From assembly GCF_017876675.1 (NCBI RefSeq), contig NZ_JAGIOI010000001.1, positions 2,604,001-2,668,000 of the forward strand: a stretch of 64,000 nt of DNA, written 5' to 3'. Below, piece by piece: positions 1 through 64,000 of the stretch. The notes below the pieces were generated by a model, which worked only from the letters and a program-made list of their open reading frames with translations, was not told the origin of the DNA and made no database searches. This DNA is from Arthrobacter stackebrandtii (GTDB taxonomy: Bacteria > Actinomycetota > Actinomycetes > Actinomycetales > Micrococcaceae). How positions within the stretch are numbered: position 1 is the first letter of the stretch; every line of letters starts with the position of its first letter. The translations under genes and the position numbers were made by a program.

Positions 1-369
1 GCCGGCAGTGCCGCTGCCATGCAAAGTCCGACGGCGTCCGGCCCCGCCATGCAGGGGGACGCCGGCACGGCACCGGGCGCCAATCCGCAGCAGGCCGGCA
101 GCGCTTCGGTGCGGACCGCCACCGCGGCCGGGCATGCCATGGAGCACCCGCCGGCACCCGCCGCAGTGCCGTGCGCCAACTGTTCCACCGATGAACTCTC
201 GATGGCCGCAAACTGCGGAGCCGCCGTCGTGCCCGGACCGCTGCTGCAGCCAACGGACCGCACGCCCGGCACCGCCCGGCCGGTGCGGGCCGGGCCGCAG
301 GCGTTGGCAGGGGAATGTGTGCCGGTGCCGCGGCCGTCACTGACGCTGCTGTGCATCAATCGCTGCTGA
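1..369 (+). CDS. Hypothetical protein, 5' end outside the window; possible DUF6153-like
   Basis: The reading frame is open to the left edge, so the true start may lie outside; an internal ATG at 19 would give 116 residues. The visible part is Ala/Pro/Gly-rich with a few Cys (CANC near residue 53) and ends in a Pro-Ser-Leu-Thr-Leu-Leu-Cys-Ile-Asn-Arg-Cys tail. That ending and the low-complexity middle resemble the small actinobacterial DUF6153 proteins, whose function is unknown; this is recall, not a search. It lies 49 bases before a copper-binding lipoprotein gene on the same strand, so a shared transcript is possible. It could also be a spurious high-GC frame. Confidence 0.35.
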   Translation, partial: AGSAAAMQSPTASGPAMQGDAGTAPGANPQQAGSASVRTATAAGHAMEHPPAPAAVPCANCSTDELSMAANCGAAVVPGPLLQPTDRTPGTARPVRAGPQALAGECVPVPRPSLTLLCINRC

Positions 370-418
370 GGGGGCCGTTTTGCGCCGCCACATCATCGAC
401 TGAAGCAGAAAGCACACC

Positions 419-1024
419 ATGAACACCACATTTTCCCGCCGTTCCCTCTTCGCCGCAGCCGGCGCCACCATCCTGTTCGCCGCGGGCTGCTCCGCGAAAA
501 CTCCCGGCAGCGGCAGCTCCGCCCCGGCGGGCTCCGCAAACCCGGATCTCATCGCGGAGCTCGGCTTCGCGGGCATGGACGCCAAGGAGATCATCACCGA
601 ACTGGACGCGCTGCCGCTGGAGCAGCGGCCGGCCGGGATCATGGCCTCCATCCGCCCCGACGAGCTGGTCCTGATGGACGCCGCCAAGCGGGAGGCCGCC
701 GTGCCCATGCCCGCCGACGAGTTCTACGTGTCCGTGGCACCGTACGTTGCCCAGACGCACGAGTGCCATTTTCACAGCCTGACCACCTGCGTCGGCGAAC
801 AGCGGAACAAGGAAATGTCCGTCACCGTCAAGGACAATGCAACGGGGAAAGCCGTCCTGGAGGAAAAGCGGAGCACGTTCGACAACGGCTTCATGGGGCT
901 GTGGCTGCCGCGCGGCATCGACGCCACTTTGACCATTGGGTTTGACGGCAAGAGCGCCACCCAGGCGCTCTCGACCAAGGCCGGCGACGACGCAACCTGC
1001 GTAACCACGGCCCAATTGACGTAG
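419..1024 (+). CDS. cueP: CueP-like periplasmic-type copper-binding lipoprotein
   Basis: A 201-residue exported lipoprotein. The N-terminus has a twin Arg (Arg-Arg-Ser at 8-10), a hydrophobic stretch and a lipobox ending Phe-Ala-Ala-Gly-Cys, so it should be anchored outside the membrane after lipidation. The mature part carries the CueP hallmarks: a SIRPDELVL-type segment, then the His/Cys cluster THECHFHSLTTC, then TFDNGF and WLPR segments, and a late Cys in DATC. In Salmonella, CueP is the periplasmic copper-binding protein that supplies Cu to Zn/Cu superoxide dismutase. It sits 4.6 kb from a P1B-ATPase, FNR-like regulator and HMA chaperone, which fits metal or redox stress. The family call is confident; the exact partner here is inferred. 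Confidence 0.85.
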   Translation: MNTTFSRRSLFAAAGATILFAAGCSAKTPGSGSSAPAGSANPDLIAELGFAGMDAKEIITELDALPLEQRPAGIMASIRPDELVLMDAAKREAAVPMPADEFYVSVAPYVAQTHECHFHSLTTCVGEQRNKEMSVTVKDNATGKAVLEEKRSTFDNGFMGLWLPRGIDATLTIGFDGKSATQALSTKAGDDATCVTTAQLT

Positions 1025-1068
1025 CAAAAACCCTGTTCGCGCCGTCCGCGGCGGCGTAGCGTTGGCCC

Positions 1069-1446
1069 ATGGACTGGAAACTGGAACTCATATTCGTGCC
1101 CGTCTCCGACGTGGACCGGGCCAAGGACTTCTATGTGAACAAGGTTGGCTTCAACGCCGATTACGACGAGCGACCCGGCGGCGGCATCCGCTTCGTGCAG
1201 CTGACGCCGCCGGGATCCGCCTGCTCCATCTGCATTGGCGAGGGAATCAACGACGCCCCTCCCGGCACCGCGCCGAGCCTGCAGATAGTGGTGGCCGACA
1301 TCCAGGCCGCCCACAAGCAGCTCGCGGACAACGGTGTGGAGGTCAGCGATGTTGACGTCCAGGCGTGGGGCAACTTTGTGTACTTCGCCGATCCGGACGG
1401 CAACAAGTGGGCCCTGCAATCCATGGCCAGCCGGCCCAACGGCTGA
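1069..1446 (+). CDS. VOC (glyoxalase/bleomycin-resistance) family protein
   Basis: A 125-residue single-domain VOC-fold protein. It opens with a beta-strand (LELIFVPVSDVDRAKDFY) typical of the family and ends with YFADPDGNKWALQ, the usual C-terminal strand with Asp-Pro-Asp-Gly-Asn. VOC proteins are usually small metal-dependent lyases, isomerases or binding proteins; the substrate cannot be read from the sequence. The start is leaderless: TAGCGT at 1057-1062 lies six bases before the ATG and there is no ribosome-binding site. It follows cueP on the same strand but appears to have its own promoter. Confidence 0.85.
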   Translation: MDWKLELIFVPVSDVDRAKDFYVNKVGFNADYDERPGGGIRFVQLTPPGSACSICIGEGINDAPPGTAPSLQIVVADIQAAHKQLADNGVEVSDVDVQAWGNFVYFADPDGNKWALQSMASRPNG

Positions 1447-1531
1447 TTCAGCCGAAGGCATCCGGCGGCCCGACAATCACCGCCATGCCTGCCGGTCTTC
1501 GGTGTCCATGCATGGCGATAGCGTTAAGGAC

Positions 1532-4500
1532 ATGGATCTTTCCCTCATCCCCCATGTCGATTACACGGAGCTGCGTGTTCTGGTTGGTGCCCAGGCCATG
1601 CACCGCGGCCTGGAGTATGAACGCCAGGAACGGGTCAGGCGGGTCCGCTGGGACGAAGGGGAAATGCGCCTTGATGCTGCGGTGGACGGCAGCCGGGGTA
1701 GTGCCTATGCAACATATGTGTATTTCCGCGAGGACAACAGCGGCATCCACATTGAATCCACCGACTGCAGCTGCCCTGTCGGATGGGACTGCAAGCATGT
1801 CGCCGCCCTGGTTCTGTACACCAACCGCCTGTTGGAAGACGGGCCCGGAAAGAAGACGATCCCCTTCGGCCAGGCCGCCCCTGCGAAAGCCGTTGCGCCC
1901 GCCAAGCCGGAGGCTCCCGGAACTGCCGTGTGGGAAAGGCAGCTGGGAATCCTCCTGAACCCCGGCGCCGAACCCGCCCCGCCCCAGTGGGGCGCAGCTG
2001 CTGCGGCACCGACGGGCCGCACGCCCATGGCGCTGCAGTTTGAACTCGTTGAAGAGGTGGAAAAGGACTACTGGGGCAGGGAGAAGGAGCACGTGCCGGC
2101 CATTGTGCGGCTGGGTGTCCGTCCGGTCACGCTGGGCACGTCGGGCAAGTGGACAGTTGGCAACCTCTCGTGGAACAACTTGTACCGCCTTGACTACGAC
2201 CTCAGCCTGAACCCCGCCCACCGGGAATGGATCCGGGTTTTCCATTCGCTGCACCAGGCCTCCCACTCCGCCCGCAACAACGGCAAATGGATTTTCCTTG
2301 ACGGGTTTAATTCCCCGCTGCTCTGGCACCACCTGGACCAGGCGGAGGGCATCGGACTGGATTTTGTGACCTCACGCAAGAACTCCAGCATGAGCCGCGA
2401 GGGTGCGGTCCATGTTGGTACGGACATCGTTTCCATGCCCGACGGCGGCATCCGCCTGGTTGTGCTGGCCACGGCACAGGGCGGCTCCGCACTGGACCAC
2501 GCCCGCATTGGCACCTTGGGGTCACCGCCCCACGGCCTGTACTGGTGGGATGCCGGTGACAAGAAGGATGCGCCACTGAACCAGCGGGCATTGCACATCG
2601 CCCCGCTTGACGGCGCCATGGGGGAATCCCTGGCAATGCTGGTCGCGTCCCGGATCGCCGTGGACATTCCGGCTCCCGACAGGGACCGTTTCGTGGAAAG
2701 CTACTACCCCAAGCTGCGCAGTACCATGGACGTCCGCCCCGGCAGCGACGTCGCGGGGCTGCCGGAGATCCTGGACCCGGTGCTCGTGCTGGCAGTGACC
2801 CACAGGGAGGCAGGGCCGGCAGCCAAGGCGGGCCGCGGGAAGACCGGCGGCTACAAGACAAAGTCCGGCAGTGCGCCGTCGTTGGAGCTGCACTGGCACT
2901 GGGAATACACGGTGGGGGAGACGGTCACGCCCCACCCGCTCACCGCAGGGTCCGGCAACCGCGATGCAGTGTTCGAGGGCAGGCTGCTGTTGTCCGTGGC
3001 AGCGGCGCTCACCGACTTCCCCGAAGCCACCCGGGACCCGTTCCCGCATGCACCCACGCTTCACCCCGGCAGCAACGAGCCCGTCCACCTAAAGACTGTG
3101 GCCGCCGCCCGCTTCAGCACCGGCGCGCTGCCCATCCTTGCCGGACTGGAACATGTGCGCGTGGATGCCGCCGGAACGGCCCCGGACTACACGGAACTGA
3201 CCGGCACACCGCAGATCGGCATCAGCACCCACGGGACGGACGACGGCGACTGGTTCGACCTGGGCGTCTCCGTTTCCCTGGACGGAACCGACATCCCGTT
3301 CGGGGAGCTGTTCCTGGCACTGGCCACGGACGAAGAGCACCTGATGCTGCCCAACGGCCACTGGTTTGCCCTGGACCAGCCCGAATTCCAGCAGCTGCGG
3401 CGCCTGATCGAGGAGGCGCGAAGCCTGCAGGAACCGGGGGAGTCGCTGACCATCAGCCGCTACCAGGCCGGGCTGTGGGAGGAACTGAAGGAGCTCTCCA
3501 CCAGCGTCGAGGAAGCCGCCGCCTGGGAGAAATCGGTCAGCGGGCTCCTGGAACTGCAGGAAGTGGCCGCCGTTCCCGTGCCGCAGACGCTTCATGCAGA
3601 GCTGCGCCCCTACCAGCAGGAGGGCTTCAACTGGCTGGCCTTCCTCTACACCAACGGGCTCGGCGGGGTGCTGGCTGACGACATGGGCCTGGGCAAGACG
3701 CTGCAAACCCTCGCCTTGATCGCCCATTCTCGGGAAACGGACAATGCTGGCACAGGCGAGAACCTCAAACCCTTCCTCGTCGTGGCGCCCACCTCGGTGG
3801 TCTCCAACTGGGAAGCCGAGGCCCGACGCTTTGCCCCCAGCCTGAAAACCACCGCCGTCACCGACACCCTGCGCCGCAGCGGCGGTGACGCCGCCTCCCT
3901 GGCGGAAGGGGCCGACGTCGTGATCACCTCCTATGCACTCTTCCGCCTGGACAACGAGGCCTACGCGAGCCAGGAATGGGCCGGGCTGATCCTGGACGAG
4001 GCCCAGTTCGTGAAGAACCACCTCACCAAGGCCAGCCAGATGGCGCGCGCGTTTCCGGCGACGTTCAAGCTGGCCATCACGGGCACGCCCATGGAAAACA
4101 ACCTGATGGAGCTGTGGTCGCTGTTTGCGGTGGCAGCGCCGGGGCTGTTTCCCTCGCCCACCAACTTTGCCGATTACTACCGCAAGCCGGTGGAGAAGGA
4201 CGGCGACGGCGAGCGGCTCAAGCAGCTGCGCCGTCGGATCCGGCCGTTGATCATGCGGCGCACCAAGGATGCTGTGGCGAAGGAGCTGCCGCCCAAGCAG
4301 GAACAGGTCCTGGAGCTGGAACTGGCGCCGCGGCACCGCACCATCTACCAGCGTCACCTGCAGCACGAGCGGCAAAAGGTGATGGGGCTTCTGGGCGACA
4401 TGGACAAGAACCGCTTCGCCATCTTCAAGTCGCTCACCACGCTGCGGATGCTCAGCCTGGACGCGTCGCTGGTGGACGTGAAGTACGCGAGCACGCCGTC

Positions 4501-5005
4501 CAGCAAGCTCGATGTGCTGTTTGAGCAGCTCGAGGATGTGGTGGCGGAGGGGCACCGGGCACTGATTTTCAGCCAGTTCACCTCGTTCCTGGGCAAGGCG
4601 CGCGAGCGGCTGGACGCGGCCGGGATCGAGTACGCCTACCTCGACGGCAAGACGACCAAGCGCGGGGCGGTCATTGACAAGTTCAAGAACGGGCAGGCAC
4701 CCGTGTTCCTGATCAGCCTGAAATCCGGCGGCTTCGGCCTGAACCTTACCGAGGCCGACTATTGCTTCCTGCTGGACCCCTGGTGGAACCCGGCCACCGA
4801 GAACCAGGCCGTGGACCGCACCCACCGGATCGGCCAGACGAAGAACGTCATGGTGTACCGGCTGGTTGCCAAGGACACCATCGAGGAGAAGGTCATGGCG
4901 CTGAAGGAAAAGAAGGCGAAGCTGTTCACCTCCGTCATGGACGACGACGCGATGTTCTCAGCCGCCATCACCGCTGACGACGTCCGCGGCCTGTTCGACG
5001 CCTGA
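1532..5005 (+). CDS. SNF2-family DNA-dependent ATPase/helicase with N-terminal SWIM zinc finger
   Basis: About 1157 residues. A SWIM-type zinc finger (C79, C81, C87, H89) lies near the N-terminus. The SNF2 motor fills the C-terminal third: motif I DDMGLGKT near residue 713, motif II DEAQ near 822, SAT-like TGTP, and motif VI QAVDRTHRIGQ near 1100. Such proteins translocate on double-stranded DNA and remodel protein-DNA complexes; the bacterial RapA-like and SWIM-SNF2 members are poorly characterised. The long stretch between finger and motor is typical of the actinobacterial SWIM-SNF2 group. Start at 1532 is preferred because the protein family begins there; ATG 1508 is an in-frame alternative. 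No strong ribosome-binding site is seen at either. Confidence 0.9.
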   Translation: MDLSLIPHVDYTELRVLVGAQAMHRGLEYERQERVRRVRWDEGEMRLDAAVDGSRGSAYATYVYFREDNSGIHIESTDCSCPVGWDCKHVAALVLYTNRLLEDGPGKKTIPFGQAAPAKAVAPAKPEAPGTAVWERQLGILLNPGAEPAPPQWGAAAAAPTGRTPMALQFELVEEVEKDYWGREKEHVPAIVRLGVRPVTLGTSGKWTVGNLSWNNLYRLDYDLSLNPAHREWIRVFHSLHQASHSARNNGKWIFLDGFNSPLLWHHLDQAEGIGLDFVTSRKNSSMSREGAVHVGTDIVSMPDGGIRLVVLATAQGGSALDHARIGTLGSPPHGLYWWDAGDKKDAPLNQRALHIAPLDGAMGESLAMLVASRIAVDIPAPDRDRFVESYYPKLRSTMDVRPGSDVAGLPEILDPVLVLAVTHREAGPAAKAGRGKTGGYKTKSGSAPSLELHWHWEYTVGETVTPHPLTAGSGNRDAVFEGRLLLSVAAALTDFPEATRDPFPHAPTLHPGSNEPVHLKTVAAARFSTGALPILAGLEHVRVDAAGTAPDYTELTGTPQIGISTHGTDDGDWFDLGVSVSLDGTDIPFGELFLALATDEEHLMLPNGHWFALDQPEFQQLRRLIEEARSLQEPGESLTISRYQAGLWEELKELSTSVEEAAAWEKSVSGLLELQEVAAVPVPQTLHAELRPYQQEGFNWLAFLYTNGLGGVLADDMGLGKTLQTLALIAHSRETDNAGTGENLKPFLVVAPTSVVSNWEAEARRFAPSLKTTAVTDTLRRSGGDAASLAEGADVVITSYALFRLDNEAYASQEWAGLILDEAQFVKNHLTKASQMARAFPATFKLAITGTPMENNLMELWSLFAVAAPGLFPSPTNFADYYRKPVEKDGDGERLKQLRRRIRPLIMRRTKDAVAKELPPKQEQVLELELAPRHRTIYQRHLQHERQKVMGLLGDMDKNRFAIFKSLTTLRMLSLDASLVDVKYASTPSSKLDVLFEQLEDVVAEGHRALIFSQFTSFLGKARERLDAAGIEYAYLDGKTTKRGAVIDKFKNGQAPVFLISLKSGGFGLNLTEADYCFLLDPWWNPATENQAVDRTHRIGQTKNVMVYRLVAKDTIEEKVMALKEKKAKLFTSVMDDDAMFSAAITADDVRGLFDA

Positions 5006-5130
5006 TCCGTGGCGATGCCGCCAAGGCGGGGCGACGCCGGGCGGGGACCTTTAAGGAAACTTTCATCCAGCTGCCTACCGTTTGAATGGGTGGGGTGGTT
5101 GCTCCGACGCCCGTCGAGTCCTCTGGGGGA

Positions 5131-5529
5131 ATGATGAAGAAACTGATGAAGTCAATGACAGCCGTGGCCTTCGCGGCGCTGCTTGCAGCCGGGGCTGCCG
5201 GTTGCAGCGGCACCGCGGATCCGGCGCCGGCCGGCGGCAATGGAGTTCCGGCAGGTTCGGAGAAGCAGGATGCCCCGGACAAGGCTGCAGGCAGTGGCGA
5301 CATTGAGAAGGACGCCCTGGTCCAGGGGATCAACGTCGCCATGGATGCGGACGCGCGGTGGGAAGGTGACACCCTGCATGTGAAGCTGAAGGTGGACCAG
5401 GGCGAGAACGGCCTCCGTGCCTTCACCAACTGCATGGTGACGGACCAGCTGTTGCAGGTCACCCAGACGGCGGTCCTGGAATTCACTGACGGCACCGTGG
5501 CCTGCGTTGACGTCCTGCCGGCTGACTAG
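5131..5529 (+). CDS. Putative lipoprotein of unknown function
   Basis: About 132 residues. A positively charged start (MMKKLMKSM), a hydrophobic run and a lipobox AAGC near residue 25 predict an exported lipoprotein. A Gly/Pro/Ala-rich linker leads to a small acidic domain containing two Cys (FTNC and VAC) that could form a disulfide. A purine-rich GGGGGA lies directly before tandem ATG codons, so the second ATG (5134) may be used. I recognise no family. It lies tail-to-tail with the metal ATPase gene. Confidence 0.7.
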   Translation: MMKKLMKSMTAVAFAALLAAGAAGCSGTADPAPAGGNGVPAGSEKQDAPDKAAGSGDIEKDALVQGINVAMDADARWEGDTLHVKLKVDQGENGLRAFTNCMVTDQLLQVTQTAVLEFTDGTVACVDVLPAD

Positions 5530-5537
5530 CCCCCCAA

Positions 5538-5585
5538 CGCCATTGCTGCGACATGATCGGGAAGGAACCCGCCATTGCTGCGACA
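5538..5585. repeat. 16-bp direct repeat pair between convergent genes
   Basis: CGCCATTGCTGCGACA occurs at 5538-5553 and again, identical, at 5570-5585, in the short gap between the lipoprotein stop and the metal-ATPase stop. The unit spacing is 32 bases. There is no coding potential. The pair may be a duplicated intergenic repeat or part of a transcription end site. Confidence 0.6.
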
Positions 5586-5605
5586 GCGTCCGGAGTGGTT
5601 GACGA

Positions 5606-7555
5606 CTAGGGCCGGCTGTCAAGGGCGGCTTCGCGCCCGGGCACCGCAACCGCATCCGCCGTGGGCCCAGCCTCCGGGGTGGCACCCGCATCCGCCGTGG
5701 GGGCTGGCGCCCGCTTGTCGCGGTAGCGGACCAGGCGGACGGCGTTGATGATGACCACCAGGACACTGATCTCATGCACCAACATGCCGGTTGCCATGAA
5801 CACCTTCTGCGCCAGTACTCCGGCCAGAAGCAGCACAACCGTTCCCAGAGCGATCCACGTGTTTTGCACCATGTTCCGCACAGTGGCCTTGGCCAGCGAG
5901 TACGCATGCACCAGCTGGTCAAAGCGGTTGCCCATCAGGATCACGTCCGCCGTCTGGATGGACACGTCCGTGCCGGCGCCCATGGCCAGGCCAACATCCG
6001 CCGTGGCGATCGCGGGGGCGTCGTTGATGCCGTCGCCCACCATGGCCACGCGGTGCCCGGCATCCTTGAGTTCCTGGACAATGCGGACCTTGTCGGCCGG
6101 CAGCAGTTCCGCACGGAACTCGTCCAGGCCGAGCTCGGCAGCGACCAGGGCCGCGGTGTGGCGGTTGTCGCCCGTGAGCATGTAGAACTTCTTGATGCCG
6201 CGGCGGCGCATGGCGGCAATGGCGTCCCTGGCCTCCGGACGGATCTTGTCTGCGATCGAGATGACGCCAGCCAGCTGGCCGTCCACCACGGAGAACACCG
6301 CGGTGTTGCCGAGCCGTTCACGTTCCACGGCATGTGCCTCGGCCGCGGCCGGCAGCTCCACGCCCATCTCGCCCAGGACCCGGCGTGAGCCAACGGCCAC
6401 GGTGTGGCCGTCAATCTGGCCGCGGATGCCGCCGCCCTTGATGACTTCGACATCGGTGGGCGGGGTGAGGACTTCAAGGCCGCGCTCGCGGGCCTCATCC
6501 ACAATGGTGCGTCCGAGCGGGTGTTCGGAAGCAAGCTCAAGGCGGGCCGCAAGCAACAGGACGGTCCCGGCGTCGTGCGTTCCAAGCGGGAAAACCTCGG
6601 TGACCTCGGGGCGGCCCACTGTGAGCGTGCCCGTCTTGTCGAAGACCATGGCGTCGATCTTGGAGAAGCGTTCCAGGGCGTCGCCGCCCTTGACCAGGAC
6701 GCCGTGGCGGGCGCCGTTGCCCAGGCCAGCAACCATGGAGACCGGGGTGGAGATGACGAGTGCGCCGGGGCAGGCGATGACAAGGAACGTCAGCGCGAAC
6801 TCAATGTTTCGGCTGAAGATCAGCACAATCACGGCCAGGACCACGATGGACGGCGTGTAGATCTGCGCGAAGCGGTCAAGGAAACGCTGGGCCCTCGTCT
6901 TGGATTCCTGGGCCTCCTCGACGAGCTCGATGATTTGCGCGAAGGTGGTGTCATCGCCCACCTGCTCGGCGGTCATGGAGATGAAGCCGTTGTCCACGAT
7001 GGTGCCGCCGTAGACCCTGTCGCCCACCTTCTTTGAGGCGGGGACGGGCTCGCCGGTAATGGTGGCCTCGTTGACCAGGGCCCTGCCGGAGGTGATGGTG
7101 CCGTCCACCGGGATCTGGCCGCCGGACTGGATCACCACGTGGTCGCCCTCGATGACGTCGTCCACGCCGACGGTGACGGCCACGCCGTCGCGCATCACCT
7201 GCGCCTCCTGCGGCGCCATGTCCACGAGCTCCCGCAGCGAGCGGCGCGTCTTCTCCAGGGTGCGGGCCTCAAGCCAGGCGCCGAAGACGAACAGGAAGGA
7301 GACCACTGCGGCCTCGACGTATTCGCCAATGATCAGCGCGCCGACGACGGCGATGCTCACCAGCAGGTCGATGCTGAACGCCCTGTGGCGCAGCGCCTGG
7401 AATGCGCGGATGGCGGTGGGGACGCCGGCGGTGACGGCCGAGACGACCAAGAGTCCGGCACGGATTTCCGGCAGGCCGAAGAGATGGAACGCCAGTGCGG
7501 CGATCAGCATGATGCCGGTCGCGGCGGCGATCCGGGCTTTGGTCCTGCCAGTCAT
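5606..7555 (-). CDS. Heavy-metal translocating P1B-type ATPase, CPG variant, without HMA domain
   Basis: 649 residues. All P-type ATPase landmarks are present: TGE at 167-169, phosphorylation site DKTGTLT at 306-312, the Ser-Glu-His-Pro (HP) motif, and the GDGINDAP hinge. The transmembrane metal motif is Cys-Pro-Gly (262-264) rather than the Cys-Pro-Cys of CopA or ZntA. The N-terminus has no HMA domain; a separate HMA protein is encoded at 9130-9354. It should export a transition metal ion across the membrane, but the CPG motif leaves copper versus zinc/cadmium or another metal undecided. Start 7555 is chosen because AAGGAG lies five bases before that ATG. An FNR-like palindrome lies 76 bases upstream. 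Confidence 0.9.
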   Translation of the reverse strand: MTGRTKARIAAATGIMLIAALAFHLFGLPEIRAGLLVVSAVTAGVPTAIRAFQALRHRAFSIDLLVSIAVVGALIIGEYVEAAVVSFLFVFGAWLEARTLEKTRRSLRELVDMAPQEAQVMRDGVAVTVGVDDVIEGDHVVIQSGGQIPVDGTITSGRALVNEATITGEPVPASKKVGDRVYGGTIVDNGFISMTAEQVGDDTTFAQIIELVEEAQESKTRAQRFLDRFAQIYTPSIVVLAVIVLIFSRNIEFALTFLVIACPGALVISTPVSMVAGLGNGARHGVLVKGGDALERFSKIDAMVFDKTGTLTVGRPEVTEVFPLGTHDAGTVLLLAARLELASEHPLGRTIVDEARERGLEVLTPPTDVEVIKGGGIRGQIDGHTVAVGSRRVLGEMGVELPAAAEAHAVERERLGNTAVFSVVDGQLAGVISIADKIRPEARDAIAAMRRRGIKKFYMLTGDNRHTAALVAAELGLDEFRAELLPADKVRIVQELKDAGHRVAMVGDGINDAPAIATADVGLAMGAGTDVSIQTADVILMGNRFDQLVHAYSLAKATVRNMVQNTWIALGTVVLLLAGVLAQKVFMATGMLVHEISVLVVIINAVRLVRYRDKRAPAPTADAGATPEAGPTADAVAVPGREAALDSRP

Positions 7556-7630
7556 GATGCTCCTTGAATTCCGCGGCAGGGGTTCCCCGCCGGTGTCCTC
7601 CAAGGATCGCCCGGATCCGCTGCGTGTGCC

Positions 7631-7644
7631 TTGACCGGGGTCAA
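7631..7644. promoter_or_regulatory. FNR-type palindromic operator upstream of the metal ATPase
   Basis: TTGACCGGGGTCAA is a perfect TTGAC-N4-GTCAA palindrome, close to the FNR consensus TTGAT-N4-ATCAA. It lies between the Pr6Pr stop and the ATPase start. The same half-sites occur at 9415-9428. The FNR-like regulator at 8420-9112 is the likely binder. Confidence 0.7.
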
Positions 7645-7680
7645 TTCAGCGAAACAGGGCACACAGCAGGGCGTTGGCGG

Positions 7681-8370
7681 TCAGCGGGCCAACGTGGCCT
7701 CGGCATGTTTGCTGCCAGTCTTCCGGGCAAGGACCTTGTCCAGAAAGAGATAGAGGGAACCCACGGCAAGGAGCAGAAAGACTATGCCGGCGCCATTGAC
7801 CGCCACTGTGGCGAACCCCAACTTTGAGATGTTCACAAAGGGATACGGGTAGAAGCCGGTGACCGCGCCCTGGACCACGGTGAGCACTATGTACGCGGCC
7901 GGCCACACGGCGGCGAGCAGGAGCGCCTGCCACGTGACCCGCGGGCGCGGCCCGAACAGGAGCCAGCCCAGGATGGCCAGGATGGGAGCCACGTAATGCA
8001 GCCCGATGTTGGACAGCGCTGCCACTCCGGTGAAGGCCGCCAGTGGCGCGAGGATCACGTGGTAGATGGCCAAGGTGACGGTGATGCCAAACATCGATCC
8101 AATGCGCAGCACACGCCAAAATGCGCCGTCGCGGTCAGGCCGGATGACAAGTGTTGCCGCGGCAATGCCGACAAGCACGTTTGATTGCACCGTGAAGTAG
8201 CTGAAGAACTCGATGATGCGCTGCCCGAGCGGCGCATTGGAGGGGCCAAAGCCAATGTTGACGTTCCCGATGACCAGGAGAAACTGGGTGCCCACCGACA
8301 GCGCGACGACCAGCACGGTGCCGGCATGCCAGAATTGGGCGAGGGTGTGCCTTGGGATGCTGCGGATCAT
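7681..8370 (-). CDS. Pr6Pr family integral membrane protein
   Basis: 229 residues with about six hydrophobic membrane segments. The FFSYFTVQSN motif (near residue 53) and a conserved His-Tyr in GLHYVAP match the Pr6Pr family of bacterial membrane proteins, whose function is not established. It follows the FNR-like regulator gene by 49 bases on the same strand and could be the last gene of the chaperone-regulator-membrane protein transcript. No start-site evidence favours an alternative to the ATG at 8370. Confidence 0.8.
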   Translation of the reverse strand: MIRSIPRHTLAQFWHAGTVLVVALSVGTQFLLVIGNVNIGFGPSNAPLGQRIIEFFSYFTVQSNVLVGIAAATLVIRPDRDGAFWRVLRIGSMFGITVTLAIYHVILAPLAAFTGVAALSNIGLHYVAPILAILGWLLFGPRPRVTWQALLLAAVWPAAYIVLTVVQGAVTGFYPYPFVNISKLGFATVAVNGAGIVFLLLAVGSLYLFLDKVLARKTGSKHAEATLAR

Positions 8371-8419
8371 GGGGCCAGCCTATCCGGCGGCTATTCCCTG
8401 AAGCCAACCGCAACGGCGG

Positions 8420-9112
8420 CTATAGCCGATGCAGCGCGGGCACATCCACCAGCTCAATGGTGCGGCGCGGGTGCTGGCGGATCATCCCGGCGTCCTCGAA
8501 CTGGGTCAACTTTCGGCTGAGCGTCTCCGGCGTGAGCCCCAGAAAGGATGCGACATCCTTCTTGGCGATGGGCAGCGGGAATTTCGCCGTGGGGTGTTCG
8601 TCCGCCAGCTCCAGCAGGTAGGCGGCCAGCCGGTGGTCGGCATCCTCCCCGGCCAAGGCGCTCAGCTGCCGTTCGGTGCTTTCCAGCCGGCTGCTCAGGG
8701 TCTCCAGCATCTTGTATGTGACGCTGGGGTAGCGCAGGAGGTAGTCGCGGAGGTCGTCGTGGTGCAGCGCGCAGATCTCAGCCGTCTCAAGCGTGGTGGC
8801 AAAGTGGTCCTTGGGTGCGCCGCTTATGAAGCTCATGTCGCCAAGGAAGTCGCCCTCGCCCAGCACCCGGATCAACTGCTCATGCCCGGACTCGGTGATC
8901 CGGAAAATCTTCACCTGCCCGCTGTGGATGATCATCAGGAACGGGTTGTTCTCGCCCGCCCCATACAGCTGCTCGTTTCGAACATGGCGCCGCAGCCGCA
9001 CCCGCCCGGCAATTTCCTGGAGTTCCTCCGGCGCGAGCCCGGCAAAAATGGGGACGCGCCCCACCAGAACCTCCAGTGGAGCGTGCCCATGGACTGCAGA
9101 TTTGTGTGCCAT
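8420..9112 (-). CDS. Crp/Fnr-family transcriptional regulator with FNR-type recognition helix
   Basis: 230 residues: an N-terminal cyclic-nucleotide-like sensor barrel (about 15-130), a dimer helix, and a C-terminal winged helix. The recognition helix reads LTPETLSRKL, keeping the Glu-x-x-Ser-Arg set that in FNR contacts TTGA half-sites; two such palindromes flank its gene cluster. Only one Cys is present (EICALHH), so it cannot hold an FNR [4Fe-4S] cluster. The signal is therefore unknown and could be redox, heme, nitric oxide or a small ligand. It lies 17 bases after the HMA chaperone gene and is likely co-transcribed with it. Confidence 0.9.
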   Translation of the reverse strand: MAHKSAVHGHAPLEVLVGRVPIFAGLAPEELQEIAGRVRLRRHVRNEQLYGAGENNPFLMIIHSGQVKIFRITESGHEQLIRVLGEGDFLGDMSFISGAPKDHFATTLETAEICALHHDDLRDYLLRYPSVTYKMLETLSSRLESTERQLSALAGEDADHRLAAYLLELADEHPTAKFPLPIAKKDVASFLGLTPETLSRKLTQFEDAGMIRQHPRRTIELVDVPALHRL

Positions 9113-9129
9113 GTCCCTTAGTCAACCAG

Positions 9130-9354
9130 CTATGCCGCAACCTTGTGCCGCAGCACCGGGTAGCCCAGGCCGGTGATGGCCTTGGCGATCGCCTCGGCGG
9201 TGACCAGTCCGTCGTCGAACGTCACCTTGACCTTGCCGGAGTTGAACAAGACCTTGGTTTCCGCAACGCCGTCCATCTTGCCCACGACGCCCTCGATCTT
9301 GGTGATGCACGACGGGCAGGTGAACGGTTCGGTCTCAAATTTTGCTGTGCGCAT
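9130..9354 (-). CDS. HMA-domain metallochaperone (CopZ-like)
   Basis: A complete 74-residue heavy-metal-associated domain with a TCPSC metal site at residues 12-16 and the typical beta-alpha-beta-beta-alpha-beta length. CopZ-type proteins carry Cu(I), sometimes Zn, to partner ATPases. The nearby ATPase lacks its own HMA domain, so this protein may supply it in trans. The start is set by the ATG at 9354 with a GGAAAGG sequence upstream. An FNR-like palindrome lies 61 bases upstream. First gene of a likely operon with the FNR-type regulator. Confidence 0.85.
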   Translation of the reverse strand: MRTAKFETEPFTCPSCITKIEGVVGKMDGVAETKVLFNSGKVKVTFDDGLVTAEAIAKAITGLGYPVLRHKVAA

Positions 9355-9414
9355 GGTGTGCCTTTCCTTGGGGTTGTTAAGTCTCCACTTCATCAAGTTC
9401 CGCGCACTCCCGCC

Positions 9415-9428
9415 TTGACGTGGGTCAA
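9415..9428. promoter_or_regulatory. FNR-type palindromic operator upstream of the HMA chaperone
   Basis: TTGACGTGGGTCAA is a second perfect TTGAC-N4-GTCAA palindrome. It lies 61 bases before the chaperone start and about 150 bases before the divergent EVE gene. It shares both half-sites with 7631-7644. Confidence 0.7.
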
Positions 9429-9579
9429 GTGTGGAAACTTCTTTGGTGAAGCACGACGGCGGCACGCAACTGGCGCTGTGGCGCCGGCCCGCGCTGTGGC
9501 CTGCAAGGGGACGGCCGTGGCAGCACTTTCCGCGATGCCGGCTGAACTGGCACAATCGAAGCGAGGAAAGGAGGGGCCA

Positions 9580-9987
9580 ATGGGTGCCTGGTTGGGAGTG
9601 GTGTCCGCTGAGCACGTGCGGCGGGCGGTTGGCCTCGGGATTGGGCAGATCGGCCACGGCAAGCGCGTGGGCCTGGCTCGCATGCACGCCGGCGACACCT
9701 TGATCTACTACTCGCCCGTTGATCGGATGGGGGACAAGGTTCCGCTGCAGCAGTTCACGGCCATTGGGACCATTGCCGACGATGAGATTTGGCAGGCCGA
9801 CGAGGGCGATTTCAAGCCCTTCCGCCGCCGCGTCAACTACCTTCCTGCAACACCGGTTGGCCTGGCAGATGTCCGCGGCCGGCTCCTCCTCACTGCCGGG
9901 CCCAACTGGGGCTACCGGCTCCGGCTCGGCCACATCCCCCTGGACGCGCAGGATGTGGCGGTCCTGCGGGAAGCCATGACCGGATGA
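9580..9987 (+). CDS. EVE-domain protein
   Basis: 135 residues covering a single EVE domain, a PUA-like fold. Family features include the early WLGVVSAEHV segment, KRVGLARMHAGDTLIYYSP, and a late GPNWGYRLRLGHIPL. EVE domains bind modified bases and are often tied to restriction, RNA modification or stress, but this member's ligand is unknown. The start is set by AGGAGG upstream of the ATG at 9580. It lies just ahead of an SDR gene that has its own leaderless promoter. Confidence 0.8.
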   Translation: MGAWLGVVSAEHVRRAVGLGIGQIGHGKRVGLARMHAGDTLIYYSPVDRMGDKVPLQQFTAIGTIADDEIWQADEGDFKPFRRRVNYLPATPVGLADVRGRLLLTAGPNWGYRLRLGHIPLDAQDVAVLREAMTG

Positions 9988-10009
9988 CACACCAGCCTAA
10001 ACTCATCCC

Positions 10010-10819
10010 ATGACAAAGCTGCAGGGAGCGCACGTGGTTATCACCGGCGGCTCGCAGGGGATTGGTGCGGCCTTCGCCAAGGAAGCGCACGACGCCGGAG
10101 CCCGGGTTTCGCTCATTGCGCGCACCTCTGCGGGGCTTGAGCGGGCTGCGGCTGCCGCCGGGGCCGGTGTCCTGTGGGAGGCTGCCGACGTCACCGACCC
10201 TGTTTCCCTCGCCGCGGCCATGGATGCCCTGACCGCCAGGTCCGGCCCCTGCGACATCCTTGTCTGCTGCGCGGGGACGGCCTTGCCTGGACTCTTTTTG
10301 GAGGTTCCGGCTGCGGAGTTTGAGACCCAGTGGCTGCTGAATGTTGGCGGCGGTGTTGCTGCCGTGCGGCACGTGCTGCCGGGGATGGTTTCGCGAGGCC
10401 AGGGGCATGTGGTGCTGCTCAGTTCCACGGCGGGGATCATTGGCGTGCCCGGCTACACGGGCTATGGCGCCAGCAAGTACGCCATCCGCGGCTTTGCCGA
10501 CACGCTGCGCTATGAGGTGGAGCCGGCCGGGGTGCACGTCAGCACCATGTTTCCGCCGGACACCGACACCCCAGGCTTTGCCGCTGAGAACCTGCGCAAG
10601 CCGCCGGAAACTGCGGCCATTTCAGGGGCCGTCAAACCCGTCTCCGCGCAAAAAGTGGCTGCGGGAATGGCCCGCGGGATTGAGCGCAATGCCCGCAACA
10701 TCACGGTGGACGGCACCACCCGTGCGCTCTTGTTGATGGGCGGATTGGCTGAACCGTTGCTGCGTTGGTCCTTCACCCGGACTTCGGCGAATGCTCGCCG
10801 GCAGTCACCCCGCAGCTAG
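10010..10819 (+). CDS. Short-chain dehydrogenase/reductase, KDSR-like
   Basis: 269 residues. The NAD(P)-binding motif TGGSQGIG is at 12-19, the catalytic Ser lies in LSSTAG and the Tyr-x-x-x-Lys in YGASKYA. The longer C-terminal part, with FPPDTDTPGF, resembles the 3-ketodihydrosphingosine reductase-like SDR group. The bacterial substrate is unknown. The start is leaderless: TAAACT at 9998-10003 is six bases before the ATG. It overlaps the stop of the opposite-strand gene by four bases. Confidence 0.88.
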   Translation: MTKLQGAHVVITGGSQGIGAAFAKEAHDAGARVSLIARTSAGLERAAAAAGAGVLWEAADVTDPVSLAAAMDALTARSGPCDILVCCAGTALPGLFLEVPAAEFETQWLLNVGGGVAAVRHVLPGMVSRGQGHVVLLSSTAGIIGVPGYTGYGASKYAIRGFADTLRYEVEPAGVHVSTMFPPDTDTPGFAAENLRKPPETAAISGAVKPVSAQKVAAGMARGIERNARNITVDGTTRALLLMGGLAEPLLRWSFTRTSANARRQSPRS

Positions 10820-11484
10820 CAGCTGCCGATCCCGTTGCCGACCAGGAGGAAGCCAAACACCACCAGGAGCAGGCCCGCCATGATCGAGTGGTTTACCTGC
10901 AGCCATTCCATGACTGCCTTCAGCGGCACGCCCATCTTTGTCGGCGCGATCAGGTAACTGGCAACAGGGAGCAGCACCGTCAGAGAGGCAAGCACGATGT
11001 AGGCGGCCATGGCCCACAGCTCGGCGCCAAGATTCAATTCGGCGGCACCGATGGCCACTCCGGCTGCTGCGGTGATGGCAAGGTTCTTGGGATTCGCGCC
11101 CGAAAGTGCCAGCCCCATGACCGCGCTTCGCCCGGGTGAGTAGCTGCTGGCCGAGGCCATCCACCCGGGGAGGGGCCCGGCGTCGGACTTCCCAAAACGC
11201 TTGGCGAACTTGCGCACCGCCATGGCCAGCAGGAACGCTCCGAGAGCAATGCGCAGAATGCCGGCGACGGGCCCGGGTTCGGCGCCGGAGTCGTCCACGG
11301 CGTCAAGGGCGAAGGTGAGGAGCGCGACGATCGCAGCGAGCCCGGCGACCCAACCTCCCAGGAAGGCCAGGCCGTTGGCGCGGGGGCGGGCCGAGCCCAG
11401 GAGCAGCACAATCATGATGATGGGGAACGGGCTCAGCGCCACGCCCATGCTGAGCGGGATGATGCTCCCGATGACGTCGTTCAT
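10816..11484 (-). CDS. GAP-family (LysE-like) membrane protein
   Basis: 222 residues with six predicted membrane helices. The opening IIPLSMGVALSPFPIIMIVLLL and the SGANPKNLAI motif near the centre are typical of the GAP/Sap family, related to LysE exporters; mycobacterial relatives act in sulfolipid export. The substrate here is unknown. Convergent with the SDR gene, with overlapping stops. Confidence 0.82.
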   Translation of the reverse strand: MNDVIGSIIPLSMGVALSPFPIIMIVLLLGSARPRANGLAFLGGWVAGLAAIVALLTFALDAVDDSGAEPGPVAGILRIALGAFLLAMAVRKFAKRFGKSDAGPLPGWMASASSYSPGRSAVMGLALSGANPKNLAITAAAGVAIGAAELNLGAELWAMAAYIVLASLTVLLPVASYLIAPTKMGVPLKAVMEWLQVNHSIMAGLLLVVFGFLLVGNGIGSC

Positions 11485-11523
11485 GATGCGCTTTCCGTGG
11501 TCAAATGTGGCTCCTGAAGTCTT

Positions 11524-11724
11524 TCACAGGTGGCGGGGCTGGCCTGGCATGGGGAGTTCCTCGCCGTCGACCGGATCGGCAAACGGTGGAAGGGGCTGGA
11601 TGAGCTGTGTCGGCCACATGGTCTGGGTGGACGGGGCCAAGTCGCCCGTCACCGAACAGTTCAAGAACCTGGCGATTGCAGACGAGATGGCTTTCAGGGG
11701 CTGCACATTCAAGGTGACCTCCAT
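11524..11724 (-). pseudogene. Short orphan frame, probable gene fragment
   Basis: A 66-residue frame with high third-position GC, which suggests real coding history. An in-frame TGA lies just before its only ATG, so if it belonged to a longer gene the 5' part is lost. It ends in a Pro-rich PMPGQPRHL. I do not recognise a family. It is the only coding-like content in the gap 11485-11841 and marks the left end of an accessory segment. Confidence 0.3.
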
Positions 11725-11841
11725 CTGCGCGACCTGTTCTCAGTTTTACCTGGCGCCCCAGGCTGGATTGGAAAAGCGCGACGGAGGGAAGCAGGCTCAC
11801 CTGCGTCGGAGCCAAAACCTTGAGTCCTGTCGCCGGGCGCT

Positions 11842-12339
11842 TTACTTGCGGGCAATGCGTGCAGCGAACGGTGCCCTGAGGATCTTCGTCCACAGCGACC
11901 GGCGGTGTGCAGCGCCGGATGAGGACCCGCATTGGCGTTCTGCGCGATCCAAACATTCTTCGATGAGCGCATCGTGCATGGGTCGAAAGAAGATCGGCCA
12001 GGTTAGTCTCGCCGTTCCACTTGGCGAGATGGAAAGCTCGTGCCGCAGCAACGTTGAATTGTCCGTAAGGCTAGTGGCAGTGAAGGAGTGGTGGCCGTTG
12101 AAACCCGATGGGCCGGTGAACTGAAATTCGATCCGTCTACCGAGCTCGTATGCAGTCACGAAGTAGCGCACAGGCCCATGTCCTCCCGCCGCGCCTATGC
12201 TGAGAGGCCCATCTAAGCGCATTGCCGGCCATTCGCTCCTTGGCCACAATCGATCGTTCTTGCTCGCCAGCGAGTCAATGAGCTCTCCGACTTCGTTGCT
12301 GGGAGCCGCAATATCGCGCTGATGAATGTTGTAGACCAT
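11842..12339 (-). CDS. SRPBCC (polyketide-cyclase-like) family protein
   Basis: 165 residues. It opens MVYNIHQRDIAAPSNEVGELIDSL, the usual first strand of START/SRPBCC folds, and continues with alternating strands typical of ligand-binding barrels (LGRRIEFQFTGPSGFNGHHSF). A C-terminal helix includes MHDALIEECLDRAE. The ligand is unknown. GC content is lower than in flanking core genes. No clear operon partner; a second SRPBCC domain is encoded at 14845-15843. Confidence 0.75.
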   Translation of the reverse strand: MVYNIHQRDIAAPSNEVGELIDSLASKNDRLWPRSEWPAMRLDGPLSIGAAGGHGPVRYFVTAYELGRRIEFQFTGPSGFNGHHSFTATSLTDNSTLLRHELSISPSGTARLTWPIFFRPMHDALIEECLDRAERQCGSSSGAAHRRSLWTKILRAPFAARIARK

Positions 12340-12413
12340 AGAGCAAGGGTATCTATGATCTGGCCCGTATGATCCGCCTCAACCGCGCGCGAAACTGCCC
12401 ATATGGCGAACCT

Positions 12414-13073
12414 TTACCGGATAGCTGAAACCATGCCAGGGCGGATGATCTTTGGCGAAGTGAAGTCGGAGTTGTCCACGACGTACGTGGCGCGTTCCCA
12501 GGGCCGTGCGGCTTCGAAGTAGAGACGCTGTCCTTCGACGTATCGGCGCATCGTGGGGTGCTGCGGGTCGGGATTGCTGCCGTTCCGGATCGCCATTCGG
12601 GCCGCGGTTTCGGTGAAAGGCACGTCCAGGAACACCGATGCATCCCAATGGGAGGCGAGTTCGTCGCGGTGCAGGAACATGCCTTCCACCACGACCAGTG
12701 CATCCGGCGGAGCGCGGAGGCCCTCCGCCTGTGCAACGCGGTCGGTATCCGCGTTGTAGGAAGCCGGCGAGTACCAGCCGTCTCCGTGCGGACCGAGGGG
12801 GGCGAGCAACCAGTCATTCAGGGCTGGGTAGTTGTAGGTGTCTTCCCAGAAGCCGTCCGGCGAGGTACGTCCTTTGGCATGCCTGACGGGTGAGGGGTTC
12901 AGGAAGCCGTCGACGTGGATCACGATCACGGGCCGATCTTGGATCTCGTTCACCAGGTTGGTGGCGAAGGATGTCTTGCCGCTGCCGTCGACTCCATCAA
13001 CGGCCACCAACCGGCGCCCGGGCCCGATGGCACCGAGAATGTCGTTTGCCAGTAGCCCCATGAACTTTTTCAT
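12414..13073 (-). CDS. Uridine-kinase-like P-loop protein
   Basis: About 219 residues. The P-loop VDGVDGSGKTSF lies near residue 25 and an HVDGFLNPS segment resembles the substrate loop of uridine kinase-like phosphotransferases. A Walker-B-like VVVEGMF follows, then a lid region with Arg residues (MAIRNGS, MRRYVEG). It probably phosphorylates a small molecule, but the substrate is not evident. The ATG at 13073 is preferred because GGAG lies nine bases upstream; a GTG five codons earlier is the alternative. Confidence 0.78.
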   Translation of the reverse strand: MKKFMGLLANDILGAIGPGRRLVAVDGVDGSGKTSFATNLVNEIQDRPVIVIHVDGFLNPSPVRHAKGRTSPDGFWEDTYNYPALNDWLLAPLGPHGDGWYSPASYNADTDRVAQAEGLRAPPDALVVVEGMFLHRDELASHWDASVFLDVPFTETAARMAIRNGSNPDPQHPTMRRYVEGQRLYFEAARPWERATYVVDNSDFTSPKIIRPGMVSAIR

Positions 13074-13093
13074 AGCTTCATTCTCCACGAAAC

Positions 13094-13111
13094 GGCCCCT
13101 GGTCAGGGGCC
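13094..13111. terminator. Short GC-rich hairpin between methyltransferase and kinase genes
   Basis: GGCCCCTG and CAGGGGCC form a perfect 8-bp stem with a two-base gap. On the minus strand a TTTC follows. It may end the methyltransferase transcript or attenuate the kinase gene. Confidence 0.4.
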
Positions 13112-13153
13112 GAAAGGGGAACGCTCACTGGGCGTTTTCAAACCGCCATCCAC

Positions 13154-13786
13154 TCAACCACGCAGAGCAAACATCCCGCCCGGAACCTCGGCGAATTCCC
13201 TGGATCCGGTCGCAGAGAATACACTCACTGACCACGGCGACTCAGTGTAAAAAGGGCTGAGGTGCCAATCCGAGAATCGATGGGCCAGGGTCAAGCTCGA
13301 CCTTGCCGCTGCGTTGTCCAGATCCACGGGGCCACCCTGAATGGCCGTGGTGGTGCCGACGACGAAGACCCCTCCGTCGTCCAGCAGTCCTGCAACCTGG
13401 CCAAAGATTTTACGCAGTTCATTCGCTGAAAGAAAAGCCGGAACGTTCCCTGACATGAGTACGGCGTCGTAAGCCTGGGGAAGGCCATTTAGAGCCAGGG
13501 TTCCCGGCACGATGTCGCCAGCAGTCATGCGGCGAAACCACGACGGGTCATAGAACTCTCCGGCAACTTCGAGGACTTGAGGTGTGGGATCAATTCCGTA
13601 GGCCTCGTGGCCTCGGGCTCGCAATCCGTTGACGGCATTGCCAATTCCGCAGCCAATATCGAGGACACGGGAACGCCGTTTGGTCATCATGTCAACGAAG
13701 CGTACATCCACTTCCATGTCTGTTCCGGCACGTACATGCTGCCGCATTTTGGCTGCATAACTCTCATAGTCCCGACCCGCGCTCAT
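13154..13786 (-). CDS. Class I SAM-dependent methyltransferase
   Basis: About 210 residues. The SAM-binding motif I is VLDIGCGIGNAV, followed by an acidic residue in YGIDPT and motif-like YDAVLMSGN. The frame remains open far upstream into a transposase fragment, but the methyltransferase-like sequence begins around the ATG at 13786 (MSAGRDYESYA), which I take as the start; no strong ribosome-binding site is seen. The substrate is unknown. It belongs to the accessory segment. Confidence 0.75.
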   Translation of the reverse strand: MSAGRDYESYAAKMRQHVRAGTDMEVDVRFVDMMTKRRSRVLDIGCGIGNAVNGLRARGHEAYGIDPTPQVLEVAGEFYDPSWFRRMTAGDIVPGTLALNGLPQAYDAVLMSGNVPAFLSANELRKIFGQVAGLLDDGGVFVVGTTTAIQGGPVDLDNAAARSSLTLAHRFSDWHLSPFYTESPWSVSVFSATGSREFAEVPGGMFALRG

Positions 13787-13918
13787 GGTCTCATTTTTCC
13801 ACCCAACACCCATTTCCATGAGGAACCGCCACAGGAAGTCGCAAGTTACTTGCTTGCCCTGACTCCGCACAGGGGCCGGCATGCGGGCAGCTTCTGAGGC
13901 TCCCGAGAAGGGCGTGAC

Positions 13919-14317
13919 CGCATACTGGCCCTTGGCACTGTTGCCGCAATGCGCCACCGTATCAATCGCGACCAGGCCTGGCTGCCAGTCAATGTCTGGG
14001 ATGCGGAACATGATCGGGAGCGCCTCGGTGTACTGATTTCGCCGCGCCCGGGTCGTTGATTTCCCGTCCGGATACATCGACAGTTTGAACGGTGCCAACA
14101 GCCGGTCGATCGTTGCCGCACTCATCGCCAGCAACTGTTGATGCACTAGTGGGCTATACCGGGAGCGGGCCCGGCCGAAGGCCTCGGAACCGATGTGGGC
14201 TTCCATATTGGCCAGGGTGGTGCCCATGACAGCGGCCAGGTACTTCCCACAGGGCTGCCCCGCCACGACCCAGACCTGATGGAGTACCTTCACCGTGCGT
14301 GGCAATTCTGCAGGCAT
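13919..14317 (-). pseudogene. N-terminal fragment of an integrase-core transposase
   Basis: About 133 residues resembling the region just before and at the start of a DDE/rve integrase core: QVWVVAGQPCGKYLAA, LLAMSAATIDRLLAP, then VAIDTVAHCGNSAKG, where the Asp is the first acidic catalytic position. The remaining catalytic domain is missing; after VAHCGNSAKGQYA the frame continues through unrelated sequence into the methyltransferase. It is a remnant of a past insertion and shows that this segment has been rearranged. The IS family assignment is from recall only. Confidence 0.65.
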
Positions 14318-14407
14318 GGGTAGTAGGCTACAGGGGCACTACGGGATCGGTCCTCTGTTCCAATGGTTCTCCATTCGAATAGGCAGCGTGGTGCATAGAA
14401 GGTATTG

Positions 14408-14431
14408 AAGGGCCCGCCACGGTGGGCCCTT
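14408..14431 (+). terminator. Rho-independent-like hairpin with T-rich tail
   Basis: AAGGGCCC and GGGCCCTT pair around an 8-base loop, followed by TCTTTCGTT. No intact plus-strand gene lies directly upstream, so it may be left over from a gene removed by rearrangement. The rest of 14318-14553 shows no convincing coding or RNA signal. Confidence 0.6.
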
Positions 14432-14553
14432 TCTTTCGTTAAGTCTCTATTTCTGGGAGATGGAACCGCAGTCGGGTTCACTAAGTTTGCGCAGTCTGTA
14501 TGGGGAACGGTCAGCGGGGCAGTGGGGCGGGGCATGTGCAAGTGGCGATCCCG

Positions 14554-14599
14554 TTAGCAACCATGGTTGACGGAAACTATTTTAGCAATGTAAGTTGAC
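14554..14599 (+). promoter_or_regulatory. Promoter and direct-repeat operator of the HTH / Clp-N operon
   Basis: TTGACG (14567-14572) and TAAGTT (14591-14596) are spaced 18 bases and lie six bases before the ATG at 14603, so the mRNA would be leaderless. Two copies of TTAGCAA-N5-GTTGAC (14554-14571 and 14582-14599) overlap the -35 and -10. The palindrome CAACCATGGTTG (14558-14569) is embedded in the first copy. The HTH protein encoded next may bind here. Confidence 0.55.
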
Positions 14600-14602
14600 A
14601 GC

Positions 14603-14848
14603 ATGAAGTCAGCACAGATCGCAACTGTCGCCGCGGACACCAGTGACCCGCGTGCCGGGCTGCGGGCCATCGCTTCCCTCCGTGCACTCACTGAGAGACT
14701 CGAACTCGCGCAGGTTGAGGCGGGTCTGGTTTTGGGCATGAGCTGGCAGAACATCGCCGATGCCCTCGGAGTCTCCAGGCAAGCAGTTCATAAGAAGTAC
14801 GCCAAGAAGGTGGACCAGAGCATCCCCGTTCCAAGGAGGAACCATTGA
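14603..14848 (+). CDS. Small helix-turn-helix protein
   Basis: 81 residues. The HTH is clear: MSWQNIADALGVSRQAVHKKYAKK, like the sigma-70 region-4/AsnC-type fold found in small actinobacterial proteins paired with Clp-N-domain proteins. The N-terminal half (LRAIASLRALTERLELAQVEAGLVLG) is helical and probably dimerises. The stop overlaps the TTG start of the next gene, so translation is likely coupled. It may act as an autoregulator at the upstream repeats. Confidence 0.8.
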   Translation: MKSAQIATVAADTSDPRAGLRAIASLRALTERLELAQVEAGLVLGMSWQNIADALGVSRQAVHKKYAKKVDQSIPVPRRNH

Positions 14849-15843
14849 GTAAGTTCACCGACGCGGCAACAACATCGCACACGCTCTCGGTTGTCGCCAT
14901 GGAGGAAGCCTCCCGCTTCGGCCAGCGCAGCACGGACATTGACCACATGCTTCTTGCCCTGGTGGTCAGTGAGCAGGTCGCCGGACAGGTATTGCGCAGT
15001 GAGGGGATCACGCTTGAAGCGGCGCGGGGCGCGGTTGCAGAGCAGCATTCAGTTCAACTCGCCTCACTCGGCATTAGCTCCGGACTCCCGCCGCAAGGTC
15101 GGATCGTCTTCCATGAAACTGGAGGCTACGAGTGGAGCGAGCGCGCCATGGCGGTCATCAAGCGTGCCAGCGGCGGCGAGAAGCGAGGCGACGCTGCCGC
15201 CGTGCTGCGCGAACTCGTCACGGAACCCAGCGGCATGATCGACCAAGTACTACAGCGTCTCGGCTCCGCGTCCGATCTGGTGATCGCACGACTCGATGAA
15301 GTTCAGGGCTACCCGGCGCTCACACCAAAACACGCCATCCAACCGGGCCGGCGCTCGGGAGCCTGCGAGGCATTCGTCCCGGCTCCGGTCGGGCAGGTCT
15401 GGGAACTGCTCAGCAGTCAAAAACGGATGCCTGAATGGGAACCGGTGATTGGTGATGTCGAGCTCGAAGAACCGCAGACAGAACCGCAGGTGGGCGATCG
15501 CTGGACAACGCATGCCCGCACGCAGCGGTCTGATGGAAAAGCGATTCGGATCAAGCCTGAATTCCAGGCTCAGGATGTTGAGCTTGTCTCATGCACAGAA
15601 GAGGCACTGATCGAGTGGCGGTTCACTTATCCCGATTCAGCACGGGCCAGCGTGAAACGAATTCGGATCGGATTGGAGCCCGCAGCTGGCGGTACCCAGC
15701 TGCGCATCTCGTTATGGTGGGAACGCAACTCCGATAGCCCTGCTCGCCCGATCCGGGGACTGCTGACCCGCCCGCTCGTGCGCTTCGGGATCTGGATGCA
15801 GCTGTCGCAACTGAGCGGTGGCATCAGCCGAGCATTTCGCTAA
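14845..15843 (+). CDS. Clp N-domain protein fused to an SRPBCC domain
   Basis: 332 residues starting at TTG, which overlaps the preceding TGA, with AAGGAGGA upstream. Residues 1-140 form a double Clp-N-type domain (EEASRFGQRSTDIDHMLLALV, then ERAMAVIKRASGGEKRGDAAAVLRELV), the substrate/adaptor-binding part of ClpA/ClpC, but no AAA+ module follows. Residues about 170-333 are an SRPBCC/START-like ligand barrel (ACEAFVPAPVGQVWELLS). The combination suggests a small-molecule sensor or adaptor for a Clp machine; that role is inference. A two-helix membrane protein gene follows. Confidence 0.8.
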   Translation: MSKFTDAATTSHTLSVVAMEEASRFGQRSTDIDHMLLALVVSEQVAGQVLRSEGITLEAARGAVAEQHSVQLASLGISSGLPPQGRIVFHETGGYEWSERAMAVIKRASGGEKRGDAAAVLRELVTEPSGMIDQVLQRLGSASDLVIARLDEVQGYPALTPKHAIQPGRRSGACEAFVPAPVGQVWELLSSQKRMPEWEPVIGDVELEEPQTEPQVGDRWTTHARTQRSDGKAIRIKPEFQAQDVELVSCTEEALIEWRFTYPDSARASVKRIRIGLEPAAGGTQLRISLWWERNSDSPARPIRGLLTRPLVRFGIWMQLSQLSGGISRAFR

Positions 15844-15859
15844 TTGGTCCAGAGGAGCA

Positions 15860-16111
15860 ATGTTGATGAAACGAGCCGCGCAAGTTTTTCTCGGGATAGT
15901 CATGATCGCCGTGCTGTTCGCATGGGTGATCTTGAGGCATGAAGAACCTCTCAGCGAGTGGGCGAGCAGCAGCAATTTTGTCGGTTGGGCCTTCCACGGT
16001 TTTGCCTTGCTCAGCTTTCTCGGCGGTACCGCACTCATCGCCACCGCATGGGCGCACGGACGCGAGGACGGGCGTGACGGCATCACCGGAGATCCTGAAA
16101 CGGATGAGTAA
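15860..16111 (+). CDS. Small two-helix membrane protein
   Basis: 83 residues. Two hydrophobic segments (AQVFLGIVMIAVLFAWVIL and FHGFALLSFLGGTALIATAW) are joined by an acidic loop; the C-terminal tail is acidic (DGRDGITGDPETDE). AGAGGAGC precedes the ATG at 15860. It follows the Clp-N/SRPBCC gene by 16 bases and is probably the third gene of that operon. I recognise no family. Confidence 0.7.
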   Translation: MLMKRAAQVFLGIVMIAVLFAWVILRHEEPLSEWASSSNFVGWAFHGFALLSFLGGTALIATAWAHGREDGRDGITGDPETDE

Positions 16112-16512
16112 GCAGCCTGAGGCACGTCAGGCTTGTCAAGGGTGTGGCGCGAAGCTCATGGATTTTCAGGGTTCCCGCAAGCCGGTTCATCGCTGACGCG
16201 TGCCACAAGTATTTCCACAATCAGCAAAACTGTTTGCTTCCACGGACACCACATTCCCGCATATCCAGCACGCAAAAAGCCCGGTGAAGGCGCCCCGTAC
16301 GGGACTGTTCATGGAACTGACGAGGGGCTGCGGATTGGTTGGTCCCGGGCATCAGAACTTCGGGGCGGATCGTGTCGAATGCGCCAAATCCTGTTGTCCA
16401 GCCAGTCGCTGCTGACATGGTTGAGAAAAGTCCCGGGGTGGCGTGAACGCGGAGTGCGCGACGGCGTGAGGCGGGGTGGGCACCCAACCAGGCTCACGCC
16501 GTCGTGCTGGGG
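16112..16512. other. Intergenic gap with no supported gene
   Basis: About 400 bases. A 30-codon frame from the ATG at 16105 has a CQGCG motif and stops at 16197; it is too short to call. Apart from the hairpin at 16459-16504, I see no promoter, RNA or repeat. It marks the right end of the 11.5-16.2 kb accessory segment. Confidence 0.4.
16459..16504 (-). terminator. Hairpin downstream of ddh
   Basis: CGACGGCGTGAG (16459-16470) pairs perfectly with CTCACGCCGTCG (16493-16504) around a 22-base loop that has a GGGTG/CACCC inner stem. It lies nine bases beyond the ddh stop. No T-run follows, which is common in high-GC actinobacteria. Confidence 0.6.
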
Positions 16513-17499
16513 TTAAAGCAGTTCCGCGCGCAGGTCAGCTGCGGACTTGGGGGACAGGAGGCCAGGGGCCACGTCGAACACCGTCTTGGCGCCGAACTGG
16601 CCGGAAGCGCTCATGCGGTGCACGGCGCGGGCGTAGGCCACCAGCACGCTGGAGGTGAACTCCGGGTTGCTCTCCAAGGCGAGCGAGTACTCGACGACCT
16701 GGGCGTGGCCGTCGGTGGTGTTGCCGCTGCGAATGACAAAACCGCCGTGCGGCATGGCTGAGTGGTCGCGGGCCAGCTCCTCGGCGGTGATGAAGTTGAC
16801 CGTGGTGTCGTACTGGTCAAAGTAGTGCGGCATGCCCACGATCTCGGCGCGGACGGCCTCCTCGGAGGCGCCCTCCGCCAGGACAACGAAGCATTCGCGG
16901 GTGTGCTTCTGGCGCGTGGAAAGCTCAGGACGCGAGCCGCTGCGGACCTCTGCAATGGCGGCCTCGGACGGCAGCGTGTACTGCACGCCGCCTGCAACGC
17001 CGGCCACGCGGCGGATGGCATCCGAATGGCCCTGGCTCAGGCCGCGGCCCCAGAACGTGTAGGTGTCGCCGTCGGGCAGCAGCGCCTCGCCGTAGACGCG
17101 GTTGATGGAGAACATGCCCGGGTCCCAGCCGGCGGAGATGAGCGCCGTCTTCCGTGCCGCCTGGGCGGGGGCGTCCACAGAAGCGAAGTACTCCGGGATG
17201 CGGGCGTGCGTGTCAAAGCTGTCCACCGTGTTGAACAGGGCGGCCAGTGCTGGGCCCTGCTCCGGGAGGTCGGACTTGGAACCGCCGCACAGGATCAAGA
17301 CGTCAACATCGCCCGCGTGGCCGGCCAGCTCATCCATGGAGAATACCGGCGCGCCCGCGTTCAGCGGAACCAGATCGGAGGGGTCGCGGCGGGTGTAAAT
17401 GCCTACCAGGGCCATGTCCGCGTTCTTGGCAATCGCTGCCTCAACCCCGCGGCCCAGGTTTCCGTAACCGGCAATTCCAATGCGAATCGGCGCGCTCAT
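16513..17499 (-). CDS. ddh: meso-Diaminopimelate D-dehydrogenase
   Basis: About 328 residues. The N-terminal Rossmann motif GIAGYGNLGRGVE (near residue 7) is followed by family segments ILCGGSKSDLP, FDTHARIPEYF, SAGWDPGMFSINR and FWGRGLSQGHSDAIR, which match NADP-dependent Ddh of Corynebacterium and Bacillus-type enzymes. It makes meso-diaminopimelate in one step from tetrahydrodipicolinate, or runs in reverse, for lysine and peptidoglycan supply. GGAG lies five bases before the ATG at 17499, so that start is preferred over the ATG five codons earlier. Confidence 0.92.
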   Translation of the reverse strand: MSAPIRIGIAGYGNLGRGVEAAIAKNADMALVGIYTRRDPSDLVPLNAGAPVFSMDELAGHAGDVDVLILCGGSKSDLPEQGPALAALFNTVDSFDTHARIPEYFASVDAPAQAARKTALISAGWDPGMFSINRVYGEALLPDGDTYTFWGRGLSQGHSDAIRRVAGVAGGVQYTLPSEAAIAEVRSGSRPELSTRQKHTRECFVVLAEGASEEAVRAEIVGMPHYFDQYDTTVNFITAEELARDHSAMPHGGFVIRSGNTTDGHAQVVEYSLALESNPEFTSSVLVAYARAVHRMSASGQFGAKTVFDVAPGLLSPKSAADLRAELL

Positions 17500-17653
17500 C
17501 TTTTCTCCATCCAATCATTGGGCCGCTCCTCGGCGGCGGCCGCTTTCACTATCGATAACGGTACAGTCTGCCGTGGTGCCGGTGCACAGCGGGACCGGCG
17601 GCCGGACGCGGCGGCCGGGGGCCGGCGTCGTGCATGGAAAGCGCGGCAAACCG

Positions 17654-17683
17654 TTGACATGCAAGTGACTGCTTGCCTATGGT
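17654..17683 (+). promoter_or_regulatory. Leaderless promoter of the ArsR-VOC pair with an inverted repeat
   Basis: TTGACA (17654-17659) and TATGGT (17678-17683) are spaced 18 bases; the GTG start is seven bases downstream. GCAAG-N6-CTTGC lies in the spacer and is a likely ArsR autoregulatory operator. Confidence 0.6.
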
Positions 17684-17689
17684 TGTCGT

Positions 17690-18016
17690 GTGGCAGATGT
17701 TTTCAAGGCCCTGGCCGATCCCACCCGGCGGATCATTCTCGATGAGCTGGCCGAGCGGGACGGGCAGACGCTCTTTGAGATCTGCACGCGCCTGCTCATG
17801 AAACACGGGCTGGCGTCGTCGCGGCAGGCGGTTTCACAGCACTTGGACGTGCTGGAATCGGCCGGGCTCGTTGAAACCATGCGTGAGGGACGCTACAAAT
17901 TCCATTACATCAACACCGCCCCGCTGGAACCGATCGTTGAGCGGTGGCTGGACAAATCCAAACCCAACGGAAGAAGGCACCCCGATGAGAATCCACCTGA
18001 CAAGCGTGTTCGTTGA
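17690..18016 (+). CDS. ArsR-family transcriptional regulator
   Basis: 108 residues with a GTG start and no leader. Winged-helix sequence VFKALADPTRRIILDELAERDGQTLFEIC is followed by the recognition helix SSRQAVSQHLDVLESAGLV, typical of ArsR/SdpR-type regulators. No clear metal-binding Cys cluster is seen. It overlaps the next gene, a VOC protein, by 32 bases in another frame; ArsR-VOC pairs of this kind are common in actinobacteria and presumably respond to the VOC substrate. Confidence 0.88.
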   Translation: MADVFKALADPTRRIILDELAERDGQTLFEICTRLLMKHGLASSRQAVSQHLDVLESAGLVETMREGRYKFHYINTAPLEPIVERWLDKSKPNGRRHPDENPPDKRVR

Positions 18017-18374
18017 CGACCAGGCGAAGGCGCTGGCCTTCTACACCGAAAAGCTGGGATTCGTGGTCAAGGACGACGTCCCGATCGGCGCCGACCGCTG
18101 GTTGACCGTCGCCGCCGCGGAGGACCCGGACGGCACAAGGCTGTTGCTGGAACCCAGCGGCCACCCCGCCGTGAAGCCGTTCAAGGACGCTCTCGTGGCG
18201 GACGGCATCCCGGCCACCCAGTTCGCCGTGGAGGACGTCCAGGCTGAGTACGACCGGCTCGTGGGCCTCGGCGTGCGCTTCACGCAGGACCCCATGGCGA
18301 TGGGCCCGGTCACCACCGCGGTGTTCGACGACACCTGCGGCAACCTCATCCAGATCGCGCACATGGCCGGCTGA
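17985..18374 (+). CDS. VOC-family protein co-transcribed with ArsR regulator
   Basis: 129 residues in a single VOC fold: MRIHLTSVFVDDQAKALAFYTEKLGFVVKDD at the N-terminus and VFDDTCGNLIQIAHM at the C-terminus. AAGAAGG precedes the ATG at 17985. The overlap with the ArsR gene implies coupled translation. The substrate is not evident. Confidence 0.88.
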   Translation: MRIHLTSVFVDDQAKALAFYTEKLGFVVKDDVPIGADRWLTVAAAEDPDGTRLLLEPSGHPAVKPFKDALVADGIPATQFAVEDVQAEYDRLVGLGVRFTQDPMAMGPVTTAVFDDTCGNLIQIAHMAG

Positions 18375-18384
18375 TTTTTCCCAT

Positions 18385-18425
18385 GCACGACGGCGGACGG
18401 CGGCTTGCGCTGCCGTCCGCCGTGC
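18385..18425. terminator. Bidirectional hairpin between convergent genes
   Basis: CGGCGGACGGC (18391-18401) pairs with GCCGTCCGCCG, followed by TGC, ending at 18425. It lies between the stops of the VOC gene and the dienelactone-hydrolase-like gene. The left arm starts with GCACGACGGCGG, a motif also seen at 9451, 19845 and 16499 (reverse). Confidence 0.55.
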
Positions 18426-18452
18426 ACCGGGCTGCTTCGGGAAGGCGCCGGG

Positions 18453-19200
18453 CTATAGCGCGCCGGGCCGTTCGGCCAGGAAGTCCAGGGCCTCCCGCCA
18501 TGATGCCCGGGCGGCGTCTGAGCGGTACATGGGCGGGTTGCTGTCGTTGAAGAAGGCATGCCCGGCGCCCGGGAACACCGTGGGACGGAAGTCGACGCCC
18601 GCCTCTGCCATGCGCTCCGACAACACCGGCAGCGCCTCCATGAGCCGGGCGTCGTCGGCTCCGTAAAAGGCCAGGACCGGGCAGGCAATGGTGGCAAGCT
18701 CCGTCACGGGGTATTCGGCATGGCCGTAAAACGGGATGGCGCCGGCCAGCCGCGGTTCCGCAACTGCCAGGGCAAAGGCGTAGGTCCCGCCAAAACAGAA
18801 GCCCATTGCGGACGTCCGGCCGGCACCCCTCCGGCGTAACGTCCAAGTAGTTGAAGACCGCCGCCAGCCCGGCCATGACCCTGGCCGCACTGTCCGGCGA
18901 ATTCACCGGCGCCATGGCTGCACGGATGGTCGGCTGGATGCCGTCGCGCGCAGCAGGGTCGGCTCGCCGCTCGCCGAGCTCCGCCATCAGCACCGCGTCC
19001 AGGCCCGCCAGTGCCATGACATCGGGGGCCACGGCCAAGAACCCTTCTGCGGCGAGACGGTCCGCAACGTCCTTGATGTGCGGCACCAGACCCCATATCT
19101 CGTGGACCACCAGCACGGCACCCCGCGCCGGCCCAGGCGGATCCGCCCGATATGCCTGGAAGGATTGCCCTGCCGCCGTGAACTCAATCATCGTTCCCAT
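18453..19200 (-). pseudogene. Dienelactone hydrolase family gene broken by a +1 frameshift
   Basis: Two overlapping minus-strand frames together make one DLH-type alpha/beta hydrolase. The 5' frame carries AVLVVHEIWGLVPHIKDVADRLA and AVFNYLDVTPEG; the 3' frame carries the nucleophile motif GFCFGG, then YGADD (acid) and GAGHAFFND (His). The join falls at the run of four C at 18826-18829 (G on the coding strand); one base fewer would restore a single frame of about 248 codons. Catalytic residues are otherwise intact, so this is either a recent mutation or a base-calling error. Confidence 0.8.
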
Positions 19201-19293
19201 GGGCCAACACTGGCACCGTTGGCTGGGCGGCGCCAGTGAAATCTCGCCGCCCGCCCTGCGAGCCCCGGGGCGGGCCTGGTGAAAACCGGCCGG

Positions 19294-19743
19294 CTACCCC
19301 GCTGTGCGCGCAGTGATTTCCTGCACCAGCGGCGCGGGCTCCGCCACCACGGCGGAGACGAACGTCCCGTTCTTCAGTGTCACCTGGATGCCGCAGCCGT
19401 CCCGGTTGACCAGCACAACACCGCCGGCCGGCTTGCGCAGCCCCCAGCCGCCCTGCTCCTGCGGGTCCAGCTCCACTTCGGCCACGGATGCGATGTCGGC
19501 AAAGGCCACGGTCCGCCAGAACAGGGGCCACCAGACAAACTCCACGCCGGCTCCCGCCACGCGGACACGGCTCCAGCAAAACGACGCCACGATCGTGCAG
19601 AAGGCAGGAACCACACCCGTCAAAATGAACCACAGCCCCAGGTCCCGCACCTCCGCCAGCGCGTACGACGCCAGGAACGCCACCCCTGCCGCAAGCAGGA
19701 TCCAGCGGATGGGCCGGGGCAGGAAGACACGCTCTGAAGTCAT
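19294..19743 (-). CDS. Membrane protein with two N-terminal helices, PH-like C-terminal domain
   Basis: About 149 residues. Two hydrophobic stretches (IRWILLAAGVAFLASYALA and LWFILTGVVPAFCTIVASF) are followed by a soluble beta-rich part (VAFADIASVAEVELDPQEQGG, KPAGGVVLVNRDGCGIQVTL) resembling the small PH-like domains of actinobacterial DUF3093-type proteins. Function is unknown. AAGG lies upstream of the ATG at 19743; an ATG 13 codons earlier is a less supported alternative. Confidence 0.6.
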   Translation of the reverse strand: MTSERVFLPRPIRWILLAAGVAFLASYALAEVRDLGLWFILTGVVPAFCTIVASFCWSRVRVAGAGVEFVWWPLFWRTVAFADIASVAEVELDPQEQGGWGLRKPAGGVVLVNRDGCGIQVTLKNGTFVSAVVAEPAPLVQEITARTAG

Positions 19744-19904
19744 GGGTACAGCCTTGGGTTGGCAGGAAAAGTACCTGTCCACCCCATCACGGCCGCCGCG
19801 AAAGGGCGAATCGCCGCCCTGCTAATCCGGCGCACCCCTTAAAAGCACGACGGCGGGACCCACCTGTGCGTTTCCGGCCGCGCACAGCTGGGATCCGCAC
19901 CGTT

Positions 19905-19985
19905 CTGTTCTGCGCAGCGCCAGGGGTCGGCATGGCGCAGGGCACTGTTCTGCGCCATGCCGCGCTTTCACATTGCGCAGAACAG
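19905..19985. repeat. Nested inverted-repeat element (REP-like)
   Basis: The inner arms GGCATGGCGCAG (19929-19940) and CTGCGCCATGCC (19950-19961) form a perfect 12-bp stem with a 9-base loop. The outer arms CTGTTCTGCGCA (19905-19916) and TGCGCAGAACAG (19974-19985) are also a perfect 12-bp inverted pair. CTGTTCTGCGC occurs a third time at 19945. The element sits in the 19744-20103 gap, which otherwise holds no gene, just before the ABC-F gene. Confidence 0.75.
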
Positions 19986-20103
19986 GACGCTCCCACGTGC
20001 CGCGGGTCCGATCGCCGGGCGGGGCCCCTCTCGGAACCGCCAGCTAAACTTGGTCTGGGTGTTTTCCCTGCCCCGCCTGCCTGCAATCTGAAGGACCACA
20101 CCC

Positions 20104-21690
20104 ATGAGCTTGATCCGCCTCAATGACGTTTCCGTGCGCTTCGACAAGGTACAGGTGCTGCGCGAGGCATTTTTCAAGCTGGAGGCGGGGGACCGGGTGG
20201 GCCTGATTGGGCGCAACGGTTCCGGAAAGTCCACGCTGCTCAAGCTCGTGATGGATCAGATCGAGCCCGACACGGGCACCGTCAGCGTGGAACTGGGCAC
20301 GAAGATCGGCTACTTCTCACAGTTCTCCGAGCTCAACGGCGCGCAGACCATCCTTGAAGTGCTCGAGGACGTCTTTGCGCACGTCAAGGAGATCGAGGCC
20401 GAGCTCGCGGAAATTGATGCGGCGCTGGGCGCGGACCCGGGCGAGGCCGAGATGGACACGCTCATCCACCGCCAGTCCGAGCTGTTTGCCGACATGGAAC
20501 GGCTGGACGGCTGGGACTACCAGCGCTCCATCGACAAGGTCCTGACCACGCTCGGCTTCAACGAGGCCCACCGTGTCTGCCCCATCGATGACCTGTCCGG
20601 CGGCTGGCGCAACCGTGCCGCACTGGCGAAGATCCTGCTTGAGGCCCCGGACGTCCTGCTGCTCGATGAGCCCACCAACTACCTTGACGTGGCCGGCGTG
20701 GAATGGCTGGAGGGCTGGTTCAAGAACTTCCAGGGCGCGGCGATCATCGTCTCGCACGATCGGAAATTCCTGGATTCAGTGGTCACGCGCATCATCGAGG
20801 TGGAGAACTTCCACCTGCACGAATACCCCGGCAGCTTCAGCGAATACGTGGTGGCCAAGCAGTTCCGGCTCAAGACCCTCGAGAGCCAGTTCGTGCACGA
20901 ATCCGAGCTGCTCGCGTTTGAGGCAGAGGGGATCTCCGACCGGCGGGAGGCTGCCAAGGCTGCGTCGAAGGGGCTCGATTCAAAGCTGTCGAAGATCAAG
21001 AAATCCCGTGCGCCGCGCCCCGTGGACAAGATCATCACCGAAATTTACGGCGGGCTGCACGTCAAGGATGTGCTGTGCCGGGTGGAATCGCTGAGCAAGT
21101 CGTACGGGGACCGGACCCTGTTCAGCGACCTCAGCTTTGAGATCCGCCGCGGCAACCGGATTGTGGTGCTGGGCTCCAACGGCTCCGGCAAGTCCACGCT
21201 GCTGCGTGCCCTCACTGGTGAGGAGCCGGCCGATTCCGGCCACGTCACGTGGGCCAAGGGCGGCGGGCTGGTCTCCTACAACCAGGTCCTGGACGATCTG
21301 GACGCGGACGACACCGTCACCCACGCCGTCAACGCCATGCCCGATTCGCTGGCCCTGACGGCCACCAAGAAGTCGGTCAACCGCTTCCTGGCCATGTTCC
21401 AGTTCTCCGAGGCGGACCTGAAGCAGCGCATCGGCGCCCTCTCCGGCGGCCAGCGCGCCCGCGTCGCCATGGCCCAGTGCCTGCTCTCCGGCGCTTCGGT
21501 CCTGGTGCTCGATGAACCCACCAACCACCTGGACATGTCCAGCACCCAGGTCATGGAGCGCGCGCTCATCCACTTCCCGGGTGCCGTCCTGGTGGTCAGC
21601 CACGACCGCTTCTTCACCGACAAGATCGCCAACCGCCGCCTCGTCTTCAACCCCGACGCCCCCGGCACCATCGACGTCCACATGGGCTGA
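20104..21690 (+). CDS. ABC-F family ATPase
   Basis: 528 residues with two ABC domains and no membrane segments. Walker A motifs are GRNGSGKST (near 38) and GSNGSGKST (near 358); signatures are LSGGWRNR and LSGGQRAR; Walker B motifs are LLLDEPTNYLD and LVLDEPTNHLD, each followed by SHDR. The linker (near 250-320) is charged and helical (P-site tRNA interaction motif region). ABC-F proteins bind ribosomes and adjust translation or give antibiotic protection; Uup/EttA-type housekeeping versus resistance type cannot be decided here. Confidence 0.92.
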   Translation: MSLIRLNDVSVRFDKVQVLREAFFKLEAGDRVGLIGRNGSGKSTLLKLVMDQIEPDTGTVSVELGTKIGYFSQFSELNGAQTILEVLEDVFAHVKEIEAELAEIDAALGADPGEAEMDTLIHRQSELFADMERLDGWDYQRSIDKVLTTLGFNEAHRVCPIDDLSGGWRNRAALAKILLEAPDVLLLDEPTNYLDVAGVEWLEGWFKNFQGAAIIVSHDRKFLDSVVTRIIEVENFHLHEYPGSFSEYVVAKQFRLKTLESQFVHESELLAFEAEGISDRREAAKAASKGLDSKLSKIKKSRAPRPVDKIITEIYGGLHVKDVLCRVESLSKSYGDRTLFSDLSFEIRRGNRIVVLGSNGSGKSTLLRALTGEEPADSGHVTWAKGGGLVSYNQVLDDLDADDTVTHAVNAMPDSLALTATKKSVNRFLAMFQFSEADLKQRIGALSGGQRARVAMAQCLLSGASVLVLDEPTNHLDMSSTQVMERALIHFPGAVLVVSHDRFFTDKIANRRLVFNPDAPGTIDVHMG

Positions 21691-21882
21691 TCCTGCCAAC
21701 CCTCGGGCACCTTCCCGAGCGGATCCTGCAACCCGCCTCCGGTGCGGAACGGCTCCGGGCCCGCCTGCCTTCCGGGCTAAACGCGGTTGGCCAAATGGAC
21801 AGTTGTGCCCGGCGGCAGGCGGATCAGGTAGGGCGCGCGGGCGTGGCGCGTTAGGCTGAAGGCAACCAACGTCAGGGAGCCC

Positions 21883-23838
21883 ATGTTTCGTCGCGTCACT
21901 GTTTACTTGCTTGCCTTCGGCCTTATTTTTGGCATGACGGCCTGTTCCCCCAAGGATGACGGGACCGCAACAGCCGCCGCCCTGGCCTCGGCGTTGTCCA
22001 GCCACACCGTGGGGGACCTCCGCTTCAACGTGGCCGGGACCGAGGTCCAGAAGGAGCTCACCGGGCTCGCAGAAAGCATTGCCCCGTCCTGGCCGGACGT
22101 AAAGGTCAGCAAGCTGGAAGTCACCGACGACACCGCCCGCATTTCGCTGGACTACACCTGGAAATTCCCTGACACCGAGAAGCAGTGGACCTACGCCACG
22201 GGCGCCGACATGAAGCGCGACGGCGACGGCTGGACCATCACCTGGACCCCTGAAATGGTCCAGCCCGAACTCAAGGCCGGCGACCGCTTCAAGCTGGCAA
22301 CCAGTTCCGGCCAGCGCGCCCAGATCCTCGCCGCAGACGGTGAGGCCATCGTCAAGGAACGTCCCGTGAAAATCGTGGGCATCAACAAGGACGGGCTCAG
22401 CGAAGCCGACGCCGAGACCTCCGCGAAGGAACTGGCTGCGGTCCTGGAAATTGACCCGCAGGCCTACGCGGACAAGGTCAAGGCCTACGGCCCGGTGGCC
22501 TTCGTTGACGCGATCACACTCCGCGAGGAGGCCTTCAGCGCGCTCGACCAGGACCGGCTCAACGCCATCAAGGGCGTCCTGGCGCAGCCGTCCACCATGG
22601 CGCTGGCACCGTCCCGCACCTTCGCCCAGGCCATCCTCGGCTCCGTGCATGACGCCACGGCCGAGGACATTGCCAACTCCGAGGGCAAGGTTGTCGCCGG
22701 GGACGTCGTCGGATCCGGCGGCCTGCAGGGATCGTTCAACACACAGCTGGCAGGCACCCGCGGGATGTCAGTCTCCCTGGTCCCCGCCCCTGAAACCGTT
22801 GCTGCCACCGAGGGTGCCACGGATCCTGCCACGGACGACGCCGGGAACGCGCCTGCCGATGGCACGTCAGCCCAGAAGGTGCTCTTCTCGAGCGATCCCG
22901 TGGACGGCACCGATGTGAAGACCACCTTGGTGCCGAGCCTGCAAAACGCCGCAGAGGATGCACTGGCCGGGGTGAAGTCGCCGAGTTCAATCGTTGTCAT
23001 GCGCCCCTCCACCGGTGCCATCCTGGCGGCGGCCAACGGCCCCGACAGCCAGGGCTACAACACGGCGTTCCTTGGCCAATACGCGCCCGGGTCGACGTTC
23101 AAGATTGCAACGTCGCTGGGCCTGCTCCGGCAGGGCATGACACCGGAATCGACGGTGAACTGTTCCACGGAGTACATTGCCGACGGCAAGAAGTTCCTCA
23201 ACGCCCCCGGCTACGCACCCGAGGCGACCGGTGAAGTGTCCCTGACAACCGCCGTCGCGCATTCATGCAACACAGCTTTTGTTTCACAATTCGAGACCCT
23301 GCCGCAGGACAAGCTGGCGGACGCGGCCGGTGCCCTGGGGATCGGGATGGAGAACGACCTTGGGCTGGAGTCCTACTCCGGCATGGTCCCGCGGGATTCG
23401 ACCGGGACTGAGCACGCCGCCTCGATGATCGGGCAGGGCAAGGTGCAGGTGTCACCGCTGTACATGGCCGCGCTGATGTCTGCCGTGGTGAAGGGCGGGA
23501 CCGTTGCTCCCGTGCTGGTGGACGGCCATGACGGCAAGGCCAAGCCGGCTGAAGGCGCCGCGCTGACGGACAAGGAAGCAGGGGAGCTGCGCACCATGAT
23601 GCGTGCCGTGGTCACCGACGGGTACCTGGACAACCTGGCGGACCTGCCGGGAGCCGAGGCCATCGGCAAAACGGGAACGGCCGAATACGGCACCGACAAT
23701 CCGCCGCGGACGCACTCGTGGGTCATCGCTGCGCAGGGTGACGTGGCCGTCGCCATCTTCGTTGAAGACGGGGATCTTGGAGCCGTCACGGGCGGCCCGC
23801 TGGCCAGGACGATGCTCGCCGCGGCGGCCGCCGGGTAG
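21883..23838 (+). CDS. Penicillin-binding transpeptidase lipoprotein with MecA-N-type domain
   Basis: 651 residues. The N-terminus has a hydrophobic signal and lipobox MTAC at about residue 18-21. Residues about 30-140 resemble the NTF2-like MecA_N domain, then a dimerisation domain, then a transpeptidase domain with SxxK (STFK, near 405), SxN (SCN, near 460) and KTG (near 595). It should cross-link peptidoglycan outside the membrane. Class B PBPs with a MecA_N domain can have low beta-lactam affinity, but that is not shown by sequence alone. Upstream is a TTAGGCT -10-like box and a GGGAG ribosome-binding site. Confidence 0.9.
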   Translation: MFRRVTVYLLAFGLIFGMTACSPKDDGTATAAALASALSSHTVGDLRFNVAGTEVQKELTGLAESIAPSWPDVKVSKLEVTDDTARISLDYTWKFPDTEKQWTYATGADMKRDGDGWTITWTPEMVQPELKAGDRFKLATSSGQRAQILAADGEAIVKERPVKIVGINKDGLSEADAETSAKELAAVLEIDPQAYADKVKAYGPVAFVDAITLREEAFSALDQDRLNAIKGVLAQPSTMALAPSRTFAQAILGSVHDATAEDIANSEGKVVAGDVVGSGGLQGSFNTQLAGTRGMSVSLVPAPETVAATEGATDPATDDAGNAPADGTSAQKVLFSSDPVDGTDVKTTLVPSLQNAAEDALAGVKSPSSIVVMRPSTGAILAAANGPDSQGYNTAFLGQYAPGSTFKIATSLGLLRQGMTPESTVNCSTEYIADGKKFLNAPGYAPEATGEVSLTTAVAHSCNTAFVSQFETLPQDKLADAAGALGIGMENDLGLESYSGMVPRDSTGTEHAASMIGQGKVQVSPLYMAALMSAVVKGGTVAPVLVDGHDGKAKPAEGAALTDKEAGELRTMMRAVVTDGYLDNLADLPGAEAIGKTGTAEYGTDNPPRTHSWVIAAQGDVAVAIFVEDGDLGAVTGGPLARTMLAAAAAG

Positions 23839-24009
23839 AGCCGCCTGGCAGCAAACCCGGGGGTCTGCAGCCCCGGGACCGGGGCCGAAACCGCCTGACG
23901 GCGGGAATGTTGTGCCGGACCGGGGGCCTTTCTGCCCCTTTTGGCTTAGGCTGGCCTTGGAACAACCGACGCGGAGCATCGCGTTCCGCCCGACGGCAAA
24001 GGCAGCGCC

Positions 24010-24471
24010 ATGCGTAGTTCGGATATTGCCAATGTAAGTTTCGCCACGACCAGGCTGCATGAAGGCTATGCAATTCCTGAAGTGGATGCGTTTCTGAAAA
24101 CGGTTCGCAACGCGATCCGGAAATGGGAAGCGGGGGAGCGGGGCGGGCTGGTTGCCGTGGATGTTGTCAACGCGCGGTTCACGCCCGTCAAGTTCTTCAA
24201 GGCCTATAACGAGATGCAGGTGGACGACTTCCTCGATGAGGTGGTGGCGACACTTGCGGCCTACGAATCAGCGACTGAACCGGACGGCGGCGCCGGGGAG
24301 GCGCCGGGGCCGGACGGCACGCCGGCAGCAAGTGCTGAACCTGAGACGGACGCGGAGCCGGAGGCCAGTGCTGCAGCCGAGACGGACGCGGAGCCGGAGG
24401 CAACGCCCGAGGCGAAACCGGACGCCGGCCCGGGCCGGGCGTCAGATTCCGGCAACGCGGCCAAGGACTAG
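24010..24471 (+). CDS. DivIVA-domain protein with acidic repeat tail
   Basis: 153 residues. The DivIVA-like start FATTRLHEGYAIPEVDAFL is followed by a second related segment (RFTPVKFFKAYNEMQVDDFLDEVVATL), then an Ala/Glu/Pro tail with repeated ETDAEPEA units. DivIVA-domain proteins in actinobacteria organise polar growth and septation; this short form may be an accessory partner. The gene has a TTAGGCT box about 70 bases upstream. Confidence 0.82.
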   Translation: MRSSDIANVSFATTRLHEGYAIPEVDAFLKTVRNAIRKWEAGERGGLVAVDVVNARFTPVKFFKAYNEMQVDDFLDEVVATLAAYESATEPDGGAGEAPGPDGTPAASAEPETDAEPEASAAAETDAEPEATPEAKPDAGPGRASDSGNAAKD

Positions 24472-24472
24472 C

Positions 24473-24943
24473 TCATGCCGCGCCGGCAACCCAGCCATCC
24501 GGCGTCGTCCCGCTCTCCAGAAAGTCCAGCAGTTCCCCGCCTGCTTCGGCGCCGAGTATCCCGTCCGCCTGCGTGTAGATGATGGGCTCTTCCTTGGAGT
24601 TGTGGTCGTCGAGCAGCGACAGCAGTTCCAGGCAGGCCTGGCGCACGGCGGCCGTGTCCGCGGAAGGAAGCAGCGACTCGACGGTGTCCATCTGGCGCCA
24701 GAGCATGCCGTGTTCGCGCAGCATGACGAAGATGGGGCCCATGAGCCCGGCTGTCTTCAACGGCGGGAAGAGGAACTCCTCCTCGAGATAGATGTGGCGG
24801 CGGAGACCGGACAGTGCGGCTGTGAGCGGCGCCGGATCGGGCGGGGTGCCGCCGGCGTCGAGCGCCGCCACAAACTGTTCAATTCCGCCGTCGATCTCCC
24901 GGTGTTCAATCTCGAGGGCCTGGCCCAACGTCGGCGCAACCAC
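24473..24943 (-). CDS. Hemerythrin-domain protein
   Basis: About 156 residues with a four-helix hemerythrin pattern: HREID, LRRHIYLEEEFLFPPL, MLREHGMLW and LDDHNSKEEPIIY supply the expected His/Glu metal ligands. Such proteins bind a di-iron site for oxygen, NO or redox sensing, or iron handling. The GTG at 24943 is preferred: AAGGAG lies five bases upstream; a TTG five codons earlier is the alternative. Confidence 0.82.
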   Translation of the reverse strand: MVAPTLGQALEIEHREIDGGIEQFVAALDAGGTPPDPAPLTAALSGLRRHIYLEEEFLFPPLKTAGLMGPIFVMLREHGMLWRQMDTVESLLPSADTAAVRQACLELLSLLDDHNSKEEPIIYTQADGILGAEAGGELLDFLESGTTPDGWVAGAA

Positions 24944-24998
24944 GGTGACTCCTTGCAATGGGGAATGGTCCTTTCAGGCTACTCCCTTGCCGGCCGGG

Positions 24999-26645
24999 CT
25001 ATTGCTGGGTGAGGTCGCGGTTGCGGAACCGCCAGATGCCCAGCCCTCCCAACACCAGCGCGATGACGGTCAGGATCACCAACGGCGTCAGGGAGAAGTC
25101 GGCCGCGGGCATGCGGGGCACTGCACCGAAGGGCGTCTTCCGGATGGCTTCCTCGGAGAGTGAGAACAACGGCCCGAACATGGCCACGAGCACCGAAAGC
25201 CCGTACACGGCCCACGACAGGCTCACGCTCAGCCGTGGCAGGAAGCCGTTGAGGAAGAGCAGCACACCCATCATCAACAGCACGGCCGGCCAGTAGGCGA
25301 ACGCGGCACTGGCCAGGGCGGACCCGCTGGCGGCGCCGTTGGAGGAGACGCCGGTCAGCCAGCCGCCCAGCAGCAGCATGACGGCGGATCCGGCCGCGGC
25401 GACCAAGATGTGCGCGCCCAGCCAGCGGGTGCGTGCCAGCGATCCGGCCAGCTGGGACTCAAGCCGGCCCCCGGCCTCCTCGGCGCGGGCGCCGGAGAGG
25501 CTCTGGAGGGCGAACGCCCCCGCCAGCATGGCAGTGAACAGGACAAACGTGGCAAGGATGCCGTTGAGCATGTCCTGCGAACCGCCAAGAAAGGCCTTGG
25601 CGTAGGGGTTTGACGGATCCAGCACGCTGGTCATGGCCGTGGCAACACTGCCGAAGAACAGCCCTGCCACTGCGGCGCCCACCAGCCACGAGATGAGCGT
25701 GGTCCGCTGGAGCCGAAGCGCCAGTCCCAGGGGTGAGCCCAGGAATGCGGTGGCGCGGCCTGGCCCGCGGCGTTCAGGCAGCAGGCCCATGCCCAGGTCC
25801 CGGTGCGTCTCAACCCTTAGGGCCACGGTGCAGCCGACGGCGGCCAGCGCCAGCAGTGCAAGGAACGGCCACCACGTGTCCTGTGCATAGGGGCGCATGT
25901 TCTGGCCCCAGCCAATGGGGGAGAGCCAGCTCAGTGCGGTGACGTTGGTGTCCGGGGCGTTGACGTCCGCCACGGCCCGGATCAGGTAAAAGACAGCCAG
26001 CACCGCCACGCCCAGCGAGTTGGCCCCGCGGCTCGTGGAGCTGAGCTGCCCGCACAGCGCCGCAACGCCCACAAAGGCCAGGCCCACCCCGGCAATGGAG
26101 CCGCCCAGCACCCAGGAACCGGCCGTGGGCAGGCCAGCCGACAGTGCCAGCAGCGAGATCAGCAGCCCCGTGACGATGCTGAGCCCGCCCACCACCACGT
26201 AGTTGGCCATGCTGAAGGCGTGCCGGCCCAGTGCCGAGCCGCGGAGCAGCTCGGTGCGCCCGGCTTCTTCATCGGCGCGCCCGTTGCGGGTGACCTGGAA
26301 GATTGAGGCAAAGCCAAGGGCGACGGCGAGCGTCATCCAGATCTTGATGACCAGGATGCCGCCCAGCGAGCCGGCCGCATACGGCAGGCCCGTCATGGCG
26401 GCGATGGCCGGGGTGTTGGCCACATTGGCATATGCATCCCGGGCGGCCTGCGTGGGGAACGCGGCCTGCTGGGAGTCGTAGACCACGGGAATCATGACGG
26501 CCAGGACGGCCGCCCACACGAGCAGCCGCAGCCAGTTGCGGCGAAGGATGAACCGAACACAGATCCCAAACCCGGACATGGTGCCGGCCAGCGGGCCGGC
26601 GGCGGCGCGCGGGCGGCGTGGGGCGCCCAAGACGGCGGTGCTCAT
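24999..26645 (-). CDS. ABC-2 type exporter permease
   Basis: 548 residues with about twelve predicted membrane segments, the architecture of antibiotic-type ABC-2 permeases (tetronasin/polyketide exporter group). The gene overlaps the ATPase gene by four bases, showing coupled translation. Together with the ATPase and TetR regulator it forms a self-regulated export operon; the substrate is unknown. Confidence 0.85.
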   Translation of the reverse strand: MSTAVLGAPRRPRAAAGPLAGTMSGFGICVRFILRRNWLRLLVWAAVLAVMIPVVYDSQQAAFPTQAARDAYANVANTPAIAAMTGLPYAAGSLGGILVIKIWMTLAVALGFASIFQVTRNGRADEEAGRTELLRGSALGRHAFSMANYVVVGGLSIVTGLLISLLALSAGLPTAGSWVLGGSIAGVGLAFVGVAALCGQLSSTSRGANSLGVAVLAVFYLIRAVADVNAPDTNVTALSWLSPIGWGQNMRPYAQDTWWPFLALLALAAVGCTVALRVETHRDLGMGLLPERRGPGRATAFLGSPLGLALRLQRTTLISWLVGAAVAGLFFGSVATAMTSVLDPSNPYAKAFLGGSQDMLNGILATFVLFTAMLAGAFALQSLSGARAEEAGGRLESQLAGSLARTRWLGAHILVAAAGSAVMLLLGGWLTGVSSNGAASGSALASAAFAYWPAVLLMMGVLLFLNGFLPRLSVSLSWAVYGLSVLVAMFGPLFSLSEEAIRKTPFGAVPRMPAADFSLTPLVILTVIALVLGGLGIWRFRNRDLTQQ

Positions 26646-27634
26646 CGCGCACCTGCTGACTGGGCCGCGGCGGCGTCCGTGCCGGCAGTTGCGCCGGAGG
26701 TGCCGCTGCCGCCGGAGCCAGGCCCCGCCGTCGTGCCCGGGGTGGTGCCGCCGTAGTGCCGCAGGAACAAGTCCTCCAGCGACGGCGGGCTCGAGACGAG
26801 CTGGCGCGGGTTGTACGCGGAGATCGCGGCCAGGACGCCGCCAAGCTCCGCCTCACCCACGGTGAAGGTGGCGTGTGCGCCGTCGGCCGCGAGGTCATTG
26901 ATGCCGGGGACGCCGGCGAGCACGGTTGCGTCGCGGTCCAGCAACACCGAAACCGTGGTCCGGTGCAGGTGCCGCAGCGCGTCAAGGCGCCCGGACTCCA
27001 CCGTGCGGCCCTCGCGGATGATGGTCACGGTGTCGCACAGCTTCTCCACCTCGGCGAAGATGTGGCTCGAGAGCAGCACGCTGCGGCCCTCCGCCTTGAC
27101 CTCCTGGATGCAGTCCGTGAACACCTGCTCCATGAGCGGGTCCAGGCCGGAGGTGGGCTCATCGAGGATCAGCAGCTCGGCGTCCGACGCCAGCCCGGCC
27201 ACCAGCGCCACCTTCTGCCGGTTGCCCTTGGAATAGCTGCGCGCCTTCTTGGTGGGGTCCAGCTCAAACCGCTCCAGGAGCGCGTCCCGCTGGGCGGTGT
27301 CCACGCCGCCGCGCAGCCGGGAGAGGATGTCGATGGCCTGGCCGCCGGTGAGGTTGGGCCAGAGGCTGACGTCCCCGGGAACGTAGGCGATGCGGCGGTG
27401 AAGTTCGACGGCGTCGCGCCACGGATCGCCGCCAAGGAGCGTTGCGCTGCCCCCGTCTGAGGTGAGCAGGCCCAGCAGGATGCGGATGGTGGTTGACTTT
27501 CCCGAGCCGTTGGGTCCGAGGAATCCTGCCACGGTGCCCGGGTCCACCTGAAGGTTCAGCCCCGCCAGGGCGGAGGTGCGGCCAAACTTCTTGTGGAGGT
27601 CGGTGACGAGAATGGCTGGAGTTTGTGCAGACAT
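26642..27634 (-). CDS. ABC transporter ATP-binding protein
   Basis: 330 residues. Walker A is GPNGSGKST (near 40), the signature is the variant YSKGNRQKV, and Walker B is LLILDEPTSGLDP. The C-terminal third has the extra domain seen in antibiotic exporter ATPases. A Gly/Ser/Thr-rich tail (TTPGTTAGPGSGGSG) ends the protein. It starts 10 bases after the TetR stop and overlaps the permease start. Confidence 0.9.
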   Translation of the reverse strand: MSAQTPAILVTDLHKKFGRTSALAGLNLQVDPGTVAGFLGPNGSGKSTTIRILLGLLTSDGGSATLLGGDPWRDAVELHRRIAYVPGDVSLWPNLTGGQAIDILSRLRGGVDTAQRDALLERFELDPTKKARSYSKGNRQKVALVAGLASDAELLILDEPTSGLDPLMEQVFTDCIQEVKAEGRSVLLSSHIFAEVEKLCDTVTIIREGRTVESGRLDALRHLHRTTVSVLLDRDATVLAGVPGINDLAADGAHATFTVGEAELGGVLAAISAYNPRQLVSSPPSLEDLFLRHYGGTTPGTTAGPGSGGSGTSGATAGTDAAAAQSAGAR

Positions 27635-27643
27635 GGTTCTTCC

Positions 27644-28318
27644 TTACCGCGTTGCTGCTTCTCCCGCGTGACCCACGGGCGGGTGGTTGTCGCTTGCCTG
27701 GTAGGCAAGGTAGGTCTCGAGGTAGGAGCGGTCGGTGAAGATGCCTTCCGTGTACACCTCGAGTGTGGGCAGCATGGCATCGGCCATGTACTGGTCCATG
27801 ACGGCCGGGAAGTCGTCGAGCTGGATTTCCGGGCGCATGGCCAGGTTCACCAGCATGGCGCCGATGGCCTGCTGCACCAGGAACCGTGCCCGGGCGGCCT
27901 CGTCCCGGCTCGGGACCACAAGCCCGCGGGCCACGGCGTCTGCCGTGAAGTCGACGGCTTCGGCCACCATGTTGTCCACAAACAGGCGCCCGGCGCTGCT
28001 GCCTTCCTGGACGCTGCGCAGGATGTAGACCATGAGGATGCCGCCGTCCCTTGACGGGGGCAGTTGCGCGAACAGCTGGGCCGGGCCGGCATTGAGGCTT
28101 TCAGTCTTGAGGGTTCGGTAGCGGTCCAGGACAGTGGCGTCGCACTCGGCCCGGAGCTGTTCCTTGGAGCCGAAGTGGTGGCGGACCAGCCCGGCACTGA
28201 CGCCGGCCCGGGCCGCAATTGAGCGCAGTGATTCACCGAAACCGCGGGCCGCGAAGCACTCGATGGCGGCGTCCCGCAGCCTGGCCCGACCGGTCAGATC
28301 CTCCTGTGCTGTACTCAT
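27644..28318 (-). CDS. TetR-family regulator of the ABC exporter
   Basis: About 224 residues. The HTH is RLRDAAIECFAARGFGESLRSIAARAGVSAGLVRHHFGSKEQL, classical TetR. The C-terminal domain is the ligand-sensing part. The ATG at 28318 is chosen because the protein aligns from MSTAQEDLTGRARL. It is first in the operon with the ATPase and permease, so it probably represses all three. An imperfect dyad near 28330-28345 may be the operator. Confidence 0.88.
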   Translation of the reverse strand: MSTAQEDLTGRARLRDAAIECFAARGFGESLRSIAARAGVSAGLVRHHFGSKEQLRAECDATVLDRYRTLKTESLNAGPAQLFAQLPPSRDGGILMVYILRSVQEGSSAGRLFVDNMVAEAVDFTADAVARGLVVPSRDEAARARFLVQQAIGAMLVNLAMRPEIQLDDFPAVMDQYMADAMLPTLEVYTEGIFTDRSYLETYLAYQASDNHPPVGHAGEAATR

Positions 28319-28463
28319 GAATAGCAGACTACTCGCGTGTATAGCCGATGACAATGGTTACCGGAGGTGCTGCCATGAGGCAACAAGCGGGTTCCATGTA
28401 TTGCTGGAAGCTGGCCCGTTTCCTGCTGATTCTGGGGCCGCTCCCGCCGGCCAAGTCGATAGC

Positions 28464-28577
28464 TGCCGCCCATATTGGACGATGCCGCCGAAAATGGATG
28501 CGGCGGAGAGCCTTCGCCGCCCATATTGGCAGATGCCGCCCATATTTCAGCGGCATCTGCCAATATCCACGGCGGAG
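28464..28577. repeat. REP-like palindromic element, GCCGCCCATATTGG family
   Basis: The core is a perfect 17-bp inverted repeat: ATATTGGCAGATGCCGC at 28523-28539 and its complement at 28550-28566, with a 10-base loop that holds another CCATATT. Outer CCGCC/GGCGG extend it imperfectly. GCCGCCCATATTGG also occurs at 28465-28478. It lies in the 28319-28699 gap between divergent TetR and NUDIX genes; that gap has no supported gene. Confidence 0.75.
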
Positions 28578-28699
28578 CGGGCGGGACGTGGACGGCGGAC
28601 GGCGGGACGATGGCGGGCCGGGCGGGTGGAGCGGGGCGCGGACGGCGGGCCGGCAGTCAAGGGGCGCTGCGCGAGCCGGTCCGGGGCTACGATGGCTGG

Positions 28700-29527
28700 A
28701 TGGTTACCGATTCCCCGCTTGCGCCGCTGGAAGACGCCTGCACCGTGGTGCTGCTGCGCGACGGCCCCTCCGGGCTGGAAACGCTGATGCTGGAACGCCC
28801 CGGAAAAAGCCGGACTTTCGCCGGGGCGTGGGTTTTCCCCGGCGGCAAGGTGGATCCGGCGGACCGGGTCGACAGTGCCGGCCGGCCGCTGGATGAGTTG
28901 GGCTCAGCCCAGGCGGCGGGCCTGCGGGAGCTGTCGGAGGAAACCGGCCAAACGCTGAACTGCGGAGCGCTGGTCCAGCTGTCACAGTGGACGCCCATGC
29001 AGGCACTCCCGCGCCGGTTCAGGACCTGGTTCATGGTGGCACGGGCGGCATCGGACGAGGTGGTGCTCAACCCTGAGGAGCACCAGCGGTTCGAATGGCT
29101 GGCCCCGGCGGAGGCGCTGGCCAGGCACGCGCAGGGCACCATGTCGCTGGTGCCGCCCACCTGGGTCACGCTGCACGGGCTCGCCGGCAGGGACTCGGTG
29201 GCCCAGGTACTGGAGTCGGCCGGGCACCGGGCCGCGTTTTCCTACCAGACACACCTCTTGCTGCCCGGTGCCGGCACCGTCCATGGAGTGCCCGACGCCG
29301 GTGCAGGCCCCGGCGTTCCCGGCACCAATGGCCCGGGCCGGGCAGGCAACGTCCCGGACGGCATGGCACACACTGTCCTGCCGGACATGATGGGTGTGCG
29401 TCCCATCGGCGTTCTGTGGCAGGGCGATGAAGACTACCCGGCCAACGGCGGAACACCCCCACAGCCCGGAGCCCGGCACCGGCTCACCATGACCGGCCTG
29501 CCCTGGATCTTTGAACACAACTCGTGA
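28700..29527 (+). CDS. NUDIX hydrolase
   Basis: 275 residues. The Nudix box lies at about 45-85 with the diagnostic RELSEETG, and an insertion separates the leading GGKVDPAD from it. NUDIX enzymes hydrolyse nucleoside diphosphate derivatives; the long C-terminal half (LVPPTWVTL...) is typical of the actinobacterial CoA/NAD-pyrophosphatase-like subgroup. The start is probably leaderless: TACGAT at 28688-28693 lies six bases before the ATG. The C-terminal region around residues 195-250 is Gly/Pro-rich and likely flexible. Confidence 0.85.
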   Translation: MVTDSPLAPLEDACTVVLLRDGPSGLETLMLERPGKSRTFAGAWVFPGGKVDPADRVDSAGRPLDELGSAQAAGLRELSEETGQTLNCGALVQLSQWTPMQALPRRFRTWFMVARAASDEVVLNPEEHQRFEWLAPAEALARHAQGTMSLVPPTWVTLHGLAGRDSVAQVLESAGHRAAFSYQTHLLLPGAGTVHGVPDAGAGPGVPGTNGPGRAGNVPDGMAHTVLPDMMGVRPIGVLWQGDEDYPANGGTPPQPGARHRLTMTGLPWIFEHNS

Positions 29528-29553
29528 AAACACCTAGAGAACAAGGAGGCACC

Positions 29554-29769
29554 ATGGCCAGGAAACGATGGAGCGAATTGGGCAAGGGGCGGCGTGCTGC
29601 CATGGTGGCGGCCGGGATCGTCCAGATCGCGCTGCAGCTGGCGGCACTTCGGGACATCTCCCGAAGAACCCCGGCGCAGGTCAATGGTTCAAAGGCGGGG
29701 TGGGTGGCGGCGTCGTTCATCAATTTTGCCGGTCCCATCGCCTGGTTCCTGCGAGGCCGCAAAAACTAG
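29554..29769 (+). CDS. Small membrane protein, PLDc N-terminal-like
   Basis: 71 residues. The pattern AAMVAAGIVQIALQLAALRDISRRTPAQVNGSKAGWVAASFINFAGPIAWFLRGRK resembles the short N-terminal domain (two helices with Arg-rich ends) that precedes phospholipase-D proteins and also occurs alone in actinobacteria. AAGGAGG lies five bases before the ATG at 29554. Function is unknown. Confidence 0.75.
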   Translation: MARKRWSELGKGRRAAMVAAGIVQIALQLAALRDISRRTPAQVNGSKAGWVAASFINFAGPIAWFLRGRKN

Positions 29770-29862
29770 GCCTGCCGCCGCAGGAAGCCGGGCATCCGCT
29801 TTAAGAATAGTTTCACCCGCGCACGTACGCTGGGCGTTCCAGTTCACGAAAGCGGGCCCGCA

Positions 29863-30435
29863 ATGATTCCCCAGTCCACCAGCAACCTGCTGGGCATTTC
29901 GCTGCGTCCATGGGCGGGGATGTCGCCCGCCAAGCTGGCCCTGCGCGGCCTTGTCCATACGGCGATCGGCATATTCCTGGTGTACTGGTGCTTGCGCATC
30001 GCGGCCGGCGGGCTGGAAACGGACACGGCGGAATTGTCCCGGATCGCCGGCACCGTGCGCGTGGTGGCGGTCCCCCTGGCCATACTGTTCATCGTGTTCA
30101 CGCTGTACGGACTGCTGCGCGTGGCGGTGGGCGTGCTCGACCTGGTGCCGCGGCACGAGGTGACGGGCACCGTGGTCATGGCGGGCGCGCGGCAGTTCGG
30201 CGACGTGCTGCCGCGATTCGTCCAGGACCTGGTCTTCCGGCGGGGGCGGGACTACTTCGGCAGCCGCAACGACGACACCCGCCGCACCAGGCACCAGATC
30301 GTGGTGGAAACACTTGACGGGCTCAAGACGTACACCGTCAACCCCGGCATGGCCCTGTCCGTCCGGCAGGGGCAGCAGGTGCGCCTGAGCGTGAGTCCGC
30401 TGATCGGCTACGTTGCGAAGTGCCAGGTGCTCTGA
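29863..30435 (+). CDS. Hypothetical membrane protein
   Basis: 190 residues. Two membrane helices (LVHTAIGIFLVYWCLRIAAGG and RVVAVPLAILFIVFTLYGLLRVAVGVL) precede a soluble C-terminal domain rich in beta-strands (HEVTGTVVMAG, RHQIVVETLDGLKTYTV). I recognise no family. The 3' end overlaps the stop region of the opposite-strand pxpBC gene by 28 bases. Confidence 0.7.
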   Translation: MIPQSTSNLLGISLRPWAGMSPAKLALRGLVHTAIGIFLVYWCLRIAAGGLETDTAELSRIAGTVRVVAVPLAILFIVFTLYGLLRVAVGVLDLVPRHEVTGTVVMAGARQFGDVLPRFVQDLVFRRGRDYFGSRNDDTRRTRHQIVVETLDGLKTYTVNPGMALSVRQGQQVRLSVSPLIGYVAKCQVL

Positions 30436-32081
30436 CCGGCCGGCGCCGTCCGCCCCTCCCGGCGCTCCATCCGCCTGAACCGCACCCGCGCGCCCGGTGC
30501 CAGCGACGCCGCCTTGCCCAGGTCCTCCCTCAGCACCACGCCCACTACCGGGTAGCCGCCGGTGACCGGGTGGTCGGCCAGGAAGATGACGGGCATGCCC
30601 GACGGCGGAACCTGGATTGCGCCGTCGGCCATCCCTTCGCTGGGGAGCTCCCGCGTGGCTGCTTCGTGGGTGCGCACCAGGGCGGTTGCGCCGGGGTCGG
30701 CGGGTTCCACCCGCAGGCCGATCCGGTTGGAGTCGGCGCCAACACGCCACACGGCCTGCTCAAGGGCCGCGAGCGATTCTGGCGTGAACCAGTCGTGGCG
30801 CGGGCCGGGGAGGTACCGCAGCTCGGCAATCTCGGGCTGTTCCGGCACCGGCTCGGGCAGGCCAACGACGCCCGCTGGGGCTCCGACGGGGAGGAACACT
30901 CCGGCGGCCAGCGGGGCCGGTCCCAGCCTGGACAAGGCGTCCGTGGACCGGCTGCCCAGTGCGGCAGGAACGGAGAGGCCGCCGCGGACAGCCACATAGC
31001 ATCGCAGGGCCGAGGCGGCGGTTGGGACGGTGACGGTCAGGGTTTCCCCGTCGAGTAGGGCGAAGGGGGCGTTGGTGCCGGGCGTCCGCGCCGTGCCGGC
31101 CACGCCCGCAACGGCAAGTTCGGCGCCGCTGCCGGCGACTGCAAGGACGTGGCTGCCCACCGCCCGCACGCGCAGTCCGCCCAGGACGGTCTCCAGCCCA
31201 GCCGCTCCGGCACCTCGCCCCGCCGGATTTCCCACCATCCGGTTGGCCCGCCGCAGGGCCGCCCGGTCAAGCGCGCCGGAAGCTGTCACCCCCAAGTGGG
31301 CAAAGCCCGGGCGGCCCAGATCCTGCACTGTGGTGAAGGCTCCGGGGGAGAGGATGGCCAGCCCGGATTCGTGGTGGTGCAGCCCTGCGCCAGGAGAATC
31401 CGGTTCGGACACCGTGGACGGCGCGGCCGCGGACACATGGACCAACTCCCGGACAGGGACAAACTGCACGGTGTCGCCGGGCTGCAGCAGCGCCGGGCTG
31501 GCACCGGAGCCGTCCCACAGCGACGCGTCCCACAGGACATCGGCACAGCGGCCCAGCAGCTGCCAGCCGCCGGGGCTGGGGCCGGGGTAAATGGCGGAAA
31601 ACCCGCCGCCCGCGGCAACGGAACCGGCCGGGACCTCGGTGCGCGGGCTGGGGTGACGGGGCATGTCGAGAGCCTGCCGTCCCGGGCTCAGGTACATGAA
31701 GCCCGGGGCGAACCCGCCAAAGGCCGCCAGCCACGGCTGACCGCTGTGCCAGGAGACCAGGGCCTCGGTGCTGAGGCCGGCGAGCCCCGCAGCATGGGCG
31801 AGGTCGGCGCCGTCGTACAGGGTCTTGATGGTGTGCACCGCCCCCGGCGGCGGTTCAGGCAGCCCTTCCGGCGGCACCGCCAGCAGGCCGCGGACGGCCC
31901 GGACCGCTGCGGGGGAGTCGCAGCTGACCAAGACGGTGCGGGCGGCCGGCACCACGTCGATGACCCCGGGCGGACGGGAGCGCAGGAGCACGGCCTGGAC
32001 GGCCATGACCTGCGCCAGGGAATCCAGCTCCGCCAGGACGGCGAGTTCACCCACGTCGAGCAGGCGCACGCCGGCTGCCAT
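30408..32081 (-). CDS. pxpBC: 5-oxoprolinase subunits B and C, fused
   Basis: 557 residues. The N-terminal half is a PxpB (KipI/YbgJ-like) domain, with HSGQPWLAAFGGFAPGFMYL and PRTEVPAGSVA; the C-terminal half is PxpC (KipA/YbgK-like), with VQDLGRPGFAHLGVTASGALD and SEGMADGAIQVPPSGMPVIFLADHPVTGGYPVVG. With PxpA it forms the ATP-dependent 5-oxoprolinase that recycles pyroglutamate. The ATG is immediately adjacent to the pxpA stop, so the two genes are co-expressed. Confidence 0.9.
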   Translation of the reverse strand: MAAGVRLLDVGELAVLAELDSLAQVMAVQAVLLRSRPPGVIDVVPAARTVLVSCDSPAAVRAVRGLLAVPPEGLPEPPPGAVHTIKTLYDGADLAHAAGLAGLSTEALVSWHSGQPWLAAFGGFAPGFMYLSPGRQALDMPRHPSPRTEVPAGSVAAGGGFSAIYPGPSPGGWQLLGRCADVLWDASLWDGSGASPALLQPGDTVQFVPVRELVHVSAAAPSTVSEPDSPGAGLHHHESGLAILSPGAFTTVQDLGRPGFAHLGVTASGALDRAALRRANRMVGNPAGRGAGAAGLETVLGGLRVRAVGSHVLAVAGSGAELAVAGVAGTARTPGTNAPFALLDGETLTVTVPTAASALRCYVAVRGGLSVPAALGSRSTDALSRLGPAPLAAGVFLPVGAPAGVVGLPEPVPEQPEIAELRYLPGPRHDWFTPESLAALEQAVWRVGADSNRIGLRVEPADPGATALVRTHEAATRELPSEGMADGAIQVPPSGMPVIFLADHPVTGGYPVVGVVLREDLGKAASLAPGARVRFRRMERREGRTAPAGQSTWHFAT

Positions 32082-32831
32082 CTATGCGAAGGCCCGGATG
32101 GCCACGCCCGCGCCGTCCAGGGCGGTGCGCACGGCAGCGGCCATTGCGACGGCGCCCGGGGTGTCGCCGTGCAGGCACAGGCTCTGCACGTTGAGCGGGA
32201 TGTGCGTGCCGTCGACCGCGAGGACCTCGCGGTCCACCGCGATGCGCAGGCTTTGGGCGACGACGGCGTCCACCTCATGCAACACGGCGCCGGGCTCGGT
32301 GCGGGGAACCAGTGTGCCGTCGGGGTTGTAGGCGCGGTCGGCGAAGGCCTCCAGGACCACCGGGATGCCTGCCGCCGCAGCGAGCCGCGCCGCCTCGGAT
32401 CCGGGGGAGACCAGCAGCGGCAGCGCCGGATCCACTGCCAGCATGGCATCGACAACGGCCCGGGCCTGTGCCGCATGGTGGACAATCGCGTTGTACAAGG
32501 CGCCGTGGGGTTTCACATACCGCACGCCGGTTCCCGCCGCGCGGGCCATGGCCTGCAGGGCGCCGACCTGGTAGATGACCTCGTCGCGCAGCTCGGCGGG
32601 GTCCACCTCCATGAAGCGGCGCCCGAACCCGGCAAGGTCCCGGTAGCCGGGATGTGCGCCAATGGAAACGCCCGCGGCGGCTGCGGCGGCACAGCTGTGC
32701 GCCATGGTGCGGGGGTCGCCGGCGTGGAAACCGCAGGCGATGCTGGCGCTGGAGACCCGGGCCATGATGGCGGCGTCGTCACCCATGCGCCACTGCCCAA
32801 ACGATTCACCCACGTCGGCATTCAGGTCCAT
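32082..32831 (-). CDS. pxpA: 5-oxoprolinase subunit A (LamB/YcsF family)
   Basis: About 249 residues, starting [19 protein letters not shown], the family's hallmark. Further conserved parts are [12 protein letters not shown] and VKPHGALYN. Acts with PxpBC on 5-oxoproline. The ATG at 32831 is preferred over a TTG eight codons earlier because the conserved sequence begins there. It lies 35 bases after mdh and directly before pxpBC. Confidence 0.92.
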
Positions 32832-32866
32832 GGTGAGCGGGCCCTGTCCGGTCAAGGCTGGAGGGT

Positions 32867-33865
<999 letters not shown>

Positions 33866-34057
33866 CTAACCACGGCGGACCCGCATGCAGTGGATGAATT
33901 TGGTGCGGGGCGTTCACGGCCCGACGGCGCAGCGTTCGCCGGCAACTGTGGGTCCCTTCCGTAAAGGCCGGCTTGGGTGACGCCGCCGGTGGCGGTGGTG
34001 CACGGGGCTGGACGGGGCCGGGTTCATCGACCGGACCCGGGACGGCGGGGGACGAAA

Positions 34058-34094
34058 GGCGGGACCCGCCGGCGTGGTGCCGGCGGGTCCCGCC
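34058..34094 (-). terminator. Strong hairpin downstream of the GH20 gene
   Basis: A perfect 16-bp stem, GGCGGGACCCGCCGGC and its complement, with a five-base loop. Read on the minus strand it is followed by TTTCG. It lies 36 bases beyond the GH20 stop. The remaining gap to mdh (33857-34057) holds no supported gene. Confidence 0.8.
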
Positions 34095-34130
34095 TTCATT
34101 GTTTGGATCGGGGCTGACGCCCTGTCCGGC

Positions 34131-37100
34131 TTAGCAGCCGGCGCGCGGGTGGGGTTTGCCGTTCCCGTTGTTTCCCTTGCCGTTGCTGTTGTTGCTGTTG
34201 TTCTTGCCGTTGGCGTTGCCCTGGCCGTTGCCGTTCCCGTTGTTCCCGGCGTTGCCGCTGTTGCCGGGGCACTGGTTGCCGGGTTCCGTGGGCTCATCCG
34301 TGGGCGTCGGCGTGGGCGTCGGCGTCGGGGTGGGCTCCGGTGTCGGTGTCGGAGTCGGTGTGGGCGTAGGTTCCGTGGTGTCCGGGACCGTGCCGCCAAT
34401 GTTGACCTCGGCGCCGCCACCGAAGGCGTTGCCTGCGATGGAGCTCAAACCGACCAGCTTCACGTAGCGGCCAACCTTGCCACCTTCAATGGCCACCACC
34501 TGTGCACGCGTGAGGTCCATGAAGGAGCCGGATGCCACCTTGGTGCCAAACTCGGTGGGGCTGTCGGAGACGTAGAGTTCGTAGTCCTTGATCTTGCCGT
34601 TGGTGTTGGACTGGCGCTGGGTGTATTCGAAGCCTGTCACGTCGTAGCTCTTGCCCAGGTCAAAGACCACCGAGTGCGGGAACGGCGTGGCTGAACCGCT
34701 CCACTGCGTGTGCCAGAACGTGTCGGTCTTGCCATCAAGCAAGGCTGTGGCGGGTCCGTTCGGTGCGGTTTCACCTGTCAGTTCCTCGGAGGAGACGCTG
34801 GCGATGGAGATGCCGCCCTGTGGAATTAGGTTGTTCAGCGGAACCAGGGTGGAGCTGACCTTGAGCGAATCCGTTGCCGTGCGGGTGCCCGTGCTGGATT
34901 CCTGGACAGCCTTCAGTTCAAAGGTGCCGGAGAAGTTGCTCGGGTAGACGGGCAGCTGGAAGGTGAGCTTGCCGTTTGCATCGGGCAGAACTGAGCCCAC
35001 GCGCTTGCCGTCAAGGGTGAAGACCACGTACTTGCCCGGTTCGAAACCGGACAGGGACGTTTCGGCACGGTATCCGGCCTTGATGGTTTCGCCCGAGGTG
35101 GAGATGGCGGCCACCTGGGTGGAGTCCCACACGGCAGGCTTGGCCGGATCCGGGGTGCCGGCTGCAACGTTCACGGTGAACGTGGCCGTGGTGCCGTTCG
35201 AGGCGGTCAAGGTGCCCGTGTAGGTGCCTGCCGCTGCATAGCTGTGCGTGCCCTGCAGTTGGTAAAGGCTTCCTGCGGCAAGCGAGTGGCGGTTTTCCTT
35301 GGCCACGAGCGTGGCCGGCGTGGCGGCCGAGCCGTCTCCCCAGTCGACCACAACGCCAAGGTTTCCGGTGATGCTTGAGGCGCTGACGCCGTCGGCGTCG
35401 TCAACAACATCCACGGCAATGGTGGAGCCGTCTGCTGAGGCCTTGGTGCCCGGTGCTGCGAGCTGGCCGACATCCAGGGTCAGGCTCTTCCCCGGTGCGA
35501 CGGCGATCGGCAGGCCCGCCATTGAGGGGCGCCACTTTGCTTCGTTGCCGTCATAGAAGTTGACGCCGGACGCCAACAGACGCCCGCCCATGGAGGCCAT
35601 GCGCACCCTGAAATCGGCCACGTTGCGCTGGGCCTGCGGTGTCCAGCCAATTTCGGCGAAGGAGATCACGCGCGGGAAGGTCATGAACTCGCCCTGCTTG
35701 CCGCCGCGGATCGTCTCGGCCCACTGGGCTGCTTCAACGCCGAGGATGGCCGAGTCGGGCAGCTTGGCGCCGTTGTCCTGAACGGTGGCAGCCGGATCCC
35801 AGTTGTAGTACTTGGAGAAGTCACCCATGCCGGCCCACGTCAGGCCGATCGGGGTCTTGGGGTTGTACTTCATGTCGATGTAGGAGGTGGAGCCGTTGGA
35901 GACCATCAGCTTCGCGCCCTTGTTCTTGATCGCGTTCAGCGTCTCGCCCGTGCCTCCGGTCCAGTACTGGATGCCGTCGCCGGGGGTGAGCCCGGCAATG
36001 GCCGCCTCATTCCAGCCGATCGGCTTCTTGCCCAGGCCGTGGACAATGTCCACCGTCTTGGTGATGAATTCGATGTAATCTTCATGCACCGTGGAGTGAG
36101 ACTCATCGCCACCAACGTGAATGTAGTCGCTGGTGGTCATGTCGGCAAGCTGGCCAAACACATGGTTGATGAAGTTCCAGGTGGCCGGCGACTTCACATC
36201 CAAGGTGGACTGGCCCACGTTGCCCGTGCCATCGGCCGGGATCACGCCTGTTTCGTCGGCCTGCGGCTTGGTGCGGGCCGTGTTCATTTCCGGGATCGCG
36301 TGCAGGATGGCAGAGGTGTGGCCGGGCACGTCAATCTCGGGGATGATCTCAACGTGGCGTGATGCTGCGTAGGCCACGATGCCCTTGTACTCGTCCTGTG
36401 TGTAGTAGCCGGTGTGGCCCAGTTCGTCCTGGTAGCTGAGGTTCTTGGTGACGGCCGTCTTGCCGGAGATCTCCGTGAGTTGGCTGTAGTCAATCGTGTC
36501 GCCGGCGACCTTGCCGTCATTGGTGATCTGAATGCGCCAGCCCTGGTCGTCGGCCAGGTGCATGTGCAGGGTGGAGATCTTGTAGGCGGCGAGGTCGTCG
36601 ATGAACTTCTTGACTTCCTCGACCGTCTTGAAGTCGCGTGCCACGTCAAGCATCATGCCGCGCTTGTCGAAGCGGGGTGCATCGGAAATTTCGACGGCGG
36701 TTGCGTTCCAGTCGGCGATGACCTGCTGCTTGGATTCGATGAAGGCCGGAAAGAGCTGGCGCAGTGTCTGAACGCCGTTGAAGACCCCGTCGCTCGTGGG
36801 TGCGGTGACCTTCGCCCCGGTGACGGCGTCCACGCTCAGGGTGTAGGCCTCGGACTGCATCTGGACACCCAGGTTGGGGATCTCACCCGGGGTTTGGAGC
36901 AGCACAATATCGTCTGCATCTCCTGTGGTGCCGTCAACAACGGGCAATTCCAGCCCCGTGGAGGTGCGGAAAATATCCGCCAGGAAGTTTGCGCTTGCCT
37001 TGGTGTCGGCGTTGTTGGCAACAATCCGTGAGCCGGCACCAAGCTTGAAGGGCGCCTCGTCAGGGGTTTCCAGGTTGACGGGGAGCGGGATCAAGTTGAC

Positions 37101-38153
37101 GCCTGCTACGGGGGCGGGTGCCACAGGTTCGGGCCCGTCCCAAACCTCAAACTCCCACATGGACATGCCATACTTGATGCCGCCAATGGGCGTGCGGTCG
37201 ATGCCCTGCATCCGCACATACTGGTACTCGTTGCCGGCCGTGGCGGCGTTCAGCTTCTGTACGTCGCGGGTGTCGCAGGTCGGTGCGATGACGTCCGTGG
37301 CATCCACGAAGGCCACACCGTCGGTGGAGACCTGCAGCTTGTACTTGGCGGCGCAGGCCGTCTCCCACACGATGGCCACATGGTCAATGACCGTGGGTGC
37401 CGAGAGCTTGATGGTGATGTTGGCGTCATCGGCAGTGTTGGAGGACCAGCGCGACTGCTGCGCCTTGGGCTTGGAGCTGTCGGCATCGCCGTCGATGACG
37501 GTCGCCGGACCCCACTGGCCGGCCACTTCCTGGCCGGAGGCGCTCACGGTTCCGCCGGCCGATGCCAGTGCAACATTCTTGCCCAGCGCGGCGGGAACGC
37601 CCCACACTTCCATTTCAAAGAGCGAGATGCCCCACTTCGCGCCGCCGATGGGGGTGCGGTCGACTCCCTGCATGCGCACGTACTGATATTTGTTGCCGGC
37701 CAGTTCCGGCTTCAGGGTCTGGGTGTCCGGGACTTCAGGGGCACAGTCGGCGCGGGAAATCACGTCGGTGGCATCGACGAAGGTGATGCCGTCCGTGGAG
37801 ACCTGGATCTTGTACTTGGCCGCGCAGGCTGCCTCCCACTTGATCACGACCTTCTCAATGGTGGTGGGGCGGGCCAGCTTTACCGTCAGCTGTGCATCGT
37901 CCGCATGGTTGGAGGACCAGCGGGTAGTGGGATCGCCGTCGTTGGCGAGTTCGGTGCCCCACTGGTCGGGCGACTCGTCGCCCGAGGACGTCAAGGTGGC
38001 ACCGGCCGAGGCCAAAGCGAGGTTGCTGGTGGCAGGGTTGGCGGCAGGGGCGGGATCGCCCGGCGCGGCCAGGGCCGGAGGGGCAGCCATGCTCAGCAGC
38101 ATTGCTGGGGCCACCACCGCCATGGCCAAGGTAGATTTCCACTTGGAACGCAC
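34131..38153 (-). CDS. Secreted GH20 beta-N-acetylhexosaminidase with three F5/8-type C domains
   Basis: 1340 residues with a Sec signal (cleavage near 30). Domain order: two F5/8 type C (CBM32-like) repeats at about 42-190 and 192-345, a GH20b domain at about 350-490, the GH20 catalytic barrel at about 495-850 with the catalytic Asp-Glu pair in GGDESH (683-684), a PKD-like domain, a linker, and another F5/8-like domain. The tail is Pro-Thr-rich, then Asn-Gly-rich, ending in Cys. GH20 enzymes release terminal GlcNAc or GalNAc by substrate-assisted catalysis. A palindrome 48 bases upstream matches the one before the GH35 gene. A GlcNAc-kinase-like gene lies 7 kb away. Confidence 0.93.
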   Translation of the reverse strand: MRSKWKSTLAMAVVAPAMLLSMAAPPALAAPGDPAPAANPATSNLALASAGATLTSSGDESPDQWGTELANDGDPTTRWSSNHADDAQLTVKLARPTTIEKVVIKWEAACAAKYKIQVSTDGITFVDATDVISRADCAPEVPDTQTLKPELAGNKYQYVRMQGVDRTPIGGAKWGISLFEMEVWGVPAALGKNVALASAGGTVSASGQEVAGQWGPATVIDGDADSSKPKAQQSRWSSNTADDANITIKLSAPTVIDHVAIVWETACAAKYKLQVSTDGVAFVDATDVIAPTCDTRDVQKLNAATAGNEYQYVRMQGIDRTPIGGIKYGMSMWEFEVWDGPEPVAPAPVAGVNLIPLPVNLETPDEAPFKLGAGSRIVANNADTKASANFLADIFRTSTGLELPVVDGTTGDADDIVLLQTPGEIPNLGVQMQSEAYTLSVDAVTGAKVTAPTSDGVFNGVQTLRQLFPAFIESKQQVIADWNATAVEISDAPRFDKRGMMLDVARDFKTVEEVKKFIDDLAAYKISTLHMHLADDQGWRIQITNDGKVAGDTIDYSQLTEISGKTAVTKNLSYQDELGHTGYYTQDEYKGIVAYAASRHVEIIPEIDVPGHTSAILHAIPEMNTARTKPQADETGVIPADGTGNVGQSTLDVKSPATWNFINHVFGQLADMTTSDYIHVGGDESHSTVHEDYIEFITKTVDIVHGLGKKPIGWNEAAIAGLTPGDGIQYWTGGTGETLNAIKNKGAKLMVSNGSTSYIDMKYNPKTPIGLTWAGMGDFSKYYNWDPAATVQDNGAKLPDSAILGVEAAQWAETIRGGKQGEFMTFPRVISFAEIGWTPQAQRNVADFRVRMASMGGRLLASGVNFYDGNEAKWRPSMAGLPIAVAPGKSLTLDVGQLAAPGTKASADGSTIAVDVVDDADGVSASSITGNLGVVVDWGDGSAATPATLVAKENRHSLAAGSLYQLQGTHSYAAAGTYTGTLTASNGTTATFTVNVAAGTPDPAKPAVWDSTQVAAISTSGETIKAGYRAETSLSGFEPGKYVVFTLDGKRVGSVLPDANGKLTFQLPVYPSNFSGTFELKAVQESSTGTRTATDSLKVSSTLVPLNNLIPQGGISIASVSSEELTGETAPNGPATALLDGKTDTFWHTQWSGSATPFPHSVVFDLGKSYDVTGFEYTQRQSNTNGKIKDYELYVSDSPTEFGTKVASGSFMDLTRAQVVAIEGGKVGRYVKLVGLSSIAGNAFGGGAEVNIGGTVPDTTEPTPTPTPTPTPEPTPTPTPTPTPTDEPTEPGNQCPGNSGNAGNNGNGNGQGNANGKNNSNNSNGKGNNGNGKPHPRAGC

Positions 38154-38200
38154 GTGTTCATCCTTTGCAGATTAGAGAGATGCAGGTCACAATCGCTCCA

Positions 38201-38214
38201 TGTTATGCATAACT
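38201..38214. promoter_or_regulatory. Palindromic operator upstream of the GH20 gene
   Basis: TGTTATGCATAACT contains the perfect 12-bp palindrome GTTATGCATAAC. It lies 48 bases before the GH20 ATG. The same TGTTAT-NN-ATAAC box occurs at 47302-47315 before the GH35 gene, next to a LacI-type regulator. Confidence 0.65.
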
Positions 38215-38361
38215 ACGGTGGATTGTGAAGGATAACAATGCAAATACTTTTCCGCACAGGGAGCGCCCGGGCATCCGAAGAAGAATGACTGCGGCCGGCA
38301 TCCCGGAGCAGTCGCCGTTTCGGTCCCCGCCGAGACCGGGGCGGCGGGCTTTTAACGCACA

Positions 38362-38401
38362 GGGCGCACCGTCCCCCTGTGTGTCAGGGGGCGGTGCGCC
38401 C
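38362..38401 (-). terminator. Hairpin downstream of the nitroreductase gene
   Basis: Arms GGGCGCACCGTCCCCCTG (38362-38379) and CAGGGGGCGGTGCGCCC (to 38401) pair with one bulged base around a five-base loop. It lies 66 bases beyond the stop. The rest of 38154-38466 holds only the GH20 promoter region. Confidence 0.7.
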
Positions 38402-38466
38402 GGAACGGAGGTCGCGGCATGTTGCTGCCGCGCTACGTTTTGTTACGGCGGTTCGGTCCGGTAGGC

Positions 38467-39096
38467 CTACAGCGTTTCCGTGGCCAGCTCGAACGCCAGG
38501 CGGTGCAGGCGCTCGCGGTCAACCACGCCGTTGGGCTTGCCCAAGTTGACCACCAGGAAGGAGGAATTCGGCGTTCCTGCGTTGAACTCGGCGTCCAGGC
38601 CGGCAGCGTCGAACCCGGTCATGGGGCCGGCCGCCAGTCCGGCTGCACGGGCAGCCACAATAAAGTAGCCGGCCTGCAGGTGGGCGTTGGTCAGGGCCAT
38701 GTGGTTGCGGGTTTCCTCGTTGGCCTCAAACATGGGAGCGGTGCCGGCCATGTGCGGTGCCGTGGTGGGCAGGAGCTGGTGCCACTCATTGGTGTAGCTC
38801 AGCACGGCAACCATGGGGGCGCCCAGGGTCTTGGCCTTGTTGCCCTCGTTCATGTGTGCCACCAGGCGTTCGCGGGCCTCGGCTGAACGCACCCAGGTGA
38901 TGCGCAGCGGCTGGATGTTCATGGCGGTCGGGCCCATCTTTGTCAGCTCGTAGACGGCCTGGAGTGCCTGCTCCGAAACTTCCTCATCGGACCAGCTGTT
39001 GGCCGTGCGCGCTTCAAGGAAAAGCGCGTCTGCGGCGTCGCCGTCCAGGATGAGTTCGTCGTGCAGGGTGGTCTCGGTGTCGATGGCAATGCTCAA
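38467..39096 (-). CDS. Nitroreductase-family protein, malonic semialdehyde reductase-like
   Basis: About 209 residues. FMN-dependent nitroreductase fold with LFLEARTANSWSDEEVSEQALQAVYELTKMGPTAMNIQPLR, typical of the RutE/HadB group. That group reduces malonic semialdehyde to 3-hydroxypropionate or other small aldehydes, but no pyrimidine-degradation genes are nearby. The start is probably TTG at 39096, with AAGGAAAG about ten bases upstream. Confidence 0.82.
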   Translation of the reverse strand: MSIAIDTETTLHDELILDGDAADALFLEARTANSWSDEEVSEQALQAVYELTKMGPTAMNIQPLRITWVRSAEARERLVAHMNEGNKAKTLGAPMVAVLSYTNEWHQLLPTTAPHMAGTAPMFEANEETRNHMALTNAHLQAGYFIVAARAAGLAAGPMTGFDAAGLDAEFNAGTPNSSFLVVNLGKPNGVVDRERLHRLAFELATETL

Positions 39097-39248
39097 TGGA
39101 TCCAGCTTTCCTTGAAGAATGTGTTTCTCGTTGGTGCAAGCGTTCGGGCGGCGCGGTTTGTTTCCCGTTTTGCCATGAGCCGCGTCACAGTGCCATGATG
39201 CAAGCCAAGGCAACACAGGGCTGGCAACGCAAAGGAGCGTCACGGTAC

Positions 39249-40535
39249 ATGACTGCTTGGACTATTCGGGACTTTCATTCACAGGATGTCGAGGGCATCC
39301 TTGCCCTGTGGCAGGCGCTGCGTGAGAACGGGGTGGAGCCCGTCTATGACCTCGCCGAAGTTCTGGCCTCCTGCGAAAAGGACCACGCCGTGGTCGCCGT
39401 CCACGGCGAGCAGGTGGTGGGTGCAGCCGTTGGCCGCGCCGCACACGACCAGGGCTGGATCGTTTTCCTGGCCACCCTGCCCAGCTTCCGCGGGAGGGGG
39501 ATCGGCACCCTCCTGTTGGCCGCCGTCGAAAACCGCATGGCCGCCCACGGGCTCAACAAGCTCTCCGCCCTGATGCCGGAAACGGAGACCCGGGTGGAGG
39601 CCTTCACCAACCGGGGCTTTGTGGTGAAGAAGAACCTGCGCTACTTTGAGCGCCGCATCCCCGTCCAGCGTGCCGAGCTCGGCGCCCTGGAAGAGCTCGG
39701 CGGCCGGGTGCTGCCGAGGGACCTGTGGGACAAGGTGGCCGGGATGGCTGCGGAGAAGGAACTGCTGGAGCGCCGGCTTGTCCTGCCGTTGGCCGAGTCT
39801 GAGCTGGCGGAGGAGTTTGGGGTGGTGCCGCCGCGCGCCGTCGTGCTTTTTGGACCTCCCGGCACCGGAAAGACCACCTTTGCCAAGGCCATCGCATCCC
39901 GCCTCGAATGGCCGTTTGTGGAGGTTTTCCCGTCGCGGCTGGCCGGTGAGCCGGGCGGACTGGCCGGTGCCCTGCGCCAAACGTTCCTGGACATTTCCGA
40001 GCTGGAGCACGCCGTGGTCTTCATCGACGAGGTGGAGGAAATTGCCTCGCAGCGTTCCGGCGAGCCGCCTTCGCCCATGCAGGGGGTCACGAACGAACTG
40101 CTCAAGATCATTCCCGCCTTCCGCGACCAGCCCGGCCGGCTGCTGGTCTGCGCCACGAACTTCATCCGCTCCCTGGACTCGGCGTTCCTGCGCCACGGCC
40201 GCTTCGACTATGTCATCCCCATCGGACTGCCCGATGTGCAGGCGCGCACGGCCATGTGGGAGCGCTTCATCCCCGCGCACCTGGTGGACGAGGTCGATGT
40301 GGAGCAGCTGGTGTCCGCCAGTGACGGCTTCTCGCCGGCGGACATTGAATTTGCGGCCCGCAGCGCCTCGCAGCGGGCCTTGGAGCGGGCCATGTTCGAC
40401 GGCGCTTCACCCGCCGGCCGCCGTGGCCCTGCGACGGCGGGATACCTGGAAACCATCGCCGACACGAAGGCGACGGTGAGCCAGGAGGTCGCGGCGGACT
40501 TCCTTGAGGACATCGCCGCGCTCGCCAGGACCTGA
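39249..40535 (+). CDS. GNAT acetyltransferase fused to an AAA+ ATPase
   Basis: 428 residues. Residues 1-140 are a GNAT domain with the acetyl-CoA loop SFRGRGIGTLLL; residues about 170-428 are an AAA+ module with Walker A GPPGTGKTT (near 200-208), Walker B VVFIDEVEEI (near 257), sensor-1-like CATN and a likely arginine-finger segment in RHGRFDYVIPIGLP. GNAT enzymes acetylate amines; AAA+ modules remodel proteins. A single polypeptide doing both suggests ATP-driven handling of an acetylated or to-be-acetylated protein, which is inference. The ATG at 39249 is chosen with AAAGGAG upstream. Confidence 0.85.
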   Translation: MTAWTIRDFHSQDVEGILALWQALRENGVEPVYDLAEVLASCEKDHAVVAVHGEQVVGAAVGRAAHDQGWIVFLATLPSFRGRGIGTLLLAAVENRMAAHGLNKLSALMPETETRVEAFTNRGFVVKKNLRYFERRIPVQRAELGALEELGGRVLPRDLWDKVAGMAAEKELLERRLVLPLAESELAEEFGVVPPRAVVLFGPPGTGKTTFAKAIASRLEWPFVEVFPSRLAGEPGGLAGALRQTFLDISELEHAVVFIDEVEEIASQRSGEPPSPMQGVTNELLKIIPAFRDQPGRLLVCATNFIRSLDSAFLRHGRFDYVIPIGLPDVQARTAMWERFIPAHLVDEVDVEQLVSASDGFSPADIEFAARSASQRALERAMFDGASPAGRRGPATAGYLETIADTKATVSQEVAADFLEDIAALART

Positions 40536-40553
40536 GGCCGCCGGGCCGGACCG

Positions 40554-41549
40554 CTAGAGCCAGCCCTTGCGTTTGAACACGAAGTACATGGCCGCTCCCA
40601 CCGAGAACATCAGGGCCAGGGCAAAGGGGTAGCCAAACGCCCAGTGCAGCTCCGGCATGATGTCAAAGTTCATGCCGTAGATTGAGCCCACGAATGACGG
40701 TGCGAACAGGATGGCCGCCCAGGACGAGATCTTCTTCATCTGCTCGTTCTCGGCGGCACTGGCCTCGTTCTGCCGGTTGGCGGTGAGCGTGCCGTCCACG
40801 GTCAGCGCGTTTTGCAACAACTGGCGGAAGGAATCCGCCCTGGCGGTGACCAGTTCAATGTGGTCCTCCACATCGCGCAGGTGGCGCTGCAGTTCAACAT
40901 TGACCCGGTACTTTTCGAAACCTGCCTCGAGCCGGGCCAACATGTCCTTGAGCGGGTGGATGGCCCGCTGAAACTGGATGACCTCGCGGGAGAGCTGGTA
41001 GATGCGCCGGGACACGTGCGGGTCGCCGGCGAAAAGCTGGTCCTCGATTTCATCGATGTCATTTTCCAGGCCCGCCACCACCGGCTCATAGTCGTCCACC
41101 ACCTGGTCGAGGATGGCGTACAGCACGGCCTCCGGGCCCAGCGCCAGCAGCTCCGGGTCCGCTTCCAGGCGGGTGCGGGTGGAGGAAAGGCCCGGGGTTT
41201 CTGCATGGCGGATGGTGATGACAAAGTCGGGACCGGTGAAGATGTGCAGTTCGCCAAATTCCACGGTCTCAGTCTCATCGAGGTATCTGGCGGGCCGAAG
41301 CACCGTGAAGAGGACGTCGTCGTACCTCTCCATCTTGGGCCGCTGGTGGGCAACGATGGTGTCCTCTACGGCCAGCTCGTGCAGAGAAAATTCGGCGGCC
41401 AGCGACTTCATCTCCGCGGGTCCCGGGCGGAACATGCCAATCCAGGCCATGCCGCGGCTGGATGCCATCAGCTCATAGGTCTGCTCCAGGCTGGCCGGGT
41501 CGGCGAAGCGCCGCCCGTCCACGTACACGGCGTTGTCAATGATGGTCAC
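40554..41549 (-). CDS. corA: CorA-family magnesium/divalent cation channel
   Basis: About 331 residues. A long cytoplasmic helical domain is followed by two C-terminal membrane helices with the signature YGMNF between them. It should import Mg2+, possibly Co2+ or Ni2+, as a pentamer. The start is GTG at 41549; CATAAT lies six bases upstream, so it is probably leaderless. Convergent with the GNAT-AAA+ gene. Confidence 0.93.
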   Translation of the reverse strand: MTIIDNAVYVDGRRFADPASLEQTYELMASSRGMAWIGMFRPGPAEMKSLAAEFSLHELAVEDTIVAHQRPKMERYDDVLFTVLRPARYLDETETVEFGELHIFTGPDFVITIRHAETPGLSSTRTRLEADPELLALGPEAVLYAILDQVVDDYEPVVAGLENDIDEIEDQLFAGDPHVSRRIYQLSREVIQFQRAIHPLKDMLARLEAGFEKYRVNVELQRHLRDVEDHIELVTARADSFRQLLQNALTVDGTLTANRQNEASAAENEQMKKISSWAAILFAPSFVGSIYGMNFDIMPELHWAFGYPFALALMFSVGAAMYFVFKRKGWL

Positions 41550-41608
41550 CAGCCCATTATGGGCCGACAGAGGCGTCCGGGTGCCCGGCGGCCGCCACCG
41601 GCGTGGCG

Positions 41609-42079
41609 TCAGCCGTGGCTCATGCCCGCCAACAGCGGTTCCAGTCGGTACGGAATGTGCTCGTGGAGTGCAAGGGAAGTCTCCGTGCGGACCACCCCCT
41701 TGATCCGCAGCAACTGGCGCAGGGCACCCTGAAGGTGGTGGACGTCGCGGGCCGCCAGCCGGCACCAGATGTCGCCGCGGCCGGAGATTTCGTACACCTC
41801 CAGGACCTGAGGTACCGCCCGCATGGCCGCAATGACGCCGTCCAGGTCCCGGTGGGTGACCTCGATGGTGATGAAGGCAACCACGTCGTAGCCGACGGCC
41901 GCGAGATCCACCTCCCTGCCGCCCTGGCGCAGGGCGCCGCTGCGGGACAGGCGCCGCAGGCGGGACTGGACGGTGTTGCGGGCCACTCCCAGGGAGTCCG
42001 CCAGTTCTCCAATTTGGGCCCGCGGGTCCTCGATCAGGGCAAGCAGCAGGCGTACGTCAAGGGGGTCCAAAATGCTCAT
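41609..42079 (-). CDS. Lrp/AsnC-family regulator
   Basis: About 156 residues. An N-terminal HTH (LDPLDVRLLLALIEDPRAQIGELADSLGVARNTVQSRLRRLSRSGAL) is followed by a RAM ligand-binding domain (VVAFITIEVTHRDLDGVIAAM, VYEISGRGDIWCRLA). GGAG lies eight bases before the ATG at 42079. Divergent from an MFS gene 116 bases away, so it likely controls that transporter and itself in response to an amino acid. Confidence 0.9.
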   Translation of the reverse strand: MSILDPLDVRLLLALIEDPRAQIGELADSLGVARNTVQSRLRRLSRSGALRQGGREVDLAAVGYDVVAFITIEVTHRDLDGVIAAMRAVPQVLEVYEISGRGDIWCRLAARDVHHLQGALRQLLRIKGVVRTETSLALHEHIPYRLEPLLAGMSHG

Positions 42080-42195
42080 ACGGTTCACTCCGGAATCCAA
42101 GTTGCCATTGATATTGATCATTTTGATGCATTTTTACGAATGTTTTGAGTCAGGTGGTGATGCGTACTTCATTCTATAGATTGATTTGTCAATGA

Positions 42196-43464
42196 ATGAG
42201 CCATGAAAGTGACGGTTGCGTGAGCGTCCTGCAAGAGCTGGCCATGCGCCCGGCGTCCGTGTCGCGGTTGTCGTGGAATGCATCCGTGGGCATGCGGCTG
42301 TTCCTGGCAGGAACCGTGATCTTCACGCTCCTTGTCGGTGCCAACCTCGCCACACCGTTGTATCCACTGCTGCAGGCGCGGATCGGTTTCGGCTCGATTG
42401 GTGTCACGGTGGCGTTTACCGGCTACGTCATCTCGCTCATTGGTGGACTTGTTCTCTTTGGCCACTGGTCCGACCATATCGGGCGGCGTGCCGCACTGGT
42501 GCTGGCCGTGGTGGTGGGGCTCGTTGGAGGGCTGGTGTTCGGCACGGCCGAATCACTGCCGATGCTGGTTGCCGGACGTGCCCTGCAGGGACTGGCGGTG
42601 GCCATTGGCACCGGCGCCAGCGCTGCGGCGCTACGCGAACTGATGCCCGGCCGGCCCGAGCTGGCGTCCAGGTTCACGCTGCTCTCATCCTCCGGCGGTG
42701 TTGCAATTGGGCCCGTGATGGGCGGCCTGCTTTCGCTCCTGCCGAACCACACCCTGGCCCCATTTGTCATCCACTCGGCGGTTCTGCTGGCGCTGCTGGT
42801 GCCGTTGCTGCTGCTCGACGCCCGCCCCGCCCTCAACCCGGCACCCTCCGGCCAGGGCCGAAACTACCTGCGCCCGCGCCTTCCTGCACTGGCCCGTTCG
42901 GCACGGGGCACGTTCTGGCTGGCAGCTGCCACCGGATTCGTCAGCTTTTCCGTCTTTGGCTTTTGCCTCTCGCTTGCTCCCGGCTACTTTGCCCAGGTCG
43001 TGCAGGTGGATTCACGGCCCTTGATCGGGCTGCTGGCCGCGGTCACCTTGGGTTGTTCGGCCCTGAGCCAGCTGGTTTCGATGCGTGGACGCCACCTGGT
43101 GCCGGCGGGGCTGTTGTTGCTGGGTGTTTCAGTGCTGCTGATCGCCGCCGCCGGGGCCTTGCAGTCCCCGGCCATGCTGGTGCTGGCGAGCATCAGCGCG
43201 GGGCTCGGGCAGGGCGCCGCCTTCCGCGTGGTGTTCAACGACGTTGCCGCCGCCGTTGAGCCGGCCCGGCACGCGCAGGTCATCTCAGCGGTCTACATTG
43301 TCACGTACCTGGGCAGCGCCGTCCCCGTCCTGGGACTGGGGATCGCCGTCAAGGTGTGGGGCCTGCAGGCATCTGTCACCGGATTTGCCCTGCCAATCGC
43401 CGTGGCGTGCACCGCCCTGGCCGTGGCCGCGCACCTGCGGAACCGCACCGCCGTCGAACGCTGA
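42196..43464 (+). CDS. MFS transporter divergent from an Lrp/AsnC gene
   Basis: 422 residues with twelve predicted membrane segments and the loop 2-3 motif GHWSDHIGRRAAL. It likely exports or imports a small molecule; location beside an Lrp-type regulator hints at an amino acid or related compound. ATG 42196 is used; an ATG at 42244 is possible. Neither has a strong ribosome-binding site. Confidence 0.88.
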   Translation: MSHESDGCVSVLQELAMRPASVSRLSWNASVGMRLFLAGTVIFTLLVGANLATPLYPLLQARIGFGSIGVTVAFTGYVISLIGGLVLFGHWSDHIGRRAALVLAVVVGLVGGLVFGTAESLPMLVAGRALQGLAVAIGTGASAAALRELMPGRPELASRFTLLSSSGGVAIGPVMGGLLSLLPNHTLAPFVIHSAVLLALLVPLLLLDARPALNPAPSGQGRNYLRPRLPALARSARGTFWLAAATGFVSFSVFGFCLSLAPGYFAQVVQVDSRPLIGLLAAVTLGCSALSQLVSMRGRHLVPAGLLLLGVSVLLIAAAGALQSPAMLVLASISAGLGQGAAFRVVFNDVAAAVEPARHAQVISAVYIVTYLGSAVPVLGLGIAVKVWGLQASVTGFALPIAVACTALAVAAHLRNRTAVER

Positions 43465-43477
43465 CGGTACGGATTCA

Positions 43478-43993
43478 CTAGTCCAAGGGGCCCGTGTGCC
43501 CCGGCATGTGCTTGAAAACCAAGGTTGTTTCGGTGTGTCCCACCACGGGGTCGGTGGTGAGGTTGTCCAGCACCCAGTCGCGCAGGGCGTCGGTGTCGCG
43601 GACGGCAATGTGCAGCAGGTAGTCCACGGAACCGGAGGTGTGGAAGGTGGAGAGCACCTCGGGCAGCTGCGGCACGCGCGCGGTGAAGGTGTCGATCTGG
43701 TCCCTGTCGTGGGCGCGCAGGCGCACAGCAATCAGCGCCTGCACCGCCCGGCCGATCGAGGCCAGGTTCAGCTTTGCCTCGAAGCCCTCAATGGCGCCGC
43801 GTTCCATCAGTGCCCGGGTTCGCATGAGGGCGGTGGAGGGGGCGATGCCCACGGCGTCCGCGAGGTCGCGGTTGGTGATGCGGGCGTCGGCCACGAGGGT
43901 GTCAATGATTTGGCGGTCGACGGCGTCCAATGGCTCGCCGTGTGCGTGGCCCGTGGTGGATTCGCGCCGAACATTCTTCGCCGATGCTGCCAT
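43478..43993 (-). CDS. Second Lrp/AsnC-family regulator
   Basis: 171 residues. The HTH is LDAVDRQIIDTLVADARITNRDLADAVGIAPSTALMRTRALMERGAI; the RAM domain includes VQALIAVRLRAHDRDQIDTF and SGSVDYLLHIAVRD. The ATG at 43993 has GGGAGG upstream. Convergent with the MFS gene. Sequence differs enough from the regulator at 41609 that it probably senses a different ligand. Confidence 0.9.
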   Translation of the reverse strand: MAASAKNVRRESTTGHAHGEPLDAVDRQIIDTLVADARITNRDLADAVGIAPSTALMRTRALMERGAIEGFEAKLNLASIGRAVQALIAVRLRAHDRDQIDTFTARVPQLPEVLSTFHTSGSVDYLLHIAVRDTDALRDWVLDNLTTDPVVGHTETTLVFKHMPGHTGPLD

Positions 43994-44158
43994 GGTGTCC
44001 TCCCAAGACTTGGAATGCCTGCGTCCGGATCCGGGCAAGGGGCATGCGTTAGTTCGCCATTCTAGCAAAAATCCGAATTTCCGGACAGTGCTGTACGGGT
44101 CGGGGAAGTCCGGCGTGCGGTCCGGGCGCGGCCGGTGGGCGGCATCCGCGGCCGGGCC

Positions 44159-45184
44159 CTACATCTCCTGCAGGAAACCTTCCACGACCGAAGCCGCCGG
44201 ACCGGTGCGGGCGGAGCGCCACCCGGTTCCGGCCCACAAGTTCAGCATCTCCCGGTCCTGCGCAGTGGATGCGGCGGCCCGCAGGGGAGCGGTCAGGAAG
44301 TGGACCTCCGGGTATGCGGCGGGAGCCGCGGCGGTGTGGTTGCGGACAAAGGAGTTGATGAGCGCACGGGCCGGCTTGCCGGTGAACGCGCGCGTCATGG
44401 CGGTTTCCGTGTACGCGGGATCGCCCAGTGCATCCTTGTGCAGGGCCCGGGCGCCACTTTCATCCGTGCGGATCAGGGCCGTGCCGATCGCGACGGCCAC
44501 GGCGCCGGCGGACAGCGCCTCCCTCGCCCCGGCTGGGCCGGACACGCCCCCGGCGCCCACCAGCGGCAGCGTCACCTCGGCCCGGACGGCAGCCACAAGG
44601 TCGGGAAGTGTTGCGAAGCCGCCGTCCGCAGGCAGGAACGCAGCTGTGTGGCCGCCGGCGCCGGCATGCTGGACCACAAGCGCATCAACACCGGTCGCCG
44701 CGGCGGCCAAGGCCTCGGCCACACCGGTCACGGAGGCCAGCACCCTGCTGCCGGCCCGCTGCAGCTGGGCTACAACGGCAGCCGGGGCGAGCCCAAACGT
44801 GAAGCTGACCACCGGAACGGGGTCCTCAAGCAGCAAGTCGAGCTTTTCAGCCCAATAATCCTGCACCCGGGGGTCGTCCTGCTCCAGTTCCACCTCCGGA
44901 ACCGCGGCCCCGTGGACGGCCGCGTCGGCCGCCAGCTCGGCACGGTAGCGGGCCAGGCCGGCTGCCTGCCCCGGAGCCAGCGGCTCCTTGCGCGGTACAA
45001 ACAGGTTGACCCCAAAGTCCTTCCCGGCGGCGCGCAGCGGCGCAATGTGGGCGGCCAGCTGTCCCGCGGTCTTGTATCCGCCTGCCGCGAAGGCAAAGGC
45101 GCCGGCTCCCTGGGCCGCAAGGGCGAGCTCCGCCGTCGTGGTTCCACCGGCCATGGGTGCCGCTATCAAGGGAGAAGTGAACAT
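44159..45184 (-). CDS. Nitronate monooxygenase-like flavin oxidoreductase
   Basis: 341 residues in a TIM-barrel FMN fold of the NMO / 2-nitropropane dioxygenase family: APMAGGTTTAELALAAQGAGAF at the start, HAGAGGHTAAF for FMN phosphate binding and the active-site His, and VGAGGVSGPAGAREALSAGAVAVAIGTALIRTDES. It oxidises nitronates or related substrates. It starts divergently from the kinase gene at 45202; TAGACT (minus strand) lies six bases before the ATG, so it is leaderless. Confidence 0.88.
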   Translation of the reverse strand: MFTSPLIAAPMAGGTTTAELALAAQGAGAFAFAAGGYKTAGQLAAHIAPLRAAGKDFGVNLFVPRKEPLAPGQAAGLARYRAELAADAAVHGAAVPEVELEQDDPRVQDYWAEKLDLLLEDPVPVVSFTFGLAPAAVVAQLQRAGSRVLASVTGVAEALAAAATGVDALVVQHAGAGGHTAAFLPADGGFATLPDLVAAVRAEVTLPLVGAGGVSGPAGAREALSAGAVAVAIGTALIRTDESGARALHKDALGDPAYTETAMTRAFTGKPARALINSFVRNHTAAAPAAYPEVHFLTAPLRAAASTAQDREMLNLWAGTGWRSARTGPAASVVEGFLQEM

Positions 45185-45189
45185 GGCAT

Positions 45190-45196
45190 TAGTCTA
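45190..45196. promoter_or_regulatory. Overlapping divergent -10 boxes
   Basis: TAGTCT (45190-45195, plus) and TAGACT (45191-45196 read on minus) share five bases and serve opposite leaderless genes, each starting six bases away (45202 plus, 45184 minus). The two polymerases cannot occupy the site at once. Confidence 0.6.
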
Positions 45197-45201
45197 GAGC
45201 C

Positions 45202-46110
45202 GTGGACAACATCACCCTGAAAACCCTGCCCGCCCGCTTCGTGGGACTCGACATTGGCGGCTCCAAGACCCGCGGCATCGTTTGGACGGACGGCGCCGTG
45301 AGCTCCGACGCCAGCGTGGGAAGCACCAATGTGCAGAACGTGAGTGCGCAAACTGCCCGCGACAACATGGCCGAGCTTTTCTCGCTGCTGGACGTTGCAG
45401 GCGCCACGGATGTCCTGGCAGGGGCCGGCGGCGTTGACACGGACGACGACGCCGCCGCCCTTGCCGGGCTCATCTCACCTTTTGTGCCGGGAGCCCGGGT
45501 GCGGGTGGTCCATGACACCCGCCTGCTGCTCGCCGCTGCCGGGGCTTCCTCCGGTGTGGCGGTCATCGCCGGGACCGGCTCCGCGGCATGGGGCATGAAC
45601 GCCGAAGGAAAGCAGGCCCGCGCCGGAGGTTGGGGCTACCTGCTGGGCGACGAGGGCAGCGGCTACTGGCTGGTGCGTGAGGCTGTCCGGCACAGCCTGC
45701 GGCGGATGGACTCGGGGCAGGCGGTGGACGCGTTGACGGCCGGCCTGCTGGGCTACTGCGGGCTGGAGTCCCCGCAACAGTTGATCGCACATTTTCACAT
45801 GGGCACCACACGGCGGTACTGGGCGGCCGGCTCGCCTGTGGTGTTTGCCGCGGCGCGGGAGGGCCACAGCGAGGCGCTGGCCCTGGTGGAGCAGGCGGCC
45901 TCCGACCTCGCGGACATGGCGGCCAAGGTGGCCGGACAGCTGGGCGTTGCCGGTCCGATTGTGCTGGGCAGCGGCCTGGGCAGCAACGTGCCCGAGCTGC
46001 AGGAAGCGTTCACCGGGCAGTTGGCGCGGCGCGGTTTCGAGGATGTGCACATCCTCCGCCAGGACCCGATCTTTGGCATTCCGCTGATCGTGGCCGAGCC
46101 GGCACCCTAG
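45202..46110 (+). CDS. BadF/BadG-type kinase, probable N-acetylglucosamine kinase
   Basis: 302 residues. The actin-fold ATPase phosphate-1 motif is FVGLDIGGSKTRG, followed by IAGTGSAAWG, GWGYLLGDEGSGYWL and VLGSGLGSN. The arrangement fits the BadF/BadG/BcrA/BcrD group that includes GlcNAc kinases. With the GH20 gene it could feed GlcNAc into metabolism. GTG start, leaderless (TAGTCT six bases upstream). Confidence 0.8.
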   Translation: MDNITLKTLPARFVGLDIGGSKTRGIVWTDGAVSSDASVGSTNVQNVSAQTARDNMAELFSLLDVAGATDVLAGAGGVDTDDDAAALAGLISPFVPGARVRVVHDTRLLLAAAGASSGVAVIAGTGSAAWGMNAEGKQARAGGWGYLLGDEGSGYWLVREAVRHSLRRMDSGQAVDALTAGLLGYCGLESPQQLIAHFHMGTTRRYWAAGSPVVFAAAREGHSEALALVEQAASDLADMAAKVAGQLGVAGPIVLGSGLGSNVPELQEAFTGQLARRGFEDVHILRQDPIFGIPLIVAEPAP

Positions 46111-46123
46111 CCCCCCGCCCGGC

Positions 46124-47143
46124 TCAGCGGACCGGCGGCGGGGCCGTGCTGCCGCGGACCACGAGTGTTGGTGTGACAAGGTCCGGCGGGCTGGAGATCT
46201 TGGGGTTGGCAATCATGGCCACCAGCCGCTGCACCGCGCGGCGTCCCGTGTCCTCGAATGACTGCCGGACAGTGGTCAGCGGGGGATTGGAATATGCGGC
46301 CAGGTCGATGTCATCGATGCCCACCACCGACACATCCTCCGGCACGCGGCGGCCCAGTTCCGTCAGGGCGCGCAGCACGCCGAACGCCATTTCGTCGCTG
46401 GCCACAAAAATGGCCGTGACCTCGGGATTGCGGCCCAGCACCAGCCCGTTGTGGTAGCCGGACTCCGGGCTCCAGTCGCCATGCAGTTCCGGCGGCACGT
46501 CGCGCCTGTTTTCCTGAAGGGTGCGCCGCCAGCTGTCCCGGCGGCTCGCGGCGTCGGACCAGTCGGCCGGGCCCGCCACGTGCCATACAGTCTCGTGCCC
46601 CAGGTCCAGCAGGTGCTGGGTGGCCAGCACCGCTGAGATGTCCTGGTCCACGCCCACGAGCTCGTCGCCCCAGGCGACCGAGCCGTCGGTGTTGATCGTG
46701 GGGATGCGGGCGGTCAGCTTCTTGATCTGCCCGCCGGCTTCCAGCAGCGGTGCCGACAGGATGATGCCGTCCACGCCTTGGAAAACTAGCCGGCTTACGG
46801 CGTCAACCAGCGACTCCGTGCTCAGCGAGGACGTCACCGAGTTCACGGTGTAGCCCGCCTCCCGTGCACCTCGTTCGATCCCCAGCGCCAACGACGAGCG
46901 TGAATAGTTGTTGGTGGCCAGGGTCAGCAGGCCCAGGGTTCTGGAACGGCCTGTCACCAGTGCCCGCGCCGTGTAATTGCGTCGGTAGCCGAGCCTTTCC
47001 ACGGCCGACATGACGCGTTGGCGCGTGCTGTCCTGGACATTGGGGTGGTCATTGAGCACACGTGAAACTGTCTGGGCTGAAACGCCGGCTGCGTTGGCGA
47101 CATCCCGCATGGCAGGTCCACGGGCGTATTGCGAGTCAGGCAT
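46124..47143 (-). CDS. LacI-family transcriptional repressor
   Basis: 339 residues. The HTH and hinge AMRDVANAAGVSAQTVSRVLNDHPNVQDSTRQRV opens the protein, then a sugar-binding effector domain (VGVDQDISAVLATQHLLDLGHETVWHVAGP, AIFVASDEMAFGVLRAL). Divergent from the GH35 gene with TGTTAT-CC-ATAACA between; the same type of box precedes the GH20 gene. Likely effector is a galactose- or amino-sugar-containing glycan breakdown product, inferred from the targets. Confidence 0.9.
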   Translation of the reverse strand: MPDSQYARGPAMRDVANAAGVSAQTVSRVLNDHPNVQDSTRQRVMSAVERLGYRRNYTARALVTGRSRTLGLLTLATNNYSRSSLALGIERGAREAGYTVNSVTSSLSTESLVDAVSRLVFQGVDGIILSAPLLEAGGQIKKLTARIPTINTDGSVAWGDELVGVDQDISAVLATQHLLDLGHETVWHVAGPADWSDAASRRDSWRRTLQENRRDVPPELHGDWSPESGYHNGLVLGRNPEVTAIFVASDEMAFGVLRALTELGRRVPEDVSVVGIDDIDLAAYSNPPLTTVRQSFEDTGRRAVQRLVAMIANPKISSPPDLVTPTLVVRGSTAPPPVR

Positions 47144-47224
47144 TTGTTTCCTTGTCCTCGAGGTGTGAAAAAAGCCGCGAGGTGCTGGCGCGGCATGGTG
47201 TGATTCCCACTATAAGCCTCTCCA

Positions 47225-47239
47225 TGTTTGCTTGTAACA
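47225..47239. promoter_or_regulatory. Possible LacI-type half-symmetric site near the lacI start
   Basis: TGTTTGCTTGTAACA has TGTT/AACA ends like the main operator at 47302-47315 but a looser centre. It is placed for autoregulation of the LacI gene. Confidence 0.35.
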
Positions 47240-47301
47240 TGCTGTGAATATTCTGCGTAATGATGGTTCGCTTTCCCCGAAAGCGGGCGTTGGCGTTAGT
47301 G

Positions 47302-47315
47302 TGTTATCCATAACA
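47302..47315. promoter_or_regulatory. Palindromic LacI-type operator upstream of the GH35 gene
   Basis: TGTTATCCATAACA is a perfect TGTTAT/ATAACA inverted repeat around CC, 46 bases before the TTG start. It matches 13 of the 14 box positions outside the centre seen before GH20, including GTTAT and ATAAC. Confidence 0.7.
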
Positions 47316-47360
47316 GAATGTCTTTCAACACTCACCCCAAAACCAGCGCCAGGAGATTCA

Positions 47361-49271
47361 TTGTCCACGTCCGCCACCCTGCCCGGGCAGCACGCTGCCG
47401 GCACCGTGTCTTCCACCCCGGAGACGGTGCAGTCCGTTTCGCAGAATGCGCCCGTGGCGCCCGCAGCATTGAGCTATGCGGACCGCCAGCTTTTTAAGAA
47501 CGGGAACCAGCACCGCATCATTGCCGGCGCCATCCACTACTTCCGGGTCCACCCGGAGCAGTGGCAGGACCGCATCGACCGGCTCGTGGCGTTGGGAGTG
47601 AACACGCTGGACACCTACGTTGCCTGGAACTTCCACCAGCCGCACCAGGACACTGCCCCCGACTTCACCGGCTGGCGCGACCTGGGCCGCTTCATCACCC
47701 TTGCAGGAGACGCCGGCCTGGACGTCATTGTGCGGCCCGGCCCGTACATCTGCGCCGAATGGGACAACGGCGGCTTCCCGTCATGGGCCACCTCCAACCC
47801 GGACATGGTGCTGCGGTCCTCCGACCCCTTGTTCACCGCCGCCATTGAGAAGTGGTTTGACCACCTCATCCCCGTGATCGAGCCGCTGCAGGCCCGCCAC
47901 GGCGGACCCGTCATTGCCGTCCAGATCGAGAACGAATACGGCAGCTACGGCGACGACAAGGAATACCTGCGCTGGAACCGGACGGCGCTGCAGGAGCGGG
48001 GCATCACCGAAATGCTGTTCACGGCCGACGGCGGAACAGACTATTTCCTGGACGGCGGCTCCCTGCCCGACACCTGGGCAACGGCAACGCTCGGTTCCCG
48101 CGGGCCGGAAGGCGATGAGGTCTGGGAACGCCGGCGCCCGGGGGAGCCGTTCTTCACGGTCGAGTTCTGGAACGGCTGGTTTGACCACTGGGGCGAGGAA
48201 CACCACACCCGCAGCGCCGTCGAGGCCAGCGATGAAGCCCGCAAGATCCTTGATGTGGGCGGCTCCATCTGCCTGTACATGGCCCACGGCGGCACCAACT
48301 TCGGCCTGACGTCGGGTTGCAACCATGACGGCACCATCCAGCCGACCGTCACCAGCTACGACTCCGACGCCCCGATCGCCGAGGACGGGCGCCTGACGGA
48401 GAAGTTCCACGCCATGCGGAACGCATTCTTTGCAGCGGATGGCCGGGAACCGTCGGCCATCCCCGCACACCTGGCTGCCCCGGCTCCCGTGCTCCCTGCG
48501 GCCAGCGTGGCACTCGCGCAGGGCACCGCGCTGCTCGACGTTGTCCGTGCAGCCGAGCCCGTGTCCAGCATCAAGCCCCTGTCCTTCGAACAGCTGGGCC
48601 TGGACCGCGGACTGGTCCACTACAGCGCCAAGGCCGTGCTGCCCGCCGGTGAGGCAACCATCCGGATCCGCGGCCTGCACGACCGCGCCCTCGTCTGGGT
48701 CGACGGTGAGTTTGCCGGCATCCTCAACGACGGCACCGGCGCGGACGGCCTCAAGCTGGCCGGCCCCGGCGGCATGGCGCGGCTGGAAATCCTGGTGGAA
48801 AACCAGGGCCGCATCAACTACGGCCCCCGCTTCGGCGAAGGCAAGGGCATTCTCGACGGTGTGCTCATCAACCAGCGCTACGTCTTCCACTGGGAGCAGC
48901 GCCCCGTCAACCTGGAACTGCCGCTGGACCAGCTGCTCACCCTCGGTGCCGGGGATGCCCCCGCCGGGGCGGCACCGGGTGAAAAGCACGCGGGCTTCTT
49001 CTCCGGTTCCTTCGAGGTTGACGCCCCGGCGGACACCTACCTTGCGCTTCCCGGATTTGGCAAGGGATTTGTCTGGCTCAACGGATTCCTGCTGGGAAGG
49101 CACTGGGAAATCGGCCCGCAGCTGACCCTATATGTCCCGGCACCGCTGCTGCAGGAGGGCCGCAATACCCTCACCGTGCTGGAACTGGAACGTGGGGGAA
49201 CCCACGCGGAGCTGCGCCGGGAACCCGAGCTGGGCGTCGGCGGGGTAACGTATGTGGAGGATTTGGGTTAA
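47361..49271 (+). CDS. GH35 beta-galactosidase
   Basis: About 636 residues, no signal peptide, so cytoplasmic. The GH35 barrel includes IIAGAIHYFRVHPEQW, PGPYICAEWDNGGFPSW, the acid/base Glu in VQIENEYGSYG and the nucleophile Glu in FTVEFWNGWFDHWG. C-terminal jelly-roll domains follow (VWLNGFLLGRHW). It cleaves beta-galactosyl ends of oligosaccharides. The TTG at 47361 is the start: AGGAG lies five bases upstream and the palindromic operator would otherwise sit inside the coding region. Confidence 0.9.
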   Translation: MSTSATLPGQHAAGTVSSTPETVQSVSQNAPVAPAALSYADRQLFKNGNQHRIIAGAIHYFRVHPEQWQDRIDRLVALGVNTLDTYVAWNFHQPHQDTAPDFTGWRDLGRFITLAGDAGLDVIVRPGPYICAEWDNGGFPSWATSNPDMVLRSSDPLFTAAIEKWFDHLIPVIEPLQARHGGPVIAVQIENEYGSYGDDKEYLRWNRTALQERGITEMLFTADGGTDYFLDGGSLPDTWATATLGSRGPEGDEVWERRRPGEPFFTVEFWNGWFDHWGEEHHTRSAVEASDEARKILDVGGSICLYMAHGGTNFGLTSGCNHDGTIQPTVTSYDSDAPIAEDGRLTEKFHAMRNAFFAADGREPSAIPAHLAAPAPVLPAASVALAQGTALLDVVRAAEPVSSIKPLSFEQLGLDRGLVHYSAKAVLPAGEATIRIRGLHDRALVWVDGEFAGILNDGTGADGLKLAGPGGMARLEILVENQGRINYGPRFGEGKGILDGVLINQRYVFHWEQRPVNLELPLDQLLTLGAGDAPAGAAPGEKHAGFFSGSFEVDAPADTYLALPGFGKGFVWLNGFLLGRHWEIGPQLTLYVPAPLLQEGRNTLTVLELERGGTHAELRREPELGVGGVTYVEDLG

Positions 49272-49299
49272 ACAGGCAGGATACGAGGAGTGGGTGGCG

Positions 49300-50265
49300 G
49301 TGCGTCGTAAGGTCATGGCCGCGCTCTGCGCCGCCGCCCTCCTGCTGGCCACGGCCTGCACCCCCACCCCCATCACCACCGTTCCCAGCGCATCCCAGTC
49401 GCTGAACCGGGCGCCGCTCACGGTTGCCCTTCCCGAGGTGCCCGACGACGTCAACCCCGCCGAGAGCGCCCTGCTGGCCAACGTGTACGCGGCCGCCCTG
49501 AATGCGGCCGGGCTCCACACCGTGGTGGCCGACAGTCCCTCCCCGGCAGGAACCATGATCTCCGGCCTCGAGGCGGGGGACCACGACATTGTCCCGGCCT
49601 ACTCCCGGTTGGCGCTGTCGGAGCTGTCCCCGGAAGCGGCTGCTGATCCGGCGGCAGATTCCAGCAAGGTCCTGGCGGAGCTGAAGGCCGCACTGCCGGA
49701 CGGTGTCATGGAATTGGACCCCACCAAGGTGGAGGACCAGGATGCCTTGGTGGTCACCGCCGTTACGGCGGAGAAATACCAGCTCAAGACCATCACGGAC
49801 CTGGCCCGGGTCTGCGGGCAGCTGACGTTGGGTGGCTCAGCCCAATTCAAGGCCAAGGAGAACGGCCTGCCCGCCCTGGAACGCGACTACAAATGCGTGC
49901 CCGGGGGATACAAGCAGCTCAAGGCGGTCCTGGACACTAGAAGCGACGGAGTCGTGTGGGCGCTGCTGCGCGACGACATCCAGGTCGCGGACATCCACGC
50001 CTCCTCCCCGGCCATCGTGGACAACGCACTGGTGGTCCTCAGCGATCCGCTGAACATTTTTCCCGTCCAGGCCATCGTCCCGCTGGTGGCGGGGAACAAG
50101 GTGGGCGCAGACGCGCAGGATGTCCTGAACAAGGTCAGCGCGGCGCTGACCACGGAGGAACTGGCCAACCTCAACCGCCTGGCGCAGGACCGTCAGGACG
50201 GCAACTTTGCCGAGGTTGCCCAGGCCTGGCTGGTGCAAAAAGGTCTGGTCAAGGCCAGTTCTTAG
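49300..50265 (+). CDS. Substrate-binding lipoprotein, glycine-betaine-type (OpuAC/ProX-like)
   Basis: About 321 residues. A short charged start, hydrophobic core and lipobox ATAC predict a lipoprotein. The mature sequence has the type-II periplasmic binding layout of compatible-solute binders (VADSPSPAGTMISGLEAGDHDIVPAYSRLALSEL, VYAAALNAAG, VTAEKYQLKTITDLARV). No permease or ATPase genes lie next to it. The start is uncertain: GTG 49300 has AGGAG nine bases upstream; GTG 49294 and ATG 49315 are alternatives. It overlaps no neighbour but begins just after the GH35 stop. Confidence 0.75.
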   Translation: MRRKVMAALCAAALLLATACTPTPITTVPSASQSLNRAPLTVALPEVPDDVNPAESALLANVYAAALNAAGLHTVVADSPSPAGTMISGLEAGDHDIVPAYSRLALSELSPEAAADPAADSSKVLAELKAALPDGVMELDPTKVEDQDALVVTAVTAEKYQLKTITDLARVCGQLTLGGSAQFKAKENGLPALERDYKCVPGGYKQLKAVLDTRSDGVVWALLRDDIQVADIHASSPAIVDNALVVLSDPLNIFPVQAIVPLVAGNKVGADAQDVLNKVSAALTTEELANLNRLAQDRQDGNFAEVAQAWLVQKGLVKASS

Positions 50266-50332
50266 CCATTGGCCTGCTCCCGCCGGGCATGGGCGGCCGC
50301 AAACGGTGTCCCGCATGTGCCATATTTGGTAA

Positions 50333-51550
50333 ATGGCAGAATTCAAGCAGTCCACCAAGCTCCACAACGTCCTCTACGACATCCGCGGGCCGCTCCTTCA
50401 GCGGGCCCAGCAGATGGAGTCCGAGGGGCACCGCATCCTCAAACTCAACATCGGCAACCCCGCCCCCTTCGGCTTTGAGGCCCCGGACGCCATCCTTGTG
50501 GACATGATCCGCCACCTTCCCCATGCCCAGGGATACACAGACTCCCGCGGCATCTTCTCTGCCCGCACCGCCGTGGTGCAGTACTACCAGACGCGCGGCA
50601 TCCACAACATCCATGTGGACGACGTCTACCTGGGCAACGGCGTCAGCGAGTTGATCACGCTCTCCCTCATGGCCCTGCTGGACAACGGCGACGAAGTCCT
50701 TGTCCCCACCCCTGACTACCCGCTGTGGACCGCCTCCGTCAGCCTGGCCGGCGGGCGCCCCGTGCATTACCTGTGCGATGAGGACAACGAGTGGTGGCCG
50801 GACCTGGAGGACCTCGCAGCCAAGATCACGCCCAGGACCAAGGGCCTGGTTATCATCAACCCCAACAACCCCACGGGTGCTGTCTACCCGGCACACATTG
50901 TCCAGGGCATGGTGGACCTGGCCCGCAAGCACAACCTTGTGGTGTTCTCGGATGAGATCTACGAAAAGATCCTCTATGACGACGCCGTGCACATCAACAC
51001 CGCCACCGTCACGGGCGATGACGTGCTGTGCATGACCTTCAGCGGCTTGTCCAAGGCGTACCGCATTTGTGGCTACCGCTCCGGCTGGCTGGCCATTTCC
51101 GGGCCCAAGGCCGCAGCCGCCGACTACCTTGAGGGCATTAACCTGCTGGCCAACATGCGCCTGTGCGCCAACGCGCCGGGACAGCACGCCATCCAGACGG
51201 CGCTGGGAGGGCACCAAAGCATCGAGGATCTCATCCTGCCCGGCGGCCGTCTCCGCGAACAGCGCGATCTCGCCTACCGCATGCTCAACGACATTCCAGG
51301 TGTCAGCACCAACCAGGCCAAGGGCGCCCTGTACCTCTTCCCCAAGCTGGACCCGGAGGTGTACCCGATCAAGAGCGATGAACAGTTCGCCCTGGACCTG
51401 CTGGAATCGCAAAAGATCCTGATCTCCCACGGCACGGCCTTCAACTGGATCCGGCCGGACCACTTCCGCCTCGTCACCCTGCCCAACGTCAAGGACATGG
51501 AAGAGGCGATCGGACGCATCGGGGAGTTCCTGAGCACGTACAAACCCTAG
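50333..51550 (+). CDS. alaA: Alanine-type aminotransferase (AlaA-like)
   Basis: 405 residues, fold-type I PLP aminotransferase. Family marks are NIGNPAPFGFEAP, the NPNNPTGAVY loop, SDEIYEKILYD and the PLP lysine in SGLSKAYRICGYRSGW. AlaA-like enzymes transfer amino groups between glutamate and pyruvate. The start is leaderless: CATATT lies seven bases before the ATG. Confidence 0.9.
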   Translation: MAEFKQSTKLHNVLYDIRGPLLQRAQQMESEGHRILKLNIGNPAPFGFEAPDAILVDMIRHLPHAQGYTDSRGIFSARTAVVQYYQTRGIHNIHVDDVYLGNGVSELITLSLMALLDNGDEVLVPTPDYPLWTASVSLAGGRPVHYLCDEDNEWWPDLEDLAAKITPRTKGLVIINPNNPTGAVYPAHIVQGMVDLARKHNLVVFSDEIYEKILYDDAVHINTATVTGDDVLCMTFSGLSKAYRICGYRSGWLAISGPKAAAADYLEGINLLANMRLCANAPGQHAIQTALGGHQSIEDLILPGGRLREQRDLAYRMLNDIPGVSTNQAKGALYLFPKLDPEVYPIKSDEQFALDLLESQKILISHGTAFNWIRPDHFRLVTLPNVKDMEEAIGRIGEFLSTYKP

Positions 51551-51564
51551 GGAAAGGCTTCACC

Positions 51565-52419
51565 ATGTCACTGCCCATTGGATTCACCGCCCACCCAAGC
51601 GAACTGCTGCGCGTCGAGCCGGGGTTCACCCTGGCCGGCACCCCCACGGATGCGGCCCCCGGCTATTCCGGGAAGAAGGACGACGGCGCCGCAACCCTCG
51701 CCGAGCGGGCGCCTGTCCTGGCCCAGCTGCAGGAACAGCTATTCGCTGAAAGCCGCTTCGAAGGAAAGAAGTCGGTCCTGTTGATCCTGCAGGCCATGGA
51801 CACGGCAGGCAAGGGCGGGATAGTGGGCCGCGTGGTGGGTGCGGTTGACCCACAGGGCGTGAAGATGAAGTCGTTCAAGGCCCCCACGGAGGAGGAAAAG
51901 GCGCACGACTTCCTGTGGCGGGTGCGCCCGGCCGCCCCGGAGCCGGGCATGCTGGGCGTCTTTGACAGGTCCCACTACGAGGACGTGCTGATCCACCGGG
52001 TCCACGGCTGGGCGGACGAGGCGGAACTGGAGCGGCGCTACGCCGCCATCAACGCCTTTGAGCAGGAACTGGTGGATGCGGGCACCACTATCGTGAAGGT
52101 CATGCTCAACGTTGGCCGGGACGAGCAGCTGGAGCGGCTGGGCGCCCGCCTGCACGATCCCACCAAGTACTGGAAGTACAACCCGGGCGACCTTGACGAG
52201 CGGGCCCACTGGCCGGCCTACATGGACGCCTACCAGCGGGTCTTTGACAAAACCAGCACGGACACTGCCCCCTGGCACGTGGTTCCGGCGGACAAGAAAT
52301 GGTACGCCCGCATGGCCGTCCAGGAACTGCTCATCAAGGCCATGGGGGAACTGAACCTGCAGTGGCCCGCCGGGGACTACGACCTGGCGGTGGAGCGTGC
52401 CCGGCTAAAGGACGCCTGA
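51565..52419 (+). CDS. ppk2: Polyphosphate kinase 2 family protein
   Basis: 284 residues. Walker A is AMDTAGKGG (near 77), Walker B-like FDRSHYEDV (near 133), and the lid RLHDPTKYWKYNPGDLDER. PPK2 enzymes make nucleoside di- or triphosphates from polyphosphate, or the reverse. GGAAAGG precedes the ATG. It lies 14 bases after the aminotransferase on the same strand. Confidence 0.9.
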   Translation: MSLPIGFTAHPSELLRVEPGFTLAGTPTDAAPGYSGKKDDGAATLAERAPVLAQLQEQLFAESRFEGKKSVLLILQAMDTAGKGGIVGRVVGAVDPQGVKMKSFKAPTEEEKAHDFLWRVRPAAPEPGMLGVFDRSHYEDVLIHRVHGWADEAELERRYAAINAFEQELVDAGTTIVKVMLNVGRDEQLERLGARLHDPTKYWKYNPGDLDERAHWPAYMDAYQRVFDKTSTDTAPWHVVPADKKWYARMAVQELLIKAMGELNLQWPAGDYDLAVERARLKDA

Positions 52420-52432
52420 GCCCGCCTGGCGG

Positions 52433-53257
52433 TCACAACCGCCAGAATTCGGCCATGGCTTCGGGGACGCTGACGTCCTGTGTTGTCCGGCCGGCAAGAA
52501 AGATGGCCTTGCGGTTGCGGTTGGGCACCACGTGTCCACCGCCCGCCACGGTGAACAGCCAGACTCGTTCCCGGCCCTCCTGCTCAAATGCTGTCAGCGT
52601 GACGGAGGTGCGCCCGCTTTCGCGCCGGTGGGGCAGCACGGTGACGGTGGGTGCCGCCGTGATGTTGTTGCGGGCGGCGAAGTACTGGGCGGTTTCCAGG
52701 GCGGAGGGCCCGCGTTTCCTGCCAATCAGCGAGCCAAGCCAGCCTTCACCGCCATACGGCACCACCATGTCGTGGGTTCCGTGGACCAGCAGGCCGGGCA
52801 TGGGCCGGTGCAAGTCAACAAAGTGCATGTCCGCTGGGCGGGGCAGCGTGGCACCGATGATGGCTGCGCCGTCAAAGCTGTCCGGAATTTCATGGATGAG
52901 GCGTATCAACAGCTGTCCGCCGTTGGAAAAGCCAGCGATATAGACGGGCCGTCTGCCATGGCGGGAACGGAAGTCCCGTGAAAGGACAGCCATGAAGGCA
53001 ACGTCGTCCGCGGCCGCGTCGGTGGGCCTGTTGTGGTTCCACAGCTTCTTGACGCCGTCCGGATAAACCACCACCGCCCCGAAGTCCCTTGCAAGGCTGT
53101 CGAAGCTGTGGCCGCTGAAGGCGCGGACTGAGCGGCCCGTCTGGCTCGATCCGTGCAGCACGATGACCAAGGCGGAGGGTGCCCCACCTTCCGGAAGGTG
53201 GGGGTCGAGCTGCAGATAGGACCGCTGCCGGCCCCCGACAGCGGCCTGGCGCCTCAT
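52433..53257 (-). CDS. PHB-depolymerase-family esterase
   Basis: 274 residues, alpha/beta hydrolase of the LpqC/polyhydroxybutyrate depolymerase type: VIVLHGSSQTGRSV, nucleophile GFSNGG, acid HGTHDMVVPYGG and His GGGHVVP. No clear signal peptide, so likely cytoplasmic or nonclassically located. It lies 12 bases after xseB on the same strand and may be co-transcribed with xseAB, an unexpected pairing. Confidence 0.85.
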   Translation of the reverse strand: MRRQAAVGGRQRSYLQLDPHLPEGGAPSALVIVLHGSSQTGRSVRAFSGHSFDSLARDFGAVVVYPDGVKKLWNHNRPTDAAADDVAFMAVLSRDFRSRHGRRPVYIAGFSNGGQLLIRLIHEIPDSFDGAAIIGATLPRPADMHFVDLHRPMPGLLVHGTHDMVVPYGGEGWLGSLIGRKRGPSALETAQYFAARNNITAAPTVTVLPHRRESGRTSVTLTAFEQEGRERVWLFTVAGGGHVVPNRNRKAIFLAGRTTQDVSVPEAMAEFWRL

Positions 53258-53269
53258 GTCCGGACCGGA

Positions 53270-53494
53270 CTATTCCGGAGCGTTGGCGGCACGGGCGGCG
53301 TCGAGCCGGGCCTTGGCGCCTTCGAGCCATTCCTCACAGCGCTTGGCCAGCGCCTCGCCGCGCTCCCACAGCGCCAGGGAGTCCTCAAGGCTGGACGAGC
53401 CGGCCTCCAACTGGTTGACCACATTCATCAACTGTTCACGGGCCTGCTCGTAGCTCAGGGCGGCGATGTCGTTCGGTGTCTCTGTCTGGCTCAT
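53270..53494 (-). CDS. xseB: Exodeoxyribonuclease VII small subunit
   Basis: 74 residues with the XseB pattern [37 protein letters not shown], a two-helix coiled partner for XseA. Together they form exonuclease VII, which degrades single-stranded DNA during repair. It lies 53 bases after xseA. Confidence 0.93.
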
Positions 53495-53547
53495 GCTGGT
53501 TCCTTTGCTGGGGCGCCGGGCGCCCGGTTGGGTGGAAGCGGTGGGGG

Positions 53548-54783
53548 CTAGTTTCCGGTGGCGGTGAAGTCGCCTGCCGCGACGCGGATCCGCAGGGCGG
53601 TTCCGGGCGCCACCTGGACGGGGTCGCGGACGATGGCGCGGTCCTCAAGTTGGACCACGGCGTAGCCGCGGTCCAGGGTTTTTTGCGGTGACAGGGCACG
53701 GACCTGGGCACGCAGATGGGCCAACTGGTCCACATGCCGGCTCACCTGGGCGCGCACCGCGGTGAGTGCGCGTCCGCCCAGGGAGGCTACGTCGTCGTAC
53801 TTGGCGGTGAGCATCAGGTGCGGGTTGGCCATGACGGGGCGTGAGCGCAGGTAGCTTAGGCGCTCCGCCTCCCGCTCCAGCAGCCCTTCGATACGGCGGT
53901 TGAGCTGTGCACGGGCCTGGGCCACGCGGCGCAGCTCCTCGCTGACGTCCGGGACAATCCGCTTGGCGGCGTCGGTGGGCGTGGAAGCGCGGAGGTCCGC
54001 CACCTCGTCCAGCAGGGGCCTGTCCGCCTCGTGGCCGATGGCGCTGACGACGGGTGTTTTGGCGGCGGACACGGCCCGGACCAGGGATTCGTGGCTGAAC
54101 GGCAACAGGTCCTCCAGGGAGCCGCCGCCGCGGGCGATCACGATGACGTCCACGGCGGGGTCGGCGTCGAGTTCGGCCAGGGCACCGATGACGGAGGATA
54201 CGGCGTTGACGCCCTGCACAGCCACCTCGCGCACCTCGAATTCAACGGCAGGCCAGCGCAAGGCGGCGTTTTGCAGCACGTCCTTCATGGCATCGGAATT
54301 GCGGCCCGTAATCAGCCCGATCCTGTGCGGCAGCAGGGGCAGCGGCTTCTTGCGGCGCGGGTCAAAGAGGCCCTCGGCGGCCAGGGCCTGGCGCAGCTGC
54401 TCGATGCGGGCAAGGAGGTCGCCCAGGCCCACGGGGCGGATGTCCTGGCCCTGCATGGACAGGCGCCCGGTCTTGAGCCAAAAATCGGGCTTGAGCTGGG
54501 CCACCACGCGGGAGCCGCGCTCCAGCGGGGCCTCGAGCCGGTTCAGCACCGAGCCCCACAGGGTGACGCTCAGGGACACCTCGGCATCAACATCCCGCAG
54601 TGTCAGGTAGCTGACATTGGCGCGCTTGTTCAGCTCGATGACCTGGGCCTCCACCCACGCCGGCGGCGCCTTCTCAATGTGCGCCTTGAGTTTTTGGCTC
54701 AGCAGGGCCAGCGGCCAGGGGTTGTCGGGGGAGGTCTCTGCGGCCGTGGCTGCAATGACCTTGCGCTCCGGTGTTTCCGCCAT
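53548..54783 (-). CDS. xseA: Exodeoxyribonuclease VII large subunit
   Basis: About 411 residues. An N-terminal OB-fold ([33 protein letters not shown]) leads to the catalytic domain with [43 protein letters not shown] and [30 protein letters not shown] at 54783 is taken as start because the conserved N-terminus begins there; a ribosome-binding site is weak. Confidence 0.92.
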
Positions 54784-54937
54784 CGTCACATCATCGCCCT
54801 TCGTGGTTGGTGGTTCGCAGTGCCGCGCCACCTGGAAATAACTCTAGCTTCACGCACCGACACCCGGGCACGGCCGTCCACAGGCATGCACTAGTGTGGG
54901 AAACCATTGTCGGGTTGAATGTGGATTTGGGTTATTG

Positions 54938-55771
54938 ATGCGCACAGTACTATCTGCTCTTTTGGTCATTGCCGCACTGCTGGCGGCCGCCGTGGCAGGC
55001 CCGGCCATGTGGCTGCAGCGCAACGTTGTGGACGAGGCCGGCTTCACGGCCTTTGCCGGCCCGCTGGGCAGCAACAAGGAGTTCCAGGAGGCCGCCTCGG
55101 CGCTGCTGGCCGCGGAGGCGACGTCGGCGCTGAACCTGCCGGCGGGGCTCAACGAGCTGGCCGGTGCCGTCATCGACGACGCCGCCCGCGGCCTCTACAC
55201 CGATCCTGGCTATCCCGCCGCGTGGACTGAGACCCTCCGCCGCAGCCACAACCTCACCTTTGAGGCCGCGGGAAATACCGAAGTGGCAGGCGACGTCGTC
55301 CTCGACGTGGAGCCGTTGGTGGGCCTGATCGCGGCCAGTGTCGGCAGCAACCTGGGCATCACCGTGCCGCTGCCGGCCGAACTCGTCATCCGCATGGACG
55401 AGGCGAAGGTCGCCGCACTCCTGCCGGCCCTGACCAAGGTGGGCGGATGGGGCAGCTGGTTGGCGGGTGCCGCCGTCGTGCTTCTTGCCCTTGGCATCCT
55501 GGTGGCCCGGCGGCGGGGCACCGCCCTGGTGCTGTCTGGCGCGGGCCTGGCGGTTGTCGCCCTGGTGTGGCTGCTGGGCTCCGGCTGGGTGCAGTCCGCA
55601 CTGGGCAGCCTGGTGGCGGGGCCGCCCATGGCGCAGCAGATCGGTGTTGAGCTGGGGGCGCTGGCCCGCGACAGCTGGCAGTCCGGCATCAACATGACGT
55701 TCCTGGCCGCAGCCCTGCTGGCCGTCCTGGGTGTGCTGGCTCTCATAGTGAAGCGCGGACGCACCACGTAG
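54938..55771 (+). CDS. Hypothetical membrane protein
   Basis: 277 residues. An N-terminal hydrophobic segment ([23 protein letters not shown]) may be a signal anchor; three more membrane helices lie in the C-terminal half, separated by a Gly/Arg loop. A 130-residue extracytoplasmic domain lies between. I do not recognise the family. It is directly upstream of ispH, and ispH's leaderless promoter lies within its last codons. Confidence 0.7.
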
Positions 55772-55781
55772 GATGGTGGGT

Positions 55782-56861
55782 ATGAGCACCACTGCCGTTT
55801 CCTTGTCCATGCCCGCCGTTCCGCGTCGACGCAGGTCGCCCGAAGAGGTTGCCGCGGCAGCCCCGGTGACCGGACCCAAGCGCGTCCTGCTGGCCGCACC
55901 CCGCGGCTACTGCGCCGGTGTTGACCGGGCGGTCATCGCCGTGGAAAAGGCATTGGAGCACTACGGCGCACCCGTCTACGTGCGCAAGCAGATCGTCCAC
56001 AACGTGCACGTGGTGTCCTCCCTCGAGGAACGCGGTGCCATCTTTGTCGAGGAAAATGAAGAGGTCCCCGAAGGCGCACTCGTGGTGTTTTCCGCCCACG
56101 GCGTCTCCCCGGCCGTCGTGCAGTCGGCAGCCGACCGCGGCCTGCGGACCATTGACGCCACCTGCCCGCTGGTGACCAAGGTGCACAAGGAAGCCGTCCG
56201 CTTTTCCAGGGAAGACAAGCACATCCTGCTCATCGGCCACGAGGGCCACGAGGAAGTGGAAGGCACCTACGGCGAAGCGCCCGAAAGCACCACGATCGTG
56301 AACAACCCGGCCGAGGCCCGCACCGTCCAGGTTGAGGATCCGGACAACCTGATCTGGCTGTCCCAGACCACGCTGTCCGTCGATGAGGCCATGGAGATTG
56401 TGGAGATCCTGCGTCAGCGGTTCCCCAAGCTGCAGGACCCGCCCAGCGACGACATCTGCTACGCCACCACCAACCGCCAGGGCGCCATCAAGGAGATTGC
56501 CCCGCAGGCGGACCTGGTCATTGTGGTGGGTTCGGCCAACTCCTCGAACTCCGTGCGGCTCGTGGAGGTGGCGCTGGAATACGGGGCCAAGGCTTCCCAC
56601 CGCGTCGACTTTGCCAACGAGATCGACGAGGCCTGGTTTGAAGGCGTGGCCTCCGTCGGGGTCACGAGCGGTGCCTCCGTTCCCGAAATCCTGGTCCAGG
56701 ACGTGCTGCGCCTGCTGGCCGACTACGGCTACGCTGACGTGGCGGAAGTGGTCACCGCCCAGGAAGACATCCTGTTCTCCCTGCCCAAGGAACTGCGCGC
56801 CACCATGAAGGCCGCCGGCGACCCCGACTACAAGGGCGTCAAGAGCTCCAACCTGCGCTAA
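55782..56861 (+). CDS. ispH: 4-hydroxy-3-methylbut-2-enyl diphosphate reductase
   Basis: 359 residues. The three iron-sulfur Cys lie in GYCAG, DATCPLV and [18 protein letters not shown] and the conserved AHG/TT segments are present. IspH makes IPP and DMAPP in the last step of the MEP pathway. The start is leaderless: TAGGAT at 55770-55775 lies six bases before the ATG at 55782; an ATG at 55773 would overlap the -10. Convergent with rmuC. Confidence 0.94.
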
Positions 56862-56887
56862 GGAACGACGGCGGCACGCGCCTTAGC
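56857..56887. terminator. Hairpin overlapping both stops of ispH and rmuC
   Basis: GCTAAGG (56857-56863) pairs with CCTTAGC (56881-56887) around a 17-base loop that contains ACGACGGCGGCACG. The TAA of each gene lies inside its own arm. Confidence 0.55.
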
Positions 56888-58076
56888 TTGCCGCGTCAAA
56901 CTCCGGTGCCGTGAGAACCCGCGGAACGGCTTCCACCGGGACCGGGGACTCCAAGGTCTTGGGGTCCAGTGCATTCAGCTTGCGGGCAGTTGGCAGCACC
57001 CTGGCTTCGAGCGTGCCCACCAGCTTGTTGTAGCGGTCAACACTGGTTTTCAGCGACACCCCCACCGCCGAGACGGCCTCGCCCATGGTGCCCAGCCGGG
57101 TATAGAGCTGGGCCGAGAGTTCAAAGAGTTCCTTGGCACTTTCCGTCAGGACATCCTGGCGCCAGCTGAAGGCGACGGACTTCAGGATGGCCAGCAGTGA
57201 AATGGGCGACGCCAGGACCACATTCTTGCCCATGGCATAGTCCAGCAGTCCCGGGTCTGCCATGAGGGCCGAGGAGAGAATGGATTCCACCGGCACAAAG
57301 CAGATGACCAGCTCGGGGGAGTTGAGGGCTGACGTCCAGTACTGCTTCGCCGACAACGCATCTATGTGGGCCTTGACCGCCTTGGCGTGCCGCGCCAAAT
57401 GGTGCGCGGAGGCACTGCCGCTTGCGCCGCCGTCGGCCGTGGCATCAGCATCATGGGCGTCAAGGAACGCAGCGAGCGGCACCTTCGCATCCAGGACCAG
57501 TTCCTTGCCGCCCGGGAGACGGACCACCATGTCGGGTCGGTGGACGCCGTCGTCGGTGACGGCGTGGACCTGCTCATTGAAATCCACGTGGGGGAGCAGC
57601 CCTGCGGCCTCCACCACGCGGCGCAGCTGGACCTCGCCCCACTTGCCGCGGGCACTGTTGGACCGCAACGCGGATGCCAGCGATGAGGTGGTGGCCAGGA
57701 GGCGGGCGTCGGCGTCCTTGGCCTCGCGCAGCTGCTCGGCCAGCTGGCCGTACTGTTCGACGCGGTCGCGCTCGAGCAGGGCAACCTGGCGCTGGACGGC
57801 GTTCAGTTTCTCCGCCACCGGGCCCAGCGCGGCGAGGACGTTGTGGTCCGAGCCCTGCTGTGCGGACAGCGCATGGTTCTGCGTGCTGAGCAGCCGGCGC
57901 TCGGCGTCCGCCGCCGCGAACTCCGCGTTCAGGGCCGACGCTCGCTCGTGGGCGGCATCCGCCTCCTCGTTTGCCCCGCGCAGCCTTGCCAGCAGCACCC
58001 ACGCCACCGCAGCTGCGCCCAGCACAACACCCACGACCAACATCAATATGGCTACCAGCCACCCAATTCCGTTCAT
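56883..58076 (-). CDS. rmuC: DNA recombination protein RmuC
   Basis: 397 residues. An N-terminal membrane anchor (WLVAILMLVVGVVLGAAAVAWVLLA) and a long coiled-coil are followed by the RmuC nuclease-like domain (RGKWGEVQLRRVVEAAGL, VRLPGGKELVLDAKVPLAAFLDA, VICFVPVESILSSALM). It limits DNA rearrangement. GGAAGGTGG lies before the ATG at 58076. It is divergent from ychF. Confidence 0.92.
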   Translation of the reverse strand: MNGIGWLVAILMLVVGVVLGAAAVAWVLLARLRGANEEADAAHERASALNAEFAAADAERRLLSTQNHALSAQQGSDHNVLAALGPVAEKLNAVQRQVALLERDRVEQYGQLAEQLREAKDADARLLATTSSLASALRSNSARGKWGEVQLRRVVEAAGLLPHVDFNEQVHAVTDDGVHRPDMVVRLPGGKELVLDAKVPLAAFLDAHDADATADGGASGSASAHHLARHAKAVKAHIDALSAKQYWTSALNSPELVICFVPVESILSSALMADPGLLDYAMGKNVVLASPISLLAILKSVAFSWRQDVLTESAKELFELSAQLYTRLGTMGEAVSAVGVSLKTSVDRYNKLVGTLEARVLPTARKLNALDPKTLESPVPVEAVPRVLTAPEFDAAS

Positions 58077-58170
58077 GGAACCACCTTCCCACGAGGGTCT
58101 GACATTCCTGGCGCGGCGGCAAATGGGGCCAACAAGCACAAACCCCCGCCAAACGGTAGAATCACATACC

Positions 58171-59256
58171 GTGGCTCTTACTATTGGCATCGTCGGACTG
58201 CCCAACGTCGGCAAATCAACCCTTTTCAACGCACTGACCCGCAACAACGTGCTCGCAGCGAACTACCCGTTCGCCACGATCGAGCCCAACGTTGGCGTCG
58301 TCAGCCTGCCCGATCCCCGCCTGGCACAGCTGGCTGAGATCTTCGGATCCCAGCGCCTGCTGCCCGCCGTGGTCTCCTTCGTGGACATCGCCGGCATCGT
58401 CAAGGGCGCCTCGGAAGGTGAGGGCCTGGGCAACAAGTTCCTCGCCAACATCCGTGAGGCCGAGGCGATCGCCCAGGTCATCCGCGTGTTTGACGACCCC
58501 GATGTTGTCCACGTTGACGGCAAGGTTGACCCCAGCTCCGACATGGAGACCATCAACACTGAGCTGATTCTCGCAGACATGCAGACCATCGAGAAAGCGA
58601 TCCCGCGCGTCGAAAAGGCCGTCAAGCTCAAGCAGCGCGAAGCCGCTGAGCTCAACGCCATCAAGGCGGCCCAGGCTGTCCTTGAACGCGGCGACACCAT
58701 CTTCTCCTCCATCAAGAGCGACAAGCTGGAGATGGAACACCTGAAGGAGCTTGGCCTGCTCACGGCCAAGCCGTTCATCTATGTTTTCAACGTCGACGAC
58801 GCCGTCCTCGGCAACCCCGAGCGCCAGGAAGAGCTACGCGCACTGGTTGCCCCGGCCGACGCCATCTTCCTGGATGCCAAGCTGGAATCGGACCTTGTTG
58901 AGCTCGATGAGGACGAGGCCCGCGAGATGCTGGAAATGAGCGGGCAGGAAGAATCCGGCCTTGACCAGCTCGCCCGCGTCGGCTTCCACACGCTCGGCCT
59001 GCAGACCTACCTGACAGCCGGTCCCAAGGAGGCCCGCGCCTGGACCATCCACCAGGGCGACACTGCCCCCCAGGCTGCCGGTGTCATCCACACTGACTTC
59101 CAGCGCGGCTTCATCAAGGCCGAAGTTGTCCACTTCGACGACCTCATGGAGGCCGGCTCCATGCACGAGGCGAAGGCCAAAGGCAAGGTACGCATCGAAG
59201 GCAAAGAATATGTCATGCACGACGGCGACGTGGTTGAATTCCGCTTTAATGTATAG
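58171..59256 (+). CDS. ychF: Ribosome-associated ATPase YchF
   Basis: 361 residues, Obg-family. G1 is GLPNVGKST (9-17), G3 is VDIAG, and the NxxE-type NVDD motif replaces NKxD, consistent with ATP use. A C-terminal TGS domain ends in [14 protein letters not shown] start, leaderless: TAGAAT (58157-58162) is eight bases upstream. Copies of the last seven codons recur downstream, which suggests an attachment site at this 3' end. Confidence 0.95.
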
Positions 59257-59279
59257 TCGCGTTCCGCTTTAACATCTGA
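59233..59279 (+). repeat. ychF 3' end, first att-like copy with adjacent partial duplicate
   Basis: The gene end GTTGAATTCCGCTTTAATGT plus TAG (59233-59256) encodes VEFRFNV-stop. Six bases later TTCCGCTTTAACATCTGA (59262-59279) repeats the last codons as FRFNI-stop. These mark the left edge of the cassette segment. Confidence 0.7.
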
Positions 59280-59289
59280 CATTACGAAC

Positions 59290-59326
59290 GAAGCGCTCCC
59301 TGGATTCGGAATCCGGGGAGCGCTTC
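59290..59326 (+). terminator. ychF terminator hairpin
   Basis: GAAGCGCTCCC (59290-59300) pairs with GGGAGCGCTTC (59316-59326); the loop has GGATTC/GAATCC inner pairing. It lies 33 bases beyond the ychF stop and upstream of the acquired genes. Confidence 0.75.
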
Positions 59327-59451
59327 GTCGTGCATGCATATCGAGTCTGACTGCGCCTACTACTGTTCACCCGCCTCTTTCGCTATCGCTCGCCGAACGA
59401 CTCCGCCTCGGATCAAGATTGGTCAGGTGATCGCCATCGGGGTCCCACCGA

Positions 59452-60696
59452 TCATCGACACGCTCCGGTGCTGACATTTGGCGACACCGGAAGATCCAGT
59501 AGTTCCGCCTCCTCGGCATCGGCCGGGTCGTTCGAGGACACGCCTGTGAAGCGACGGCGACTCAAGAGCACGACCTGTCCGATCAAGAGCGCTCCGAGCG
59601 CGCTGAAGGCAGCGGCTGCAAGGGTAACTGCGCGTACTCCGAATCCGAGAGCGATGACCTGGCCGCCCGCCCAGGATCCGAGCGCTGCACCAAGGGCGAA
59701 TGCGGCCATGTTGACCGTCAGGGACAGGGTCGGAGCGTCTGCAGCAATGGTGAGGATCCGGACCTGGAGCCCAGGGATCAGAGCGAACGTCGCCACGGAG
59801 AACAGTACGAGGAGTACTGCACTTCCTACTGTGGACGGAGCAGCGAACCAGTACAGGACGCACACCGCGGCCAGCGTCCACGAGAGCCAGACAACGGTGG
59901 CTTCTACGGAGTGGTTGGCGCATCGGCCGCCGATGAAGTTGCCGACGATCGAGCCGACACCGTATGCAAGGAGTACTGCAGGGACCCACATGGCGGGGAG
60001 GCCCCCGATGTCGGTGAGCAGCGGCACCATGTAAGTGATCAGGGAGAACATGCCACCCGAGCACAGAACCGTGGCGAATACCGTGCCGATGACTTGCCAC
60101 TTCGCGACGGCTCGCAGCTCGTGTCTGACCGGGGTCCGCTCCGTGGCCTTGCCGTCGTCGGGAATCGCAATCAGGATCAGCACGGACGTGATCAGAGCGA
60201 GCACGGCGACGCTTCCGAACGTGGCTCGCCAATCGATCTGCTGCGCTACGAGCGTGCCGAAGGGAACCCCGAGCACTGTCGCCAGGTTCACGCCGAGCTG
60301 GGTGCCGGCTACGGCTGAGCCCTTCTTTCTCCCATCGGCCATGTTGCCCGCGGTTACGACGCACACGGCCATGAAGGTGCCTTGGGTGACGGCGGTAATC
60401 ATGCGACCGAGTAGCAGCAGCACGAACGTCGGCGCGAGGGCGCACGTGATGTTGCCCGCGACCGACACGAGTAGTAGCAGGACGAGTAGGCGCTTGCGGC
60501 GGACACGAGTGGTGATGGCTGTGACGATCGGGCCTCCGATCACCACTGTGAGTGCGTAGACCGTGACCAGCAGGCCCGCGGTGGGGATGGTCACCAACAG
60601 GTCGTGGGAGAGTTCGCCGAGCATCCCGCTGGGTGAGAGCTCGGCAGTGCCGACGCAGAAGATGCCGAGGATGAGTACGGCCATCCGGAAATACAT
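59452..60696 (-). CDS. MFS drug-type exporter
   Basis: 414 residues with twelve predicted membrane segments; the opening LILGIFCVGTAELSPSGMLGELSHDLLVTIPTAGLLVTVYALTVVIGGP is typical of the DHA1/Cmr-type MFS family. It likely exports a toxic small molecule. AAAGGAC lies five bases before the ATG at 60696. It follows a hydrolase gene on the same strand (26-base gap); both are probably controlled by the MerR regulator at 61350. GC is lower than the flanking core. Confidence 0.88.
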   Translation of the reverse strand: MYFRMAVLILGIFCVGTAELSPSGMLGELSHDLLVTIPTAGLLVTVYALTVVIGGPIVTAITTRVRRKRLLVLLLLVSVAGNITCALAPTFVLLLLGRMITAVTQGTFMAVCVVTAGNMADGRKKGSAVAGTQLGVNLATVLGVPFGTLVAQQIDWRATFGSVAVLALITSVLILIAIPDDGKATERTPVRHELRAVAKWQVIGTVFATVLCSGGMFSLITYMVPLLTDIGGLPAMWVPAVLLAYGVGSIVGNFIGGRCANHSVEATVVWLSWTLAAVCVLYWFAAPSTVGSAVLLVLFSVATFALIPGLQVRILTIAADAPTLSLTVNMAAFALGAALGSWAGGQVIALGFGVRAVTLAAAAFSALGALLIGQVVLLSRRRFTGVSSNDPADAEEAELLDLPVSPNVSTGACR

Positions 60697-60722
60697 GGAT
60701 GTCCTTTCGAGCCTCAACGGGT

Positions 60723-61289
60723 TCAGGGAATGATGGCGTCGTACGCGGCGGGCAGTGTGCTGTGGCCATCGGTGGCGAGGAAGTGCCCCGCGCCTGGGAC
60801 TACCAGTGCCCTGGCCTCGAGAAGGGCAGCCAGTCGATCTGTGTGGGGTGGCGGTACGAGGGGGTCGTCATCGGAGCGAATCACGATGATCTCGTCGATG
60901 TGTCCGCGCAATCTGGTCACATCGCAACCGACGCCGATGAACTCGTCCAGTTCCGGAAGTGCCGGAAGCAGGTCGAGGAACCCTGAGACCAGGACCAGAC
61001 GTCCCAGCCTCCACGCTCCGGAGAGGGACGCCAGGTGCCGCAGTACGGCGAGGCAGCCGAGGCTGTGCGCAATCAGCGCCGTACTCTTGTCTGTCTCGCC
61101 CACCGCAGCACGAACGGTGTCCTGCCACCGCGGCGCATCGGGAGTGAGGGAGTCAGGCAGCTTGGGGACGGCAGCCCGCATGTTGGCGCGGTCGAACTCT
61201 TTGGCGAGCCAGCCGAACCAGTGATCCCCCGGGGTGGCCGCGTAGCCGTGGAAGATATAAGCGTTCTGGAGCGTTGCTGAAGTAGTCAT
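60723..61289 (-). CDS. Alpha/beta hydrolase, RBBP9/YdeN-like
   Basis: 188 residues. AYIFHGYAATPGDHWFGWLAKEF opens the RBBP9-type small hydrolase fold; the nucleophile is in AHSLGC and the catalytic His in VPGAGHF. The substrate is unknown. It is the first gene of the hydrolase-MFS operon. The MerR-type promoter at 61299-61328 drives it. Confidence 0.82.
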   Translation of the reverse strand: MTTSATLQNAYIFHGYAATPGDHWFGWLAKEFDRANMRAAVPKLPDSLTPDAPRWQDTVRAAVGETDKSTALIAHSLGCLAVLRHLASLSGAWRLGRLVLVSGFLDLLPALPELDEFIGVGCDVTRLRGHIDEIIVIRSDDDPLVPPPHTDRLAALLEARALVVPGAGHFLATDGHSTLPAAYDAIIP

Positions 61290-61298
61290 GAAAGAAAA

Positions 61299-61328
61299 CG
61301 TATGACCTGACGCTAGCGTGAAGGTCAA
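61299..61328 (-). promoter_or_regulatory. MerR-type promoter with dyad in the spacer
   Basis: On the minus strand TTGACC (61323-61328) and CATACG (61299-61304) are spaced 18 bases. The spacer holds the near-dyad GACC...GGTC at 61304-61326 with a GCTAGC centre. Such long-spacer promoters are activated by MerR-family proteins; the regulator gene starts 22 bases away on the plus strand. Confidence 0.6.
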
Positions 61329-61349
61329 ATCCTGAAGTAGGAGACAGCT

Positions 61350-61700
61350 GTGCAGATTGGCGAACTCGCCAGCAAGACTGGAGCCAGTCCCCGTGCGTTG
61401 CGCCATTACGAGGAGCGAGGGCTCATCGTCCCTGAGCGCACTAGCGGAGGCTACCGTGCCTACTCGCAAGACGACATCGTTCGCGTTGCACAGATTAAGA
61501 CCATGATCGACGCTGGCCTGACCACTGCGTCCATCAAGCGCTACATCGCCTGTGCCCGCGACGGAGACCACGGCACCTGGCTCGAACTGTGCCCGAATCT
61601 CCGCGCCGAGCTAGCCTCAGTTGCTGAATGCCTCGACGCCAAGCAGGCTGAGCTGTCTGAGCGGAAGCTACGACTTCACGCTCTCGCGTCTGTGGGCTGA
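61350..61700 (+). CDS. MerR-family transcriptional regulator
   Basis: 116 residues, GTG start with AGGAGACAGCT before it. The winged HTH QIGELASKTGASPRALRHYEERGLIVPERTSGGYRAYSQDDIVRVAQI is followed by a short coiled-coil. The C-terminal effector part is minimal, typical of small MerR activators of exporter genes. Divergent from the hydrolase-MFS operon. Confidence 0.9.
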   Translation: MQIGELASKTGASPRALRHYEERGLIVPERTSGGYRAYSQDDIVRVAQIKTMIDAGLTTASIKRYIACARDGDHGTWLELCPNLRAELASVAECLDAKQAELSERKLRLHALASVG

Positions 61701-61825
61701 GGAGCATCGAGTGCCTCAGGCAGCTAGCGGGCTTGGAAACGCCCCAGTTCTTCGCGTACGAGCGATCCAGATGGCTGAGCCTGAATGAGAATGGGACTGT
61801 TGCCGACTCTGTGCATGGTGCTTCC

Positions 61826-61875
61826 ACAGGTTGGTATGTACCGGAACTCGGTCGAGTTTCGGTTTAACGTCTAGC
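61826..61875 (+). repeat. ychF-end repeat copy B
   Basis: The last 24 bases (61852-61875) encode VEFRFNV-stop, as in ychF. The preceding CACAGGTTG and TGTACCGGAA are shared with copy C: 44 of 49 positions match between 61826-61874 and 63079-63127. No ychF coding sequence lies upstream. Confidence 0.8.
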
Positions 61876-61907
61876 GTTATTGACGGTGTCCGTTATAGAC
61901 TGGTCGC

Positions 61908-62189
61908 GTGATCAGATCGTTCGGCAGCAAGGACACCGAGCGCATCTGGCATGAGCAGTACGTCAAGCGCGTTGACCGGACGGTGCAGCGGGCGGCCTTG
62001 CGGAAGCTCGAGCTGATCCATGCGGCGCAGGATGTCGAAGACCTCAGGGTCCCGCCGGGCAACCGCCTGGAGCGGCTGGTGGGTAATCGACGCGGGCAGC
62101 ACAGCATCCGCGTGAACGCGCAATGGCGTCTCTGCTTCGTCTGGAGAGAGGGAGGTGCGGACAATGTCGAATTCGTCGACTACCACTGA
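61908..62189 (+). CDS. higB: HigB/RelE-type toxin
   Basis: 93 residues, GTG start 32 bases after ychF copy B. The sequence FGSKDTERIWHEQYVKRVDRTVQRAALRKLELIHAA, LRVPPGNRLERLVGNRRGQHSIRVNAQWRLCFVWREGGADNVEFVDYH fits the HigB toxin fold, a ribosome-dependent mRNA interferase. It overlaps higA by 26 bases. Toxin-first order is typical of HigBA. Confidence 0.88.
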   Translation: MIRSFGSKDTERIWHEQYVKRVDRTVQRAALRKLELIHAAQDVEDLRVPPGNRLERLVGNRRGQHSIRVNAQWRLCFVWREGGADNVEFVDYH

Positions 62190-62484
62190 GGCCGGCCTGA
62201 TCGAGCCGATCCACCCGGGAGAGATCCTGATGGAGGATTTCATTGAGGGCTTCGGGATCACGCAGAACAAGCTTGCCGTGTCCATCGGTGTGCCGCCGCG
62301 CCGGGTCAACGAGATTGTGCACGGCAAGCGGGGGATCACCGCAGACACGGCGATCCGTCTGGCGCGCTATTTCGGGACCTCCGAGGAGTTCTGGATGAAC
62401 CTGCAGTCGAACTACGAGCTGCGGCTCGAGCGCCGTGCACTGCGCGACAAGGTTGCCGCGATCACGCCGTTGCAGGTCGCATGA
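62164..62484 (+). CDS. higA: HigA-type antitoxin (XRE family)
   Basis: 106 residues. IHPGEILMEDFIEGFGITQNKLAVSIGVPPRRVNEIVHGKRGITADTAIRLARYFGTSEEFWMNLQ is a typical HigA HTH. It should neutralise HigB and repress the operon. GGGAGG lies upstream of the ATG at 62164. Its stop overlaps the kinase start by four bases. Confidence 0.9.
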   Translation: MSNSSTTTEAGLIEPIHPGEILMEDFIEGFGITQNKLAVSIGVPPRRVNEIVHGKRGITADTAIRLARYFGTSEEFWMNLQSNYELRLERRALRDKVAAITPLQVA

Positions 62485-63026
62485 CCTCTGGGGTGACCGG
62501 CTCTGAGAGTTCTCGTCTGATCATCATCCGCGGGAACTCGGGCAGCGGGAAGTCGCATTTGGCGCAGGCGATCCGAGCTGCGCGTCCGCGCGGCGTGGCG
62601 ATCATCGGCCATGACGTGCTTCGGCGAGAGATCCTCCACGTTCGCGATCATCCGGGTGCGTTGAGCGTGCCGTACATCGATCTGTCGGCGCGGTTCGCGC
62701 TCGACAACGGTCTCGACGTCGTGATCGAAGGCATCCTGCATTCCGAGAGCTATGGCGAGATGCTCGCTCAGCTGCGAAAAGATCATGCTGGTCTGACTCG
62801 CTGCTACTGCTATGAACTCGACCTCGACGAGACGCTCGAACGGCATCGAACGAAGGCATTGGCCGATGAGGTGTCGGAGGCCGATGTCGCGTCCTGGTAC
62901 CGCAGTGCGGACCGGGTCCCCGCCCTGGATGAGTCAGTATTCGATGCCACAGTCAGCGCTGCTGACGCTCTGCAGCGGGTCCTCGTGGACGCGGGGTGGG
63001 GCGAGACGCCCGACATCGGTTCATGA
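62481..63026 (+). CDS. P-loop kinase, zeta-toxin-like, linked to HigBA
   Basis: 181 residues. Walker A is IIIRGNSGSGKSHLAQAIRAA, followed by a DVLRREIL segment, VVIEGIL and an Arg-rich RHRTKA lid. The fold resembles zeta-toxin/chloramphenicol-phosphotransferase-like kinases. ATGA overlap with higA implies coupled expression, so the three genes act as a unit. Whether the kinase is a toxin, a regulator or an unrelated cargo enzyme cannot be read from the sequence. Confidence 0.75.
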   Translation: MTSGVTGSESSRLIIIRGNSGSGKSHLAQAIRAARPRGVAIIGHDVLRREILHVRDHPGALSVPYIDLSARFALDNGLDVVIEGILHSESYGEMLAQLRKDHAGLTRCYCYELDLDETLERHRTKALADEVSEADVASWYRSADRVPALDESVFDATVSAADALQRVLVDAGWGETPDIGS

Positions 63027-63078
63027 CTGACGCTTGTGCTGCCCTTCCCCTACATGGTGCGGTCGAGCCGAACTACAT

Positions 63079-63128
63079 CACAGGTTGCTCTGTACCGGAA
63101 TTAGGTGGAGTTTCGGTTTAACGTCTAA
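63079..63128 (+). repeat. ychF-end repeat copy C
   Basis: The last 24 bases (63105-63128) encode VEFRFNV-stop. The upstream 25 bases match copy B closely. It closes the HigBA-kinase block. Confidence 0.8.
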
Positions 63129-63280
63129 AAGCGCTGGTCAAGCGCGGTTTTCAGAGAATGGCGTCGGTCTCGTGCTGTTCCGGTTCAAGGCCTCAACTCA
63201 CGAGTAGGACGCACTCTAGGATTGAGACAGACGGCCGACATTGACGACGTTGTACCCCGCTGAACGACGAAGAGGTGCAG

Positions 63281-63784
63281 ATGGAAGCGCGACCTATCGA
63301 TCCGACTCAGGCCATGGCTGTGCAACGCATCATGGAGTCCAACGCTGAGTAATCGCGTCGCGTTGAAGGAGCTGCGCCGAAGCCAACCGCTGCTGACGAA
63401 GCACTGTCCGCCCTCCCGCCTGGCGTGCCGGTCTCGCAGAAGATCGATCTCGGACTGTGGGACGGGCAAGAGCTCGTCGCCGTTGCTGACGTGATCATTG
63501 GATGGCCCGCCGAATCTGTTGCTCATATCGGCCTGCTGATGACGGACAGTGCTTGTCAAGGTGCGGGCCTCGGCCGGCTGATCCATGAGGCTGTGATCGA
63601 ACTGGCGCGTCGGGTGCCGAGCATCCATACGCTCCGGCTGTCGATCGTGGAGACGAACGCCGATCTGGTCGCGCCGTTCTGGACGAAGATCGGTTACGAG
63701 CACACAGGGGAAGCGGTCCCGTACATTTCGGGCAGTGTGGAGTCGGTTGCTCGAATCTGGACGCGGTCGGTGGCCGCCGCATAG
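63281..63784 (+). pseudogene. GNAT acetyltransferase gene with an in-frame TAA
   Basis: A continuous GNAT frame of 167 codons is broken only by TAA at 63350-63352 (codon 24). Upstream MEARPIDPTQAMAVQRIMESNAE and downstream SRRVEGAAPKPTAADEALSALPPGVP read as one protein; a Tyr codon would fit at the stop. The acetyl-CoA loop is present (SACQGAGLGRLIHEAV). A restart at 63425 would lack the N-terminus. Confidence 0.75.
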
Positions 63785-63803
63785 ATGTTCCGCAAGTGAC
63801 GAA

Positions 63804-63832
63804 ACTCGGTGGAGTTTAGATTTTCAAACTAA
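63804..63832 (+). repeat. ychF-end repeat copy D, diverged
   Basis: ACTCGGTGGAGTTT (63804-63817) matches copy B at 13 of 14 positions; 63809-63832 reads VEFRFSN-stop. It ends the GNAT block. Confidence 0.55.
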
Positions 63833-63999
63833 CCTCTGAGATCATCTGCAGAAGAGGGCTCTAGCCTTCGCACGCGAAGTCGCAACGCGCTTGCGGCGAA
63901 CCTTGCGGCCTCCTGGGTTCCGAAGGCGACATGGAAGTCGGGGTTCGTTTCGTACTGGTCCGCGAGACCTCGGATCATGTCGACGGACTTCGCCGTATC
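63829..63999 (-). CDS. Partial protein of unknown function, truncated by the window edge
   Basis: 57 codons are visible at the C-terminus (DTAKSVDMIRGLADQYETNP, then FHVAFGTQEAARFAASALRL). The stop lies inside repeat copy D. The sequence suggests a helical domain. I cannot assign a family. Confidence 0.45.
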   Translation of the reverse strand, partial: DTAKSVDMIRGLADQYETNPDFHVAFGTQEAARFAASALRLRVRRLEPSSADDLRG

Positions 64000-64000
64000 T

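Follow-up and report, generated by a model that had tools for sequence, protein, structure and literature searches.

In staphylococci, the elements known as SCC and pseudo-SCC occupy the gene rlmH, where serine recombinases (Ccr) target the 3' end of a housekeeping gene and re-create that end upon insertion, and elements that lack a recombinase can stack there in tandem. Integrons, the textbook means by which bacteria gather single genes at one locus, rest on a tyrosine recombinase (IntI), and their cassettes carry attC sites, which fold into imperfect hairpins. The pdif modules of Acinetobacter plasmids are small, often encode toxin-antitoxin pairs and are bounded by short XerC/XerD sites, without a recombinase of their own. 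The gene examined here, ychF, is named together with attB in two papers in connection with phage integration in Streptococcus pneumoniae, and open-library searches gave no description of an array such as the one below.

The DNA analysed was a 64-kb stretch of the Arthrobacter stackebrandtii genome (hereafter, the window), in which ychF is followed by small blocks of genes. A degenerate pattern for the last codons of ychF (VEFRFNV-stop) has exact matches at 59233 (the ychF end), 61851 and 63105, all on the + strand, and none on the - strand of the window. Chance repeats were ruled out, as base composition predicts about 2.6e-7 matches per 64 kb and the reversed pattern gave 0 matches in ten genomes searched whole. 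A preliminary description of this DNA had reported the recurrence of these codons, which is real at three places, with copy B placed one base off; it occupies 61851-61874. The match of copies B and C at 44 of 49 bases was reproduced by repeat comparison (90% of 49), the diverged copy that had been noted at 63809-63832 reads VEFRFSN-stop, and a protein scan agreed with the contents assigned to the blocks (MFS/serine hydrolase/MerR, HigB-HigA-AAA (zeta-like) kinase and GNAT). The features, with blocks termed units, are as follows:

58171..59256, + strand: ychF, with a GTG start as judged from the sequence; the putative docking site consists of the final 24 bases and the ~26 preceding
59233..59256, + strand: right half of the ychF site, VEFRFNV-stop, B-type distance
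59256..59279, + strand: second, shorter copy of this right half, 23 bp past the first and directly behind ychF
59288..59328, + strand: inverted repeat immediately 3' of ychF (arms of 20 nt, 95% complementary)
59257..61850, no strand assigned: unit 1 (MFS transporter, serine hydrolase, MerR regulator)
59452-60717, - strand: MFS transporter of unit 1
60723-61571, - strand: serine hydrolase of unit 1 (coordinates of the longest ORF)
61350-61700, + strand: MerR regulator of unit 1
61825..61874, + strand: array site B (P-left arm 61825-61850; right half 61851-61874, VEFRFNV-stop)
61875..63104, + strand: unit 2, HigBA-led, three genes with overlapping reading frames
61908-62189, + strand: higB of unit 2
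62155-62484, + strand: higA of unit 2
62481-63026, + strand: AAA/zeta-like kinase of unit 2
63079..63128, + strand: array site C (P-left arm 63079-63104; right half 63105-63128, VEFRFNV-stop)
63129..63808, + strand: unit 3 (GNAT acetyltransferase 63425-63784)
63783..63832, + strand: array site D, diverged (right half 63809-63832, VEFRFSN-stop)
63833..64000, no strand assigned: first part of unit 4 (MerR/TipAS regulator, DUF2268, others), which extends to the site at G000:C1:2671373

The inverted repeat at 59288..59328 is likely the present ychF terminator, brought by unit 1. Site D encodes an alternative YchF tail, and the same VEFRFSN-stop ending is found in relative G045, at one place. Past the window the array continues, with further sites at G000:C1:2671373, 2672719 and 2673769. 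As had been remarked earlier, no integrase is visible: none was found in the array itself among the 10 proteins scanned, nor were capsid or packaging genes.

Across genomes, the site belongs to ychF. The gene was found in 58 of 58 relatives, and the ten whole-genome searches yielded 40 exact sites, 39 of them at ychF on the ychF strand and the 40th behind a ychF fragment on a second replicon of G014. When sites were chosen by the left half only, 53 lay on the ychF strand, 2 on the opposite strand and 3 in shuffled DNA; the right half was present in 44 of these 53, and its variation in those 44 sites affected 126 of 352 third codon positions versus 54 of 660 other positions. A class-wide search matched the pattern in at least 8 of 394 genomes, a lower bound, as the pattern was strict. 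The consensus site was also present in 3 plasmid and 4 phage records, the whole site solely in Nocardia farcinica, and the main array arm had 0 matches in viral contigs.

The ychF loci of relatives were near-empty as well as filled, with differing unit content and order and up to about nine units in a row. Under a strict rule, 23 of the 40 loci (our own and 39 relatives) held units, 57 in total with a median of 1.5 kb; under a loose rule, which admits degenerate sites and includes a conserved operon among the units wherever it is flanked by them, 31 of 40 loci held 81 units (locus stretches stop at 20 kb or at contig ends). At the 10 loci where the original ychF terminator was found at a site, it lay behind ychF in 2 and behind a distal site in 8, shifted downstream by 1.2-17.8 kb. 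A conserved operon positioned 75-151 bp 3' of ychF in G013, G017 and G006 is found 17.9 kb 3' in G016. These loci bear out the earlier proposal of serial insertion at the ychF 3' end, including the variation in block presence and order that had been sought in relatives, and they support its corollary that each insertion would re-create the gene end. The cargo includes toxin-antitoxin pairs, acetyltransferases, kinases, transporters and restriction genes, in units mostly of 0.6-5 kb; the Pfam counts for sets of 74 and 84 array ORFs cover the 25 most frequent of 62 and 78 families. Defence enrichment was not apparent: PADLOC matched 29 model families in one set of 74 array ORFs and 52 in another of 84, compared with 28 for 53 window ORFs outside the array, helicase-like matches included. 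PF21804 transposases, encoded in one G016 unit, were rejected as the mover, being scattered transposases found in 8 of 58 genomes, with 12 matches in our own genome.

Individual units recur in different surroundings. A single-gene unit of 0.57 kb in G350 is also the fifth unit of G026, a member of a different order, with 95.5% identity over 603 bp, starting at -9 of the left core and ending at +22 of the right one. Identity falls to 25% and 23% in the 60-bp flanks, and the two ychF genes are 76.2% identical. HigBA-led units (15 instances, with varying third genes) start at an identical core base behind differing left neighbours, and twice lie directly behind ychF. Homologous recombination alone, in which strains would swap arrays via ychF and the repeats with no site-specific enzyme, is permitted by the 25-50 bp repeats and the conserved gene and may aid shuffling and tail repair; however, the collapse of identity at the G350/G026 unit edges and the shared start base of HigBA-led units make it a highly improbable account of the arrays. 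At the level of sequence, the loci demonstrate serial insertion, site-to-site movement of a recombinase-less single-gene unit and exchange of the YchF tail (see below).

Compared with integrons, the array has one docking site that receives small, exchangeable units in one orientation, many of them toxin-antitoxin units, and exchange extends between species. The docking site, however, lies inside a coding gene, and units may hold several genes on either strand. Of the earlier description of the units as integron-like, what stands is that they are discrete mobile blocks, one of them shared between orders; IntI and attC structure do not. No PF00589 IntI-type integrase lies beside the docking site among the matches listed. 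An attC-like folded hairpin was considered and rejected: an outer inverted repeat can be picked out by eye, yet a pairing and mutual-information scan of 63 sites, from which the script's filter had dropped a few real ones, gave no helix-wide covariation. As judged from these features, the ychF array falls outside the integrons, strictly defined. It resembles SCC and pseudo-SCC in insertion at a housekeeping-gene 3' end and in tandem recombinase-less elements, whereas SCC elements measure tens of kb, ychF units have one to a few genes, the target and the phylum differ, and the recombinase is probably a different one. Like pdif modules, the units are small, bounded by short sites and without their own recombinase, but the ychF sites all face one way and are tied to a chromosomal gene.

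A recombinase is present at similar sites elsewhere. Of 28 loci encoding recombinases of one large-serine-recombinase family, 10 have the site, with at most one mismatch, 25-56 bp upstream of the recombinase start (4 of 18 loci from viruses and 6 of 10 from genomes), and in 5 further viral loci the core GTNGAGTTCCG lies 39-112 bp upstream, so that attP beside the recombinase gene has the core of the target. Three viral loci have at most 15 bases upstream of the gene, where the site would not be visible, and the core is absent from three named Microbacterium phages, whose integrases are related. In Sinomonas sp. ASV486 (8.8 kb), Mycobacterium sp. ST-F2 (10.3 kb) and G216 (8.0 kb), an element fits exactly between ychF and a matching site. 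The recombinase elements at ychF, at 8-10 kb and with a head protein, replication initiator or terminase, resemble cf-PICI-like satellites in combining an integrase with capsid or packaging genes; array units differ in having no such genes and would be passengers relative to these elements. Close relatives of the recombinase (>350 bits) were found in 3 of 197 family genomes, and a further 7 encode enzymes that share 49-56% identity with two from phages or, in a single case, a broken piece at 72%; the best match in our own genome is distant (210 bits). The sole match in the 40 loci (14 queries, tblastn E 1e-3) is a broken piece in G002, and a broken piece also occurs in the G084 array. In other family genomes a recombinase lies near array sites in L211-L213 and is broken in L214, and units therefore also lose their enzyme. 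The ychF-end sites look like serine-integrase attachment sites, and this family is a good candidate for the recombination "from elsewhere" that had been suggested, in which it would move enzyme-less units.

The P and B half-sites of serine integrases differ by 5 bp in their outer motif. In the same 63 array sites as above, the outer motif is at -25 and the right side at +14, versus +19 in 9 alternative-tail sites (one alternative tail, L208, was omitted), a spacing difference that equals the 5-bp P/B shift. The motif was not found at the B-left distance: the left half at ychF peaks at -25 (and -13), not -20. Array sites have attR geometry, with P-left and B-right, and match the attachment sites of the recombinase family, so far as sequence can tell, in both position and half-site geometry. 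Exchange of the tail is seen in a 1.94-kb GmrSD unit common to G040 and G030 (91.5% identity), whose tail is VEFRTGLTSGGKK in G040 and VEFRFNV with a GKK-stop relic, net 5 bp shorter, in G030. Support for a conversion of this kind comes from this one good pair and from relics at 4 of 108 sites (control 0.32%).

This geometry bears on two further readings. The attR arrangement is what would be expected if each site were the scar of a former serine-recombinase element whose body and enzyme were deleted, the array genes being remnants without small-unit mobility, and autonomous elements at ychF and the broken enzyme pieces in G002 and G084 fit such decay. Against it stand the enzyme-less unit common to two orders from site to site, the differing third genes of the 15 HigBA-led instances, and the recovery of only the G002 piece in 40 loci, though in the 10 good-site loci the P-left arm and the enzyme are 25-56 bp apart; we regard it as unlikely. 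A tyrosine integrase like that of the Streptomyces satellite Mulchroom, whose attP has 42 bases of a ychF end, located 83 bp ahead of the gene for a 251-aa tyrosine integrase, is less probable still, although tyrosine-integrase elements typically restore the end of their target gene. The array sites are without the ATGCAGGAC stretch of Mulchroom attP, the ychF stretches hold no tyrosine recombinase among the matches listed, and half-site geometry fits a serine recombinase. The Mulchroom enzyme itself was rejected as the mover, since relatives match it weakly, in the common catalytic region (best E 1.1e-8).

The explanation we prefer, with a probability of about two in three, is that phage or satellite serine recombinases inserted enzyme-less cassettes in trans, exchanging the YchF tail. 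The last ~24 bases of ychF and the ~26 preceding would be the attachment site for a family of large serine recombinases that Actinomycetes phages and small phage satellites encode, and small units would enter the gene end one by one, moved in trans by a helper recombinase, with the crossover in GTGGAG at its central GT (positions 0 and +1). Each unit has a YchF tail with stop codon at its left end, often followed by a terminator, and a P-left arm at its right end, and an insertion would push the old gene end downstream to stay as the next array site. Because the right halves at unit left ends are mostly of B type, the canonical P x B reaction needs an extra conversion step. Some units, at least, may enter with a P-type right half, giving YchF a ...TSGGKK-type tail, and a later P-to-B change in the right half would restore the native VEFRFNV tail, reopen the docking site and lock the unit in. 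The rarity of close recombinase relatives in family genomes and the lack of viral matches to the array arm count against this explanation, as do the missing core in the three Microbacterium phages, the need for the conversion step, the position of the left-half motif at ychF and the recombinases near array sites in other family genomes. A broader proposal is more tentative, and we place it somewhat short of even odds: a second, independently built cassette system, serine-recombinase-based and Actinomycetes-wide, with the ychF end as its attI, enzyme-less cassettes that cross orders and a satellite recombinase acting in trans. Here, P-to-B conversion would repair the host gene and reopen the docking site, and the array would therefore ratchet outward.

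In many soil actinobacteria, the end of ychF thus seems to be a docking site for packages of one to a few genes, each with its own copy of the gene end, and an integron-like array logic in a large soil phylum appears to use phage or satellite serine recombinases instead. Three questions become testable: whether serine integrases move enzyme-less cassettes in trans, how direction is maintained at a docking site that is the end of a host gene, and why exchangeable tails are tolerated by YchF. In actinobacteria, the sites are candidates for natural landing pads as well.

Beyond its own gene, the 3' end of ychF recurs several times in the window:

58171-59256, ychF
61851, copy of the last eight codons of ychF (VEFRFNV-stop)
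63105, second copy of these eight codons
63809, variant site (VEFRFSN-stop)

About 2.6e-7 exact matches would be expected by chance in 64 kb, and none is present on the opposite strand of the window. Further array sites lie past the window end (G000:C1:2671373, 2672719 and 2673769). A search of ten whole genomes returned 40 exact sites, 39 of them at ychF and on its strand, while a reversed-pattern control gave no matches. The remaining site is on the second replicon of G014, where a C-terminal ychF fragment ending in VEFRFNV-stop (L056, G014:C2, 10322-10978) precedes a HigBA-like left end.

The comparison covered up to 20 kb downstream of ychF in 40 loci, one from the own genome and 39 from relatives (21 within the genus, 18 within the family or order). 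When both bounding sites were allowed at most one mismatch, 57 units (blocks between successive sites; median 1.5 kb) were identified in 23 of the 40 loci. Under a looser rule there were 81 (median 1.7 kb, 10th-90th percentile 0.65-5.1 kb), with at least one unit in 31 loci and at least two in 22. A conserved operon of kinase-like, DUF3090 and histidine phosphatase genes starts 75, 114 and 151 bp 3' of ychF in G013, G006 and G017, and 17.9 kb 3' of it in G016. Likewise, the ychF terminator of G013 and G017 was found at a distal site, 1.2-17.8 kb away, in all eight other loci that have it at a site (G005, G014, G015, G016, G019, G021, G022 and G029). The displacement of both operon and terminator indicates that units came between ychF and its original end. 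A glycosyl-hydrolase-like and transporter block is an array unit in G016 (14730-17783); its counterpart in the own genome (L003, 16565-19618; 89% identity) lies downstream of the conserved operon. Another G016 unit (L035, 5680-8335) pairs a GntR regulator with a LeuA-type synthase gene. In Nocardia farcinica (L110), array sites occur at 8731, 9461, 10714 and 12027, 5 kb downstream of a ychF ending in VEFRHS-stop.

The site consists of a left half, CAGAGGTTGGTATGTGCCGGAACGTG, and a right half, GTGGAGTTCCGCTTCAACGTCTAG, the latter being the coding end of ychF. Choosing sites by the left half only (at least 18 of 26 positions) yielded 53 on the ychF strand, compared with 2 on the opposite strand and 3 in shuffled DNA; the right half was also present at 44 of the 53. 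Its departures from consensus at these 44 sites fall at third codon positions (126/352) and first positions of Arg (17/44), as against 54/660 at all other positions. Array copies bear the mark of coding-end selection, yet now end no gene, and each therefore most likely once served as the end of ychF, judging by this substitution pattern. A partial second copy of the right half, 23 bp 3' of the first, was seen at several sites (window 59256-59279; G010 629 and 1557; G018 5882; G026 8558; G032 1257; L220 1001).

The inner motifs CGGAAC and GTTCCG are mirror-symmetric about a central GT. The outer motif lies at -25 on the left; its right-hand counterpart is at +14 for 63 array sites and at +19 for nine sites with an alternative YchF tail. 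Phage-type (P) and bacterial-type (B) half-sites of large serine recombinases differ, as a rule, by 5 bp; array sites therefore pair a P-type left half with a B-type right half. This geometry is a poorer match to ychF's own left half.

Units move singly. Of 394 genomes, a strict class-wide site search returned 8, including three that had been compared above, and unit proteins from the 40 loci recur in four of the five new loci. In G350, from another order, a unit of 571 bp that contains a single DUF1801 gene and no recombinase lies directly 3' of ychF and corresponds to the fifth unit of G026. The two are 95.5% identical over 603 bp, from left core -9 to right core +22, whereas the flanking 60 bp are 25% and 23% identical and the ychF genes 76.2% over 517 bp. 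In a second class, 15 instances have in common the right half and higBA, over about 0.43-0.65 kb starting at base 1; of these, 13 come from 12 of the 40 loci, and Nocardia farcinica and a gut contig contribute one each. The cargo after higBA varies in this class (zeta-like kinase, hydrolase, NUDIX, GNAT or aminoglycoside-adenylyltransferase-like), and window unit 2 (61875-63104) belongs to it. In the gut contig (L112, 11465-13755), two HigBA copies stand in tandem 3' of ychF, with an aminoglycoside-adenylyltransferase-like and a GNAT gene.

Scanning viral contigs turned up four with the exact site, and in three of these a protein of 454-474 aa with Resolvase and Recombinase domains starts 35-56 bp from it. 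Relatives of this recombinase occur at 18 viral and 10 genome loci; in 4 of the viral and 6 of the genome loci, the site (at most one mismatch) is 25-56 bp 5' of the gene start. The GTNGAGTTCCG core lies 39-112 bp upstream in five further viral loci and was not found upstream of related integrases in three named Microbacterium phages. Elements of 8.8, 10.3 and 8.0 kb in Sinomonas sp. ASV486, Mycobacterium sp. ST-F2 and G216 sit exactly between ychF and a site, each with the recombinase gene at its distal end; in G216 the conserved operon follows. Among ten of their proteins scanned were head proteins (two elements), a terminase (one) and a replication initiator with an endonuclease VII-like protein (one), and by this gene content the elements look like phage satellites. 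The Streptomyces satellite Mulchroom (L109) carries 42 bases of a ychF 3' end at its likely attP (7314-7379) and a small tyrosine integrase, which suggests use of ychF by a second class of recombinase; ychF is not mentioned in the searched passages of the paper on Mulchroom.

Several points weigh against the proposed model, in which a helper recombinase moves units that lack an enzyme. The candidate helper is rare, matching 34 of 197 family genomes at E 1e-60 but exceeding 350 bits in three. A further seven encode enzymes with 49-56% identity to two from phages or, in one case, a broken piece at 72%; ychF was within reach in three of these seven, and four had a site downstream of the enzyme. 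In the own genome the only relative is a distant one (G000:C1:2971640-2973034, 520-aa frame, 210 bits), near which no core of the array type was found. The main array arm had no match in viral contigs. Moreover, unit left ends are mostly B type, which requires either a conversion step or a non-standard reaction. Recombinases, one of them broken, do occur among array sites in other genomes, so that enzyme loss from units may also occur. Defence-gene enrichment in the cargo was not borne out by comparison. The array works like an integron or a composite SCC island, although by the features tested it is a member of neither; no description of such a ychF array was found in the open literature searched.

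YchF tails themselves are exchangeable. Those with a recombinase downstream read VEFRHNTTSPQKK, VEFRHGQPSKSKS, VEFRFNATGSGNK, VEFRSGLTSGGKK or VEFRSGSASKR. Four relatives whose fetched stretch yielded no recombinase have the tails VEFRHGITSAAQGKK, VEFRHGGPSGSGKK, VEFRFNTTSASKK and VEFRTGLTSGGKK. One internal array site, in G023, keeps the VEFRSGLTSGGKK tail. G040 and G030 share a 1.94-kb GmrSD unit (91.5%) directly 3' of ychF, where the tail is VEFRTGLTSGGKK in G040 versus VEFRFNV followed by a GKK-stop relic in G030. Here G030 is a net 5 bp shorter, which brings the outer motif from the P to the B distance. Of 108 VEFRFNV-type sites, 4 are followed by such a relic (control 0.32%). Units may thus enter with a P-type right half and subsequently revert to the native tail, reopening the docking site.
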